Shown here in pieces: positions 1 through 55,588 of a stretch of 55,588 bases of DNA; the first letter of the stretch is position 1, and each line of letters opens with the position of its first letter. The notes under the pieces are model-generated. The model searched no databases. It saw only the letters and a list, made by a program, of their open reading frames with translations, and was not told where the DNA came from. The stretch is from NCBI GenBank assembly GCA_015272325.1, contig JACYLU010000013.1, positions 1 through 55,588 of the forward strand. The letters are read 5' to 3'. This DNA is from Synechococcales cyanobacterium C42_A2020_086 (GTDB lineage Bacteria > Cyanobacteriota > Cyanobacteriia > Elainellales > Elainellaceae). A program made the position numbers and the translations under genes.

Positions 1-125
1 ACATCACTTTGAGAGTTGGCTTGATCGCGGGCAACGGAGCCAAAAAGATTGAGCGACTTAACGCCTAACTTTCGTAGCTCATCTTGGTGAGATTGAACTA
101 GCTTGAGTGCATCCAACTTTTTCAT
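1..125 (-). CDS. MNT-type nucleotidyltransferase, N-terminal part (runs off window)
   Basis: The minus strand starts at an ATG (123-125) with MKKLDALKLVQ and reads into LNLFGSVARDQANS at the window edge. GS-x-A-R/G is the nucleotide-binding signature of minimal nucleotidyltransferases (MNT), which usually act as the antitoxin half of HEPN/MNT pairs by adding AMP to the toxin. Only about 41 residues are visible, so the metal-binding Asp pair cannot be checked. The downstream gene lies outside the window. The call rests on the GSVARDQA motif and N-terminal position; partner and activity are inference. Confidence 0.7.
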   Translation of the reverse strand, partial: MKKLDALKLVQSHQDELRKLGVKSLNLFGSVARDQANSQSD

Positions 126-144
126 ATTTTTGCCTTTTACCTTT

Positions 145-309
145 TTACTTTTTACTTGAAATAATAATGGCTCTAATGATTTTCATGATTTTCTCTGCTT
201 CTATCTGGAGCGATTGCATCCGACTTTCTGGAAGAATGCCAGCAGCACTTAGTAGTCTGAGCCAGTAGTAGGTTTCAATGTTAATCTGACAAATAAGCAA
301 GTTTATCAA
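145..309 (-). pseudogene. C-terminal remnant of a four-helix-bundle (S23-like) protein
   Basis: An open frame without start codon reads LINLLICQINIETYYWLRLL, then SAAGILPESRMQ, and ends in a Lys-rich tail with TAA at 145-147. The ET-x-YWL-x-LL pattern followed by an amphipathic helix is typical of the last helices of four-helix-bundle proteins of the S23-insert family. The 5' part is missing: the frame is closed by a TAG at 310-312, next to the tail of the transposase ORF. I read it as a gene truncated by rearrangement around the insertion sequence. Family assignment is by motif memory and moderately sure. Confidence 0.45.
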
Positions 310-314
310 CTAGA

Positions 315-1546
315 TTATTCTTTGTGCTTCATTACTTTTTCATACTGCCCTTCCTTTGCCATTTCAGTTTTTAGAAAATTTACCCATTCATCCGTGTAAA
401 CATAGTCGTCATGAGCTTCATCGTAATGACAGTATTTGAGTGCATCCCAGTCTTGCAAGACTCCTGTTGAGAATTGTCCATTGAGGTAGGCACAACGTTG
501 CTTCAGTACCTGCGGAACGTTAGCTTTGTCCCACTGCGCCCCTGATATCTTGATTCGCCGCCCAAGTTGTTTAACGGTCGATTCAACTGCACCGGAACCA
601 ATGGAGACTCCTTCAGCTTGATAGTAGTCATAATTGACAATCCGCTGTCGATGCTTGTTAAGGTAGCTAACGAAATTCGTAACCCGCTCGTGTTGCCAAT
701 CCTCAAACTGTGCAATTGCGCCCTCGACATCGCCTTGCCACAAACAGGTTTCCACGGCATCTAAACGTTGCACAGAACCACCCACTTTGCCCAAATTCTC
801 AACCAAGTGATACCAGTCCAAAATCTCCCGTCTTTGGGTCTGGTTGCCAATCTGGGTGTAGACATTCCAGATCCCATCATGCCCATCTCCAATACAAGTC
901 AATGGGTCAGATAAAGACTGAACATTGACCCAGTTGACCAACTGCTCATTGTCTTGAAAGAAGGCAGCAACACAGGACTCGTGCAGATTCACTGCCTTGT
1001 AATCTCGCCATTCACTCGGTTGTCCTTGGGGTGTTCGCAATCGCACTTTACCTCCATCGATACTCATCTCCTCAACCGATTCTTCCACTTGCGGTAACTC
1101 AAAGATTTGACGATGCACTAACCGTTGTTGAGTACTATGAGAAACCTTTATCCCAGTCAACACTTGAATGTCTTCTGCTGCCCGCTCATACGATTCGTTG
1201 GCACTCACCAACAAACAACACTGCTCCAGGTAAGGACTCCATCGCGTGTACGCTGTCACCCCCAGAATTTGAGCCTGTTTCTCACTTACGTGCAGTCGTC
1301 CGAGGATACTGTCGAGGCTACGCTTTCGTCCACTTGTAGTGCCGCTGCTTGTTGCAATAAAAAATCCCCGATCTCTGGGCTGACATGTTCGAGCAGATGT
1401 CCTCGCACTGCCGCCTCAATGCCTGCCAACGTTTTCACTTGCTCTGGGTCAGTTTCCTCGTACAGTAGAGCAGCAAGGGCACGAGCGTGCGCTTGGATTT
1501 GGGCTTTTTTCTCAGCGTCCATGGCAGGTATCGGGTAAAGGTACAA
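315..1546 (-). CDS. ISKra4-family transposase, two frames joined by -1 frameshift
   Basis: Frame 1 starts at ATG 1546 (MDAEKKAQIQAHARALAALL) and would stop at 1286. The rest (SGRKRSLDSILGRLHVSEKQ, then TAYTRWSP to CAYLNGQFS) lies in the -1 frame. Joining them at a T-TTT-TTA heptamer (1364-1358) gives one continuous transposase. The C-terminal half has the family's conserved GDGHDGIW, RREILDWYHLVENL and SIGSGAVESTVKQ blocks. Copy 2 stops right after NGQFSR, whereas here the TGA has become GGA, so the frame continues through the terminal inverted repeat into host DNA and adds about 43 foreign residues, ending at 315. Possibly still active, since no other stop is seen. Confidence 0.75.
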
Positions 1547-1619
1547 TGCTCAAAGTTTAGCGCTACCAGCAAAGCCTAGAACTAAGCACTTTTACTCATT
1601 GCAAAAGTGGGATGCACTC
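438..1619 (-). mobile_element. ISKra4-family insertion sequence, copy 1 (about 1.18 kb)
   Basis: The ends are imperfect inverted repeats: GAGTGCATCCCAGTCTTGC at 438-456 and the complement of GAGTGCATCCCACTTTTGC at 1601-1619. The same ends bound the second copy at 50017-51215, which fixes the borders independently of the transposase. The transposase frames match the ISKra4 family, most likely the ISMich2-like group with a two-frame transposase. No identical 8-bp flanks are visible: the left flank begins AAATACTG and the right flank reads CTTAAAAT. The element therefore probably sits at a rearranged or deleted junction rather than a simple insertion. Confidence 0.8.
1358..1364 (-). promoter_or_regulatory. 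-1 programmed frameshift heptamer (T TTT TTA)
   Basis: On the minus strand the heptamer TTTTTTA is in the correct phase (X-XXY-YYZ) for transposase frame 1: codons end at T, then TTT and TTA (codon 63, 1360-1358). Slipping back one base gives DFFIATSSGTTSGRKRS, which runs into the long second frame. In the decayed copy at 50-51 kb the first T is a G (G TTT TTA). Programmed -1 shifting at such heptamers is well known in IS elements. Confidence 0.7.
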
Positions 1620-1700
1620 CTTAAAATCTCCCTCCTTGAGCAATTTTGATTGCTCCAACGTCCAGGCATGAAAATCAGTTTCATAGAGATGAGAGGCCAT
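1620..1700 (-). pseudogene. DUF29 gene fragment cut by the IS (27 codons)
   Basis: ATG at 1700 begins MASHLYETDFHAWTLEQ, and codon 27 (Lys) abuts the IS border at 1619. The sequence is nearly identical to the start of the intact DUF29 gene just upstream (MQSNLYKTDFYAWTLEQ), so it is a truncated tandem paralogue. The rest of the gene is not found on the other side of the element, which indicates loss of DNA next to the insertion. Confidence 0.75.
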
Positions 1701-1716
1701 ATCTTTAAGTTTTGAC

Positions 1717-2166
1717 TCATTTAGCTGTATTCAAATCTGGAGGAAAATCGGGGTCGAGCAATTGTTTTGCAGAGTAGGGGCAGTTTTGGGGTAGGTCTTC
1801 ATCATCTAACGGGGTTTCCAGCCGTACTAAATCCACGCCTGCCCGATAGGCCTTGGCGATCGCCTCTGAAAAGTATGGTTTTAGACTAGGGTTTTCCTCC
1901 AATAAATCATTGATTTCTCGTCTCTGGATTTGAATCGTCACTCGCCAGCTTTTAGTGCGTTTGTCGGGTTGGTAGTGCCATTTCAGTAAATACCCAATTA
2001 AAATTCCTAAACGACTCTCTAGCTCTCGACGTTCCTGCTTTCCCAACGACTCAATTTCCTCCACCAAATTGGGAATATCTAAATGCTTAAAATCCCCCTC
2101 CTTAAGCAACTTTGACTGTTCTAATGTCCAGGCGTAAAAATCGGTTTTATAGAGATTAGATTGCAT
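1717..2166 (-). CDS. DUF29 family protein
   Basis: The 149-residue protein has the DUF29 pattern: an N-terminal LYKTDFYAWTLEQSKLLKEG block, the LVEEIESLGKQERRELESRL helix and a downstream LLKWHYQP segment. DUF29 proteins are abundant in cyanobacteria and often occur in tandem; their biochemical function is unknown. Start ATG 2166 is the start of the conserved block. A truncated paralogue lies immediately downstream, so the family was duplicated here before the IS arrived. The gene ends 28 bp downstream of the helicase start region in the same orientation and may be cotranscribed with it. Confidence 0.85.
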   Translation of the reverse strand: MQSNLYKTDFYAWTLEQSKLLKEGDFKHLDIPNLVEEIESLGKQERRELESRLGILIGYLLKWHYQPDKRTKSWRVTIQIQRREINDLLEENPSLKPYFSEAIAKAYRAGVDLVRLETPLDDEDLPQNCPYSAKQLLDPDFPPDLNTAK

Positions 2167-2193
2167 CGTGTCCTCCCTCGACTTGACTTTAAT

Positions 2194-5100
2194 TTAGCCT
2201 CTAAATAATCCCATCGAACAGATAATCTGTGCTCCGTCTCGCCGTTCCTCCGGGTTGATCACACACAGGGCATCGTGCTCCCGTAGAAAGGTCACCAGTT
2301 TTGCCAACTGCTCATCGCTGATGCCTGATTTGAATTCCCGGTTGAGGCGGGCGATCGCATTCTGCTTCAAGGGGTATTGGTTAATCTCCTCGATCGCCCG
2401 TTCCAGGGCTTCCCACTCCGTGCCCATTGCCAGTAGGGGGGTAGTTTCGCGGATGTGTTGGGTGTAGGCCATCAGGCGATCGTACGTCCGAGCCGCTGCA
2501 CTGCGCTTGTTGCCCAGGGTGCCCGCCACCGTCTTGGTTTGTTCAGCAATCAGTTCTGCTCCGCGTGTCACTAACTCATGGTGCTGGGGATGTCGCGGCA
2601 AGGGAGGCGTATCAATGCTGCACCGTGCCATGCGTAAAATTCGCATTTGCGACTGAGTGACGCTGTTACCGTCCTTATCCACCCACGCCAGCGCATCGGT
2701 GCCACTATCGGTGCGGAGGTACACCAACACGCCCTCTGGATCGGTTCCGGTGGGTTCATGCTCCCGTGTGGAATACACCACATCCGGTAATTTCTCGATC
2801 ATGCCCTTCAACGCCGGGTTGGCCTCGATCGCACTTTGCCAGATCTGCAACGCCTCCGAGGTCAAATCCACATCGCCTTCGTCGGCTTCATCGAGTACGC
2901 CCGATCGCTCGTTGTAGAGATTCAGCAGCATCTCCCGCGCTTGCTCATCCTCAAAAAAGGCTTCATCGGTGCCCACGACCTCTTGATTTTGCTGGAGGCG
3001 ATCGCGCAACCGTCCTCGCAGGTTAATCAGCCGCTCCACCCCCTCCGCAGGCAAAAACAAATAGCAGAGAATCTCCTCCGCCTGCTGCCCAATCCGGTCT
3101 ACCCGCCCCGCCCGCTGAATCACCGGACTAAACCGCCAAGCCAAAGCCGTCGGGTCAGCCGATTGTCCCGTGGCTAAGCCCACTTGTTGAATACCCTGGT
3201 CTTCCAGCGCTTTTGCCAAATACCGAGCCGTATCAGCAAACTGAGTGAAAATGAGCACCTTATCCGTAGGATGTTGCTGCTGTAATAACTCCACCAGTGC
3301 CCCTAGCTTGGCATCCAACGATGGGTTCCATTTGCCCGCCAGTTGCAAAATTCCGATCAATGCTGTGGCATCTTGCTGAAGGTGCTGCTGCAACTCTGGA
3401 CAAAACAGATTGGCGCGAATCCACTTAAACCGACGCGGGTATTGCTCTTGGTATAAGTGATAGATCTCCGCTGCCCGTTGAGCCATTTGTTCATTGGTAC
3501 GCCCTTCTGGCGTAGCATCCTGCTGCGGATCAATGTCTTCTTCATCCACAGCCTCAGTCGTATCCTCGGATGTTTCCCAATCCTGGCTCAAGAGTGAATC
3601 TTCATCCTCATCGTTGCTCACTTCATCCAGTAAGGCGGCATCTTGGGTACCAATCGGCAGAGGAAGATCGTGGGCGATCGCATGGAGATACACATAATTC
3701 CGCAGAATATGTCGCTCCAATGACTGGATAAAGGCAGCACCGCTGCTCTCTAATCGCTTAAATAAATTCGTCCGGCAAAAGCCCATCAACCGTTGCCCCG
3801 CATGGGAAAGATTGTCTAATAGTTTTTGTTCTTCAGCGGTGGGTGGTTGCTTGGGTTTGGGGTCTTCATAGAGTCCTAATCCGTAGCGCGGTAGATTGAG
3901 GGCGTTAATCACATCCACCACGCGATCGCTGTACAACCTTGCGAAAGGATCAGTCTGGGGGTCACCAATGATGAACTGTACTGTACGAGGACGACGGATC
4001 GGGAAATAGGATCGCCGCCCATCGGCAAATTCCAGGTAGTATCGTTCTCCATCCTGCTTGGCATAGGTGTTTTTGATAAAACTTCGGGTTCGCCGCACCA
4101 TGTAGCGACTCATCAACTGCTGCCAATCTTCTGGTTCTGGACTCTGCTCAAAGGCCAAGAGCGATCGCACCGGGCTAGTGCTATGCCTGCGGCGAAACTG
4201 CATCTCACCGCCAATGCTGCGAATGTAGGCTTCGGGTTTAATGCCTAAGTCGGCATCTGGGCGCAAAAATAACTGCAACTGAGCCGACAAGTCCAGATAG
4301 GTCTTGTTATAGGGCGTTGCCGTCAGTAAAATACACCGACTGCCGCTTTGCTCAATGTAGTCTTTAATCGCTTGATATCGCTTGCCCTCTTTGTTTCGTA
4401 GGTTGTGACTTTCATCAATCAGCACCAACCGAAATCGCGTTGGGACATTGGGCAATTCCTGAATTACTTGGCTCATCGGTACCACTTTGCCCCGCAAGCC
4501 ATAGCGATCGATGTAACCCTGCCACATTTTTTCCAGGTTTTTGGGGCAGATAATCAGCGTACTGGTGCCATAGTCTTCCTCGCAGAGATGGGCGATCGCC
4601 GTCCCTACTAGGGTTTTCCTCAGCCCCACCACATCGCCAATGACCACCCCATTACGCTTACTGACATGGTGTGCGGCAATTTGCACTGCCGCTTCCTGAA
4701 AGGGCAACAGTCCAAAACTGGCAGGGGCACGATACTGACTCAATCCATCCCGTGCTTCCTGGGACAGGTGGTACGCCATTTTTAGATAGACAAAATAGGG
4801 CTTGAGCGATCGCCCTGCCCAACTTTCATCGATAATTTCCGCTAATTGCTCAGAAATATCCAAGCAAAAGCGATCGTCCCAACGCTCCTCAAACCATTGC
4901 TCCAGCTTACTTGTATCATCCCGATCCACCACTTCCACATTGAGTTCACCCTGAGATCTCAGTCCAGACAGGGTCAGATTGCTGCTACCCACATAGCTAA
5001 TGATGGGCGTGGCGCGGTCTTTGCGATAAATCAGATACAGTTTGGCATGGAGGGGGTGGCGTAAAAATAGCTTGACCTGCAATTTGTGGGCGAGGAGTTG

Positions 5101-5463
5101 CGATCGCAACCGCCGCAAACCCTCCTCATCAGCGGCACTGGGCGCACCATAGGTGAGTTGCTGACGGAACTCCTGTGCCATCAAGGTTTGCAGTCGAATC
5201 GCTTGCCCCTGATCAATCCGCTCTGGCTCAACCCCGATCGCTAACGCTTGCCGTAATTCCTCCTTCGGCAAACGGTACATCCCCACCAGCAATCGACAAG
5301 CCTGACCCTCACTACCCTCAAATTGCTCAATATCGGCATCAATTTGTCGCCATCCCCGCAAATTAAAATAGCCCACACAGAAATCAGCACGGTAGGCTTG
5401 CTTCAGGTAGTGCTGCAACTCAGGCAGGATAGGTTGCTCAATATTGTCGTAAATACGGGACAT
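2194..5463 (-). CDS. PLD-like domain + SF2 (SNF2-type) helicase, probably damaged
   Basis: 1089 residues. Residues about 1-230 form a phospholipase-D-like domain with HAKLYLIYR and GSSNLTLSG. The DEAD/SNF2 part follows: GDVVGLRKTLVGTA (Walker A), LVLIDESHNLR (DESH box), ILLTATPYN, then the second RecA lobe with KVLIFTQFADTARYLAKAL and QRAGRVDRIGQ. Two lesions are visible. Walker A reads GLRKT where the family has GLGKT (codon at 4618-4620). Around residue 780 the frame jumps from DPTALAWRFSP straight to VIQRAGRVDRIG, omitting the usual 60-70 residues with motif V. Relatives are often in defence or restriction contexts. The reading frame is open, but ATPase activity is doubtful. Confidence 0.8.
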   Translation of the reverse strand: MSRIYDNIEQPILPELQHYLKQAYRADFCVGYFNLRGWRQIDADIEQFEGSEGQACRLLVGMYRLPKEELRQALAIGVEPERIDQGQAIRLQTLMAQEFRQQLTYGAPSAADEEGLRRLRSQLLAHKLQVKLFLRHPLHAKLYLIYRKDRATPIISYVGSSNLTLSGLRSQGELNVEVVDRDDTSKLEQWFEERWDDRFCLDISEQLAEIIDESWAGRSLKPYFVYLKMAYHLSQEARDGLSQYRAPASFGLLPFQEAAVQIAAHHVSKRNGVVIGDVVGLRKTLVGTAIAHLCEEDYGTSTLIICPKNLEKMWQGYIDRYGLRGKVVPMSQVIQELPNVPTRFRLVLIDESHNLRNKEGKRYQAIKDYIEQSGSRCILLTATPYNKTYLDLSAQLQLFLRPDADLGIKPEAYIRSIGGEMQFRRRHSTSPVRSLLAFEQSPEPEDWQQLMSRYMVRRTRSFIKNTYAKQDGERYYLEFADGRRSYFPIRRPRTVQFIIGDPQTDPFARLYSDRVVDVINALNLPRYGLGLYEDPKPKQPPTAEEQKLLDNLSHAGQRLMGFCRTNLFKRLESSGAAFIQSLERHILRNYVYLHAIAHDLPLPIGTQDAALLDEVSNDEDEDSLLSQDWETSEDTTEAVDEEDIDPQQDATPEGRTNEQMAQRAAEIYHLYQEQYPRRFKWIRANLFCPELQQHLQQDATALIGILQLAGKWNPSLDAKLGALVELLQQQHPTDKVLIFTQFADTARYLAKALEDQGIQQVGLATGQSADPTALAWRFSPVIQRAGRVDRIGQQAEEILCYLFLPAEGVERLINLRGRLRDRLQQNQEVVGTDEAFFEDEQAREMLLNLYNERSGVLDEADEGDVDLTSEALQIWQSAIEANPALKGMIEKLPDVVYSTREHEPTGTDPEGVLVYLRTDSGTDALAWVDKDGNSVTQSQMRILRMARCSIDTPPLPRHPQHHELVTRGAELIAEQTKTVAGTLGNKRSAAARTYDRLMAYTQHIRETTPLLAMGTEWEALERAIEEINQYPLKQNAIARLNREFKSGISDEQLAKLVTFLREHDALCVINPEERRDGAQIICSMGLFRG

Positions 5464-5815
5464 GGATTTTATACAGAGCAGGATTTTGGGCTGACGTGAT
5501 CAATCATATCTGGCAGGTTTTCAAGTGGCTCAGCGCTACCCTTTGCCCTGCTGAGAATCATGAAGTGCAGTCCTACCCATGCCCACGCCCTGGATTTTCA
5601 ATACCAACCAGAAGCCCTCAAGCACCGTCCCAACAGATAACCTAAGCGGCACAACTACCAGTTAAGCTGATTACTCCTGTAACAAACTCTTGTTTTGAAC
5701 AGATTCATGAATTGGGCAGAGGTCAATTCATCGGCGGTCCAGAACACTGGGAGATGAAGTGGCATGTAATGCAAATCTAACCCAATCTAACTTAGGAAAT
5801 TATAGGAGACTGACC
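5464..5815. other. Intergenic region without recognisable gene
   Basis: The divergent gap between the helicase (minus) and the PfpI-like gene (plus). It contains a partial 10-bp tandem repeat (AATCTAACCC / AATCTAACTT near 5773-5792) and a plausible Shine-Dalgarno AGGAGA just before 5816. I see no coding frame or RNA. Confidence 0.6.
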
Positions 5816-6376
5816 ATGGCAGAAAAGCTGACTGGCAAAACCGTCGCTATCTTAGTCACCGATGGCTTTGAGCAATCTGAGTTGACTGGACCTAAGCAAG
5901 CTCTGGAGTCTGCGGGAGCACGAACCCATATCATCTCTCCCCAAGCCGATCAAGTTCAAGGCTGGCACCACTTTGATAAAGGTGATTACTTCCCGGTTGA
6001 CTTGCCACTGGATCAGGCTAATCCTGCGGAGTACGACGCTCTGCTGTTGCCGGGTGGGGTTGCCAATCCCGATCAGCTGCGGACCCAGCCAACAGCGGTG
6101 CAGTTTGTGAAAGCGTTTGTGGAGATGGGCAAACCTGTTGCGGCTATCTGTCATGGCCCCTGGACGCTGATTGAAGCGGATGTTGTCAACGGGCGCATGG
6201 TGACCTCTTGGCCGTCGCTCAAAACAGATCTGCAGAATGCTGGGGCGCGCTGGGTCGATCAAGAGGTTGTCGTCGATCGGGAATTGATTACTAGTCGGAA
6301 TCCGCAGGATGTTCCTGCCTTCAGCCGTCAATTAATTGCAGCGATTGCTCAGCCCCAACAGGCTGCCACTCGGTAA
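5816..6376 (+). CDS. PfpI/DJ-1 family protein (type 1 glutamine amidotransferase-like)
   Basis: 186 residues with the class I glutamine-amidotransferase fold of the PfpI/YhbO group: KTVAILVTDGFEQSEL at the N-terminus, ALLLPGGVANPDQLR, and the nucleophile elbow AAICHGPW with Cys112-His113. Relatives are reported as glyoxalase/deglycase-type stress proteins or peptidases; the substrate cannot be read from sequence. ATG 5816 is chosen because AGGAGA precedes it and the family begins there; an upstream in-frame extension lacks homology. It stands alone, with a hairpin terminator at 6508-6550. Confidence 0.88.
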   Translation: MAEKLTGKTVAILVTDGFEQSELTGPKQALESAGARTHIISPQADQVQGWHHFDKGDYFPVDLPLDQANPAEYDALLLPGGVANPDQLRTQPTAVQFVKAFVEMGKPVAAICHGPWTLIEADVVNGRMVTSWPSLKTDLQNAGARWVDQEVVVDRELITSRNPQDVPAFSRQLIAAIAQPQQAATR

Positions 6377-6507
6377 CACTGGCTTATAGCTACCTTTAGT
6401 TAGAGAGAGTTAAAGACCATAACCCTTCTCTTGACAGACCTGCTTCTGGGCTACCTATGGTTACCGTAGAGGTAGACCTAATAACCAAGCAACGGATGTC
6501 CATGGTC

Positions 6508-6550
6508 CATAGCCTCTACTGAATTCACGGTTCGGTAGGGGCTATGTTTT
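6508..6550 (+). terminator. Terminator-like hairpin after the PfpI gene
   Basis: CATAGCCTCTAC (6508-6519) pairs with GTAGGGGCTATG (6535-6546) over 12 bp with one G-T wobble, followed by TTTT. It overlaps the 3' end of the convergent GGDEF/EAL gene, whose stop codon lies in the loop. The T tract is short, so efficiency is uncertain. Confidence 0.55.
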
Positions 6551-8708
6551 GTCGATTGATGCGGTGGTCTGGCAGTGGCGATCTGGATGACCGGCATGTT
6601 AGAGCGGTCCGTTGCTTGTCTTGCATAGAACGCTGTAGATATTGGGTTGCGGCAGCGGCACTAAGCGGTTTCGAGAAAAAGTAGCCTTGCACCATTTCGC
6701 AGTTCAGCATCTTGAGGTAGTTCACCTGCGTTGCTGTTTCTACGCCTTCTGCAACCACCTCTATATTCAATGCCCGAGCAAGAGTAATGATGGTGCGGAT
6801 AATTTCAAAACTGCTGAGTCCTGGCTCCATGGTTTGCACAAAGGAGCGATCAATTTTCAGGGTGTGAATGGGGAACTGGTGGAGGTAGCTCAGCGATGAA
6901 TATCCAGTGCCAAAATCATCCAAACTGAGTCCAATCCCCTTCCCTTGTAGAAACCTCAGGTTTTGCAGGCTGAGTTCATTGTTTTTCATCAGCGAGCTTT
7001 CAGTAATCTCAAGCTTGAGATTGCCCGGATCGAGCCTGCTTTCCGTGATAATTCTATCGATTGTTTCTAAAAAGCGGATGCTCTGGAGTTCATAGCTCGA
7101 TAAATTGATGCTGATGGTTAAGCGAGACGCTGCAGGATGGATCTGCTGCCAAGTCTTCATTTGCAGGCAGGCGGCTCGCAGCACATACTCGCCTATTTTG
7201 GTAATCCATCCGGTTTCTTCAGCCAAGGGAATAAACTGATCGGGAGGGATCAACCCGCGTTTGCCATGTCGCCACCGCAAAAGCACTTCAAACCCTACTA
7301 GGTCTTCCGTTGCTAATGTGAGGATCGGCTGATATTCCAGAAATAGCTCTCGCCGTTTGAGCGCGTATTTCAGCTCGTTCTCTAAATAGAGCTTATCCAT
7401 GATCTGCTCATACATTTCCTGGCAGAACAGTTTATGGCAGGCTCGTCCCAACCCTTTAGCTTGATACATAGCAATATCTGCATCGCGCAGCATATCGTCC
7501 GCCGACTGATAGGCATTAGAGCCAATCACTACCCCGATACTGGCAGTGATATTCAGCAGATGTTCTCCCACTAAAATGGGGCGTTGCAGCCGCTCTTGAA
7601 TGCGGTCGCTGATCAGAACCGCTTCCTCTTCTCCGGCAATTCCGTCAATTAGAATGGTGAATTCATCGCCTCCCAATCGCGCCACCAGATCGGTTGGCTG
7701 GACGGCTGCTACCAAAATCTCGCTGACTCGAATCAGCAGTTCATCGCCGACCCGGTGCCCTAAGCTGTCATTGACGCTCTTAAACCGATCGAGATCAATA
7801 AACAGTAGAGCGAACTGACCGTCTTGCCCACGATAGGCTGCCAGCAATTGGCTTAGCCTTTCGGTAAAAAAAGATCGATTGGCAAGCTGCGTCAGGCTAT
7901 CGTGCTGGGCAGCATAGAGCAGTTTTTGCTCGACGAGTCTGCGAGCGCTAATATCTTGCAAAATACCGTCTACTCGCAAGCGTTGCGTGGACTCATCGAG
8001 CTGAATTTTGGCGGTGCAATGAACCCAGTGAACCTCTCCATTCCCATCAACAACGCGATATTCCAACTCGAAGGAACCGCAACCAGGAGCATCCACCAAA
8101 TGCTGCCGTACAGCAGCTCGATCGTCGGCTGCAATCTGCTCGATCCACAGGTGGGGGGCAGCAATGAGATCATGAGGAGATAATCCATAGATTGTTTTCA
8201 CCGATGGGTTGAGATACAAAATTTCAAATGGGTTCAAACTGGCAGACCAAACAACCTCTTGCAGGGCATTTAAGGTTTGCGTGAGCCGTTCTTCACTTCT
8301 TTGAAGCTGCAGTTGGGTTTGCCGCAGTTCTAGATGGGTTTTGACCCGAGCCACCACTTCTTGCTCCTGAAAGGGCTTTGTAATATAGTCAACTGCTCCT
8401 AGCTCTAAACCCCTCACCTTATTTTCAACATCGGTCAGGGCGGTCATGAAGATAATTGGAATTTGGTGAAGATGAGGGTCTGCCTTGAGACGGCAGCAGG
8501 TTTCAAACCCTCCAATTCCCGGCATCATGATATCGAGCAAAATTAAATCGGGGGGATCTCGACGCGCCTGCTCTAACGCCCGTTCTCCATTAGTGGCAAT
8601 GGCAATTTCAAATCCAGCATCACTCAATACCTCCGAAATCACCGTCAAATTGGCTGGGGTATCGTCCACAATCAGAATTAAGCTTTGATCACTAGAAAAA
8701 AATGTCAT
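6525..8708 (-). CDS. Response regulator with PAS, GGDEF and EAL domains
   Basis: 727 residues. REC domain (about 8-125) with acidic pair Asp15-Asp16 and phosphoacceptor Asp59 in LILLDIMMPG; PAS/PAC (about 140-260); GGDEF domain with intact ARLGGDEFTIL and an RVGDELL segment; EAL domain with FEVLLRW (EVL variant), INLSSYEL, LEITESSLM, DDFGTGYSSLSYL and VVAEGVET. The active-site motifs for both c-di-GMP synthesis and hydrolysis look intact, so the net direction is open. It is a cytoplasmic signalling protein, presumably driven by a histidine kinase; the divergent hybrid kinase 400 bp away is a candidate partner by position only. Confidence 0.92.
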   Translation of the reverse strand: MTFFSSDQSLILIVDDTPANLTVISEVLSDAGFEIAIATNGERALEQARRDPPDLILLDIMMPGIGGFETCCRLKADPHLHQIPIIFMTALTDVENKVRGLELGAVDYITKPFQEQEVVARVKTHLELRQTQLQLQRSEERLTQTLNALQEVVWSASLNPFEILYLNPSVKTIYGLSPHDLIAAPHLWIEQIAADDRAAVRQHLVDAPGCGSFELEYRVVDGNGEVHWVHCTAKIQLDESTQRLRVDGILQDISARRLVEQKLLYAAQHDSLTQLANRSFFTERLSQLLAAYRGQDGQFALLFIDLDRFKSVNDSLGHRVGDELLIRVSEILVAAVQPTDLVARLGGDEFTILIDGIAGEEEAVLISDRIQERLQRPILVGEHLLNITASIGVVIGSNAYQSADDMLRDADIAMYQAKGLGRACHKLFCQEMYEQIMDKLYLENELKYALKRRELFLEYQPILTLATEDLVGFEVLLRWRHGKRGLIPPDQFIPLAEETGWITKIGEYVLRAACLQMKTWQQIHPAASRLTISINLSSYELQSIRFLETIDRIITESRLDPGNLKLEITESSLMKNNELSLQNLRFLQGKGIGLSLDDFGTGYSSLSYLHQFPIHTLKIDRSFVQTMEPGLSSFEIIRTIITLARALNIEVVAEGVETATQVNYLKMLNCEMVQGYFFSKPLSAAAATQYLQRSMQDKQRTALTCRSSRSPLPDHRINRQNIAPTEP

Positions 8709-8727
8709 GCTTGGCTAAAAGCGATAC

Positions 8728-9048
8728 TCAGGGGTAGTAGGAGGTTGTGTTGACTGATACTAAATTGGCATAAATATTACTTAACATGCCCTGAAATCTA
8801 GCATAGGTCTCCAATGCAGTAGTCGCCGCCTTCAGGGCAACCAACGCCTTGTACGAAAAGGCTTTCGGCTGATATCTTCGCTCCTGAATTGAGGGTTCTC
8901 CTTCTCCGTAATGCGCTACAGCATCTAAATATTTCCGTATTATTGCTGGTTCGACAAGGCAAGTTCCTACCTTTAATTGACGAAGAACTCCCGCAGAATT
9001 TTCTAACTCAGAATTTTTAATCCAGTTGATGGGCGCTGTGGTGAGGGT
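8728..9048 (-). other. Orphan open frame (106 codons, no ATG/GTG start), possible gene remnant
   Basis: In the divergent gap the minus strand is open from a TAA at 9049-9051 to a TGA at 8728-8730. The translation looks protein-like (for example EPAIIRKYLDAVAHYGEGEP, RRYQPKAFSYKALVALKAA and ALETYARFQGML), with ordinary composition and predicted helices. No ATG or GTG occurs and only internal TTG is available. It may be a decayed gene, a 3' remnant or a chance frame. I recognise no family. Confidence 0.3.
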
Positions 9049-9107
9049 TTATCGGCTGCTGTTTGTTTTGCCATCGCGCGCCATCGCGTGTTTATATTTA
9101 GTGTCTA

Positions 9108-11174
9108 GTGACCGTAGATAGGATGAACGGCCAACTAACTCGCTCAGAGCGGTTACTCCACGGTATTGCTTCGGCAACGAACGCTCTATTAACTGTTCAA
9201 CCCCTCGATACAGCAATCAACCAAGCACTGAGGTATCTTGGGCAAGCCACGCAGGTCGATCGCCTCTATGTTTTCCAAAATGGACATTGCCCGGTGACAG
9301 GTGAGCCAACCATGTCTCAGCGATGGGAGTGGGCGAATCAGGGAGTGAAACCTGAGATCGACAATCCTGAGCTGCAACATCTCCCATACCGCAAATTCTT
9401 TCCGCGCTGGTATCAGGAGATGAATGAAGGTCGTGCGGTACACGGCTTAGTGGATGATTTTCCGGAATCAGAGCGGGATATTTTAGAACCTCAGGGAATC
9501 CTATCGATCCTGGTCGTCCCGATTCAGATTCAGCAGCAATTTTGGGGCTTTGTCGGATTTGATAATTGCCAGCAGCGTCATCAGTGGACTGCTACCGAAA
9601 TCTCAACGCTGTGGGCTGTTGCGGGTTGCTTTGGTGGCACCATTGCCCGCACCGAAGCCGAGCAAGCCCTGCAGGATCTCAACCAATCCCTAGAGCTGAG
9701 AATTGAGCAGCGCACCCAAGAGTTGAGACTCGCTAAGGACCTAGCTCATCAAGCCAATCAGGCCAAAAGTGAGTTCTTAGCCAATATGAGCCACGAGCTG
9801 CGGACGCCGCTGAATGGCATTCTTGGCTATGCCCAAATCCTGGGGCGATCCAAAACTCTATCGGAGAAAGACCTGGATGGCGTCCGGGTGATTCACCAAT
9901 GTGCCTCCCACTTACTGTCCCTCATCAATGACATCCTCGACCTGGCCAAAATTGAAGCCCGTAAACTGCAGCTTTGCGAGACCTCTTTGCATCTGCCGTC
10001 GTTCTTACAGGGGGTTGTCGAAATCTGCAAAATTAAGGCCGATCAAAAGGGCATTGCGTTTTTCTATCAGCCTAGTCCGCAGCTTCCCGCAGGGATTGAG
10101 GTTGACGAGCGACGGTTGAGACAGGTGCTGATCAATTTACTCGGCAACGCCATTAAATTTACCGAACAAGGGTCCGTTACCTTACGAGTCGATGTTGTCG
10201 AATGCGCTGAGCAGCAGGTCAGCCTGCGCTTTGAAATCATCGACACTGGCATTGGCATCGCCCCTAGTGATTTGTCGAGATTGTTTGAAGCCTTTGAACA
10301 GGTTAGCGGTCAGAGGCAGACCGAGGGAACTGGGCTAGGTTTAACGATCAGCCAACAGATTGTGCAATTGATGGGCAGTACTATTCATGTCAATAGCCAG
10401 TTGGGAGAAGGCAGTCAATTTTCATTCACTCTTTCGGTGCCCTTGGTCCAAGATTGGGTTTCTCGTACCATTGCTCAGGTGCATGGCGCTCGCATTGTCG
10501 GGTATAGCGGTCCGCGACGCACCATTCTCATTGTGGATGACCGTTGGGAGAACCGGGCAGTTTTGCATCACTTCCTGGAACCGCTTGGGTTTAGCATCCT
10601 GGAAGCGCCCCATGGGCAAGCGGGGCTAGAAATCCTGTACCGCGACGCACCAGACCTGTTAATCACCGATCTGGTCATGCCGGTGATGGACGGACTGGAA
10701 CTGCTCCAGCACATTCGACAGTCGCCAGCACTCAGAACTCAAAAAGTGATTGTGTCCTCGGCGTCGGTTTCGCACCGCGATCAGCAGACCGCTCTGGAGG
10801 CAGGCGGGGATGCCTTCCTGGCCAAGCCAGTGGATTTTCAAATTTTATTGGATCTGCTAGCCGAACACCTGAACTTGACCTGGTGTTATGAGGCTCATGC
10901 CGACAGCCACCCCTCTGATGCCTTAGCAGATTCCGCTGGGGAGCTAGCAACCCCACCTGAAGCGATCGTGGTTCCCCCTGTGGCTGAGCTGCTCACGCTT
11001 CTAAACCTCGTTGAATGCGGACGACTGAAGCAATTTCGACGCCGACTCGAAACCTTAAGCGCTCAGAATCAGAGCTACCGCGACTTCACACTGCCGCTTC
11101 TATCGCTAGAAAAACAGTTCCAGGTTGATGCTATTGAAGCCTTACTTAAAGAGTACCTAGAAAAGAGTATCTAG
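9108..11174 (+). CDS. GAF-domain hybrid histidine kinase with C-terminal receiver
   Basis: 688 residues. A GAF-like sensor domain occupies about 12-195, then a coiled linker, HisKA with [18 protein letters not shown] (phospho-His229), and HATPase with [17 protein letters not shown] and [11 protein letters not shown] receiver starts at about 472 (TILIVDD) with phosphoacceptor Asp521 in [13 protein letters not shown]. The C-terminal 90 residues are not an obvious Hpt domain. No membrane segment is seen, so it is a cytosolic kinase, possibly sensing a bilin or small ligand; the canonical chromophore Cys is not evident. The start is GTG 9108; ATG 9123 is an alternative with no spaced Shine-Dalgarno. 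Confidence 0.92.
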
Positions 11175-11292
11175 GCGAATCGAATGCCTGAGCCGCGATG
11201 GTGAGGTCCTGGTATGCTTGGGAATATATCTTGCAAGGTAGTCTGAGCTGAAGAGCTGAGCTGAAGAGGCTGCACCCGTCTCGGCTGACATC

Positions 11293-11318
11293 GAAAACAC
11301 AGAAAGAAAACACAGAAA
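11293..11318. repeat. Perfect 2 x 13-bp tandem duplication
   Basis: GAAAACACAGAAA occurs twice head to tail, next to the terminator of the phosphoesterase gene. Another near-perfect 13-bp duplication (12 of 13) is at 11244-11269. Confidence 0.95.
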
Positions 11319-11341
11319 AAAGGGCGGGTCATAACCCACCC
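11316..11341 (-). terminator. Rho-independent terminator of the multi-phosphoesterase gene
   Basis: On the minus strand GGGTGGGT-TATG-ACCCGCCC forms an 8-bp stem with one wobble and a 4-nt loop, followed directly by TTTTTT. It lies 115 bp downstream of the stop at 11456. Confidence 0.85.
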
Positions 11342-11455
11342 CTCCAGGAACAGTGCCTATTAATAGCTGTCAGGATTACGCTCAAGCCTGACGGAGGAAC
11401 TGCTGCTGCCACAGCCAGTTGGTCCGGGCAGCATCTACTTGCCTACACGGGTTGC

Positions 11456-14400
11456 CTACACTGGCACAAAGGTTGTGCCTGCCACGGCCGTCAGATCCGT
11501 CGCGTTCACCTGATCCAGAATGGCCAGGGTTTGAGTACCCGATTGAATCAGGGTACTGCTCTCCTGCTGAGTCAGGGTGAGCTGATCCGCCGTGATGCCG
11601 CTGAGACCGAGGCGATCGGTGCCGACGCGGAAATTGAAGACCGTATCGGTACCGGCATCTAGTTCCAGCACGAAGGTGTTGGCTTCGGCTTCGGCGGTAT
11701 CGCTGCCCACCAGAATGTCATCTCCAAGTCCGCCCTGCAGGGTATCGCCACCGCCGGCTTGCAGCAGGTCAACTTGGTCGCTACCTGCCAGGGTTTCTGC
11801 CTCAGGCGTGCTCTGCACTAGATTGGGCAGGGTATCCCCGAACAGGGTGCGATACATGATCTCGTAGATCTTGGTGTTGTCCAGGGTGCTAGGCAGGAGG
11901 TCGGCGTTGAGACCATAGGTTTTGGAGACAATGCTGCCGGGGAAGTCGGGGGTGCCCACCCAGCCGATGCCAAAGGGATAGGTGTTGCCGTTGGCGGCGG
12001 GTTGAGAGACAAAGGGTTCGGTGCCGAGTCCAGTTTGACCATCGAGGGGGTTGGCAACACCATCTTCGGTGGTGGGGTTGGCTGACACGGTGCCCACTGG
12101 TTCATCAGCAGCTTGCGGGTCCCGCACTTCTAAACCACCGGCATCGCTGTCCGCGGCCGTGATGACTAGAGTATTGGGGTCTTGCTCCTGGACAAACTTC
12201 ATAGCAATGCCGATAGCGTCGTCAGCGCGTTTAGCAGCTTCGATGGTGCCAGCCGCATTGTTGTTGTTGGCGAAGTTGTCGGTGCCTTCTTCCTCCATCA
12301 CCACAAAGAAACCGTCTTCGTCTTGGGAGACAATCGCCAAAGCTGCCTCCAGCATCTGTCCGACCGTGGGCGGGTTTTCGTTGCCCGGCTGCCCATAGAG
12401 ACCGAGTCCTTCAGCGGCGAGCACTTCCTCGGGCTGGTCGTTGTAGGTGTCTTCGGCAGCAAAGATGCCCAAGACTTTGGTGGTGCCTTCGGGCAGGGCT
12501 TGCAGTTCCTCGAGGGTGTAGACCACGGTGTAGCCAGCAGCTTCGGCTTCTTCAATGAGGTTGCGTCCATCTTCACGCACTCCTTCTTGCCCAAAGCGCC
12601 CGGTGACGCCCGTGGGCAGGTAGTGGATTTCGCCGCCACCGAGGATGACATCGACGCCTGACTCGACGATTTGGGCGGTGATGCCGGTGAAGTCGCTGCG
12701 GTTTTCCACGGTAGCGAGGAATGCGCCGGTGCCGGGTTCAGCGATGATGCCGGAGTTGATGATGGCTGTGGCTTTGCCTGCTGCAATCGCCTCTTCCATA
12801 ATTGTGGTGCCCGGCTTACCCGACAGCGACGTAAGCGGATTGCCGTCTTCATCTAGACCGAAAGATCCCGCCGGAGCCTTGACGCCCATGGCATGGGTGA
12901 CTGCACCCGCATTGGAGGTGCCGGTAAGCTGGTTTTCCATATGCCCCAGGTAAACCCCGGCGTTGGTCATACGGTCCCAGTTGAGCCGACCGTCGGGACC
13001 ATAGTGAACGAAACGAGCCGCCGCATAATGGGAGGGGCTGGTGCCATCGGGGTGGATGAAGATGACGCTATTGTTGTTCTTGGCAGGAGGCTCGGGCGTG
13101 TCGTCGCTAGAAACCGCTGCATCGATACGGGCATCACCGACATCTGCGCCAGCCAGATCCGGCAATTGCAGCGCCCCTGCCAACTCAGGAGCCAGCAGCA
13201 GATCGGCATTGCTGATCACGAGCTGGTCGTCTTCCACTGTGACACTGCCAGGAGCACCCAGATCAAATACAATCTCCAGCGGATTAGTATCCAGCGTGTC
13301 GGCGACAAAGAAGCCGCTAGTGGTTTCCGAAACGCGCTCCGGGTCGAAACCAATCGAGAAATTGCCGATCGTGATTGGGGTTGCCGCTGCACCCAAGTTA
13401 AAGGTAACGGTGCCCGAGTGCTCGATCGAGCCACCAATGGGGGTGAAGGGGGGCAGGCTGAACTGGAAGTCGGTGGCGTCGGTGATGCCAAAGCCAACCT
13501 GGAACTGATCCGAAAAGGGTTCGGCCTCGCTCTCGGCTCCCACAAAGGTTAAGCCAGCCGCCGATTCCAGCAGCGGCAGATCCAGAAATACGCTGGTGAC
13601 ACCTGAATCTACGGTGAAAGTCGTCATGTCATCATCTCCGGGTTCAGTGGGTGAGGGAGAGTCACCTGAGGGAACACCGACACCAGGAGCAAGCTGTAGC
13701 GGCTCGTTCAGCTCCAGCAAAATCACTTCGTTGTTGTCGATTGCCGGCGGACGACCGACCGAGAAAGGATAGTTATTGTCGTTGGCGACAAGCAGCGTCG
13801 TGGCATCAATCACCAGCAGGTTTTCGATGGTCACGAAGGGCATGGCATAGGTAGTGCTGCCGTCGTTGTTTAGGTCATCGGGATCCGAAATATTCAGCAG
13901 ATCCGCGACTTCGGTTTTGGACACAAAGCCGTCTTCGTCTTTTTGGGAGAAATCCACCTTGTAGATTTTCTTGAAGGTGGCGGCCCCGCCCTGATTGCTG
14001 TCACGCTCGATTACCAGATATTCGGTGTCGTTCACCGGCGTGAAATCACCGATGGCGTAGCTGGGGTCCTCTAGCTTGTAGTAGCCCACTAGCTCTTCGG
14101 AATACTGCTTGGTTGCCACATCAAACTGGTAGATGCGCAAGGCATTGCTGGGGTCGCCGACCACCGAGCCTTCCAGCAGTGGATAGAGTGTCGTGCCATC
14201 TGGGCTAACCGCCATGCCCTCAAAGCCCCGCGAGCGGCTCAAGTTGGCCAACGTTTCGCCTGCCAGCACCTGCGGGTTATCCGGCGACTGAACCTCGGCC
14301 TGCACCGCCTGATCGCGTACCTTGTCACCCGTGGCGGGAAAATCGGTGAAGTAACCGTCTACGCCCAAACCAATAAACTGGCGATACTCCTGCGCTGGGT

Positions 14401-15892
14401 CGCCGTTGTAATCGCGGGCGAGATAACGAGCTTCATCACGAAACGTATAAGGATGCACCAACAAACCGGCTGCATGGGCATCTTGAACTAGTGTCGTCGG
14501 CTCAGTCAGGGTTTTGTCGGCATCGTTCACCGCCCCATCACCATTGACATCATCTGCTTTACCATCGCCATCGGCATCAGTTCCTTTCACGGAAACGATC
14601 ATTCGCTTCCACGGTCCAATTCCGTCGGCATAGGTCGCGACTTCTGCTAAACCTTCCGGAGTCCGCAGATCGCCGTAGGTGCGCTCGTCGCCACTCAGCA
14701 CAAAATCGTAGGGCTGATTTTCGACCAGCGTACCGTCTAGCTCGATGTCTGCCGCGTCGAAAAGCTGCACTAGCGGCACATCGATTTGCTCGTTCAGCTC
14801 TTTTAGGTTGCTCACCTCAAAGGACTGGATAAACACCGGCGAATCCGGCTGATCGAGACCGTTCTGCCGCAGAATTTCCACCAGCGGCTCTTCTAATGAC
14901 AAACCAATCGAGTCGTGGTAGCTGGGGTGCTTGGTCTCGGGGTAGATGCCAATCGTCCGCCCTACTTCTTCACCTTTGCGCTTGGCTAGATCAATCACCT
15001 CTTGCAGCGTCGGAATTTCGTATAGCCCATCGAAGAAGGGACTGCGGAAGGGGAACAACTGCTCGGCTCGCAGGGTTTTGATTTCTGCCAGGGTGAAATC
15101 TTCCGCAAACCAGCCGGTATACTCGACGCCGTCAATGGTTTTAGTGGTTTTGCGATCGGCAAACTCGGGACGCTTCTCGACGTCGGTCGTCAGCGATAGC
15201 TCATTCTCGTGGCGAGCAATCAGCACGCCGTCTTTCGTCGAGACGAGATCCGGTTCAATATAGTCGGCTCCCTGCTCGATAGCCAGCTCGTAGGCTTCTA
15301 GGGTATGCTCTGGCAGCAGGCCGCTCGCCCCCCGATGCCCAATTACCAAAGGCGCATCGCCGGTTAAGGTCCGCAGATTCGCGAGGTTCGGCGTCGGGAT
15401 GGGTGCCTCTAGCAATTTGCCGCTGCTGTCGAAATGTAGTAAATAGGGACCAAACTCATCGCCAATCCACAGGGTGCCATCTGCCGCGACCACCAGCGAC
15501 TCGATATCGAAATCCGCCCCGGTCAGCAGCCGCTCGGGGGTGTCTTGGTTAGTAATCTCAAAAGGAATTTTGCCGTCAGGATCGGAAAGCTGAATGAAAT
15601 CCAGCACCTCCGGCGTTCCTCCGTCCGCATCGGAACCACGAAAGTTGGGAGCAACACGATAAATACGCAGCAAGAAATCAGCGCTATTGGCCTTGCTGCC
15701 AAAGCCGTTATCGGCCATGAACCAGAAGTTGTCTTCATCGGCAAACTGAACAGCACTGAACCCCTGAACCGGTTGCCCTTGGGTAAATGGCCCGGTGCGC
15801 CCATTGGCGGAAACAGCTGCTCCCGAGGGTGGGCCTTCGGCAAAGGTATCAGCGGGGAGTGATGCGAATCCCTTCAGTGTGGTATCTGCCAT
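11456..15892 (-). CDS. Multidomain secreted phosphoesterase: phytase/esterase-like + GDPD + alkaline phosphatase + RTX-like tail
   Basis: 1478 residues. The phytase/esterase-like domain ([12 protein letters not shown] at about 55) is split by a glycerophosphodiester phosphodiesterase domain ([43 protein letters not shown]) that carries an EF-hand-like Asp loop ([15 protein letters not shown]). It resumes at [13 protein letters not shown]. After a beta-rich linker comes a PhoA-type alkaline phosphatase domain ([29 protein letters not shown] with the nucleophile Ser region; [20 protein letters not shown]). The C-terminus has [12 protein letters not shown], an RTX calcium motif, so type I secretion without signal peptide is expected. 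It would release phosphate from organic phosphate outside the cell. A strong terminator follows. Confidence 0.88.
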
Positions 15893-16144
15893 AAATCCTC
15901 AGTGACGTGCATGTGCGAGGAATCAAAAATTCCGCCCACAGCATCCCATGTGGATATTAAGAACCGGCTATGATTCTCCGAAGGAACGATTTAGGTCTGA
16001 TTAAAACGAATCGCAGTTCAAAATTGCTGATAGAAAACAAAAGTTTCCGTGATTTCTGCAATCGGTGCAGCGCTGTGATCGCGGGTGTTCTCTATTAATG
16101 CAATTAATATTCATGCCATTAACATCCATCCCTGCGTCTAGGCT

Positions 16145-17392
<1,248 letters not shown>

Positions 17393-17411
17393 TCAACGAC
17401 CGCAGAGGCAG

Positions 17412-19031
17412 CTAACCGTCGGTCTTCAGCAGGTAACCCATGTCATCAATCCGCAGCGGCGTCTGGGGGAAGTCGGTTTGGGTGCGGTTGCGGATCAGCA
17501 CAACGCTTTGGAAGAAGTCGTCGAGCTTGGGAATGCCATTGGCATCGAGGGCGACTGGAATAATTCTGCCGCCGACAAAATCGCCTTCAGCGTTCATCTG
17601 GACTGTCAAAATCAGCGAGTAGCCGAGGGGACCATCCGTTGCCAGGGTTTGGTAGCCCATGAAGTTACCGAGGGAATAGGCGATGAGTTTGCCCTGATAC
17701 AGCTCCATGGCACGCGGCACATGCGGTCCATGCCCTAGGATCAGATCCGCTCCTTGGTCGATCATCGTGCGAGAAAACTGCACCAAATTACCGCGATTTT
17801 CGCCGAAGAAGTACTCGGTGCGGTCGTGGGTGCGGGTTTCATCGGAGCCTTCGGCACCGGCATGGACTGAAACAACGACGATCTTGGCCTGTTGCTTGGC
17901 CTCCTGCACTAGGGCACTGGCGGCGGCCAGGTCATGCATCGAGTTGTGATCGTCTAGATAGCTAAAGCCAATGAAGGCCACCGGCACGCCATTCGCCGTG
18001 GTATAGACAATTTGCCCCTTTTGACCTACCGCCTTCATGCCCGCTTGCTCGATGTGGGCAATCGTGTCAGCAAAGCCCTGATCGCCAAAATCCAGCGAGT
18101 GATTATTGGCCACACTGAGCACATCAAACCCCATCTCCTTCAGCATCTGGGCATACACCGGCGGCGTACGGAAAGAAAAAGTCATATTCTGGCTGGTGTC
18201 TTTGGCGGAATAGGGGTAATCTGTCAGGGTGCTCTCGAAGTTTGCAAAGAGAATATCGGCACCCTCAAAGAACGGACGAATGTTGCCGAACAGCATCTGT
18301 CCCTCTGCGGCTAGCGCTTCTCCGGCTTCGGTAGGCAGCGAGTTGCCCGAGCGCCCCGAGTAGTTGGAGCCAGGAATTAGATCGCCTACTGCTTTGATGG
18401 TTACGGCTACGTCGGTCGTAGGGCTGGCAGTTGGCACCGGCGGGCTAGGAGGTGCGGCAACTGGGCTGGGAAAGGCAGCAGTGGCGGTATCCACGGGAGT
18501 TGTCTCCTCTGATGGGGTTGTGCTTTCCTCAGCGCCCGGCACGACATCGCGAATCACAAGCCCTAACCCCACAGCGGCACAAATGGCGGCAGCAACGGGC
18601 AATGCGCGTTTGGTATCCAGCCAAGGACCCTCCGATCGGCGCGGCTTCTGAACTGGACTGTGGCGGACTGGGGGAGTCGCGGTGGGCTGAACCTCAGCCG
18701 CTGCCATTATCCGAAAGGCCTGTGTCCAGGCAGGGACGTGGTCGCCGCGCTGCCGTCCGTAGACCCGCAACACCCGAATCCCAGGGGCACCCAAGCAGAG
18801 GGTGACGGCGTAAACCACCCGCGAGTAGGTCTGGCGCTCTGGCACGAGCATTCCTTCTAGCAAGACGTAGAGGCAGTCCCCTTTGCGGATTGCCCGCACC
18901 TGAATGCCGCGAGTACTGAGCGCCTGATTAATGAGCTGGGCAATCGCGTTAGCATCGCCTTGGCGAGCGCGGGTCAAGCGAGCATCGTGATTTCCTTGCT
19001 TGCTGTGATTTTCATGCGTCTCGTGCTTCAT
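17412..19031 (-). CDS. CapA-family metallophosphatase-like protein with N-terminal cytoplasmic domain
   Basis: 539 residues from ATG 19031, chosen because GGGGGAAG precedes it. An N-terminal domain of about 110 residues is followed by one membrane anchor (AAICAAVGLGLVIRDV at about 155), a Pro/Thr-rich linker, and the CapA/PgsA domain: KAVGDLIPGSN, DILFANFESTLTD, VLSVANNHSLDFGD, VSVHAGAEG and LGHGPHVPRAMEL with SLGNFMGY. CapA proteins take part in poly-gamma-glutamate or capsule synthesis in some bacteria; in cyanobacteria the role is unknown. It is probably an extracytoplasmic enzyme. The CorC-like gene follows directly. Confidence 0.87.
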   Translation of the reverse strand: MKHETHENHSKQGNHDARLTRARQGDANAIAQLINQALSTRGIQVRAIRKGDCLYVLLEGMLVPERQTYSRVVYAVTLCLGAPGIRVLRVYGRQRGDHVPAWTQAFRIMAAAEVQPTATPPVRHSPVQKPRRSEGPWLDTKRALPVAAAICAAVGLGLVIRDVVPGAEESTTPSEETTPVDTATAAFPSPVAAPPSPPVPTASPTTDVAVTIKAVGDLIPGSNYSGRSGNSLPTEAGEALAAEGQMLFGNIRPFFEGADILFANFESTLTDYPYSAKDTSQNMTFSFRTPPVYAQMLKEMGFDVLSVANNHSLDFGDQGFADTIAHIEQAGMKAVGQKGQIVYTTANGVPVAFIGFSYLDDHNSMHDLAAASALVQEAKQQAKIVVVSVHAGAEGSDETRTHDRTEYFFGENRGNLVQFSRTMIDQGADLILGHGPHVPRAMELYQGKLIAYSLGNFMGYQTLATDGPLGYSLILTVQMNAEGDFVGGRIIPVALDANGIPKLDDFFQSVVLIRNRTQTDFPQTPLRIDDMGYLLKTDG

Positions 19032-19220
19032 AGAGGCTTCCCCCACAACTCGGTCGCAGACGCTTAATTATACGCTTGTAGAAAATAACTGCAGCAATAG
19101 CCGCTGGTTTTATTGGCTTAAACTTGCCCTAAACGCCAATTCCCCCACAGTAGCCCGTTACTGAGCTGTTATGGGGGAACCGGGTAATTTACGTAAAAAA
19201 TCCCTGCAAAAGATGAGAAA

Positions 19221-19291
19221 GCGGGTGATGGGATTCGAACCCACGGCATCAACCTTGGCAAGGTTGCGCTCTACCACTGAGCTACACCCGC
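19221..19291 (-). tRNA. tRNA-Gly(GCC)
   Basis: The minus strand folds into a standard cloverleaf: acceptor GCGGGTG/CACCCGC, D arm with AGCTCAGTGGTAGAGC, anticodon loop TTGCCAA (anticodon GCC) and T arm GGGTTCGAATCCC. The length is 71 nt and CCA is not encoded. It stands alone between capA and ribH. Confidence 0.97.
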
Positions 19292-19377
19292 GAAAATCGC
19301 GCATTTACTAGAATGCCAGGTTTTACCTCGCTTGTCAAGCCTGGCGTGAAACTGATTTTGCCTCAGGCTGAGCCTTT

Positions 19378-19403
19378 TCATTCTGCCACATCATTCTGCC
19401 ACA
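19378..19403. repeat. Perfect 2 x 13-bp tandem duplication
   Basis: TCATTCTGCCACA occurs twice head to tail between the tRNA and ribH. Confidence 0.95.
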
Positions 19404-19484
19404 GAGGATCACCGGTTGCCTAGAAGGACATCAGGGCATGGACCTAGCTCAGGGTAGGCGTATACAAGAGATTACAAGACCGCA

Positions 19485-20066
19485 CTACTCATCTGCTGTG
19501 TCACTTGGCAGGGCGCTCTTGAGTGAACTGGGCAGCGATTGGGCGTTGTTTGCTCCGATGAGGTTATTGCTGTGCCCATCGGGGTTGAGGGCCCGCACCT
19601 GACGCATCAGACTGGCCATTTCAATGGCTCCCATGGCGTATTCCCAGCCTTTGTTGCTCTTGATGCCTGCCCGCTCTAAAGCCTGCTGCATGGTATCGGT
19701 AGTGAGTACCCCAAAGACCACCGGCACCCCAGTTTGAAACCCAGCAGCGGCGATCCCTTTCGACACCTCGGCTGCAACATAGTCAAAATGGGGCGTCGAG
19801 CCACGGATCACCGCCCCTAGGCAAATAATAGCGTCATAGCGACGCGTGAGGGCCAGTTGGCGAGCCAGCAGCGGGATCTCGAAACTGCCGGGAACCCAGG
19901 CATAATCGACCTGAGTGCCTTGAGGATCGGGATCGATTCCGTGGCGCTTCAGGCAATCCTGACAACCTTCCAGCAGCTTGCCCGTCACCAAGTCGTTGAA
20001 TCGACCAATGACAATCGCAAACCGTAGGGAACTTGTGTCAGTAAACGTGCCCTCGAAAACAGCCAT
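19485..20066 (-). CDS. ribH: 6,7-dimethyl-8-ribityllumazine synthase
   Basis: 193 residues. Lumazine synthase condenses 5-amino-6-ribitylamino-uracil with 3,4-dihydroxy-2-butanone 4-phosphate in riboflavin synthesis. Recognised by [52 protein letters not shown] with the catalytic His, [12 protein letters not shown], and [18 protein letters not shown]. The C-terminal 35 residues are a low-complexity extension common in cyanobacterial RibH. It lies 72 bp downstream of psbZ on the same strand, a conserved cyanobacterial neighbourhood. Confidence 0.96.
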
Positions 20067-20138
20067 AACGTTGCTTTAATATCCAGTGTTTTTATGTCGG
20101 GTGGAGGGTGCTCTTCAAGGTCAGTGAGACCGCGTCGG

Positions 20139-20327
20139 TTAGACCACAAAGTAGTTCAGCCCGCCTACCAGTAGCACCAGCAACACCCAGACGCCCGAAC
20201 CCAACAAAATCAGCCGCTTGGACTGATCCCAGTTTTGAGGGGAGGCATAGGCAACGGGCACTCCAATCACCATCACAAACGACAGAATCACCAAGGCAGC
20301 CAACGCAATTTGGAACAGAATGGACAT
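20139..20327 (-). CDS. psbZ: Photosystem II protein PsbZ (Ycf9)
   Basis: 62 residues with two membrane helices ([20 protein letters not shown] and [20 protein letters not shown]) joined by the loop [12 protein letters not shown], the hallmark of PsbZ. It is a peripheral photosystem II core subunit of the thylakoid membrane. Length and sequence match the family. It is followed by ribH. Three tandem 11-bp repeats lie about 180 bp upstream. Confidence 0.97.
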
Positions 20328-20504
20328 TGTTTTCCTCCCAGTACAGCGAAAAGCGAAGCGGCAATGTATCGGAAGCGATATCCTGCCTGCTTCCCTCCTG
20401 ATTTGACCCTAGCAGATCTTGGGACGTTTGCAGCACCTTGCCTGCAATCAGTTGCCCGCTTTAGGCAAGTTTCCCGCCAGTTGGTGCTGTGGCTTGCCTG
20501 CTAT

Positions 20505-20537
20505 TTGTCCAGAATTTGTTCAGAATTTGTTCAGAAT
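20505..20537. repeat. Three tandem 11-bp repeats TTGTYCAGAAT
   Basis: TTGTCCAGAAT, TTGTTCAGAAT and TTGTTCAGAAT lie head to tail between the DUF389 stop and psbZ. The 11-bp period keeps the units on about one DNA face, as in operators of OmpR-type regulators, but it may equally be one of the window's many micro-duplications. Confidence 0.9.
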
Positions 20538-20547
20538 CGGTGACCGC

Positions 20548-21585
20548 CTATTCAGCCTGCAGGGTTTCCACGGGAATCAGCGTGACCTCTAAACTCACAG
20601 GGCGACCGAGCTGCTGCTGCAAATAGTCCCGCACGAGCTGCACCTGATTATCGGTGATGCTGCCGGGTTGAGTGGCCACATCCATACTGACCAACAAACG
20701 ATTGCCTCGACGCCGGACTTCAAAGCGGCGAATATCCCGCTCAGCGAAGGTGCGGGTTTCTTCAGCAACAATCCGTCGCAATTCATCCCGGATGCGCTGC
20801 TCGACCACCAGGTCTTGAAATGAAAGTCCGAGCGGAATCGCCAGAACAGCAAGACTGGTAAAAGCCACGATCAACCCCCGCTTTGCCCGGGCAATGGAAC
20901 CATAGCGCTGCAACAAAAACACCGCGCTGCCGCTAAAAATAATCCCGACCAAGTTCGTGAGAAACAGCAGCAGTGAACCGCCCGTGACGGCCGGCAGGCG
21001 ATAGGCGATGCCTATTCCCACCACGCTCAAAGGCGGTACTAGCGCCACCGCAATGGCCACACCAGGTAGGGCATCGGAAATATCCCGGCGCGACTTGGCG
21101 TAGGCTCCCGCTGTTCCTGCTGCTAAGGCAACCCCCAGATCCAGCAGAGTCGGAGCAGTACGTCCCTGAATTTCAGGGGTCAGGGTATTCAGCCCTGTGA
21201 GCCGGCAGATGGCTAGGCTGATCAAAATCACAAGCAGTACGCCCGTCACCACCGACAGCAGCGATCGCTTCAGCAGCCGGCGATTTCCCATAACGACCGA
21301 AAACGCGATGCCCAAGATGGGACCCATGAGCGGAGCCACAATCATGGCACCAATAATCGTGGCGGCACTGTTGGCCAATAGTCCGAAGGTAGCAATGGCT
21401 CCCGACAGTGACAACAGCACATAGAAGCTTAGGGACGGTTCCGCCGAGCGCCAGAGGCTACGATTGAGGCTGGGCAGCGGCACAGGTTTAGAGGTCAACC
21501 ATTTCCACTCGCCGCTGTTACTTTTGGTGATGCCCTCTAGAAACTGTCTGGAGCGAACCAGCCCCCGTTTGAAGGAAAACCACAT
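20548..21585 (-). CDS. DUF389 (TIGR00341-type) membrane protein
   Basis: 345 residues with the DUF389 core: LSLSGAIATFGLLANSAATI, IGAMIVAPLMGPILGIAFS, LSVVTGVLLVILISLAIC, DALPGVAIAVALVPPLSVVG and LLLFLTNLVGIIFSGSAVFL. About six to seven membrane helices are followed by a soluble C-terminal domain of about 90 residues (ERDIRRFEVRRRGNRLLVS). Function is unknown; the family is widespread in cyanobacteria. ATG 21585 fits the hydrophilic start. It stands alone and diverges from the TPR gene. Confidence 0.9.
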   Translation of the reverse strand: MWFSFKRGLVRSRQFLEGITKSNSGEWKWLTSKPVPLPSLNRSLWRSAEPSLSFYVLLSLSGAIATFGLLANSAATIIGAMIVAPLMGPILGIAFSVVMGNRRLLKRSLLSVVTGVLLVILISLAICRLTGLNTLTPEIQGRTAPTLLDLGVALAAGTAGAYAKSRRDISDALPGVAIAVALVPPLSVVGIGIAYRLPAVTGGSLLLFLTNLVGIIFSGSAVFLLQRYGSIARAKRGLIVAFTSLAVLAIPLGLSFQDLVVEQRIRDELRRIVAEETRTFAERDIRRFEVRRRGNRLLVSMDVATQPGSITDNQVQLVRDYLQQQLGRPVSLEVTLIPVETLQAE

Positions 21586-21885
21586 AGGTGATGAATCATG
21601 CTGTACGTCAATCGATGCTATCAGCTATCGGACTCAATCTCATGCAACATCATGCTAGTGCAAAATTGTGGGAGGTAAAGCAAGGTAACCCAAGCTGTCA
21701 GTCCCTTGGCAGACCGACCTGTTCTGATTTTCCTAGCTCATCTCAACCCGGACTTCCCAATTCAGCTCAGCATCGGTTAACCGCAGGAATTGGGGGAGCA
21801 AGCCGCCCCATCCGATATTCAGCTGTTTTGCACAATGGAATGGAAAGCACTATTTAATGAGCAATACCTGGAGGACACGACGATT

Positions 21886-22302
21886 ATGGATCGAGTAGCT
21901 GATGGTGCAACGGGTAGCGAGCAATCTCAGCACCCAGAATTTTGGGATGGACAGGGATGCGCCCTCTGTGAAGCAGGAGATTATCAGACAGCACTGCAAG
22001 CCTTTGACAAAGCGATTGCCCTCGATAACCGCTTTTGCAGAGCCTGGAACAATCGAGCGAATGCGCTATGCGGGCTGAAGCGTTACGCAGAGGCACTGGC
22101 GGCTTACGATCGAGCCGTAGCGCTACAGCCTGACTATCATCAAGCTTGGTTCAACCGAGGGTTACTGCTGGCAGAGATGATGGCCTACGGCAATGCCCTA
22201 GAATCCTATGCGCGAGCCATTGCCATTCAGCCCGATCCCCGCTACTTGCATGCCCAGGAAGACCTGTGGTTGAAGCAAAAGCTGATAGCGACGACCATCT
22301 AG
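21886..22302 (+). CDS. Small TPR-repeat protein
   Basis: 138 residues from ATG 21886, chosen for GGAGG at 21870-21874; an in-frame ATG at 21835 would add 17 residues. About three TPR units are visible, for example CEAGDYQTALQAFDKAIALD, KRYAEALAAYDRAVALQPDY and MAYGNALESYARAIAIQPD, with the family's alternating small and aromatic residues. There is no signal peptide or membrane segment. It is probably a protein-interaction adaptor; the partner is unknown. Confidence 0.8.
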   Translation: MDRVADGATGSEQSQHPEFWDGQGCALCEAGDYQTALQAFDKAIALDNRFCRAWNNRANALCGLKRYAEALAAYDRAVALQPDYHQAWFNRGLLLAEMMAYGNALESYARAIAIQPDPRYLHAQEDLWLKQKLIATTI

Positions 22303-22337
22303 GACCTATATGCACCGATAGGGAACTCTCGATCAGT

Positions 22338-22652
22338 TCAGCGGGAGTTCCGCTCGGCAACCAGCATCTCGGCCACCATTTCCGGCAGATCGGAAAGGTC
22401 AGCATAGCCCGATGCAACGGGAATGGGTGTGACAAAGGTATAGCTCGGGTCGCATTCGCCGGTATCGTAGACCTGAATCACCCACTTATCGGGCAGCCCT
22501 TCTAGACCAATTTCGACGACATACCAACTTTCCCCGATAAAGCGAGCCGAAAGCGGCGTGAACCATTCTCGATCGTCGCTGGCAACGTTCCATTCATTCA
22601 TTAAAAAGTCTAAGGCCAGTGCTTCAGCTTGGGTGGCGGTGAGGTCCATCAT
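22338..22652 (-). CDS. Conserved-looking hypothetical protein (104 aa)
   Basis: An acidic soluble protein with LTATQAEALALDFLMNEWNV at the N-terminus and a middle part rich in aromatic residues (ESWYVVEIGLEGLPDKWVIQ). No catalytic motif is recognised. The alternation around SWYVVEIG and KWVIQVYD suggests a small beta-sheet domain like those in immunity or SMI1-type proteins, but this is weak. It is convergent with the TPR gene; 86 bp separate it from the upstream gene on the same strand. Confidence 0.65.
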   Translation of the reverse strand: MMDLTATQAEALALDFLMNEWNVASDDREWFTPLSARFIGESWYVVEIGLEGLPDKWVIQVYDTGECDPSYTFVTPIPVASGYADLSDLPEMVAEMLVAERNSR

Positions 22653-22738
22653 CTCTTCTCCTCAAGAGAGTTAAGATATTTAAGAATATTTAAGATGTTC
22701 AATGTCCAAGACATTCGTTAGTTGCTTCAGAGTCAGTT

Positions 22739-23197
22739 TTAGGGCCGAATGCTCTGCTGCCAGAGGCGCTCTAGGAAAGCAACTCGCTGATGATGTTGAG
22801 CGTTGCGGTAGATGCAGTAGTGTTTATGACAGATAATGCCCAGGAAGAAACTAAGAGGGGCGGAAATTAGGCTGCCAAGCAACAGCTGAGTCATCACTTG
22901 AATAGGTTGTAATGAATATTGTAATGAATGGGGTGAGGCTGATGTGTGAGGGCATAAGAGAACAGGAGAGCGAGCAGCATAGACGGACGGAGCGGCAGAC
23001 TCCGAAACATTTGTCCGTACAGTCTCGGTGGTAATTGTTTGGTGGCTCACTGAGTTGAGGGGCATAGACGATCTGAGCGACGGTGAAGACGGGTGGTACC
23101 ACAGCCCACCAGAAACCAACAGGACCGGACTGAGAAATCCTAGGGTGAGCAACCCCAGGGTAAGCGATTCCAGAAGTTTGTGTTTCATTGGGTTCAC
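22739..23197 (-). CDS. Hypothetical membrane protein (152 aa)
   Basis: The start is GTG 23197, overlapping the ArsC-like gene's TGA by GTGA, or ATG 23188. There are two hydrophobic stretches: LTLGLLTLGFLSPVLLVSGG near the N-terminus (signal or anchor) and QLLLGSLISAPLSFFLGIIC near residue 115, followed by a basic tail (HKHYCIYRNAQHHQR). The Ser/Thr-rich middle is probably extracytoplasmic. I recognise no family. The overlap implies translational coupling with the ArsC-like gene, the last part of a run of genes in the same direction as coxBAC. Confidence 0.6.
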   Translation of the reverse strand: MNPMKHKLLESLTLGLLTLGFLSPVLLVSGGLWYHPSSPSLRSSMPLNSVSHQTITTETVRTNVSESAAPSVYAARSPVLLCPHTSASPHSLQYSLQPIQVMTQLLLGSLISAPLSFFLGIICHKHYCIYRNAQHHQRVAFLERLWQQSIRP

Positions 23198-23676
23198 CTA
23201 GGGGTGGAGGGATTGGCTGCTGAGCCTGTACTGGTGCTGCGAGGACAAGTTTGCAGATCCTGCTGAAGTAACACCTGAACTAGGGATGACTGTAGAGCTG
23301 ACGGTAGCGATGGCTCTGAGACAGGAGACAGTCCAATCCAGGCGGCAATGGCTTTCGGATCAAATCCCACCTGCCGCTGGTTGCCCACCTGCATCAAGGG
23401 ACGGCGAATCAGCAGCGGTTGCGCCACAAGCAGTGCTAGAGCTGCCTCGGCATCAAGCGATTCGGGCACCACATCGCCTGCTTGAATGGCTGGGGCAGAT
23501 CGATTGAACCAGTCCGGCACGGGCAATGCCTGTAGAAACGGCAGCAGTCGCTCGGGTGTCCAGGGAGTGGTCAGCAGATTGCGAGCATCGACGCTGTGCC
23601 CGGCTGCCATCAGGAGTTGCTTTTGCTTGGTGTTGTTCATGCAGCCTGGTTTTTCGTAGAAAATCACGGTGACCAT
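23194..23676 (-). CDS. ArsC/Spx-fold protein of the 'nitrogenase-associated protein' type
   Basis: 160 residues. The thioredoxin-like ArsC fold is indicated by MVTVIFYEKPGCMNNTKQKQ with a single Cys12, then LLTTPWTPERLLPFL, a DVVPESLDAEAALALL helix and PLLIRRPLMQVGNQRQVGFD, the ArsC-family RRP signature. Proteins with this KPGC-x-NN-x-KQ start are annotated as nitrogenase-associated and lie near nif genes in diazotrophs. No nif structural gene is in this window, so a nitrogen-fixation link is inference. It starts 17 bp after the upstream small gene and overlaps the next one by 4 bp. Confidence 0.8.
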   Translation of the reverse strand: MVTVIFYEKPGCMNNTKQKQLLMAAGHSVDARNLLTTPWTPERLLPFLQALPVPDWFNRSAPAIQAGDVVPESLDAEAALALLVAQPLLIRRPLMQVGNQRQVGFDPKAIAAWIGLSPVSEPSLPSALQSSLVQVLLQQDLQTCPRSTSTGSAANPSTPR

Positions 23677-23678
23677 GG

Positions 23679-23702
23679 CAGTTACTCCTCCAGTTACTCC
23701 TC
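23679..23702. repeat. Perfect 2 x 12-bp tandem duplication at a gene junction
   Basis: CAGTTACTCCTC occurs twice head to tail in the gap between the 169-aa gene and the ArsC-like gene, covering the stop of the former and the region where the latter's ribosome binding site must lie (GAGGAGTAACTG on the minus strand). Confidence 0.95.
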
Positions 23703-24203
23703 ATTGTCGGGGGGGTGGGTCAAGACATTAAACACGGTTGCGGCCCCAAATTCCCTGCGGGAATCGATGGCACTGACGCGAGCGGTGATGGTGGTAGCGG
23801 TATCTAAGTCGCCCAGCCTCGCCAACACCAAACCAGAGGCAACATAGGCATTGAGATACAGTCGGATCACCGGCTCTTGCTGGCGCTGGATGAGAATCGG
23901 TGCGAGCTGGTTCCAGTCGGTCGGCAACGCCTCGGACTGCTGGATCTGATGCAGTACTGCTTGAGCAGCCTGTAGGGCGAGCACTGGCTTGTGCTTGTAA
24001 AAGAAGTAGCGGTAAGCCGACACCAGCACATCGAGATGCCCGTCTGCTAGCGTTAGCGCTTGCTGCATGTAATGTTCAGACTGAGCGGTGTCCTCCCAGT
24101 GGGTGGCCGCTAGCCAGAGCAACTGCTTGATAGTGTCGGGGACAGCATACCAGGACGCCGATCCTCCGCAAGCTGTAGATGGCAAAGTAGATGAGTTCGA
24201 CAC
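23694..24203 (-). CDS. Hypothetical protein with helical repeat character (169 aa)
   Basis: A soluble, helix-rich protein; AQSEHYMQQALTLADGHLDV and KHKPVLALQAAQAVLHQIQQ resemble degenerate TPR helices. It has no catalytic motif and no signal peptide. It is the first of three closely spaced genes (17-bp gap, then a GTGA overlap) downstream of coxC (146-bp gap). Cotranscription with cox is possible. The position next to the ArsC-like gene suggests a shared role, but none can be named. Confidence 0.65.
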   Translation of the reverse strand: MSNSSTLPSTACGGSASWYAVPDTIKQLLWLAATHWEDTAQSEHYMQQALTLADGHLDVLVSAYRYFFYKHKPVLALQAAQAVLHQIQQSEALPTDWNQLAPILIQRQQEPVIRLYLNAYVASGLVLARLGDLDTATTITARVSAIDSRREFGAATVFNVLTHPPDNEE

Positions 24204-24349
24204 AGTTTGTAAGGTAGGGTAGAAAGCATCAACAGGATGATTTACAGGCTAGCTCTGGAAATGAAATCAGTGAATCAACCGATGAATCAGTAGATAAGCC
24301 AGAATGAATTGTATGGATCAACTAAGATGGACTTGGAACACGTTAGGAT

Positions 24350-24967
24350 TTAGAACACCGTTAGGATATAGAGCAGCGTAAACAGCACAATCCAAATAAT
24401 GTCCACAAAGTGCCAGTAGATTTCTGCCATCTCCACTCCCACATGCTGGGCATCGGAATAGTGCCCTGTTTGCCGGGAGCGCCACAGCACACCCAGAATC
24501 AACAGCAACCCCACAAACACATGTAAACCATGAAAGCCAGTCATCAGGTAAAAGCAATTGGAGAAGATATTGCTGGTGAGACCGTAGCCGAGGGTGAGGT
24601 ACTCGTAAATCTGACCGATCAAGAAAATGCTGCCCATGAGGGCGGTGAGGATATACCATTTGCGGAGTCCGGCGACGTTGTTTTGCTTGATTGCCGTATC
24701 GCCAAGGTGAATCACAAAACTGCTAGACACCAGAACCAGAGTATTTAGCGTGGGTAGTAGCAGTTCTACCTCGGTGCCCGCAGGGGGCCACTCGGCAGCT
24801 CCACCGCGCAACACTAGGTAGGCGGCGAAAAAACCGCCAAACATTAAAGACTCAGAGGCAAGAAAGGTCAGCAGGCCCCAGACGCGCAGATCGGCATGGG
24901 ATTCGGCAGCCGGCACGGGGTGGGGGGGCTGGGTGGAATCGAGGGTTGAACCTTGCATAGTGGACAT
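24350..24967 (-). CDS. coxC: Cytochrome c oxidase subunit III
   Basis: 205 residues from ATG 24967 (MSTMQGSTLDSTQ), preferred because an upstream extension would overlap coxA and lacks family resemblance. The haem-copper oxidase subunit III pattern is clear: LLTFLASESLMFGGFFAAYL, LNTLVLVSSSFVIHLG, TALMGSIFLIGQIYEYLTLG, GFHGLHVFVGLLLILGVLW and AEIYWHFVDIIWIVLFTLLY. It is a membrane subunit of the terminal oxidase, third gene of coxBAC, 55 bp after coxA. Confidence 0.95.
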   Translation of the reverse strand: MSTMQGSTLDSTQPPHPVPAAESHADLRVWGLLTFLASESLMFGGFFAAYLVLRGGAAEWPPAGTEVELLLPTLNTLVLVSSSFVIHLGDTAIKQNNVAGLRKWYILTALMGSIFLIGQIYEYLTLGYGLTSNIFSNCFYLMTGFHGLHVFVGLLLILGVLWRSRQTGHYSDAQHVGVEMAEIYWHFVDIIWIVLFTLLYILTVF

Positions 24968-25022
24968 AGTGATGGGAAAGCGGAGAAAAGAGAGTCGGCA
25001 TCCAGTTGGCATTCGGCCGAGG

Positions 25023-26738
25023 TTAGTCCAGTGCCAGGATCGGATTGCTGGCAGGTGGTGCTGAGGAATCATCGGATGAGTCGTTGGCGTCGGGGTTTGA
25101 GTCATGCGATACCCCATAGCCCATGCCGTAGTCGTAGGGGCCGTGGGTGACAACCGGCAGCACCTCCCAGTTTTCGACGGGCGGCGGCGAGCTAGTGGTC
25201 CACTCCAGAGTCAGGGCGTTCCAGGGGTTATCGGGCGCTTTGGCTCCGGCTATCCAGCTCCAAACCGCATTGATGAAGAACGGCAGCACAGAAATGCCTA
25301 GCACAAAGGCTCCCACGGTGCAGAGGTGATTCAGATTGACAAACTGCGGATCATACATAGCGACCCGACGCGGCATGCCCTGCAAACCCAGCTTGTGCAT
25401 TGGTAAAAACGTCAGATGGGTGCCGATAAAGGTCAGGACAAAATGGAGCTGCCCCAGCCGTTCATTCATCATCCGCCCGGTCATCTTAGGAAACCAGTGG
25501 TAGATGCCAGCATAGATGCCAAACACAGAGCCGCCAAACAGCACATAGTGAAAATGCCCCACTACATAGTAAGTGTCGTGCACATGCAAATCGAAGGGAG
25601 CCGTGCCTAAGGTGACTCCGCCTAAGCCGCCAATCACAAACATTGACAGCAACCCTAGAGCAAACAGCATGGCACTCGTAAAGCGAATCTTGCCGCCCCA
25701 GAGTGTAGCCACCCAGCCAAAAATCTTAACGCCCGTAGGCACCGCCACAATCAGCGTAGATACTGTGAAGAAGACACGCATCCAGGGCGGTGTACCGCTG
25801 GTAAACATATGATGTACCCAGACAAATAGCCCCACAATGCAGATAGCAAGGCTGGAGTAAGCAATGGCTTTATAACCAAAAATCGGTTTGCGGGCATGGG
25901 GCGGAATTACCTCGGACATAATGCCGAAAATTGGCAAAATCATTAAGTAGACTGCCGGATGTGAATAGAACCAGAACAAGTGCTGGTAGAGTACAACATT
26001 GCCGCCGGCATCGGGCTTAAAGAACGACGTACCAAAGTTAATGTCAAACAAGAGCAGTACCAACCCTGCCGCCAACACTGGTGTAGACAGCAGCGCTAGC
26101 ACCGATGTAGCCAGAATCGCCCAGCAGAACAGGGGAAGCTGAGACCACTGCATGCTCGGCACCTTCATTTTGAGAATTGTGACAACAAAGTTGACTGATC
26201 CCAGAATAGAAGACGTGCCTACCAGCACAATGCTGAGAATCCATAGTGTCTGGGCGGTGTTAGCGGTAATCAAACTCAGTGGCGGATAGGCAGTCCAGCC
26301 GCTTTGGGAACCACCAAAAAGAAAGCTGGCTAGCAGCAAGGCACCTGCTGGGGGATTCAACCAAAAGGCGATGGCATTCAGCTTGGGAAACGCCATATCC
26401 CGAGCACCAATCATCAGAGGAATCAAGTAGTTACCAAAACCGCCAATGGCTGCTGGCACGATCCACAAAAAGATCATGATTGTGCCGTGATTGGTCATGA
26501 AGGCGTTGTAGAGATTGGGATTCAGAACATCGGGATCGGGAGTATATAGCTCGGTTCGCAGAGCCATCGCCATCAATCCGCCAATGAGATAAAACACAAA
26601 GGATGTGACGAGGTATTGAATTCCAATCACCTTGTGATCAACATTGAACCGAAAATAGTCGTACCACTTCCAGGCAGCGGGATGCTCCGTCGCTGTCGAG
26701 GTGGGGGATGTTGTATTGGAAATAATTTGGGTTTCCAT
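25023..26738 (-). CDS. coxA: Cytochrome c oxidase subunit I (type A2 haem-copper oxidase)
   Basis: 571 residues from ATG 26738 (METQIIS). It reduces oxygen to water at a haem-Cu centre. Key features: TNHGTIMIFLWIVPAAIGG (haem-a His), WFYSHPAVYLMILP (Cu-B His-Tyr; the HPEVY Glu is replaced and preceded by YS, the mark of A2-type oxidases), VHHMFTSGTPPW, and HDTYYVVGHFHYVLFGG (haem ligands). The start at 26771 would add 11 residues without support. It lies between coxB (42-bp gap) and coxC. Confidence 0.97.
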   Translation of the reverse strand: METQIISNTTSPTSTATEHPAAWKWYDYFRFNVDHKVIGIQYLVTSFVFYLIGGLMAMALRTELYTPDPDVLNPNLYNAFMTNHGTIMIFLWIVPAAIGGFGNYLIPLMIGARDMAFPKLNAIAFWLNPPAGALLLASFLFGGSQSGWTAYPPLSLITANTAQTLWILSIVLVGTSSILGSVNFVVTILKMKVPSMQWSQLPLFCWAILATSVLALLSTPVLAAGLVLLLFDINFGTSFFKPDAGGNVVLYQHLFWFYSHPAVYLMILPIFGIMSEVIPPHARKPIFGYKAIAYSSLAICIVGLFVWVHHMFTSGTPPWMRVFFTVSTLIVAVPTGVKIFGWVATLWGGKIRFTSAMLFALGLLSMFVIGGLGGVTLGTAPFDLHVHDTYYVVGHFHYVLFGGSVFGIYAGIYHWFPKMTGRMMNERLGQLHFVLTFIGTHLTFLPMHKLGLQGMPRRVAMYDPQFVNLNHLCTVGAFVLGISVLPFFINAVWSWIAGAKAPDNPWNALTLEWTTSSPPPVENWEVLPVVTHGPYDYGMGYGVSHDSNPDANDSSDDSSAPPASNPILALD

Positions 26739-26780
26739 GAATGAATCCTGGACCAAATGACTGAGGATCAAAAAACTCGT

Positions 26781-27656
26781 TTACGCATGAGAAGCAATTT
26801 GATTTTGCTGTAGCCAAACTGCAAACTCATCGGGATTATGTACAATGATTTGAGTGCGCATACTGCCATGATAGCCGCCGCACAATTCAGCACAAACTAC
26901 AGGATAGGTGCCTACTTTCGTAGCAACAAAGTGCAGCTCGGTGTTTTCCCCCGGAATCACATCCTGTTTGAGACGAAACTGGGGAATCCAAAAAGAGTGA
27001 ATGACATCTTGCGCCGTGAAATTGAGCTGTACTGACTGTCCAAGCGGCACATGCAGTTCTCCAGAGACAATGCCGCTGTCTGGATAATTAAAAAGCCAGG
27101 CATATTGCAACCCGGTGACGTTAACCGTGAGGTCGGCAGAATCCGTTTGCCCCGCGGCCGCGCCAATCCCATACTTGGCTAGAGTGGCAGGAGCAGCCAT
27201 CAAACCGGAGTTTGGCTCAAGAGAGGCAGCCACCGCGTCGGGGGTGAACCAGTGGTGCGGACGGGTGTGGTGATGGGCTACCATTCCCCCAGCAGGAGCA
27301 AACCCGCCCATCTGCGCGTACACATCCACGCTGTAGATGCCTAACCCGATGACGATAATTGCCGGAACCGCAGTCCAGAGAATTTCTAGAGGGATGCTGC
27401 CTTCAATGGGCAAACCGTCGGTTTCATCTCCTGAACGGCGACGAAATTTAATAATGAAAATGATCAGTGCTCCCTGCACCACTAGAAACAGAGCTGTGCC
27501 GATGGTTACCATGACGCTAAAGAACCGATCGACCAAGGGAGCTTGCTCTGAAGCCTGTTCGGGCAGTAACCCATGATGTTGACCGACCCAGAGGCTAACC
27601 AGGGTAATTACAATACCAGCCAGCAAGGTGAGAATGGAAGCAGGAATTTGTTTCAT
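26781..27656 (-). CDS. coxB: Cytochrome c oxidase subunit II with CuA site
   Basis: 291 residues from ATG 27656 (MKQIPASILTLLAGIVI), an N-terminal helix that anchors the protein. A second helix (TIGTALFLVVQGALIIFIIK) is followed by the cupredoxin domain: PLEILWTAVPAIIVIGLG, GLQYAWLFNYPDSG, DVIHSFWIPQFRLKQDV and the CuA ligands in CAELCGGYHGSM. It receives electrons from cytochrome c or plastocyanin. First gene of the operon; the 5' region carries an elaborate inverted-repeat leader (27682-27881). cox operons of this kind have been reported inside nif clusters of Leptolyngbya-type cyanobacteria. Confidence 0.96.
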   Translation of the reverse strand: MKQIPASILTLLAGIVITLVSLWVGQHHGLLPEQASEQAPLVDRFFSVMVTIGTALFLVVQGALIIFIIKFRRRSGDETDGLPIEGSIPLEILWTAVPAIIVIGLGIYSVDVYAQMGGFAPAGGMVAHHHTRPHHWFTPDAVAASLEPNSGLMAAPATLAKYGIGAAAGQTDSADLTVNVTGLQYAWLFNYPDSGIVSGELHVPLGQSVQLNFTAQDVIHSFWIPQFRLKQDVIPGENTELHFVATKVGTYPVVCAELCGGYHGSMRTQIIVHNPDEFAVWLQQNQIASHA

Positions 27657-27681
27657 AAGGCAATCCCTATTGGGTCGTGCG

Positions 27682-27881
27682 CCAGAGATAGCGGCTTGGG
27701 GAAGGCTGTGCCGCACCCTAGGCAACACAGCCTCATGGAAGGACTATCTCCGGTTAAACCATCCCAAGCTAGGAGAAACCCCCAGCGACGGTTCGTAGAC
27801 TGAATCGCAACCCTGAACCGTCCGGCTTGGGCAGACTACACACCTGTAGCTCTACGTTTGCAGCTAATTTTGCGGCTACAG
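27682..27881 (-). promoter_or_regulatory. Structured 5' leader of coxBAC with alternative pairing (candidate cis-RNA)
   Basis: Reading the minus strand, three modules precede coxB. Module C: CTGTAGC pairs with GCTACAG (27875-27881 / 27844-27850). Module B: outer CCCAAGC with GCTTGGG (27831-27825 / 27769-27763) enclosing GACGGTTC with GAACCGTC (27822-27815 / 27794-27787). Module A: outer CCGGAGATAG with CTATCTCTGG (27753-27744 / 27691-27682, one wobble) enclosing AGGCTGTG with CACAGCCT (27733-27726 / 27710-27703). The GCTTGGG arm of module B could instead pair with a second CCCAAGCC inside module A (27700-27693), a switch-like arrangement. Module A ends 25 nt before the coxB ATG. It matches no riboswitch consensus I know. 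Confidence 0.6.
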
Positions 27882-28057
27882 CGTTGGCCAAACACCTAGC
27901 AAAACCCAATCAAGAACTGCGGAAGGTGGTCCTGACAACCACTGCCTCGCCAGCATTACTCTCTCCAGCATTATTTGCTGGTTCTGTTGTTTGAAGCGTT
28001 TCAATTCCTTGCTTACTCTCTATACTAAGTGAGTTTAGTTCTGTTGTTTATTAAAAA

Positions 28058-28423
28058 ATGCTTTGGGTTTGGACGCACCTTGCAAGCCAGGACGCCCAAT
28101 CGTCACTGGGACCTCCGTCTGCCGAATCGTATTACGCTATTCTCTACTGCTACTGGCTTGAGGGTTCTATTCTGCATGCTCTCAGCGCAGAGTTGCGTCG
28201 GGGTAACCAACGGCTGATTAGCACCCGCCCTCTTCACTGCAGCATGCTGACGGGACAGGCGCTACAGCTGCATCTTCAATCGCTGCTTGAGTCTTTCAAC
28301 CACTACAGCACCACGCCTATCCGAGGGTTCCGGGACATCGTTGATGTGTCGCTGGCTGATTCCCCCTGTCCGGTGGCGGGGTGCGCCCTCAACCTGAATA
28401 GTCTTCCGGAGGAGCTGCTGTGA
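28058..28423 (+). CDS. Possible hypothetical protein (121 aa)
   Basis: An open frame from ATG 28058 with coding-like composition and helices (ESYYAILYCYWLEGSILHAL, GQALQLHLQSLLESFNHYST), ending LNLNSLPEELL. No clear Shine-Dalgarno precedes the ATG (an A-rich stretch only) and I recognise no family. It lies in an otherwise empty 1.1-kb gap between divergent coxB and the acetyltransferase gene. It could be a small lineage-specific gene or a chance frame. Confidence 0.35.
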   Translation: MLWVWTHLASQDAQSSLGPPSAESYYAILYCYWLEGSILHALSAELRRGNQRLISTRPLHCSMLTGQALQLHLQSLLESFNHYSTTPIRGFRDIVDVSLADSPCPVAGCALNLNSLPEELL

Positions 28424-28822
28424 CGACCCCGCAAACCACCGAGTCAACAGCTATAAATCACCAATAGAGCCGGCTTAGCAATCGTCCTATCCATCACTCA
28501 TCTCGACGCGATAGGCGTGGACCCTTTAGCTGCAGAACAGGTAGTGTAGATAGCGCTCTCTACTTCGTAATGCTACTGAGTTTACAAAGGACGATGAATT
28601 GTTTCTAGTGAGACAAACTATTACCCAATGACCTACCTCTTGCTCAGTTTCAAGTTGCCCAGTATCGTATATCAAGTAGGCTTTATTCAGTTGACTGGCT
28701 CTAATGTGTTGGTTCGGTTAGTTACCACGGTTTTGTAGCTCTGAATGGTCTGCGTTTTGGGTGTGGCTGTAGCGCGGTTTTAACGTTTGACCCGGTTGCG
28801 TCTGCCTTGGCGTTAGCTCCAG
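28424..28822. other. Intergenic region without recognisable gene
   Basis: About 400 bp before the acetyltransferase gene. No coding frame of note and no clear RNA signature; it presumably holds the promoter of the downstream gene. Confidence 0.5.
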
Positions 28823-29368
28823 ATGACTTATTCCGTCTCTAATCAACCAATAAGTTCAATGAAAAACGGAACCTCATCTCCCATATCGGCAACAGAACCA
28901 GACTGGAGCCGAGAAAAGCTCCGTCGATGGTGGGACCCAAGCCGTCAGCTTTTGAAATCAATTCGCTGCTACCAGAAGTGGCAAAACAAGGGCGGCATTT
29001 TGGGCCTTTATTTCTGCAAGCTCAGTGTTTTAGAGCATCGCTTTTGGAGCATTGTTTCGGGCGCAGATATTCCTATCAACTGTCAAATTGGCGGTGGTTT
29101 TTTACTGGTTCATCCCAATGGGGTTGTGATTCATCCCAAAGCTCACATTGGTTGTAACTGCACGTTTCTGCAGCAAGTGACCGTTGTGGCAGGGGTTAGA
29201 ATTGGTGGGCATGTGGATATTGGAGCTGGGGCAAAAGTCATCCGTCCCGTTACCATTGGCGATCATGCCCAGATTGGGGCAAATGCTGTTGTTCTCCATG
29301 ATGTTCCTGCCGGAGCGACAGTTGTGGGTATCCCCGCTAAAATTGTCAATCTTGCTGCTATGGACTAA
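28823..29368 (+). CDS. CysE-like hexapeptide-repeat acetyltransferase (serine O-acetyltransferase type)
   Basis: 181 residues. The C-terminal half is a left-handed beta helix: IPINCQIGGGFLLVHPNGVV, IHPKAHIGCNCTFLQQVTVV, GGHVDIGAGAKVIRPVTIGD, HAQIGANAVVLHDVPAGATV and VGIPAKIVN. The two His in VHP and IHP match the catalytic region of short serine acetyltransferases, which feed cysteine synthesis; CysE homologues called NifP accompany some nif clusters. The N-terminal 60 residues are variable, and a polysaccharide-type acetyltransferase is the main alternative. In-frame ATG 28859 is an alternative start. A terminator-like hairpin follows at 29541. Confidence 0.8.
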   Translation: MTYSVSNQPISSMKNGTSSPISATEPDWSREKLRRWWDPSRQLLKSIRCYQKWQNKGGILGLYFCKLSVLEHRFWSIVSGADIPINCQIGGGFLLVHPNGVVIHPKAHIGCNCTFLQQVTVVAGVRIGGHVDIGAGAKVIRPVTIGDHAQIGANAVVLHDVPAGATVVGIPAKIVNLAAMD

Positions 29369-29540
29369 AGAAACCGCCTCACTGCCCCAACCTAACTCTA
29401 TTGGAGTCGCTAGTTGGAATCATTAGAAACTGGTTTGCTCCGAGCTAGACCAAAATCAAAGTGTTGACCTGCTGCCCTAATGGCGATCGGCTGCTGGGGT
29501 GCTTCAGGAATCAGATTGGACCGTCAAACTAGGCGGCGAG

Positions 29541-29566
29541 TCCTCCACGCTGACTGGAGGATTTCC
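29541..29566 (+). terminator. Weak terminator-like hairpin
   Basis: TCCTCCA (29541-29547) and TGGAGGA (29555-29561) form a perfect 7-bp stem with a 7-nt loop, followed by TTTCCC. It lies between the convergent acetyltransferase and thioredoxin genes. The T tract is short. Confidence 0.4.
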
Positions 29567-29573
29567 CTAGCTG

Positions 29574-29897
29574 TTAGGGTTTTAGAAACCTTTGCAAATA
29601 GTGCAGCAATTCAGGCGTTTGCATCACCCCTTTGATGCGACTTGCCAACTCTCCTTCAACAAAGAGCATGGTAGTCGGCAGCGATGTCACGTCGTACTCT
29701 GCTACAAGCTGGGGATAGTTTTCCGAGTTGATCTTCACGACCTGCAATCGATGACCTACCTGAGCCTTAACCTGCTCTAGAATCGGGGCAAACTGCCGGC
29801 AGTACTCACACCAAGGGGCATAGAAGCTGACCAGAACTGGCGTTTTGGCATGAGCAATTAAATCGTGCAAACTGGAAAACTGCTTCTTGATCGCCAT
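29574..29897 (-). CDS. Thioredoxin-fold protein with WCEYC active site
   Basis: 107 residues from ATG 29897 (MAIKKQFSSL). The thioredoxin fold is clear: PVLVSFYAPWCEYCRQFAPI, LQVVKINSENYPQLVAEYDV, TSLPTTMLFVEGE with the cis-Pro, and a C-terminal helix. The redox pair is C-E-Y-C instead of C-G-P-C, which should shift its redox potential and specificity. It is cytosolic, since there is no signal peptide. It belongs to the divergent cyanobacterial thioredoxin-like group; its substrate is unknown. Confidence 0.88.
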   Translation of the reverse strand: MAIKKQFSSLHDLIAHAKTPVLVSFYAPWCEYCRQFAPILEQVKAQVGHRLQVVKINSENYPQLVAEYDVTSLPTTMLFVEGELASRIKGVMQTPELLHYLQRFLKP

Positions 29898-29978
29898 CTG
29901 CGCCTCTCCCTCAACTTGGCTTGTCATCGGTAACTCAGGATTTGTGACTGAGGATTATCCCCAAACCGGATGCAGCCC

Positions 29979-31142
29979 TCAATTTTGCATTGCCGCATTC
30001 AGCTCGTGCAGCAGGGCAATTTTACCCTGTTGTTTGGCGAGCTGCAGAGCTTGGTTCATGTCTTTCCCTGCTGCGTCATAGTTACTCAGCCTGCGATGCG
30101 TGAGTCCTCGATTGAAATAAGCTTCGGCATAGTCCGGCTGCAAGGATAGAGCCTGATCGTAGTCTTGGATTGCTCGGGGATAGTCCGCCAATGCAAAGTA
30201 AGCATTTCCGCGATTGTTATAGGCCACAGGCTGATTCGGAAGAATTGCTAGGGCTTGATTGTAGTGATCGATAGCTTCATCAAATTTCTTGAGTTGGAAG
30301 TAGACATTACCAATATTGTTGTATACCTCAACAAATTTGGGATTAATATCCAGTGCCGTATCATAATCATCTACTGCCTCTTGATAGGCTTTTAGCGCCA
30401 AATGGGTACTTCCTCGGTTGTTGTAGGCTTCGGCATACTTGGGGTTCAGCTCAATGGCTCGGCTGAAGTCAGCTAGCGCCTGTTGATATTGCTGCACAGC
30501 GTAGTAGGTATTGCCCCGATTGTAATAAGCCTTGGTGAACGCCGGGTTGATCGCGATTGCGGTCGTATAGTCTGTGATGGCCTGTTGGTAATTGCCTGAT
30601 CCATAGTAGGCATTGGCGCGGTTATTGAGTGCCTCTGCATGGTCAGGGTGCTGGCGGATCACCTCGCTATAGACCGCAATCGCCTGTGGATAGTTCTTGG
30701 TCTCTAGAAGCTGATTACCTAGCTGATAGGGATCCGGTTGCGGCTGCTCTAGGGGAATATTGCTCTGCTGAGCTGGCAGGTCATCGGAAGGAGGATCAGG
30801 CATTGGCTCTGACGAGTTGTCTTCCGAGGTCGGTTCCAGCAGCTCAGGCGGCTGCTCGCTGGCCGGTTCCCCGGTGACTGCAGAGGTCTGCTCCGTAGGC
30901 CATGCTTGGTCTGGATCGTGCTCAGGGGTGTTTTCTGCAACGGCTACCATGATTTGAGTCGCTGGTATGTCTGGAACTGCTGGAGGCGGATTATCCTCCG
31001 TGGGGTCTTGCGGATCGGGCAGGCTAGGGTCATCCGGCTGAGCCATGAAGATAGCTAGCACAACCACCACAAGCAGAATGATGAGCAACGTAGCCATCCG
31101 AGTCTGGGAAAGGGTTAAAACCAGAGGCAGGAAACCGCTCAT
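29979..31142 (-). CDS. Membrane-anchored TPR protein
   Basis: 387 residues. One N-terminal membrane helix (MATLLIILLVVVVLAIFMAQ) is followed by an acidic Pro-rich linker of about 110 residues and then about seven to eight canonical TPR units (for example KNYPQAIAVYSEVIRQHPDH, GNYQQAITDYTTAIAINPAF and KYAEAYNNRG). The TPR superhelix probably scaffolds protein complexes at the membrane. It is followed by the thioredoxin gene on the same strand (81 bp). The partner is unknown. Confidence 0.87.
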   Translation of the reverse strand: MSGFLPLVLTLSQTRMATLLIILLVVVVLAIFMAQPDDPSLPDPQDPTEDNPPPAVPDIPATQIMVAVAENTPEHDPDQAWPTEQTSAVTGEPASEQPPELLEPTSEDNSSEPMPDPPSDDLPAQQSNIPLEQPQPDPYQLGNQLLETKNYPQAIAVYSEVIRQHPDHAEALNNRANAYYGSGNYQQAITDYTTAIAINPAFTKAYYNRGNTYYAVQQYQQALADFSRAIELNPKYAEAYNNRGSTHLALKAYQEAVDDYDTALDINPKFVEVYNNIGNVYFQLKKFDEAIDHYNQALAILPNQPVAYNNRGNAYFALADYPRAIQDYDQALSLQPDYAEAYFNRGLTHRRLSNYDAAGKDMNQALQLAKQQGKIALLHELNAAMQN

Positions 31143-31278
31143 TCGGTTCGGTGGATATCGTTCTAGTGGGGTTGAGCGATCCGTCGATCGCTAAATTGCA
31201 GGGGGTCTGCCTCTGGAACCGGGTTCAAAGAAGGATCTACAAGGATCTAGGAAATGACGAGCCAGTTGGTGAGATCCG

Positions 31279-32793
31279 TTAACCCTGCTCCCCCGAGATC
31301 TGTCGAGAATTCGCTGGACAGGCGGGGCTGGCATCCACCTCTTCCACTTTTCTGACTCGGCGGACTAACAGAATCTCTTCTTCTCGTCGAATCACAGTGC
31401 GCACCGGCGCAACACACACGATACGCTGGGCTGGCGAGATCGGGAAGGTATCCCGGATGTAGACCTTGTCCTGAGATTTGGCTACTACATAGCCCATCTG
31501 TGGATCGGCGACGATGCGGACCACCACTGCTTCATCGGCTTCACCCACGCGATCGGGCTTGGGAGTCACCACAATCTCAGCGGTCTGCTGGCCAGCCGGA
31601 ATCCAAACCTCTTGGGCTGGACTCAGCGTGTAATCGCGATCATAGGTTGCCGTCCTCAAGTGACTATCCTGCACCAGCTCATACCGGACGCGCACTCCAC
31701 CAGCAGGCGCAGGCTGGTTAATCCGAATTTGAAACTTGCCACAAACGCCAGGGAGTGGATAGGACGGTTCAACTGCATCTTGCACCGCATCAATGCGGAC
31801 TTCTCGACTTTGAATAGACGAGGGGAACGGGGATGATACTGGCGGTTCAACGGGCGGCTCCAGCAACAGCGAGGTATAGAAGCAGCAGCTAGAGTCAAAG
31901 GTGTGTCGCTCTGCATAGAAGATTTGCAGTTTATAGGACATGCCTTTCTTTAACACCAGGTTGAGGCGCTCGTCGGCTTGTTCGATGCCCAGATCCCGCC
32001 GCAAATTGCGCACCAAGGTGTCTTGTTCGTAGGGTAAGCGCAGATCGAGCGTTTTCTCGGCGGTGCGGTGCAGCCCTCCTAGATCAATGACCAGCAGATT
32101 GTCGATGAAAACCCACAGATCATCGTCACCTTTGAAGTGGAAGAACTCATTGCCCTGATAGGTGAAGGTGCTAGTCACCTCCATGGTGAAGCCGTAGTTG
32201 TGGACCTTGGCCTTCAGCTCTCCGTTAGGTTCTCGGTTCCATTCAGTGTAGATCCGAATCAGTTCCTCTCGCGTCAGGGGGGTGCCATCGGGATGGGTGA
32301 GGAAGGCGCGATTGGCTTGCTTATCCTGAAGGTTCCGGTCGATCACCTCGGCTCCAATTGCCGTTAAGCTGCCATCGGGATTGAACATCTGGTCGTAGAG
32401 ATTACCCAAGGTATCTTGGCACTCATCCAGCGGGAAAAAGGGATTCCGCTCAAATTTGTACTGACCATGCTCATAGACAAATTCGAGGGGATAATTATGG
32501 ATAGTTTTGTAGGGCCCTGGGGATCTGCCAAACCATTGATTGAAATGCTCTTCCCCGGTGGTAGTGAGGCGTCGGTTGGTGGGTCCATTGTTGTAGTTCG
32601 GCTTCCCATCTTGACCCAACTCAGCCTGAACAATGCCGGTTTCAGGTTGGGGAGCGGGTTCCTGATGATCGAAGCGCCTTGGCTCTAGTCCAGTCACTTC
32701 ACCTGTGAAAGCGTCTCGCTCAAAGTCAGGATGGTTGACCGGAAAGTCCCGAATGGTGGCGAATAGCGTGATCGTGCTGGGATAGCTGCTCAT
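31279..32793 (-). CDS. Fibro-slime domain protein with C-terminal VCVAP/SPACP module
   Basis: 504 residues. The N-terminal 300 residues match the fibro-slime (PA14-related) domain: LFATIRDFPVNHPDFERD, EFFHFKGDDDLWVFIDNLLV, IDLGGLHRTAEKTLDL and LQIFYAERHTFDSSC. A Calx-beta-like beta domain follows (QDAVEPSYPLPGVCGKF, EIVVTPKPD). Residues 458-495 are a module with VCVAPVRTVIRREEEI and VEEVDASPACP that also forms the bulk of the two small proteins encoded just upstream. Fibro-slime domains occur in surface or extracellular matrix proteins, yet no signal peptide is visible, so the shared C-terminus may serve export or assembly (inference). Confidence 0.82.
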   Translation of the reverse strand: MSSYPSTITLFATIRDFPVNHPDFERDAFTGEVTGLEPRRFDHQEPAPQPETGIVQAELGQDGKPNYNNGPTNRRLTTTGEEHFNQWFGRSPGPYKTIHNYPLEFVYEHGQYKFERNPFFPLDECQDTLGNLYDQMFNPDGSLTAIGAEVIDRNLQDKQANRAFLTHPDGTPLTREELIRIYTEWNREPNGELKAKVHNYGFTMEVTSTFTYQGNEFFHFKGDDDLWVFIDNLLVIDLGGLHRTAEKTLDLRLPYEQDTLVRNLRRDLGIEQADERLNLVLKKGMSYKLQIFYAERHTFDSSCCFYTSLLLEPPVEPPVSSPFPSSIQSREVRIDAVQDAVEPSYPLPGVCGKFQIRINQPAPAGGVRVRYELVQDSHLRTATYDRDYTLSPAQEVWIPAGQQTAEIVVTPKPDRVGEADEAVVVRIVADPQMGYVVAKSQDKVYIRDTFPISPAQRIVCVAPVRTVIRREEEILLVRRVRKVEEVDASPACPANSRQISGEQG

Positions 32794-32854
32794 AGCTCTG
32801 CTCTGTGGAGAAATTCGTTGAAGAGACGACCTAATGCTGCTCGTTTAACTCTTC

Positions 32855-32882
32855 TCAATGAAGGCTCATCAATGAAGGCTCA
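32855..32882. repeat. Perfect 2 x 14-bp tandem duplication
   Basis: TCAATGAAGGCTCA occurs twice head to tail upstream of the fibro-slime gene. Confidence 0.95.
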
Positions 32883-32948
32883 ATAGAGGATCTGGTGATC
32901 GGCAGCGAGCGAAAAACCCTGGATAGATTGCCACCCGCTGCCTGAACG

Positions 32949-32983
32949 GTTTAGTAACCGTTTAGTAACCGGATTTAGTAACC
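32949..32983. repeat. 2 x 11-bp perfect tandem duplication plus a third variant
   Basis: GTTTAGTAACC appears twice head to tail, followed by GGATTTAGTAACC. The block includes the stop codon of the 78-residue gene (GY-stop), so the duplication has copied the gene's 3' end. Confidence 0.95.
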
Positions 32984-33211
32984 GGAGTTGCTGGCTGCAA
33001 CCTCACTCAACTGAGTGGTGTTCACCGGGCAAGCGGGGCTGGCATCCACCTCTTCCACCTTACGAACCCGACGGATCAGCACAATCTCCTCTTCGCGACG
33101 AATCACCGTCCGCACGGGAGCAACACAGACGATATCTTGCGCAGAACGTCCGAAGCTGTCGAAGCTGAGAGCGTCCACATCAAGCGAAATAATCTTGCTC
33201 TCTGAACTCAT
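32975..33211 (-). CDS. Small VCVAP/SPACP-module protein (78 aa)
   Basis: ATG 33211 is preceded by TAGGAG. A short leader (KIISLDVDALSFDSFGR) is followed by the module at residues 27-64: IVCVAPVRTVIRREEEIVLI, then RRVRKVEEVDASPACPVN. The two Cys (29 and 61) are 32 residues apart, exactly as in the sister protein and the fibro-slime protein. There is no signal peptide or membrane segment. The strictly alternating charged and hydrophobic stretch suggests beta strands, perhaps an assembly or cross-linking element. Family and function are unknown to me. Confidence 0.8.
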   Translation of the reverse strand: MSSESKIISLDVDALSFDSFGRSAQDIVCVAPVRTVIRREEEIVLIRRVRKVEEVDASPACPVNTTQLSEVAASNSGY

Positions 33212-33589
33212 AGTGGGATGACTCCTAGATAAATCGGTAAGTTGGTTAGTTTGAACGGAAACGTATCATTGGGGAGTTTCTTGACAAAACTCCGAGAACT
33301 CAGCAGTGCGGCCTGCTCAACCGCTTACTCCAGACCAGTCGATAACTAGCCAGATCCAGAAGTGACCAATCGACTGGGCACTATCAGACACTGCTCAGCC
33401 AACTGAATCGCCGATCACACCGGTGGCTGGATAGCAGAACCGTTCGCTTGGCAGTGCCTTCTGAACATCAGCACTATGGAGAAGCTCATTGCAACCAAAC
33501 TAATGAGGATTCAGCATCCTGAGAAGCTCATGTCAACCTGTTGAAAACCGAAGGCGGGCTTTCTGCCATCGCAATACTCTAAGACTGCC
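33212..33589. other. Intergenic region between the two small Cys-module genes
   Basis: 378 bp. A 7-bp stem-loop GGAGTTT-N7-AAACTCC (33273-33293) sits about 60 nt before the 78-aa gene and may lie in its 5' leader. No other gene or repeat is seen. Confidence 0.5.
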
Positions 33590-33865
33590 TTAGAAGCCGA
33601 CGCCCACCGGCTGAGATTGAGCAGGCGATTCTGTCAATTGCACTTCGCTCAGTTGAGTAGTGTTCACTGGGCAAGCGGGGCTGGCATCCACCTCTTCCAC
33701 CTTACGAACCCGACGAATAATCGTGATTTCCTCTTCGCGACGCACAATCGTTCGGACCGGAGCCACGCAGACAATATCCGTTGCCGGGTTCCGGGAGAAT
33801 TGGTTGAACGAAAGAGAATCGATATCCAGAGAAATCAGTTTGCCATTAGGGGTGGTTTCGCTCAT
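33590..33865 (-). CDS. Small VCVAP/SPACP-module protein (91 aa)
   Basis: ATG 33865 (MSETTPNGK) is chosen because it aligns with the start of the 78-aa paralogue; a longer frame begins at 33910. The leader KLISLDIDSLSFNQFSR matches ISLDVDALSFDSFGR of the paralogue. The module at residues 31-68 reads IVCVAPVRTIVRREEEITII then RRVRKVEEVDASPACPVN with Cys33 and Cys65. A divergent tail (AQSQPVGVGF) ends the protein. Same strand and order as the fibro-slime gene; probably functionally linked. No known family. Confidence 0.8.
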   Translation of the reverse strand: MSETTPNGKLISLDIDSLSFNQFSRNPATDIVCVAPVRTIVRREEEITIIRRVRKVEEVDASPACPVNTTQLSEVQLTESPAQSQPVGVGF

Positions 33866-34429
33866 GGTTGTGTCAGGAGTTAAGTCTCTGTACACACAGA
33901 AACCTACCAAGCTATAACATCATTTGACAATCGGTCCGCTGCTTTTAAGCGAACAAAAATTGCAGAAATTTTGGCAATGAAATCTGAAAATCTTAAAAAG
34001 TCAGTTTTAGGTTAAAGAAGAGTTAAAAAACTGATAGTTCTAAAGGCTAGCCCAGCACCAGTTTGCTCGAAGTAAAGTGTCTATGGATACGTACCTATAG
34101 TGACCAATCTACCCAATTTTGTTAAAAGGTAAGACAGATGTTGAGCGAAGTAGTGTAGTTTTTGTTAGGGGAAATACATTAGACTGAGAAGTAAGATATT
34201 TGCAAAAAACAGGTTAGATCATTGCCGCAGCGTGCCGAACACGACAGCTATAGTCTCACCAAAGTTGATAGAGTAAAAAATTGACGAGAAATCAGCTCCA
34301 TGAAAGCGCCACAAATCCTCTATGCGAGCGCCATGCAAGAATCACAAAGCCATTCCTCACATGCGCATATCTCAATCTAAGCCAATGCTCAAAGCTAGCA
34401 GGCAGCTCCATCCAGAATAAGCAAAAAGT
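33866..34429. other. AT-rich intergenic region, nothing recognised
   Basis: About 560 bp between the 91-aa gene and the AAA ATPase gene. It must hold the promoter of the 91-aa gene and the 3' end signals of the ATPase gene. I find no convincing frame, RNA or terminator. Confidence 0.5.
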
Positions 34430-35803
34430 TTAATCCTCGGCAGAAGCTAGCGATACCTCTTGGATTGAGCTGGTTTCCAAACCCCGACTTTGAAAGTAAA
34501 GACGATAAAGCTGAGTAGTGATCCTCGTTTGAATTCCATCAAATTCAGCAAGCCCCATGTTCTCTAGACGGTAGGCAGACAGCGAATCTAGTCTCACTCC
34601 TGGTTCAGCTTGCAAGACCTGCTGGAAGGCCGCCGCTAGAGCCGCATCGGAGGTCAGGTGCAGCCATTGCTGCTGCAAATGCTCGTGGTAAATGCTTCGT
34701 GGAGTTGCAGCGGTCTGCCAGAGTTGCTCTAGGGTAAGTTGCTGCTGCGCGAAGTGGTAGAGGGCGACGGTCGTCAAATACGGATGACCACCCACTAGGT
34801 GCTGAAGAGAGGCGGCCATTTGCCATCCGTCTCCATCGGTTCGCCAATTCAATCCATAAAGTCGGGCTAATTGTAGGACTTCTGTTGTCTGAAAGGGAGG
34901 CAGTCGCAGTGATAAACCCATCTGCAGGAGGAAGGGTGCTACCCAGGGCATGAGGCTGTCCGTTGAGTAGGACAGGATGAGTCTCAGCTTTTGCCACCGA
35001 ATGGACTGACGAGTTTGCTCATACAACGAGCCGAGGAGGGACAACATGTCCTGGGCAATGGCCGGATAGGCGAACATTTGCTGCAACTCGTCTAGGATGA
35101 GCACAATCGGGCTATCGATCCGCTCCAGCAGATAATGCTCGAAGAACAGCTTGCAGCTCAGCTTACTGCCGATTGCGTCATCCCAGTAGTGATCTAGGAC
35201 GGGAGACAGGTTTAACTGCCGACAAAGGCTGCTGCAAAACCAGCGTAGAAACGGCCGCAGTGAGGTCAAGATAGAGACTTCGGCATCGTGCAAGTTGAGA
35301 TACACCCTCTCGTAGCCCAACGTATCAGCCCGGGCTGTAATCTGGTTCAGCAACGAGCTGCGACCAAACCGATGAGGACCGCTGATCCGCAGCAAACAGC
35401 CAGTTCGGGTTATTTCCTGCATGGCTTGGGCTTCAATCGGTGGTCGAGGGAGATAAAACGGAGAGTCGGCCGAGAGCGGTCCACCCGGGAAGCTCATGTC
35501 TGTTGGGGTTAAGGGCTGAAGCGTCAGGACGCTCGAGCTAGACGGAACAAAGGAGCGATTCGAGTACTGCTTGAGAACATAGGGTAAGTTGCGCTTTGTG
35601 ACCCGTTGACCCAGCGCTTCCGAAAGCTCTTTCCACAGTTGAGCGCCGACTTCTTTCAGGTAACCGCTGACGTAGCCCAACTCCTGTTCCATGCCGTCGT
35701 AGGCTGTCCCTTGGAGAGTCTTTAACACCACCTTCTGTTCAATCGGACTGAGCAATCGCTGGAGATGCTGTTCCACTACCCAGAGCACATCCTGATCCGT
35801 CAT
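34430..35803 (-). CDS. AAA-like (AAA_35-type) ATPase with N-terminal winged-helix domain; Walker Lys replaced
   Basis: 457 residues from ATG 35803 (MTDQDVLWVVEQHL); GTG 35815 is an alternative. An N-terminal effector-type winged-helix domain (RLLSPIEQKVVLKTLQGTAY, ELSEALGQRV) is followed by the AAA module: LRISGPHRFGRSSLLNQI at the Walker A position with Arg in place of Lys, VLILDELQQMF as Walker B, LRLILSYSTDS as sensor region, and LVGGHPYLTTVALYHF, the C-terminal motif of this family. Relatives are common in cyanobacteria as STAND-like regulators; function unknown. The Arg may impair ATP hydrolysis. Confidence 0.82.
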   Translation of the reverse strand: MTDQDVLWVVEQHLQRLLSPIEQKVVLKTLQGTAYDGMEQELGYVSGYLKEVGAQLWKELSEALGQRVTKRNLPYVLKQYSNRSFVPSSSSVLTLQPLTPTDMSFPGGPLSADSPFYLPRPPIEAQAMQEITRTGCLLRISGPHRFGRSSLLNQITARADTLGYERVYLNLHDAEVSILTSLRPFLRWFCSSLCRQLNLSPVLDHYWDDAIGSKLSCKLFFEHYLLERIDSPIVLILDELQQMFAYPAIAQDMLSLLGSLYEQTRQSIRWQKLRLILSYSTDSLMPWVAPFLLQMGLSLRLPPFQTTEVLQLARLYGLNWRTDGDGWQMAASLQHLVGGHPYLTTVALYHFAQQQLTLEQLWQTAATPRSIYHEHLQQQWLHLTSDAALAAAFQQVLQAEPGVRLDSLSAYRLENMGLAEFDGIQTRITTQLYRLYFQSRGLETSSIQEVSLASAED

Positions 35804-35863
35804 GACCAACGGCACCTCAAATGGCCAATGATTTGCATTTTAGAGGAAGAACAGAATGCTAGT

Positions 35864-35897
35864 TTGTCATCTGTTTCTAATTGTCATCTGTTTCTAA
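35864..35897. repeat. Perfect 2 x 17-bp tandem duplication
   Basis: TTGTCATCTGTTTCTAA occurs twice head to tail. Confidence 0.95.
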
Positions 35898-35921
35898 TAC
35901 AGAGGGAACTGACGACTCTGC

Positions 35922-35947
35922 TGATAACTCTGCTTGATAACTCTGCT
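35922..35947. repeat. Perfect 2 x 13-bp tandem duplication
   Basis: TGATAACTCTGCT occurs twice head to tail, preceded by the partial copy GACGACTCTGCT. Confidence 0.95.
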
Positions 35948-36211
35948 GAGGGTGGTGCTCGTTCACCCAATCCGCTGTTCTAGCTGCGTAAAGCAATTTT
36001 ATTTTAATAAGAAATAATTTAGCTGGGCTTTACTTTATCAATATGTCTAATAAAGAACGAACATAAACTGTGGGGAGCGAGAGATGAATCATCAGAGATT
36101 AGCATACACTTAAAGACTGTATCGCTCTGCTAAATAGAAATTAGTCCGCCGTGGGCAGTTTTGATAGATTGAGTCAAGATGGTATGAGATTGATGGGGGA
36201 GAAGATGGCGA

Positions 36212-36796
36212 ATGGCGTCCAAAAATGAGCTGCAAAATGATTTGAAGGACAAATTTGGGGTTAACAAGAACATCAGTGAGGTTCTCAGTCACAAAGAATG
36301 CGAAGAGCTGCTACACCTGCTACAACGGGAACCAAGCGTTTTGAAGCTGGTTGCCTCCTATGCGGAAAAGAACAACAGCCTAGGACGAAATAATGCTCAC
36401 TACGGCAGGGCACGCAGCCAGGCAGAGCGCAAGTTTGCTGCTATTCAAGCCAGCTATCTAGAGTTAGAGAAATCGATCCAAGCCATTAAGGCAGACAAGA
36501 TCTCGTTGGAAACTAAGAAGGTTGCGTTGGAGCAGAAACAGAAAGAGCTTGAGGCTGAAATTCAAACGTTGTCGCTTCAAAATCGCTCCTTGGCGTCTCA
36601 GGTCCAAACCTTAACGACCCACAATGATGAATTAACAGATGCCAATGCCCAGCTCAAGAAGGAAAATAAAGATCTCAAAAACATTGTTGATCAGATCAGG
36701 CTGCGGCTGGCGAGGGATACAAAGCTGCTGCTTCAGTATGAAGATAGCGAGATTCGGAAGGCTTTAATTCGACTGTTTAAATGGACACTGGGCTAG
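36212..36796 (+). CDS. Coiled-coil protein, first gene of an HNH cassette
   Basis: 194 residues from ATG 36212. An N-terminal globular part of about 65 residues (KFGVNKNISEVLSHKECEEL) is followed by a long uninterrupted coiled coil (about 70-170; for example KKVALEQKQKELEAEIQTLS and TDANAQLKKENKDLKNIVDQ) and a short basic/aromatic tail (RKALIRLFKWTLG). No enzymatic motif. 19 bp separate it from the second gene, so it heads a three-gene operon with a nuclease. It could be a sensor or scaffold; I recognise no family. Confidence 0.75.
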   Translation: MASKNELQNDLKDKFGVNKNISEVLSHKECEELLHLLQREPSVLKLVASYAEKNNSLGRNNAHYGRARSQAERKFAAIQASYLELEKSIQAIKADKISLETKKVALEQKQKELEAEIQTLSLQNRSLASQVQTLTTHNDELTDANAQLKKENKDLKNIVDQIRLRLARDTKLLLQYEDSEIRKALIRLFKWTLG

Positions 36797-36815
36797 GGCA
36801 GCAACAGAGAACCCG

Positions 36816-37262
36816 ATGAACAACAAACGCAGTTCTCCAAGAACCTTCAACGGCATGAGTTATCGCGAGGTACAACGCGTGAACTCCACTAACCGCAGCC
36901 AACTCTCCAAGGATGAGCAGCAATGGCTAAAGCGCAATGGCTGTAGAAATACGGGATGGGATAACATCATCTCTCTCTACCAAAAAATTGCGGAACTGCT
37001 TGAAAAATCCAGATTCGCAGACATGAGTCTGGAAGAGCTATTTTTAGAGGCAGATCGGATTGGCAATAAGTATCTCTCTGCGTCCGAAATTGCGGAGTTT
37101 AATCAGCAGTTTGCTCAGGAAGTGGCTGAGATTGGAGAACTGGTTGACCAGCAGTTTCCTGATACCGAGATTGAAATCGTTGACTATAGCCAGCGTAAGC
37201 CGCTTTCTCAGCGAACTCAACGTAAACGATCGCAGAAAACCTATCGAACCCAATCACTCTAA
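36816..37262 (+). CDS. Uncharacterised protein, middle gene of the HNH cassette
   Basis: 148 residues. The N-terminus is polar and Arg/Asn-rich (SYREVQRVNSTNRSQLSKDE), followed by QQWLKRNGCRNTGWDNIISL, a helical acidic region (MSLEELFLEADRIGNKYLSA) and a very basic tail (RKPLSQRTQRKRSQK) that could bind nucleic acid. Its LFLEADRIGNKYLSASEIAEF echoes LFKLADRIGRQHYHKLTQQD in the next gene, suggesting a shared helical segment. Gaps of 19 and 12 bp to its neighbours indicate one operon. No family recognised. Confidence 0.75.
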   Translation: MNNKRSSPRTFNGMSYREVQRVNSTNRSQLSKDEQQWLKRNGCRNTGWDNIISLYQKIAELLEKSRFADMSLEELFLEADRIGNKYLSASEIAEFNQQFAQEVAEIGELVDQQFPDTEIEIVDYSQRKPLSQRTQRKRSQKTYRTQSL

Positions 37263-37274
37263 TCAACCATTCTG

Positions 37275-37724
37275 ATGAATCTTGAGGATAAAGACCTAAA
37301 AGACTTATTCAAGCTTGCCGATCGGATCGGTCGACAGCACTATCACAAACTGACGCAACAGGATCTAATCGACTACAAAGCCTTTGATCGCTGGCGTTAC
37401 GTCAATGGTGATAGCGAGTGTGGCACGACTCCAGAAAGCCAGCTTTGGGCAAAAGAACACTCCGATGCCCATTGCCCGATCTGCGGAACTAAATTTTCCG
37501 AGTGCGGCGGTCGAACGATTGACCACAAACTGCCGCGATCGCAATATCCCTGGCTAGCGATGGAGTTTCAGAATTTTTGGGTGATCTGTCGAGCCTGCAA
37601 CCAAGAAAAGGGAGAGATGCATTGGTTCGAGTATGAGCACTACATATTGATTCATCATCCGGATCGCCTAGCAGACGTGCAGCTTGCTTGCCCGACCCAA
37701 TTGCTCAAGTCTCTGAAATCATGA
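37275..37724 (+). CDS. HNH endonuclease
   Basis: 149 residues. The HNH fold is visible from CPICGTKFSECGGRTIDHKL (first CxxC and the catalytic D-H) through FQNFWVICRACNQEKGEM (second CxxC, N/K). This layout (C-x2-C, DH, N, C-x2-C) matches zinc-stabilised HNH nucleases that cut DNA. The N-terminal 60 residues are helical and carry LADRIGRQHYH, similar to a segment in the upstream gene. No phage or restriction partner such as a methyltransferase is adjacent. The end is convergent with the SLH protein gene 89 bp away. Confidence 0.85.
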   Translation: MNLEDKDLKDLFKLADRIGRQHYHKLTQQDLIDYKAFDRWRYVNGDSECGTTPESQLWAKEHSDAHCPICGTKFSECGGRTIDHKLPRSQYPWLAMEFQNFWVICRACNQEKGEMHWFEYEHYILIHHPDRLADVQLACPTQLLKSLKS

Positions 37725-37812
37725 CAACCCGAGAGCCTGAGAGCAATGCAACGTAGCTTTCAGACCCGCGAGGACCGAACTATTGGCCGCATGATTGAGG
37801 TTTTTGCAAGGC

Positions 37813-39054
37813 CTATTGGGACGCCGTTTGAGTACCGCTCAGACAGTTCAAGGTTCGCAACGTCGCGGCGGCGGCGTAGTTGCGCTGAGCGGCAATATCG
37901 GGAGCAAACACCGTGCCCGACTCGTTCAGGGGCGATGCCACACCGCAGTAGGAGGCCATCTGGTTGATTAGATCGTTTGCCCAGTGGTTGCTCACGTCGG
38001 AGAAGCTGCCGGGGGCTTGAGTGGGCGCGAGCTGCGGAGATTGTCCTTGCAGGCGTCTGCCGTATTCAGCCGCTCGGCGCAGCACCGCCATCAGTTCGGC
38101 GCGGGTCACCGGCTGAGTGGGACGGAAGGTGCCATCTTGGTAACCGCTGACGATGTTATTGTCTCGGGCGAATTGGATTCTGGCAGCACTCCAGCGCGTA
38201 GCACTGACATCGGAATAAGGAGCGGCCGTAGCTTGCGTGGGCAGATTCAGGGTGACGTTGGGCAGACTGGCTAAAGCACCCAGCACCATCGATACAAGCT
38301 GCTCGCGGGTCAGAGATTCGCGGGGTCGGAAGGAATTGTCCTGGAAGCCGGAAATAAAGCCAATCTCGACAGCTTGGTTGATCTCTGCTAGATAAATATC
38401 GTTGATGGTATCCCGGAAGCGAGCGGCAACGGCTGGTGCCCGAGGGGGAATGACAAGGCTACCCACCCCCTCTAGATTGCGTATGTCAATCGTTGGTGGG
38501 GTGCCATCATAGGTAAGGTACACATGCCCGAGGGTATTGTCGCCAAAGGCTCGCTTGGTAAATCGCCAGCCCGATTCCAGATTGATTTTGGCAAAATTGT
38601 TGGTAATGCCGTCCGTACGCCCGATCAGCAGGGCAGGCTGATTGCGACCGCTAGGAGCACCAATGAGCAGCATGTCGCCTTGGTGACGGACTACACGCAA
38701 GCTATAGCGCAGCCCCAAATCCTCGCCGTTCAAGCGAATGGAGTAGCCGTTGCTGTCCATACTGCGGCCGCAGATCCCGGTAAAGTCAAAATTGGTCAGC
38801 AGCGGATCGACCTGCACTGGGGAAACGCCTATCTCCCGCCAGCAGGGACGACGATCGGACAGCTGCTCTAAAATTAGCAGCTGATGGGCATTGCCACCTT
38901 GCATTGGCGCAGCAATCGCTACAAACCTACTTTGATCCACCTCGGCCTGCTGAAACCGACTCGCCCAAGCCGAAGACTGAAGCACCATGTTACCGAGAAC
39001 CGCAGTGGTGGCTGTAATCACCAAAGCTGCAACACGAGATATAGGAGACGACAT
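37813..39054 (-). CDS. DUF3747/SLH-domain surface protein
   Basis: 413 residues from ATG 39054 (MSSPISRVAALVITATTAVL), giving a signal peptide ending near SAWA. The N-terminal half matches the cyanobacterial DUF3747 region (FVAIAAPMQGGNAHQLLILE, CWREIGVSPVQVDPLL). Two S-layer homology repeats follow (VEIGFISGFQDNSFRPRESL and NNIVSGYQDGTFRPTQPVTR) plus a degenerate third (FSDVSNHWANDLINQMASYC). SLH domains bind peptidoglycan-linked polymer, so the protein is envelope-associated. Monocistronic. Confidence 0.9.
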   Translation of the reverse strand: MSSPISRVAALVITATTAVLGNMVLQSSAWASRFQQAEVDQSRFVAIAAPMQGGNAHQLLILEQLSDRRPCWREIGVSPVQVDPLLTNFDFTGICGRSMDSNGYSIRLNGEDLGLRYSLRVVRHQGDMLLIGAPSGRNQPALLIGRTDGITNNFAKINLESGWRFTKRAFGDNTLGHVYLTYDGTPPTIDIRNLEGVGSLVIPPRAPAVAARFRDTINDIYLAEINQAVEIGFISGFQDNSFRPRESLTREQLVSMVLGALASLPNVTLNLPTQATAAPYSDVSATRWSAARIQFARDNNIVSGYQDGTFRPTQPVTRAELMAVLRRAAEYGRRLQGQSPQLAPTQAPGSFSDVSNHWANDLINQMASYCGVASPLNESGTVFAPDIAAQRNYAAAATLRTLNCLSGTQTASQ

Positions 39055-39681
39055 AACCCGTTTGAAAGAGTAGAGGGGACAAGGAGTTGAGATCAGCCAT
39101 AGAACAAGCAACAGTCATAGAGTAAATGGCAATGTCGCAGTGCTCAGAATGATCTCGAGAATCTGAAGTCAAAGCAGGTGAACGAATACGAAAAAGATAA
39201 AAATTCTGCTAAATCGGCAGTCAATCTCAATGAAGACAAGGACTGACTTTAGCACTAAATGTTTCCTACGCTGTTTTCACGATAGCTAGCATCCCTAATC
39301 CTACGGAACCTCAGCTTTCGCTTCATCAAGTTTGCTATACAGCCGAGAGATACCACGGAGACCGTTCTTAAATAGTGATCTCCAGTATCCGCCTGATCGA
39401 TCCGTTACCTGCGGAAGAAACAGACCTGATTGACTGCCAACACGGTGAGCCGCTCCCCTTGCCTTTTAAGAAAAGGATTTGGGAGGGAGGAACATAGACT
39501 CTTGTCAGTCAATAAGGGGACAGACTCATGGATTGATTTTTGTTCGTCAATTGTACTGAGGTCGTCAGCACCGCAACTCTTCCCGAAGCAGGAAATCGGC
39601 TCGACTAGCGGAAGTTCCGGCAGAATAGGAGATGACCCTGCTTGCTCTATCGAGTTCTCACTGAGTTCTGGCTGACCGCCT
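39055..39681. other. Intergenic region without recognisable gene
   Basis: About 630 bp between divergent SLH and recD2 genes. CCTTTT-N3-AAAAGG near 39460 is a small symmetric element without T tract. A 105-codon minus-strand frame overlaps it but looks non-coding. Nothing else is seen. Confidence 0.5.
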
Positions 39682-41931
39682 GTGTCTGAGTCTGTGCCCC
39701 ACTCGTCTTCGTCTGCTCCCACCGAATCGCTGCAAGGGGTGGTGGAGCGGCTTACCTATTACTCAGAAGAATCGGGCTACACCGTGGCTCGGTTGAAGGC
39801 ACCGCGCACCAGCGAACTCGTGACGATTGTGGGCAGTTTTGCCAGCATTCAGGCGGGACAGACCCTACATCTAGAAGGCACTTGGCGCGATCATCCCAAG
39901 TATGGGCAGCAGTTTCAGGTGGTGCGCTATCGGGAAACCAAGCCAGCAACGCTGACGGGCATCGAGAAGTATCTGGGCAGCGGCTTGATCAAGGGCGTAG
40001 GTCCGGTGACAGCGCGGCGAATTGTGGCTCATTTCGGGCTGGAGACACTAGACATTATCGAGCACCAGATCGAGCGGCTCAGCGAAGTGCCGGGGATTGC
40101 CCAAAAGCGGGTGCAAATGATTCAGGCCGCTTGGGCAGCGCAAAAGGCGATCAAAGAAGTGATGCTGTTTTTGCAGGGGCACGGGGTTTCCACCACCTTT
40201 GCTGTCAAGATCTACAAGCAGTACGGCGACGCCGCGATCGAAACCGTGACGCGCAATCCTTATCAGTTGGCGGCGGATGTTTATGGTATCGGCTTTGTCA
40301 CCGCCGATGCGATCGCCCGCAATCTTGGGATTCATCCTGGCTCCGAGTACCGCTACCGCAGTGGCATCTTGCATGTGCTCAGCGAAGCCGCCGAAGAAGG
40401 GCACTGCTTTTTGCGGCAGCCGGACCTCGTGGAGCGGGTGGTCAAACGGCTTGCTCTCAACGATCATCAGCCGGACCCTGCCGAGCTGACGGCCCTGATC
40501 ACGCAGATGGCGCTGGATGGGGAATTGGTGGTGCAGAGCGAGGGCGATCGCCCCGAAGATCTGATCTGCTACAGCCCGCCGTTTTACGGTGCAGAGTTTA
40601 AGCTGGCAGAGCGGCTATCGCTGCTGCTGAGTGAGCCGCTGGCGGTAGATTTGGCGCGAGTGCAGCGCTGGATCGATCGCTTCGTGGCAAAAACCGGGAT
40701 GATGCTTTCAGAGCAGCAGCGGCAGGCGGTGGAAATGGCGGCACAGTCGCGGGTGCTGGTGCTGACGGGCGGACCGGGCACCGGCAAAACTTTCTGCACG
40801 CGCACGATTGTTGCCCTCTGGAAGGCCATGGGCAAAACGATCGCTCTGGCTTCTCCTACGGGTCGCGCCGCTCAGCGCCTCAGCGAAATGACGCGGCAGG
40901 AGGCATCCACCGTGCATCGGCTGTTGGAGTTCGACCCGGCGACCTTTAAGTTCAAGCGCGACAGCGACAACCCCATTCCGGCGCAGGCGGTGGTGATCGA
41001 CGAAGCCTCGATGCTGGATCTGTTTCTGGCAAATTCCCTGGTGAAGGCGATTGCTCTAGATGCTCAGCTCTTGCTGGTGGGCGATGTGGATCAGTTGCCG
41101 AGCGTCGGACCGGGGAACGTGCTGGCGGATTTAATTCAATCAGGACAGGTGCCGGTGGTGCGGCTCACTGAGGTATTCCGGCAGGCGCAGACCAGCCAGA
41201 TTGTCATCAATGCCCACCGCATCAATCAGGGGCATTACCCGAAGCTAGAACCCGTGTCGAACCAGCCGCAGTCGGACTGTCTGTGGTTGGCGGCTCCCCA
41301 GCCTCAGGATGGCGTGCAGGCAATTCGAGATTTGATTGAAGCGCTGATTCCGTCCCTCGGGTTTGATCCAATCCAAGATGTGCAGGTGCTCTGCCCGATG
41401 ATTCGCGGCGAAATGGGCACGCGCAATCTCAACCAGGTGTTGCAGCAGATTCTGAACCCACCGCAGATCGGCAAGCCGGAGCTGGTGCGGGGTGGCACAA
41501 CGCTGCGGGTCGGCGACCGGGTGATTCAGCAGGTCAACGACTACAACCGCGAAGTGTTCAATGGCGATGTGGGTACAGTGTCGGCCATTGACCTGACCGA
41601 GCAAGAGGTGACGGTGCAGTTTGCCGATCGCTTGGTAGTTTACGACGCGGCGGATTTGAACGAAATTGCTCTTGCGTGGGCGGTGACGATCCACAAAGCC
41701 CAGGGCAGCGAATATCCGGCGGTGATTCTGCCGATCTACATGCAGCACTACCTGCTGCTGTCGCGCAATTTAATCTACACCGGGCTGACCCGTGCCAAAC
41801 GGCTGGCCATCCTGATGGGACCCCAGAAAGCGATCGGGCTGGCGGTGCGGCAGATGAAGGACCAGCAGCGGCAAACTCTGCTCGCGGAGCGGCTGCGGGC
41901 GAATGCCGTTCTTGGAGGTGGGCTAGGCTAA
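39682..41931 (+). CDS. recD2: RecD2-type ATP-dependent DNA helicase
   Basis: 749 residues from GTG 39682. An N-terminal OB-like domain (GVVERLTYYSEESGYTVARL) and tandem helix-hairpin-helix region (LGSGLIKGVGPVTARRIVAH, YGIGFVTADAIARNLG) precede the SF1B helicase: LTGGPGTGKTFCTRTIV (Walker A near 363), VIDEASMLDLFL, LLVGDVDQLPSVGPGNVLAD, LTEVFRQAQTS and AWAVTIHKAQGSEYPAVILP. RecD2 is a 5'-3' helicase of bacteria lacking RecBC and acts in DNA repair and replication. Its end overlaps the convergent glcD stop by 4 bp. Confidence 0.94.
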   Translation: MSESVPHSSSSAPTESLQGVVERLTYYSEESGYTVARLKAPRTSELVTIVGSFASIQAGQTLHLEGTWRDHPKYGQQFQVVRYRETKPATLTGIEKYLGSGLIKGVGPVTARRIVAHFGLETLDIIEHQIERLSEVPGIAQKRVQMIQAAWAAQKAIKEVMLFLQGHGVSTTFAVKIYKQYGDAAIETVTRNPYQLAADVYGIGFVTADAIARNLGIHPGSEYRYRSGILHVLSEAAEEGHCFLRQPDLVERVVKRLALNDHQPDPAELTALITQMALDGELVVQSEGDRPEDLICYSPPFYGAEFKLAERLSLLLSEPLAVDLARVQRWIDRFVAKTGMMLSEQQRQAVEMAAQSRVLVLTGGPGTGKTFCTRTIVALWKAMGKTIALASPTGRAAQRLSEMTRQEASTVHRLLEFDPATFKFKRDSDNPIPAQAVVIDEASMLDLFLANSLVKAIALDAQLLLVGDVDQLPSVGPGNVLADLIQSGQVPVVRLTEVFRQAQTSQIVINAHRINQGHYPKLEPVSNQPQSDCLWLAAPQPQDGVQAIRDLIEALIPSLGFDPIQDVQVLCPMIRGEMGTRNLNQVLQQILNPPQIGKPELVRGGTTLRVGDRVIQQVNDYNREVFNGDVGTVSAIDLTEQEVTVQFADRLVVYDAADLNEIALAWAVTIHKAQGSEYPAVILPIYMQHYLLLSRNLIYTGLTRAKRLAILMGPQKAIGLAVRQMKDQQRQTLLAERLRANAVLGGGLG

Positions 41932-43412
41932 TATCGCTCCAGCGTTGGGAACGACTCGTGGGCTTGGGCGCGGGCCGCTTCGCCACAGGTGCGGGGGGTG
42001 GGAAACATCTTTTCTGGGTTGGCCAGCCCCTTGGGGTTAAACACCTGCCGCAGCCACTGCATGGTCTCTAAATCCACATCGCTGAACATCTCGGGCATGT
42101 AGCAGCGCTTGTCGGCCCCGATGCCGTGCTCGCCAGAAATGCTGCCGCCAACCTGAACGCAAAGCTTGAGAATATCGCCGCCTAGGGCCTCGACTGCTTC
42201 GAGCTGACCGGGAATCGAATTGTCGTAGAGAATCAGCGGATGCAGATTGCCGTCGCCGGCGTGGAAAACATTGGCGACGCGGTAGCCATGCTTTTGGCTC
42301 AGCACCTCGATTTCCCGCAGCACCTCCTGGAGTTTGGTTCGGGGAATCACGCCATCCTGCACGTAGTAGTCGGGGCTGATCCGGCCCATGGCGGCAAAGG
42401 CGGCCTTGCGCCCTTTCCAGAGGGTGAGGCGCTCCTGCGGATCGGTGGCAGTCGTGATGTTGCGGGCCCCGTTTTGGCGGCAGATGGCGGCGACCCGTTC
42501 GCTGTTGGCGGCGACTTCTACCTCTAGCCCGTCGATTTCGATCAGCAGAATGGCGGTGGCATCGCGGGGGTAGCAGTTCGTCGCCACCACATCTTCCACA
42601 GCATTGATGCTGAAGTTGTCCATCATCTCCATGCCGCCGGGAATAATGCCGGCACTGATAATGTCTGAAACCGCCTGCCCTGCCGCCTCGACGCTGGTGA
42701 AGTCTGCCAGCAGCACCTGGATCGACTCCGGCGTCTTGAGGATCCGCAGCGTGATCTCGGTAGCAATGCCCAGGGTGCCCTCAGAGCCGACAAACACACC
42801 CGTCAAGTCATAGCCTGGCATTTCCGCCACCTTGCCGCCAGTATCCACAATTGATCCGTCGGGCAGCACCAGCTTTAGCCCTAGCACATGATTCGTCGTC
42901 ACACCATACTTGAGGCAATGCACGCCGCCGGAGTTTTCCGCCACGTTGCCGCCGATCGAGCAAATAATTTGGCTGGAGGGGTCGGGGGCGTAGTAGAAGC
43001 CGGCTCCACTCACCGCCTGCGTTACCCAGTTGTTGATCACGCCTGGCTGCACGACCACTCGCTGATTCTCCAGGTCGATCTCCAGGATTTGCTTCATCAG
43101 CGCCGTGCCGATCAGCACGCAGTCTGCCACCGGCAATGCCCCGCCCGACAGTCCGGTTCCCGCTCCTCGCGCCAAGAACGGCACCTGATAGCGGTCGCAG
43201 ATCTTCACGATGTCGGCCACTTGCTCGGTGGTGCGGGGCAGCACCACGACAGCAGGCCGTTGCCGGTAACTGGTCAGTCCGTCGCATTCATAGACCAGCA
43301 GCTCTTCCCGCCGCCGCACGACGTTATTTTTGCCGACCACCTGCTCAAAGGCTTTAACGATTGGTCGCCAGTCCCGCTGCTGTTGGGATTGGGCTGTATC
43401 TAGAACGACCAT
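41928..43412 (-). CDS. glcD: Glycolate oxidase/dehydrogenase subunit GlcD
   Basis: 494 residues. FAD-linked oxidase with the PCMH domain (PFLARGAGTGLSGGALPVAD, IGGNVAENSGGVHCLKYGVT, GSEGTLGIATEITL) and the C-terminal FAD-oxidase domain (VANVFHAGDGNLHPLILYDN, GGSISGEHGIGADKRC). In cyanobacteria GlcD oxidises photorespiratory glycolate to glyoxylate. Length and motif order match the family. D-lactate dehydrogenase is the main alternative within this family. No glcE/glcF partners are adjacent, as usual in cyanobacteria. Confidence 0.93.
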   Translation of the reverse strand: MVVLDTAQSQQQRDWRPIVKAFEQVVGKNNVVRRREELLVYECDGLTSYRQRPAVVVLPRTTEQVADIVKICDRYQVPFLARGAGTGLSGGALPVADCVLIGTALMKQILEIDLENQRVVVQPGVINNWVTQAVSGAGFYYAPDPSSQIICSIGGNVAENSGGVHCLKYGVTTNHVLGLKLVLPDGSIVDTGGKVAEMPGYDLTGVFVGSEGTLGIATEITLRILKTPESIQVLLADFTSVEAAGQAVSDIISAGIIPGGMEMMDNFSINAVEDVVATNCYPRDATAILLIEIDGLEVEVAANSERVAAICRQNGARNITTATDPQERLTLWKGRKAAFAAMGRISPDYYVQDGVIPRTKLQEVLREIEVLSQKHGYRVANVFHAGDGNLHPLILYDNSIPGQLEAVEALGGDILKLCVQVGGSISGEHGIGADKRCYMPEMFSDVDLETMQWLRQVFNPKGLANPEKMFPTPRTCGEAARAQAHESFPTLERY

Positions 43413-43511
43413 TGCTATCCTCCCCGGTGCTTGAATTCCGCCTAAGCGCCGTATTAACGATGCTACAGCAGTTTCCGAGCGGGGAGCTAGGAAGGAGCGC
43501 TTCAGGATGCC

Positions 43512-44936
43512 TCAATTGGCGTATTCCAGGAACGCCTGTACGCTGCCATCCGGTTTCAAGACTAGTCGAATTTGAGGGGTCGAACCATCGGTGGTCGGGG
43601 AGACAAACGCCTCGCCCATCAGCGGCATATTGGTGCGGTCGATATAGTTGGCCGAGAGTTGCCCCAGCGGCACAATTCGCTGTAGCGAGCCATCGCTGTT
43701 TAGCAGCAAGCGGTATTCCAGAGTTTGCGTCAGTTCGCTTGGTGGTTGCCAGGTGCTCTGAAAGAAGTTCCGCACTTCTGCAACCTGGGGAATCGTGTCG
43801 AAGGCAGTGCTGCGGTTAGCTGCCACCTCGGGAGCCGGACTGACCGCCTGGCTGCGAGCAATGCTGGCAGGAGCGCTATCACTCTCGGGAGCAAGATCGC
43901 CCACTCCGGTTAAGCGTGGCGGAGCAGCAGGAGCAGCGGCAGGAGCGTTCGTAGGCGGGATGCTGGCTGCTTCCGGGTTTGCGGCTCCTTCTGGGTCAGG
44001 AATCACCGTGATCTGTTGCGAATCGGCTGAGCCTTCAGGAACCGGCACGGCAGCCGACTGGGAGGGTACGGCCGGAATGGGGGCGGGTGGAGTCGTGTTG
44101 CCCACCGGCGGCAGGTTGGGATCGGTCGATGAGGTTGCTCCTTCGGGCGGCAGCGGCGGCACTGGCTGCAAGGTAATCGTAGGAGACGGCTCGATGGGCG
44201 GCGGCAACAGGGGCGGCAATGGCTCGGTTTGCAGCTCAGAACTGGCTTCCATCTGCTGCGGAGCCGATGCGGTTTGCACGGTAGGATTGGCGATGTCGAA
44301 GACAAATTTGGTTAAACCGGCCGTTGCTCCCAGGGCCAGCACCGAAACCGCCGCAATGCGCGCCCAGCTATTCGGAGTCTTCAGCCAAGTCGGACGTCCC
44401 AGATCGGGCAGCGTTAGGGCTTCGGCGTGGTATTCTTCCAGGGCATTTGCCAGATCAAACAGTTGCAGCGTCGATAACCGCACCACTGCCCCTGTTTCGG
44501 CGGTTGCCAGCGTTCCCAGATGCAGATCGTGAGACAAGCCGCGTGGTTGTAGCGACAAGCTAGAGTCGGGTTGCGGCTGCCGCTCTACGGTGGCTTCTGG
44601 TGGGGCTTCTGGCATTACCGGCATCCCTGTGGCCGCCACAGTCGAAGCAGTATCCCACGTAGCCGGAATGACCTCTTGCAGCATCTGGTCGGTGGGTTGT
44701 CCCAAAAGCAACTGCACATAGGTTTCCACCGTTTCGTAGAGGGCATCGAGCTGGGCTTGACTCCCCTTAACCGTTACCTGTTGATCGGGCAGCAGTTTCG
44801 GGTCGTCGAAACTCAACTGAAACTGCAAATTGCCCAAAGTCGGGCGCTGAGTCCAGCGAGACAGGGCCGATCCGGTTGCTGCCACTTCCAGCGTACAGGT
44901 CGGGGGAGTATAGCGACGAAGAACGGAGGTAGGCAT
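43512..44936 (-). CDS. DUF4335 domain protein
   Basis: 474 residues from ATG 44936 (MPTSVLRRYTPPTCTLEV). The N-terminal 190 residues match DUF4335 (GNLQFQLSFDDPKL, ARIAAVSVLALGATAGLTKF as membrane helix near 215). A long Pro/Ala/Ser-rich linker follows, then a C-terminal domain (VRNFFQSTWQPPSELTQTLE, PQIRLVLKPDGSVQAFLEYA). The protein is probably anchored with its C-terminal part outside. DUF4335 and DUF3038 genes are neighbours in many cyanobacteria; no function is established. The DUF3038 gene precedes it on the same strand. Confidence 0.87.
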   Translation of the reverse strand: MPTSVLRRYTPPTCTLEVAATGSALSRWTQRPTLGNLQFQLSFDDPKLLPDQQVTVKGSQAQLDALYETVETYVQLLLGQPTDQMLQEVIPATWDTASTVAATGMPVMPEAPPEATVERQPQPDSSLSLQPRGLSHDLHLGTLATAETGAVVRLSTLQLFDLANALEEYHAEALTLPDLGRPTWLKTPNSWARIAAVSVLALGATAGLTKFVFDIANPTVQTASAPQQMEASSELQTEPLPPLLPPPIEPSPTITLQPVPPLPPEGATSSTDPNLPPVGNTTPPAPIPAVPSQSAAVPVPEGSADSQQITVIPDPEGAANPEAASIPPTNAPAAAPAAPPRLTGVGDLAPESDSAPASIARSQAVSPAPEVAANRSTAFDTIPQVAEVRNFFQSTWQPPSELTQTLEYRLLLNSDGSLQRIVPLGQLSANYIDRTNMPLMGEAFVSPTTDGSTPQIRLVLKPDGSVQAFLEYAN

Positions 44937-45094
44937 GGCAAATCCAGAATAGAGAAGCAAGGGGTCGGGGTTGCTAGCAGGTCACTCCAGACCTAGGCGC
45001 AAAGCATACTCGAATGACTCAATTCATGACGAAATCACAATATTCCATGGGTCTGTTTGCTCCCGATTCGCTCCGATTATTAATTTTATTTAGT

Positions 45095-45691
45095 CTAGTC
45101 AGGTGCCAATTGAACGGATCGATCCAGCAGCGCCATCCAGAGGCGACGCGGCCCCGTAGGAGCGCTATAGAACAGCAGATCGATCAGCAGCTTGAGGGCT
45201 AATCGCGTTAGCGAATCCGTCGAGAAGCTGTCTCCCTCCTCCATGCGCTCTTGATAGCTGTTGCTAAAGGCATCTAGGTAATCTCCCAGTAAAGCAGCCT
45301 CGTGAGGCTCGCGATGTTGCTCGGTCAATTGCTCTAGCAGCGCCACCGAACGCCGAATCAACTCCTGATGCTGCTTAGCTAGATGGCAGATTATCAGCAC
45401 TAGTGCTCGCGCCTCCTCGACATCGAGCCGTTTGCGCCCCTGCCCCCGCCGCAGCGGACTCGACTGCCGCAGCCGCCACAGAGATACCCGATCAGACACT
45501 ACATCCGCTAAGCCCAAATCCGCTGCCGCCTGCAAAATCGCTTCCGAACCAATGTTTGCCAGAGATTCCAGAGCCAGAATCACCAAATCGAGCTGCGCCT
45601 TGATGTTATCGAGCTGGTTCGGGTCCGGCTGGCGTGCCGGCAGAGCATTCAGGGGCGGGGTAGCAGAGGATGGCTTCACGGTGGAGGGCAT
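45095..45691 (-). CDS. DUF3038 domain protein
   Basis: 198 residues with the DUF3038 pattern: LDNIKAQLDLVILALESLAN, LQAAADLGLADVVSDRVSLW, EEARALVLIICHLAKQHQEL and LGDYLDAFSNSYQERM. All helical, soluble, cyanobacteria-specific. It lies upstream of DUF4335 in the same direction (158-bp gap), the conserved pair order. Function unknown. Confidence 0.88.
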   Translation of the reverse strand: MPSTVKPSSATPPLNALPARQPDPNQLDNIKAQLDLVILALESLANIGSEAILQAAADLGLADVVSDRVSLWRLRQSSPLRRGQGRKRLDVEEARALVLIICHLAKQHQELIRRSVALLEQLTEQHREPHEAALLGDYLDAFSNSYQERMEEGDSFSTDSLTRLALKLLIDLLFYSAPTGPRRLWMALLDRSVQLAPD

Positions 45692-46002
45692 AATTCCAAA
45701 ATACGCAATTGGGCAGAATGCAGTGGAGCAGTTACCAGACTTGAAACGGCTCTTGGAAGCAAGACTGCCGTCATTTTAGTCAAGTTTCTCTTGTAGCGTA
45801 CTTCCATAGCCAAGGGATACCGACTCTTGACTAGATATCTCAATTGATATCTCCGCTGGATCTCTTAAGTGCTTATTTAAACGCTCATTAATGAGCAGCT
45901 GAAATAGGCAACCAAATCGATTGTTGACGCTCGCTTCATCATGACCCTCGCCTTCCTCCCAAGCTTGTAGTATTTTGAAAACTAGAAGCAGAAAGTAGTG
46001 GA
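45692..46002. other. Intergenic region before psb32
   Basis: About 310 bp between divergent DUF3038 and psb32. The minus strand is open through much of it (45776 to about 45990) and reads protein-like (QAWEEGEGHDEASVNNRFG, LLINERLNKHLRDPAEISI), but no start lies within it. It may be a gene scrap. Confidence 0.35.
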
Positions 46003-46752
46003 ATGCACAAAATGGTGAACCCTTCGCCGTCTTGGAAGTGGACTCGGAATCAGAATTGGCCTCGGCAGCTCCTGGCTGGTCTGGCTGGATTGATACTGAT
46101 GTTACAGCTTTGGATGCTGGGTGTGGAGCCGGCAAGTGCCACCGGGGTCTACAGTATGCCAAGCCTAGCGCCCGGAGAGCCAACTTGGGTGGTGGATCAA
46201 GCTGGGGCATTGAGCCGAGCTACACGGGGCGAGCTAGGTGGCAACCTCGAGAAATTGGCAAAGCAAACTGGTACCGAAGTCCGGTTCGTGACGATTCACC
46301 GCCTCGACTACGGCGAAACCATTGATTCCTTCACCGACAAACTGTTTGAAACCTGGTATCCGACACCGGAAGCGCAGGCCAATCAAGTGCTGCTAGTGCT
46401 AGATAACGTCACCAACACCGCAGCAATTCGGGTAGGGTCTGGGGTCGAGTCGGTGCTGCCCAAAGAAACGGCTGAAAGCGTCGCTCAGGAAACGCTGCTA
46501 GTGCCGCTGCGGCAGGGCAATAAGTACAATCAGGCCTTTCTGGACGCTAGCGATCGTCTGGTGGCTGTGCTGTCGGGTGAACCGGATCCGGGTCCGCCGG
46601 TGGTCGAGTCTGATGTGCAGATCGAGGGTACCTTCGCCCGCGCTGAAGACACGAATGACCGCAGCGCTACCATTCTGGTTGTCGTGCTGCTCGTGTTAGC
46701 TACCGTGATTCCAATGGCAACCTACTATCTCTATCAAGCGTTTCAGTCTTAA
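46003..46752 (+). CDS. psb32: TPM-domain protein, Psb32 type
   Basis: 249 residues from ATG 46003; ATG 46012 is also in frame. A signal peptide (LLAGLAGLILMLQLWMLGVE ending near ASA) is followed by the TPM domain (WVVDQAGALSRATRGELGGN, EVRFVTIHRLDYGETIDSF, QVLLVLDNVTNTAAIRVGSG) and a C-terminal membrane helix (ATILVVVLLVLATVIPMATY). Psb32/TLP18.3 proteins sit in the thylakoid lumen and assist photosystem II repair. The order signal-TPM-helix is exactly that of cyanobacterial Psb32. Confidence 0.92.
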   Translation: MHKMVNPSPSWKWTRNQNWPRQLLAGLAGLILMLQLWMLGVEPASATGVYSMPSLAPGEPTWVVDQAGALSRATRGELGGNLEKLAKQTGTEVRFVTIHRLDYGETIDSFTDKLFETWYPTPEAQANQVLLVLDNVTNTAAIRVGSGVESVLPKETAESVAQETLLVPLRQGNKYNQAFLDASDRLVAVLSGEPDPGPPVVESDVQIEGTFARAEDTNDRSATILVVVLLVLATVIPMATYYLYQAFQS

Positions 46753-47240
46753 ACCTGGTTTACGGATGGGCAGCGACTGAGGCTGCGAATCTAGCAGGAG
46801 TAAACCGTTCAGCAGCCCACAGTTGTTCGGTTCACCGTCTTGCGGCTGATCGAGTTGCGCCCTGTCCTGATCGGTCTATTGGGACTATTGGGTCCATCGG
46901 AATGGTCTATTGGCATCCTGACTGCCCTGGAGATAATCGGTACAATCTCAGGGCAGGTTAACTCAAGTTAAGTAAAGTTAAGTTTTGGGTGAATGAGGCT
47001 GGCTATACTCAAGAAACCTGATCGCAATGTTCAATAATTCCTATGGTTCTCAGGCTTCCCTAGAGTCTAGCCTATGTCTGACTGCGCGTATAATGGTAGG
47101 CTAAATAGCAGTTTGACTGAGATTTAGCAGTAATCGCACATTCAACTTAAAAAAACTTTATTAGACTACATTAGACCGTTGCTGAGTAAGACCTCAGCGA
47201 ATCAGCAAGCTGAACTTGAACCAAGGGGCTTAAAGAAGGC
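46753..47240. other. Intergenic region with triple CTTAACYT repeat
   Basis: About 490 bp between psb32 and the RPI-repeat gene. It contains the phased repeat at 46955-46982 and short imperfect duplications (CTATTGGGAC / CTATTGGGTC near 46880). No gene is seen. Confidence 0.6.
46955..46982. repeat. Three direct repeats of CTTAACYT with 10-bp period
   Basis: Read on the plus strand: AGGTTAAC, AAGTTAAG, AAGTTAAG, separated by 2 bp; on the minus strand CTTAACTT-TA-CTTAACTT-GA-GTTAACCT. Direct repeats of 8 bp resemble sites of OmpR/PhoB-type regulators; cyanobacterial Pho boxes use CTTAACCT with 3-bp spacers, HLR1 sites 2-bp spacers but another core. They lie about 260 bp upstream of the RPI-repeat gene. 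Confidence 0.6.
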
Positions 47241-47876
47241 ATGGGCACCACTGGCGCAGTTAGGGGAAGTCGAGGAAATAGCCGTCGCAGTAAAGCTGCT
47301 AAGGCAACAGCCGAAGAGACGACGGTAGAAACCGCGGAAACGACGGTAGAAAAAACGACAGAAACGGTAAACCACGCAGTTGCACTGGAGGAAACAATGG
47401 CTGAACAAGAGAAAGCTGCGACAAATGGCGATACAAGTCAAGCTGCAAAAGCGAGCAAGGCGGGAACCCTAGAACTGGCGCAGAAACCTGAGCCAGATAG
47501 TAATGGTCAAAGCGAATCTGGGCTAGTTGTTCGTGCAGACGGCACTCCCGCTAGCGGCGAGATTCAGGTGGCCGAAAGCTTCTTCTCGGCCGGATTGCGT
47601 CCCATTGCTGCTACTCACTTCGAAGTGGCTGGTACGCTGCTGAATAACCGTCCGATCATGGCGAGCCACCTGCAAGTGATGGATTATGCCCTGCCGGGAA
47701 ATCGCCCCATCTTTGCCAGCGACCTAGTCATTCGCGATGATTTGACCCTGCCTGGCGGTCGCCCGATCATGGCGAGTGACCCGCACCTGCTGGAGGCAAG
47801 CTTGCTGCCTGGCGGTCGCCCCATCGCTTCTAACGAAATCGACGATAGCGAAACTCTGATGGGATTTATTGACTAG
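47241..47876 (+). CDS. RPI-repeat protein with Thr/Glu/Lys-rich N-terminus
   Basis: 211 residues from ATG 47241. The first 100 residues are low-complexity (KAAKATAEETTVETAETTVE) and probably disordered. The C-terminal 110 hold about five copies of a unit of 20-24 residues centred on [GN]-x-RPI-x-AS: GLRPIAATHFEV, NNRPIMASHLQV, PGNRPIFASDLVI, PGGRPIMASDPHL and PGGRPIASNE. It resembles uncharacterised cyanobacterial proteins with the same repeat. There is no signal peptide or membrane segment. A strong terminator follows 130 bp downstream. Function unknown. Confidence 0.8.
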   Translation: MGTTGAVRGSRGNSRRSKAAKATAEETTVETAETTVEKTTETVNHAVALEETMAEQEKAATNGDTSQAAKASKAGTLELAQKPEPDSNGQSESGLVVRADGTPASGEIQVAESFFSAGLRPIAATHFEVAGTLLNNRPIMASHLQVMDYALPGNRPIFASDLVIRDDLTLPGGRPIMASDPHLLEASLLPGGRPIASNEIDDSETLMGFID

Positions 47877-47902
47877 GGGGCTTCTGACTAAAGTCTGACT
47901 AA

Positions 47903-47932
47903 AAGGTCCCCCGAGACAAGGTCCCCCGAGAC
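47903..47932. repeat. Perfect 2 x 15-bp tandem duplication
   Basis: AAGGTCCCCCGAGAC occurs twice head to tail; TCTGACTAAA also occurs twice, 11 bp apart, just before it (47883-47903). Confidence 0.95.
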
Positions 47933-48006
47933 ATTGCCACTGCCGGGTTATTGTCGGGCTATTGGGTCAGCCTTCATCAGGTCGTTTATCGAACTGCATC
48001 TTCATC

Positions 48007-48041
48007 GCTCAGTAGTATCTAGAGGCTACTGAGCTTTTTTT
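48007..48041 (+). terminator. Rho-independent terminator of the RPI-repeat gene
   Basis: GCTCAGTAG (48007-48015) pairs perfectly with CTACTGAGC (48026-48034), 10-nt loop, followed by TTTTTTT. Confidence 0.9.
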
Positions 48042-48071
48042 GTTCTGTCAAAGTCTTGTTCTGTCAAAGTC
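48040..48071. repeat. Perfect 2 x 16-bp tandem duplication
   Basis: TTGTTCTGTCAAAGTC occurs twice head to tail immediately after the terminator's T tract. Confidence 0.95.
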
Positions 48072-48188
48072 GTTTTCTCTGAATTTGAGCCAGGGAGCAC
48101 GTCAGCCACAACCGCCCTTGCCGTGAATTTGCTACGGTAGGCTTGGAGCTACGTTTCCTGCATCACCATTACTTTCGACCCTACCCCT

Positions 48189-49841
48189 ATGATTGCTCTC
48201 GTGAGTTCGGCTGCCCGCCAACGAGAAATTGTTGAAGTCCTGATCCGCCACGGCTGGGACTATATGCGCCAAGTGTTGACTCTGGGGAGGGGCGATGAAC
48301 CTGAGATCCCGGCACCGGAGATTCTCTGCAACATTCTCACTGACCTAGGTCCGGTTTATGTCAAGTTGGGACAGCTGCTCAGCACTCGCCCCGACCTACT
48401 GCCGCCTTCCTACATCGAAGCCCTCAGCCATCTGCAAGCCAATGTACCGCCTGTTGATTGGGAGGCGATTGATGTCCTGCTGCGGCGCGAACTCGGGCAG
48501 CCTCCAGAAGCTGTGTTTGCCACCATCAGCCAGCAGGCGATTGCCGCCGGATCGATTGCCCAGACCCACAAGGCACTCCTGAAAAACGGTCAGCCGGTGG
48601 CAGTCAAAATTCAGCGCCCTGGCATTGAAGCAGTCGTAGCTCAAGACATTGCCCTGTTTCGGCAAATTGCCAGCCTGCTCTCGGCAACTGATTTTGGCAG
48701 ACGCTACAACATCCTGGCGCTGGCTGAGGAATTTAGTCTGTCCCTGCGCAACGAACTCGACTTCACCCAGGAAGCCAACTACACCGAGCAATTGCGGCAG
48801 AACCTCTCTCGGGGGCGCTGGTACGATCCGTCTCGGGTGGTTGTGCCTAAGGTGTACCGAGAACTCTCGAGCAAAAAAATTCTGGTTCTGGAATGGCTAG
48901 ACGGCGTGCCAATCCTACAAGCACAGTTGGGCAAGACCGGCCAAAACCCCGAAGTCGAACGCCATGCCCTGACGTCGCTGGCTTTTCGAGTGTTTTTGCA
49001 GCAGTATCTTGTCGATGGATTCTTCCATGCTGACCCCCATCCGGGCAACCTGTACTATCTAGACGATGGGCGGCTAGGGCTGCTCGACTGCGGCATGATG
49101 GGGGTGCTGAACCCGCGGATGCAGTCGATTATGGTGGAACTTGTGCTGGCGATTGTGGATCTCGACCCCGACCGCTGCGCCCAACTCACTCTGCAATTGG
49201 CAGAGCCTATGGAGATCAACCAGCCGATCAATATCGCCCGCCTGCAGAACGATTACGATCGCCTGCTGCGCCGCTACTACAACATCAGCCTGTCGAACCT
49301 GAACCTGAGTGAAGCCATCAGCCAAATTCTGGAAGCTGCGCGACTCAACAATCTGCGCTGGCCGAGCAACGTGGGGCTGCTCACCAAATCGTTAGCCAAT
49401 CTAGAGGGAGCGGGCCGAGAGTTTGATCCGTCAATTAACATCATGCAGGAAGTGCGGCCGCTGATGATCGATCTGTTTCGGCGGCAGCTCATGGGCACCG
49501 ATTTCACTCAATCTGCTCTCAGAACAGCCCTAGAATTCAAGCAGCTATCGCTAGAATCCCCCCGACAGCTCGGATTTCTGCTGAATCGGCTCAGTTCCGA
49601 GACGCTGAAATTCAACTTGGTCATTCAGGATCTCAATGCCCTGCGCAAAACTGTCGATGATGCTGCCAATCGACGCTCCTTCAGTACGGTGGTTGGCTCG
49701 CTGATTATTGGGGCTGCGATCATTTCCGCCGGAGGGCAAACTAGTCAACTACAGCTGATCAGCAACATTCTGTTTGCGGCTGCCAGCTTGCTCGGACTGT
49801 GGCTGATCGTGACGATCTTGCGCTCTCGGCAATCGGATTAA
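48189..49841 (+). CDS. AarF/ABC1/UbiB family atypical kinase
   Basis: 550 residues. The ABC1 signature is present: VKLGQLLSTRPDLLPPSYIE (KxGQ motif), AAGSIAQTHKALLKNG (Ala-rich loop), VAVKIQRPGI (Lys), EADYTEQ-like NELDFTQEANYTEQL (ExD), VDGFFHADPHPGNLYYLDDG and LGLLDCGMMG (DFG equivalent). Two C-terminal hydrophobic helices (SLIIGAAIISAGGQ, LLGLWLIVTIL) anchor it. Members support quinone synthesis or membrane lipid homeostasis; cyanobacteria carry several paralogues, so the precise role is open. Monocistronic. Confidence 0.92.
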   Translation: MIALVSSAARQREIVEVLIRHGWDYMRQVLTLGRGDEPEIPAPEILCNILTDLGPVYVKLGQLLSTRPDLLPPSYIEALSHLQANVPPVDWEAIDVLLRRELGQPPEAVFATISQQAIAAGSIAQTHKALLKNGQPVAVKIQRPGIEAVVAQDIALFRQIASLLSATDFGRRYNILALAEEFSLSLRNELDFTQEANYTEQLRQNLSRGRWYDPSRVVVPKVYRELSSKKILVLEWLDGVPILQAQLGKTGQNPEVERHALTSLAFRVFLQQYLVDGFFHADPHPGNLYYLDDGRLGLLDCGMMGVLNPRMQSIMVELVLAIVDLDPDRCAQLTLQLAEPMEINQPINIARLQNDYDRLLRRYYNISLSNLNLSEAISQILEAARLNNLRWPSNVGLLTKSLANLEGAGREFDPSINIMQEVRPLMIDLFRRQLMGTDFTQSALRTALEFKQLSLESPRQLGFLLNRLSSETLKFNLVIQDLNALRKTVDDAANRRSFSTVVGSLIIGAAIISAGGQTSQLQLISNILFAAASLLGLWLIVTILRSRQSD

Positions 49842-49944
49842 GCGGATGAGCGACGTTGCTCACTCAATCCAACCAAGTCAAAAGTGACCTTACCCCAAAA
49901 GAATGGACATTCTCGAAGCGTCGAAGATCCAGGAGAATGAATCC

Positions 49945-49980
49945 ATGAGTGGTAAACCCCGTCGCCAATTTACCCCAGAA
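49945..49980 (+). pseudogene. Scrap of an IS3-like transposase OrfA start
   Basis: ATG 49945 after AGGAGA reads MSGKPRRQFTPE, the usual start of IS3-type OrfA, then loses similarity. The preceding TGACCTTACCCCAAAAG (from 49886) could be that element's terminal end. About 35 bp further right the ISKra4 copy begins. Short, so tentative. Confidence 0.35.
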
Positions 49981-50040
49981 CGGTGCTGCTCAGCGGCTGC
50001 CAATAACCTTTGCATCGAGTGCATCCCAGTTTTGTAAGAC

Positions 50041-51118
50041 TCATCTTGAGAACTGTCCATTGAGGTAGGCACAACGCTGCTTCAGCACCTGTGGGACGTT
50101 ATCTTTGTTCCACTGCGCTCCCGATATCTTGATGCGTCGCCCAATTTGTTTAACGGTCGATTCAATGGCACCGGAACCAATAGAGATGCCTTCGGCTTGA
50201 TAATAGCCATAATTGACAATCCGTTGTTGATGCTTGTTCAGGTAGCCCACGAAAGTTGTGACCCGCTCGGATTGCCAATCCTTAAACAGGGCAATGGCAG
50301 CATCGACATCGCCCTGCCCCAAGCAGGCTTCTGCCGCAGCTAAGCGTTGCTAAGAGCCGCCCACCTTGCCCAAATTCTCAATCAGGTGATACCAATCCAA
50401 AATCTCCCGTCTTTGGGTCGGGGTGCCAATTTGGATGTAAAGATTCCAGATGCCGTCATGCCCATCGCCCAGGCAAGTTAACGGGTCAGACAAGGGCTGA
50501 GGGTTGACCCAATTGACTCACTGCTCGTTGTTCTGGAAGAAGGCAGCAACCCAGGACTCGTGCAGATTCACGGCTTTGTAATCTCGCCATTCGCTCGGCT
50601 GTCCTTGAGGAGTTCGCAACCGTACTTTACCTCCGTCTACACTCATCTCCTCAATCATTGCTTCCACTTGCGGCAACTCGAAGGTTTGACGCTGCACTAA
50701 CCGTTGTTGAGTGTTGCCAGATACTTTCACCCCAGTCAATACTTCAATCCAGTCAATACTTCAATATCTTCTGCCGCTCGCTCATACGACTCGTTAGCAC
50801 TGAGTCACAAACAACCCTGCTCCAGGTCAGGACTCCATCGAGTATAGGCGTTCATCTCCAGAATTTCAGCCTGTTTCTCACTCAAGTGCAGTCGTCCGAG
50901 GATACTGTTGAGGCGGCGCTTTCGTCCGCTCGTGGTACGGCTGCTGGTTGCAATAAAAACTCTCCAATCTCTGGGCTGACGTGTTCCAGCAGGTGTCCTC
51001 GCACTGCCGCCTCAATTCCTGCCAACGTTTTCACTTGCTCCGGGTCGGTTTCCTCATACAGCAGAGCGGCAAGGGCACGAGCGTGGGCTTGAATCTGGGC
51101 TTTTTTCTTGGCGTCCAT
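50041..51118 (-). pseudogene. Degenerate ISKra4 transposase
   Basis: The start MDAKKKAQIQAHARALAALL (ATG 51118) and the end CAYLNGQFSR with TGA at 50041 are preserved. In between there are stops: TGA after SPDLEQGCL, TGA in the EQLVNWV block (near 50518) and TAG in the GGSVQRL block (near 50350). A 17-bp duplication shifts the frame near 50750. The slippery heptamer is G TTT TTA here. It shows where the natural transposase stop lies relative to copy 1. Confidence 0.85.
50732..50765. repeat. Perfect 2 x 17-bp tandem duplication inside IS copy 2
   Basis: CCAGTCAATACTTCAAT occurs twice head to tail; copy 1 has the unit once (CCAGTCAACACTTGAAT), so the duplication is recent and de novo. Confidence 0.97.
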
Positions 51119-51271
51119 CAGAGGTATCGGGTAAAGGGACGATGCTCAAAGTTGAGCGATATCCGTAAAGACTAGAACTAAGCACTTATACTCATCGCAA
51201 AAGTGGGATGCATTCTAGTCATGCGCGCAGAGTTGCTGCAATATGGATTTGACAATTTGAGGAAACGTGGC

Positions 51272-51292
51272 TAGCATTAAATGCTATTTTTT
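51272..51292 (+). terminator. Terminator-like hairpin (orphan)
   Basis: TAGCATT-A-AATGCTA is a perfect inverted repeat that can fold as a 5-bp stem with 5-nt loop, followed by TTTTTT. No plus-strand gene lies directly upstream. Confidence 0.5.
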
Positions 51293-51300
51293 CTTGACTT

Positions 51301-51334
51301 GGGGACAGAATACTGCATTTTGTCCCCGTTTTTT
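51301..51334 (+). terminator. Strong terminator-like hairpin (orphan)
   Basis: GGGGACAGAAT pairs with ATTTTGTCCCC (one G-T wobble) around a 5-nt loop, then G and TTTTTT. It directly follows the hairpin at 51272, and no plus-strand gene upstream explains it; it may be a relic of a lost gene or a leader attenuator of the downstream gene. Confidence 0.7.
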
Positions 51335-51472
51335 CGTTGCTTAACCTAACTTTCAACGCTTCTGCCGAATTCCTGCTAAATTCAAAGCTAGATTTCAAGA
51401 AAAAATAGCTACCTTTAGAATTCCAGGAATGGAGTATAAATATGTGCGGTTAGATGGGAAGGGAAGCGTAGT

Positions 51473-52614
51473 ATGAGCCGAAACTTGTCACTATTTGATG
51501 ATACTCGTCTAACTTTAGAAAAGAGCATTGAACTCACTATCGAGTCTTTGTCACTTTATGGGAAGCAGTATAAGCATTGGAGCATAAGCTATTCGGGAGG
51601 CAAGGACAGCAGTTGTGTTGTTACATTAGTGACTCATCTGATTGAGACAGGTCAAATCCCCAGACCAGAAAGCTTAACAATCCTCTATGCAGATACCCGA
51701 CAAGAACTGCCCCCGCTTCACCTAGCAGCAATGGGCATTCTGAAGGAACTGGAGCAGCGAGAGTTTGAGACTCGCGTGGTCTTGCCGGATCTGGACTACC
51801 GCTACTTTGTCTATATGCTAGGTCGGGGGGTACCGCCGCCATCGAATACGTTCCGCTGGTGTACGCCCAAGCTAAAAGTGATGAGCATGGAACGGGAGCT
51901 AGAGGCGCTGCGACAGGAACGGGGCGAAAAGTTCCTGATGATGACGGGAGTGCGGATTGGCGAGAGCGCCGCCCGTGACCAACGCATCGCCCTTAGCTGC
52001 ACCAAAGATGGTGGCGAGTGCGGACAGGGCTGGTTTCAGCAGAGTACGTCAGAGGCGATCGCCGATATGCTGGCTCCCATTGTTCACTGGCGCGTCTGCC
52101 ACGTTTGGGACTGGCTAGTGAAGGCAGATGTTGAGCTAGGCTTTCCCACGTTTGAAATTGCCAAGGTGTACGGGCAAGATGTGAGCGATGGCGAGGAACC
52201 CATGAACGCTCGCACGGGCTGTATTGGCTGTCCACTGGTGCAAAAGGATGCCGCCCTCGACCGCGTGGTGTCCCAGCCGGAATGGGTCTATCTCGCAGTA
52301 AACACGGCGAGATCAACAAGGACGGGTCGCTGGCAGCCAAGCAAAATCGGCTGGGGCCACTGACGCTAGAGGCGCGGCGCTGGATGCTAACGCAGGTGCT
52401 TGGCATTCAGGCCGAGGTGAACCAGGTCGCAGAACGACTGGGGCGATCGCCCATTAGCCTCATCAACGATGAAGAACTGGCACGGATTGAAGAACTGATC
52501 GCGGCGGGCACATACCCTGACAAGTGGGACGGCACAGAACCCCACGGCGATGAGTGGCTACCGGAAATCTTGCCCGACGGCAGTATTCAGCCCCTCCTGT
52601 TTGATCGGCTTTAG
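51473..52614 (+). pseudogene. DndC-like PP-loop sulfurtransferase (PAPS-reductase family), frameshifted
   Basis: The first frame (51473-52363) has the PP-loop SISYSGGKDSSCVVTLVTHL, ILYADTRQELPPLH, FRWCTPKLKVMSME and Fe-S type Cys in SCTKDGGECGQGW and ARTGCIGCPLVQKD. After QPEWVYL the frame breaks, and the family C-terminus (SKHGEINKDGSLAAKQNRLG, then GPLTLEARRWML to LLFDRL) continues in the +1 frame (from about 52293 to 52614). Homologues have some 20-30 further residues at the join, so a small deletion with frameshift is likely. DndC donates sulfur for DNA phosphorothioation; other PAPS-reductase-like defence proteins are the alternative. dndE and a dndD stub lie nearby on the other strand. 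Confidence 0.7.
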
Positions 52615-52688
52615 AATATGGGCTAGTGAAAGCTGCTATTGCAGCATGTCCTGGATGATATTGCTCAGATGACCTACAGGAGAAGACA

Positions 52689-53000
52689 ATGCAAGAACAT
52701 AAGCTTAAGGCATATAAAGCATATAAGGTTAAGGGCAGAATTGATGCAACGGGGCATCTGATCATTGCTGAGTCAATTGAATTAGAACCGGGAGATGTGG
52801 AAGTTATTCTCTTGCAAGCTCCTGTCAACTTACCTGTCAACTTAAAAGAGCAGTCTGAGTCAGATTTACAAGGCAATGTCAAGAAAGGATCTTTGATCCA
52901 GGCGTTTCAGGGCTTGTTTGAAAATGCGCCACCTGTTCCTACAGACTTTGATCCAGATCAGGCGAAATGGGAATATCTCAAGGAAAAGCATAATTTGTGA
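52689..53000 (+). CDS. Putative antitoxin of a PIN toxin pair
   Basis: 103 residues. The N-terminal half (YKVKGRIDATGHLIIAESIE, LEPGDVEVILLQ) looks like the swapped-hairpin start of cyanobacterial antitoxins; the C-terminal part (GLFENAPPVPTDFDPDQAKW) is the extended toxin-wrapping tail. It overlaps the PIN gene by GTGA, the usual arrangement. An in-frame 12-bp duplication gives PVNLPVNL (52821-52844), and KAYKAYK shows another 9-bp doubling. Assignment is mainly from context. Confidence 0.75.
   Translation: MQEHKLKAYKAYKVKGRIDATGHLIIAESIELEPGDVEVILLQAPVNLPVNLKEQSESDLQGNVKKGSLIQAFQGLFENAPPVPTDFDPDQAKWEYLKEKHNL
52821..52844. repeat. In-frame perfect 2 x 12-bp tandem duplication
   Basis: CCTGTCAACTTA occurs twice head to tail inside the antitoxin gene, doubling P-V-N-L without breaking the frame. 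Confidence 0.95.
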
Positions 53001-53344
53001 GAGTTTTAATTGATACGAACGTTATTTTGGATGTTGCCCTTGATCGCCAACCTTACTTGTCAACCAGTGAGCAAGTTCTTTTGTTTGTTGAGCAAGGTCT
53101 GATAGAAGGCTATCTCTCTGCCTCAACTTTTACAGACTTGTATTACCTGATTCGTAAGGCAAGAAATCGAGAATGGGCGCTGGATTTTCTCACGCGGCTG
53201 CTAACATTTTGCTGGATTGCAACTGTTGACCAATCAGTGATTTCTCAAGCGCTCGCTTCGCCTATGAGCGATCTTGAAGATGCAGTGCAGTATGAAGCGG
53301 CGATCGCCCATCAACTGAGTGCGATCGTAACGCGCAACCCCTAG
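52997..53344 (+). CDS. PIN-domain toxin (VapC-like), C-terminus decayed
   Basis: 115 residues from GTG 52997, coupled to the antitoxin. The PIN fold is evident: RVLIDTNVILDVALDRQPYL (first Asp), LSASTFTDLYYLIRKARN and SPMSDLEDAVQYEAAIAHQL (acidic cluster), ending AIVTRNP. PIN toxins are Mg-dependent RNases. The expected next codon is Lys (RNPKDF); here it is TAG. Reading on gives DFPTDRMQV, then an 11-bp duplication (53360-53381), then in the shifted frame VFTPEALLQRLSQSSDQSP with TGA at 53437-53439. So the original gene ran about 95 bp further and overlapped dndE. The core acidic residues remain, so activity is possible. Confidence 0.8.
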   Translation: MRVLIDTNVILDVALDRQPYLSTSEQVLLFVEQGLIEGYLSASTFTDLYYLIRKARNREWALDFLTRLLTFCWIATVDQSVISQALASPMSDLEDAVQYEAAIAHQLSAIVTRNP

Positions 53345-53359
53345 GACTTTCCTACCGAT

Positions 53360-53381
53360 AGAATGCAGGTAGAATGCAGGT
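53360..53381. repeat. Perfect 2 x 11-bp tandem duplication in the decayed toxin tail
   Basis: AGAATGCAGGT occurs twice head to tail and shifts the reading frame of the former PIN toxin C-terminus. Confidence 0.95.
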
Positions 53382-53383
53382 CT

Positions 53384-53782
53384 TTACGCCTGAGGCACTG
53401 CTGCAACGGCTTTCTCAATCAAGTGATCAATCGCCTTGAGGGTGGGGTCACCAGCGAGGTAGCCAATGCCTCGGTGCAGGTGTAGGCGCAACTGGGTAGC
53501 GAGGGTTTCCTGATCGGTGGGCAGGACATCGGTGTGGCAGCGTTGCTTGAGCGCGAGCAGCAACAGGTCAGCCATGTCGCCGCCGAAGGTCTGCCATGAC
53601 ATTTCTACATTGCTATCGGCAGGGATGGGCACGGGGGAGGGGGGCGACGGTTCGGCCAGCGATCGGCACAGCGCCCACCGACAGAGCGTGTTCCACTGGT
53701 CGATCTTGGTGATGCGCTTCAGCTTGATGAGTTGGTCTTTGGCGGTTTGGGAGAGTTTGATGCGATCGACGGGTGGTTCCAT
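53384..53782 (-). CDS. dndE: DNA sulfur modification protein DndE
   Basis: 132 residues. Matches DndE: DRIKLSQTAKDQLIKLKRIT, QWNTLCRWALCRSLAEPSPP, DSNVEMSWQTFGGDMADLLL and HRGIGYLAGDPTLKAIDHLI. DndE is a small DNA-binding subunit of the DndCDE phosphorothioation complex and binds nicked DNA. The frame is complete. Its partners are damaged (dndC) or truncated (dndD), and no dndB is present, so it is likely an orphan. It is convergent with the PIN toxin, whose ancestral end overlaps it. Confidence 0.85.
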   Translation of the reverse strand: MEPPVDRIKLSQTAKDQLIKLKRITKIDQWNTLCRWALCRSLAEPSPPSPVPIPADSNVEMSWQTFGGDMADLLLLALKQRCHTDVLPTDQETLATQLRLHLHRGIGYLAGDPTLKAIDHLIEKAVAAVPQA

Positions 53783-53839
53783 TGGGGTGAAGCAGCGGGG
53801 CGGTAGAGCGGTGCAAGGCAGATGCCTGCCTTTGGGTTG

Positions 53840-54466
53840 CTAGGGGGTTGGCAAAGGGTGACCTTGGGGTGTGACCATTTGCATCAAAATGCCCATGATC
53901 TCGTCCAGACGGTCGATGTAGTAATCATTGGCATCAATGCAGGCGGTTTTTTGATGAAGCTGCAAAAATTTCCACTGGTTGCCTGTGGTGACTGCACCGT
54001 AGATCGTTTCAATCCCATTGGCTTTTCGTCGATTAAAAATCTGGGCTGCCACCATTGCAGCAATGCACTGCGGCAAGCCTCCTTTGATGTTTTCATTTTT
54101 GGCCTCAAACAAGACGGCAACGGGCGCTTGAATAAAAAATTGCTGGTCTGACAGGCTAATCAGGTAATCACAAAAGCCCGTTAGCCCTTGGGAGGGGTCT
54201 ACATCAAACTGAGTGCCAGAAAAAAGACTGATGCGATCGCCCGTCATGCGTTTTAGCTCGACCAAGATAGGCGCAATGATCATTTCGGAGCGGGCTTTTT
54301 CGGTACTGATGGCGAGGGCTAGTTTTGCATTGTAGTCAAGATAATCCCGGAAAGCAGAGCTAAGCGTTGCGGGTTGCAGACGGCTTGCAAACAGGTCTGG
54401 GTGGCTCTGGATGGCAATCCCAAAGTCCTGGTTGAGTTGCTCAAGCGTAAAGTCGTTGTACGCCAT
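53840..54466 (-). CDS. PD-(D/E)xK-like protein of the Dnd island
   Basis: 208 residues from ATG 54466 (MAYNDFTLEQLNQDFGIAIQ); a longer upstream frame is antisense-like Pro/Ser-rich and overlaps the dndD stub. The pattern GLTGFCDYLISLSDQQFFIQ followed by PVAVLFEAKNENIKGGLPQC (D, then E-x-K) and the Gln-containing helix fits a PD-(D/E)xK nuclease-like fold. Similar cyanobacterial proteins are annotated as hypothetical or as restriction-subunit-like. It sits between the dndD stub and dndE in the same direction, possibly one transcript. Enzymatic activity is inference. Confidence 0.7.
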   Translation of the reverse strand: MAYNDFTLEQLNQDFGIAIQSHPDLFASRLQPATLSSAFRDYLDYNAKLALAISTEKARSEMIIAPILVELKRMTGDRISLFSGTQFDVDPSQGLTGFCDYLISLSDQQFFIQAPVAVLFEAKNENIKGGLPQCIAAMVAAQIFNRRKANGIETIYGAVTTGNQWKFLQLHQKTACIDANDYYIDRLDEIMGILMQMVTPQGHPLPTP

Positions 54467-54482
54467 GTGCCAATTCCCTCGC

Positions 54483-54890
54483 CTACCAGAAGTATTTTGA
54501 TTGTACTGTGGTCTGCTGGGTGGCAGGGTCGTAGTGCAGCAGGTATTCGCGGGCGATCGCCCCTTGCTGGCGGAGGGCGGTGGCTTCTTCCTGGCGAATT
54601 TCGGTGTCGGTGGAAAGCAGGATGACCTGGTGGCTGGCCTGGGGAAAGTAGCGCTCGACGAGGTTTTGGCGGTGCGCTGCATCGAGGCGACCGAGGGGTG
54701 TATCGATGGCGACGGGCAAGGGGCGACGGCTGGCCCGGGCCAGTCCCCAAAGGAGGGCGATCGCCAAAAGCTGCTTTTCTCCGGCGGAGAGGCGATGCTT
54801 GGGCAGCGGGTCTCCGGCTGCGTCGAAGAGTGCGAGCCGAAAGGTGTCGGCATTATCCTTGACCCAAAAACCGGCGAATAGCCACCGTAA
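54483..54890 (-). pseudogene. dndD: C-terminal stub of DndD ATPase
   Basis: An open frame of 135 codons without start reads FWVKDNADTFRLALFD, then HRLSAGEKQLLAIALLWGLA (ABC signature-like SAGEKQ), RPLPVAIDTPLGRLDAAHRQ (Walker B/D-loop), YFPQASHQVILLSTDTEI and the natural end VQSKYFW. These are the last motifs of the SMC-like DndD ATPase, normally about 650 residues. All upstream sequence, including Walker A and the coiled coils, is gone; an unrelated small gene ends 38 bp inside the frame. Clearly non-functional as ATPase. Confidence 0.85.
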
Positions 54891-55101
54891 TCACTTCTTT
54901 AGAGTTTTGAAGCGCAATTAGGCGGCTCCACTCGCTCCCCCGCACATATTTGAGTTGGTGCAGGTCGTTGATGGCGCGTTTGACGGCGCGGCGGGAGCCT
55001 GTGAGGGTGATTCTGACAGGTTCGTCGTCGGCTGAGTGGTCGGTCGATCCCGCAGGTGGCTGATGGGGAGGGTTGGAAGCATTGCTGTCAATAAAGCTCA
55101 T
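54853..55101 (-). CDS. Small conserved-type protein (82 aa) under divergent XRE control
   Basis: ATG 55101. A disordered N-terminus (NPPHQPPAGSTDHSADDEPV) leads to RITLTGSRRAVKRAINDLHQ, then GSEWSRLIALQNSKEVITVA, ending IRRFLGQG. I recall similar short cyanobacterial proteins (RI-x-LTGSR ... EWS) without known function, probably a small alpha/beta domain. Its 3' end overlaps the dndD stub, so it may have been joined to it by the deletion. The promoter region carries both palindromic operators next to the XRE gene. Confidence 0.6.
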   Translation of the reverse strand: MSFIDSNASNPPHQPPAGSTDHSADDEPVRITLTGSRRAVKRAINDLHQLKYVRGSEWSRLIALQNSKEVITVAIRRFLGQG

Positions 55102-55131
55102 ACGCTGACCTTAGGATAACGATTGGTTGAT

Positions 55132-55194
55132 TGTAGTCCAAATGAACTACAAGCCCTTGAACAGTATATCTTTCTGTAGTCCATTTGGACTCAG
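55132..55194. promoter_or_regulatory. Two palindromic operator-like sites in a divergent promoter
   Basis: Site 1 (55132-55151) is TGTAGTCCAAATGAACTACA, a near-perfect 20-bp palindrome. Site 2 (55175-55194) is TGTAGTCCATTTGGACTCAG, sharing the same left arm with a perfect GTCCA-TT-TGGAC core. Centres are 43 bp apart, about four helical turns. They lie between the 82-aa gene and the XRE gene, as expected for an autoregulated repressor. Confidence 0.75.
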
Positions 55195-55233
55195 ATTCTT
55201 TACGAGTTCCTCATCCTTTGACAGGATGAGGGC

Positions 55234-55470
55234 ATGGGAAAAGCGGGAAATGCTCTAAAAATGGCTCTTGAAACCTATGGCATTAGCCAGACCCAACTGG
55301 CTAAGACACTAGGTATTGGCCGCTCAAACGTGTATCGGTGGGTCAATGGCGTAAGAGATCCCAATTCGGAAACGTTGGTCTTAATTGTTAAAGCTCTCTC
55401 CGATCTGAATCCAGAGGCGGCTTCTTTGTTCAAGAGACTCTACATGGACGAGTCGCCACTACAAGACTAG
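55234..55470 (+). CDS. XRE-family helix-turn-helix regulator
   Basis: 78 residues consisting almost only of a Cro/C1-type domain: ALETYGISQTQLAKTLGIGR then SNVYRWVNGVRDPNSETLVL (helix 2-turn-recognition helix), then LIVKALSDLNPEAASLFKRL. ATG 55234 follows GGATGAGGG. Probably represses itself and the divergent small gene through the two palindromes. A paralogue begins 30 bp downstream. Confidence 0.88.
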   Translation: MGKAGNALKMALETYGISQTQLAKTLGIGRSNVYRWVNGVRDPNSETLVLIVKALSDLNPEAASLFKRLYMDESPLQD

Positions 55471-55500
55471 GGTTATTGATGGACAAGCCCCAAAAACACT

Positions 55501-55588
55501 ATGGGCGCATGGGGAAAAGCTGGACAAGCACTCAAGCAGGTGCTAGAAACTTACAACATTAGCCAATACAGCCTGTCGGTTGAAATGA
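55501..55588 (+). CDS. Second XRE-type regulator, N-terminal part (runs off window)
   Basis: ATG 55501 reads MGAWGKAGQALKQVLETYNI then SQYSLSVEM at the window end, parallel to MGKAGNALKMALETYGISQT of the preceding gene. It is a tandem paralogue of the 78-aa regulator; only 29 residues are visible. Confidence 0.7.
   Translation, partial: MGAWGKAGQALKQVLETYNISQYSLSVEM

Follow-up and report, generated by a model that had tools for sequence, protein, structure and literature searches.

Fibro-slime proteins are adhesion proteins of Fibrobacter that, in one published account (PMC4668043), occur mostly in the extracellular medium. A second group of systems that invites comparison with the locus considered here is that of the vWA-beta-propeller ternary conflict systems, whose published description includes a fusion of vWA to a propeller, with TPR proteins and membrane segments nearby (Kaur et al. 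2020, PMC7159879). Thioredoxins (PF00085) provide the third, since one protein of the locus belongs to their fold family. A more general analogy can be drawn with connectors of the dockerin/cohesin kind, in which one small conserved module is likewise carried both by unrelated partners and by scaffold-like stand-alone copies; no sequence relation to these connectors was found, and the arrangement differs in that here the same module, with two invariant cysteines, lies on candidate scaffold and partners alike. The locus was found in a stretch of 55,588 nucleotides (the window) from the genome of Synechococcales cyanobacterium C42_A2020_086, an assembly of 5.93 Mb in 38 contigs.

The module and the window genes that carry it

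The features of the window that bear on the module are the following.

33590..33865, minus strand: first stand-alone small module protein, 91 aa (core at residues 32-66)
32975..33211, minus strand: second stand-alone small module protein, 78 aa (core at residues 28-62)
31279..32793, minus strand: 504-aa protein with a fibro-slime/PA14-like domain (TIGR02148, residues 198-309), a middle region (about 329-450) and a C-terminal module (459-493)
31315..31419, minus strand: core of the module at residues 459-493 of the 504-aa protein
29979..31142, minus strand: 387-aa TPR protein whose one membrane segment lies N-terminally (residues 16-34), with relatives in seven other loci
29574..29897, minus strand: 107-aa thioredoxin-fold protein with active site WCEYC, set apart from CGPC thioredoxins
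34430..35815, minus strand: upstream AAA_35 ATPase, with relatives near two other module loci (L030 and L072)

The 504-, 78- and 91-aa open reading frames (ORFs) lie on one strand and share, as the first-pass annotation had reported, a near-identical VCVAPVR...SPACP sequence. This module comprises about 36 residues, with a core of 35 in each copy and the cysteines 32 residues apart, and in the window copies the core reads VCVAPVRT[IV][IV]RREEEI..[IV]RRVRKVEEVDASPACP. The leader ISLDxDxLSFxxF that had been ascribed to the two small proteins is present in both. The TPR and thioredoxin genes, which that annotation did not include, continue the strand of the module genes, and their relatives recur beside modules elsewhere; the AAA_35 ATPase is probably not part of the module system.

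When the whole genome was searched with the 91-aa protein (E <= 10), only three places were returned, at 4.1e-55 (the protein itself), 2.9e-31 and 1.2e-20. Codon comparisons of the three copies gave a pS of 0.64 against a pN of 0.039 for the 504/78 pair, 0.77 against 0.110 for 504/91 and 0.38 against 0.084 for 78/91. Because pS (0.38-0.77) lies far above pN (0.04-0.11), the copies must be old and held alike by selection, and both chance likeness and recent duplication are ruled out. The same constancy extends to other genomes: in an alignment of 37 of the 60 matches obtained (the other 23 being left out), the core contains no insertion or deletion in any copy and 14 of its positions are invariant in all 37 (C33, P36, R38, R42, R43, E44, E45, E46, R51, R54, K55, E57, C65 and P66 in the numbering of the 91-aa protein), while exactly two cysteines are found in 20 of the 21 stand-alone ORFs. 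The small proteins and the module profile had no match in Pfam, NCBIfam, PHROGs, PADLOC or PDB sequences, which speaks against membership of a known family, and four module peptides searched as text were not mentioned in the literature searched. The module is thus real, strongly selected and unannotated; it occurs in several architectures and, in ten loci, together with an altered thioredoxin.

In the 504-aa protein the fibro-slime domain is recognized clearly (91.2 bits against a cut-off of 45) and overlies a match to PA14 (PF07691; 33.6 bits against a gathering threshold of 24). The AlphaFold2 model of the protein, built from an alignment of 7 rows, has a mean pLDDT of 49.9 and is fair in the fibro-slime part only. 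Foldseek searches with this low-confidence model placed PA14 carbohydrate-binding domains from rank 16 onwards (probability 1.00, E 2.7e-3, rmsd 3.8 over 109 columns), beneath glycosidases with TM-scores of at most 0.15, the top ten being mostly beta-glucuronidases near 0.13; the result supports a PA14-like fold only in combination with the Pfam match. Among the genes compared, the middle region is shared with L072 only, and a Calx-beta-like identity suspected for it was not confirmed.

Distribution and domain architectures

All genome counts given here take in the window's own genome. A first search of 60 relatives yielded 8 carriers, and a profile of 30 rows (A1) detected the module, always with strong scores, in 10 of 388 genomes of the class Cyanobacteriia and in 8 of 36 of the window's family. 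The 91-aa protein was also compared with genomes of 84,980 species, a single-protein scan that reaches close relatives only, and gave 15 loci from records with 14 organism names, each of them cyanobacterial according to its title; five of these organisms also belong to the class sample, and the other nine genomes gave one to five matches each. The total is 19 genomes and 60 matches, 30 from the class sample and 30 from the nine further genomes, with several of the carrier assemblies fragmented. Most carriers found in the species scan belong to filamentous cyanobacterial groups, and one is a metagenome-assembled genome of the Chroococcidiopsidaceae. Scytonema sp. NIES-4073 and Oscillatoria sp. 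CS-180 are examples of carriers that can be cultured. A mobile or viral origin was considered and rejected, as plasmid, phage and IMG/VR collections contained no module match.

The first-pass annotation had raised the possibility that the module always accompanies fibro-slime domains, and this proved not to be so. TIGR02148 is present in 27 of the 388 genomes, among them four of the ten module carriers (G000, G023, G112 and G320); the other six carriers have no match at E <= 1e-4, one of them (G031) being a 72% complete genome, and copies of the module are found on four other domain types. Conversely, ten fibro-slime loci without the module (L096-L105) gave no hit to it, and neither the TPR nor the thioredoxin neighbour has a close match in them. 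Since module homologues occur outside any fibro-slime context, the outcome chosen beforehand as decisive, a reading specific to fibro-slime proteins is refuted. The likeness of the 504-aa protein to the Fibrobacter adhesion proteins therefore consists in its TIGR02148 domain and PA14 match; the difference is that the module is missing from the ten module-free loci and present in genomes that lack fibro-slime domains. One distant thioredoxin does lie at the edge of L105.

Forty-five module ORFs were identified in 21 of 24 genomic stretches, with zero to three stand-alone copies in each stretch. The ORF caller (at least 60 aa, greedy) skipped some stand-alone copies, for example L027:7694-7927, L029:5270-5503 and L036:8001-8234, so that counts of module genes are lower bounds. 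Partner domains were traced by comparing the genes of the loci with query segments taken from the proteins of L106 and the window; most queries came from L106 itself, and for these the real test is a match to a separate protein elsewhere. The names used are partly descriptive: "propeller-like" is a reading of Pfam DUF4394/DUF6923 matches, and "J" (jelly-roll-like), "vWA-like" and "lectin-like" were assigned by eye from sequence. Pfam scores for the vWA-like domains were sub-threshold only and no PDB match was found for them, no convincing PDB match emerged for two single lectin-like proteins or for one profile, and DUF4394 together with cyanobacteria returned nothing in the literature searched.

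Fibro-slime proteins carry the module at the C-terminus in seven loci (the window, L027, L028, L029, L041, L072 and L082), as do vWA-like, propeller-like or J proteins in L030, L035, L036, L082 and L107, with vWA in L030 and L035. The module is N-terminal on lectin-like proteins (L027, L028, L029, L076, L077, L079 and L084), on the J proteins of L074 and L085 and on a single protein of the propeller-like type (L034). It is internal in the protein of L106, which, like L034, comes from the genome of Coleofasciculus sp. S288, and whose chain of 1,070 aa comprises vWA (1-217), propeller (218-467), J-J (493-762), module (828-885) and lectin-like (881-1070) parts, the slight overlap being one of match borders. 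Domain types that other genomes encode as separate genes are here a single protein, which suggests that the vWA, propeller, J and lectin-like partners act together. The J domain itself occurs in 48 of the 388 genomes and is thus not specific to the module.

Thioredoxin and TPR neighbours

A thioredoxin lies beside modules in ten loci, namely 9 of the 24 stretches, window included, and L106, and eight of these loci (8 of the 24 stretches, again including the window) also encode a TPR protein with a membrane segment. Neither family occurs in 15 stretches (L031, L034, L041, L073-L081 and L083-L085), several of which are short, and the modules of these thioredoxin-less stretches retain both cysteines where aligned. 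The window TPR protein has a membrane segment with a mean hydropathy of 3.19; the charges that flank this segment point to conflicting topologies across the eight copies of the family.

The window thioredoxin matches PF00085 (75.2 bits against 23.5) and shares 53% identity with a second copy in its own genome. Its best matches in the 388 genomes (232.6, 171.7 and 149.8 bits) lie in G000, G023 and G112, all module carriers, followed by one of 117.4 bits, the genome's own second copy scoring 113.4; the module carrier G320 has no match at E <= 1e-25. In a tree of nine aligned locus copies, the L106 copy and ten housekeeping WCGPC copies picked from the weaker matches, a bootstrap of 100 supports the split of the nine from all others; with L106 added to them, their separation from the housekeeping copies has a support of 97. 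Match scores and tree together set the module-locus thioredoxin apart from the housekeeping form, and the active site agrees: CGPC is found in all ten housekeeping copies and in none of the nine locus copies, where it is replaced by CEYC, CGYC, CSYC, CPYS or CSSS. The full sites are WCEYC in the window, WCGYC in five copies, and GCSYC, QCPYS and WCSSS, with WCGSC in L106; the first cysteine is kept in nine of nine and the second in seven, L035 and L036 being without it. The CxYC form presumably resembles the active sites of DsbC and glutaredoxin. The co-occurrence tests ignore shared ancestry.

A connector reading and its alternatives

From the sequence patterns described above we infer, with a probability of about 45%, that the module is a short multimerizing connector domain whose cysteines are handled by redox chemistry. 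The small, almost module-only proteins would then be scaffold subunits into which large module proteins, here the fibro-slime/PA14-like one, could plug, so that a single assembly would present several binding domains. Opposite charge blocks (RR-EEE ... RR-RK-EE-D) may aid self-association, and the two invariant cysteines may form or exchange disulfides between subunits; such disulfide chemistry, already proposed in the first-pass annotation, is made plausible by the conservation of both residues in all 37 copies and by the altered thioredoxin alongside. This dedicated thioredoxin-like protein, mostly of CxYC type, would keep the module cysteines reduced or isomerize their disulfides, and the TPR protein could dock the assembly at the membrane. 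It is rather doubtful that the reading extends to a new cyanobacterial assembly in which a charge-block module of about 45 residues polymerizes under its own CxYC thioredoxin and different lineages plug in interchangeable glycan- or ligand-binding domains.

The clearest indirect hint of multimerization comes from related proteins in which helical tails replace the module. The proteins of L108-L111 (845-1,139 aa, with no membrane-strength stretch or signal) consist of J-J (L108 and L109) or propeller-J-J (L110 and L111) followed by a long repetitive tail in the place where L106 and L107 carry the module. The helical periodicity of all four tails was reached by none of 200 shuffles and their proline content is 0-0.9%, as in a coiled-coil stalk, whereas the periodicity of three control regions was no stronger than that of their shuffles. 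The hydropathy periodicity of the module itself lies below shuffle means at both helix and strand angles, so the comparison between tail and module is one of position and not of structure; a 3-residue period, reached by 4.5% of shuffles at one of three angles tried, was too weak to retain. The AlphaFold2 monomer of the module, from the 37 aligned copies, has no fold (mean pLDDT 57.4, pTM 0.18), which is compatible with a module that folds only upon assembly and may also reflect merely a shallow and very similar alignment. Counted against the connector are the presence of the thioredoxin in only 9 of 24 stretches and L106, the lost second cysteine in L035 and L036, the case of G320, and the absence of the TPR gene from L030.

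If the connector reading is correct, the module would be a small genetically encoded connector that links unrelated binding domains and carries its own redox switch, mostly in filamentous cyanobacteria, giving unannotated proteins a testable function and offering a compact part for redox-gated protein assemblies. Even with the mechanism wrong, there remains an unnamed protein family that links fibro-slime, vWA-like, propeller-like and lectin-like genes.

An extracellular adhesive fibre or sheath, in which subunits without a leader would reach the outside through lysis or some unknown route and be cross-linked there by disulfides between modules, is unlikely, although it has the location of Fibrobacter fibro-slime proteins in the medium and the PA14-like character of the window protein in its favour. 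Disulfides are also more stable outside the cytosol. The first-pass annotation had favoured a fibre of this kind, and its observation of the module on large and small proteins stands, as does the plausibility of disulfides; the tie to fibro-slime does not. The absence of a signal peptide from the 504-aa protein was borne out by hydropathy, which shows no signal-like or membrane stretch (highest 19-residue mean 1.07), and the same holds more widely: none of the 45 module ORFs has a 19-residue stretch with a mean of 1.6 or above (maximum 1.48), the L106 and L107 proteins have none at the membrane threshold, and the window thioredoxin, by eye, has no signal-peptide-like start. Several cyanobacterial fibro-slime ORFs of the module-free loci likewise start without a hydrophobic N-terminus, as judged by eye. 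The recurrent neighbour families, as far as their members were identified, included no gene recognized as serving secretion. The suggestion that the module directs export or anchoring as a terminal tag fares poorly, since it sits N-terminally, C-terminally and internally; a C-terminal sorting signal of the PEP-CTERM or LPXTG kind was discarded on the same variable position and the lack of a membrane segment.

Topology bears on the fibre as well, for J and vWA-like domains also belong to membrane proteins. In L112-L116 the J domain ends large proteins, three of which, scanned against Pfam, carry a solute-binding domain (PBP_like_2) with DUF4912 or TPR. Two of seven such J proteins (L114:2374-5796 and L116:2250-5822) have a signal-like start and one later segment followed by positive charge, a pattern of hydropathy and charge that would place both vWA and J on the cytoplasmic side; the remaining five have an additional Ala/Gly-rich stretch that passes the threshold and, if it crosses the membrane, would put the J end outside. 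For the module proteins themselves we lean slightly towards the cytosol or the inner face of the membrane.

A conflict or defence device, in which module-scaffolded lectin-, PA14-, vWA- and propeller-like sensors would direct enzymes against the cell or an invader, is quite improbable. The patchy distribution (10 of 388) would suit it, as would cyclase-like and Tle1-like phospholipase genes in the L030 array, a further Tle1-like gene in L106 and an Exo_endo_phos gene in L035, but among the neighbours scanned such enzymes were recognized in these three loci alone, with none in the window, and PADLOC gave a generic TPR match only for the seven proteins scanned. The ternary conflict systems on record resemble the module loci in vWA fused to propeller, TPR and membrane segments, and differ in that the main text of their description does not use the word thioredoxin (PMC7159879). 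A MoxR-vWA ternary system in the window was rejected, neither MoxR nor vWA being found among the six window proteins scanned and the upstream ATPase being AAA_35.

It is just as hard to credit the module as a peptide ligand docked by the neighbouring TPR or thioredoxin protein without associating with itself; the adjoining TPR in eight loci and thioredoxin in ten, and a monomer predicted to be disordered as a linear ligand would be, are consistent with docking, but most other stretches have modules without either partner and the stand-alone copies bring no other domain. Very improbable indeed are RiPP-like precursors with the module as a leader or core recognized by a maturase, for although short, repeated, near-identical and Cys-containing ORFs in tandem recall them, the core is fixed rather than variable, the module is also found within a multidomain chain of 1,070 aa and at the C-terminal end of large proteins, and no known maturase appeared among the Pfam-scanned proteins of unsystematically scanned neighbourhoods.

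Antisense ORFs that overlie the module look like shadows of its conservation, and two recurrent neighbour families (F4 and F5) were discarded as apparent ORFs of this kind.

In-frame TAG codons between module genes

At two of the cyanobacterial loci that carry the two-Cys module, L027 and L029, adjacent module genes lie in the same frame with one TAG between them:
L027:7340-7927
L027:8629-10557
L029:4943-5503
L029:6195-8123

Between the small, stand-alone module copies the dividing TAG aligns with a Gln of a sister copy (...TTQLS-TAG-VQLE...), and a gene read from its sequence as lectin-like continues the frame of the fibro-slime gene across one TAG. TAG is frequent at these stretches, where it accounts for 13 of the 31 other stops. 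Read-through of the TAGs would yield fused module proteins; simple truncation following duplication is as likely.

In the window, a 13-base tandem repeat of three copies (32950-32986) spans the end of the 78-aa gene, duplicating its final codons and stop codon.

Enzyme genes and helical-tail relatives

Enzyme genes lie inside or adjoining module arrays at three loci:
L030:9793-11570, cyclase-like and Tle1-like phospholipase genes
L106:3993-5021, Tle1-like phospholipase gene
L035:6170-7171, Exo_endo_phos gene

The related L108-L111 proteins comprise two jelly-roll-like (J) domains, or a propeller-like domain and two J domains, followed by a long helical tail, and have in common a Cys-containing C-terminus (WTLxxLxALxxCxTDRQAL...). 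A Pfam scan of two of them returned no match. The L108-L111 proteins look like a separate family.

Small J proteins and an HNH-like protein

A J protein of ~131 aa adjoins a large protein of the PBP-DUF4912-J type (PBP, solute-binding domain) at two loci:
L113 (G000:C8:253000-265500), window's own genome
L115

In a J-domain search of 388 genomes, matches in pairs a few kb apart recurred across many genomes.

Window positions 37275-37724 encode a small protein, named by eye only, with an HNH-nuclease-like pattern (CPICGTKF...DHKLPRSQYP...CRACNQEKG).
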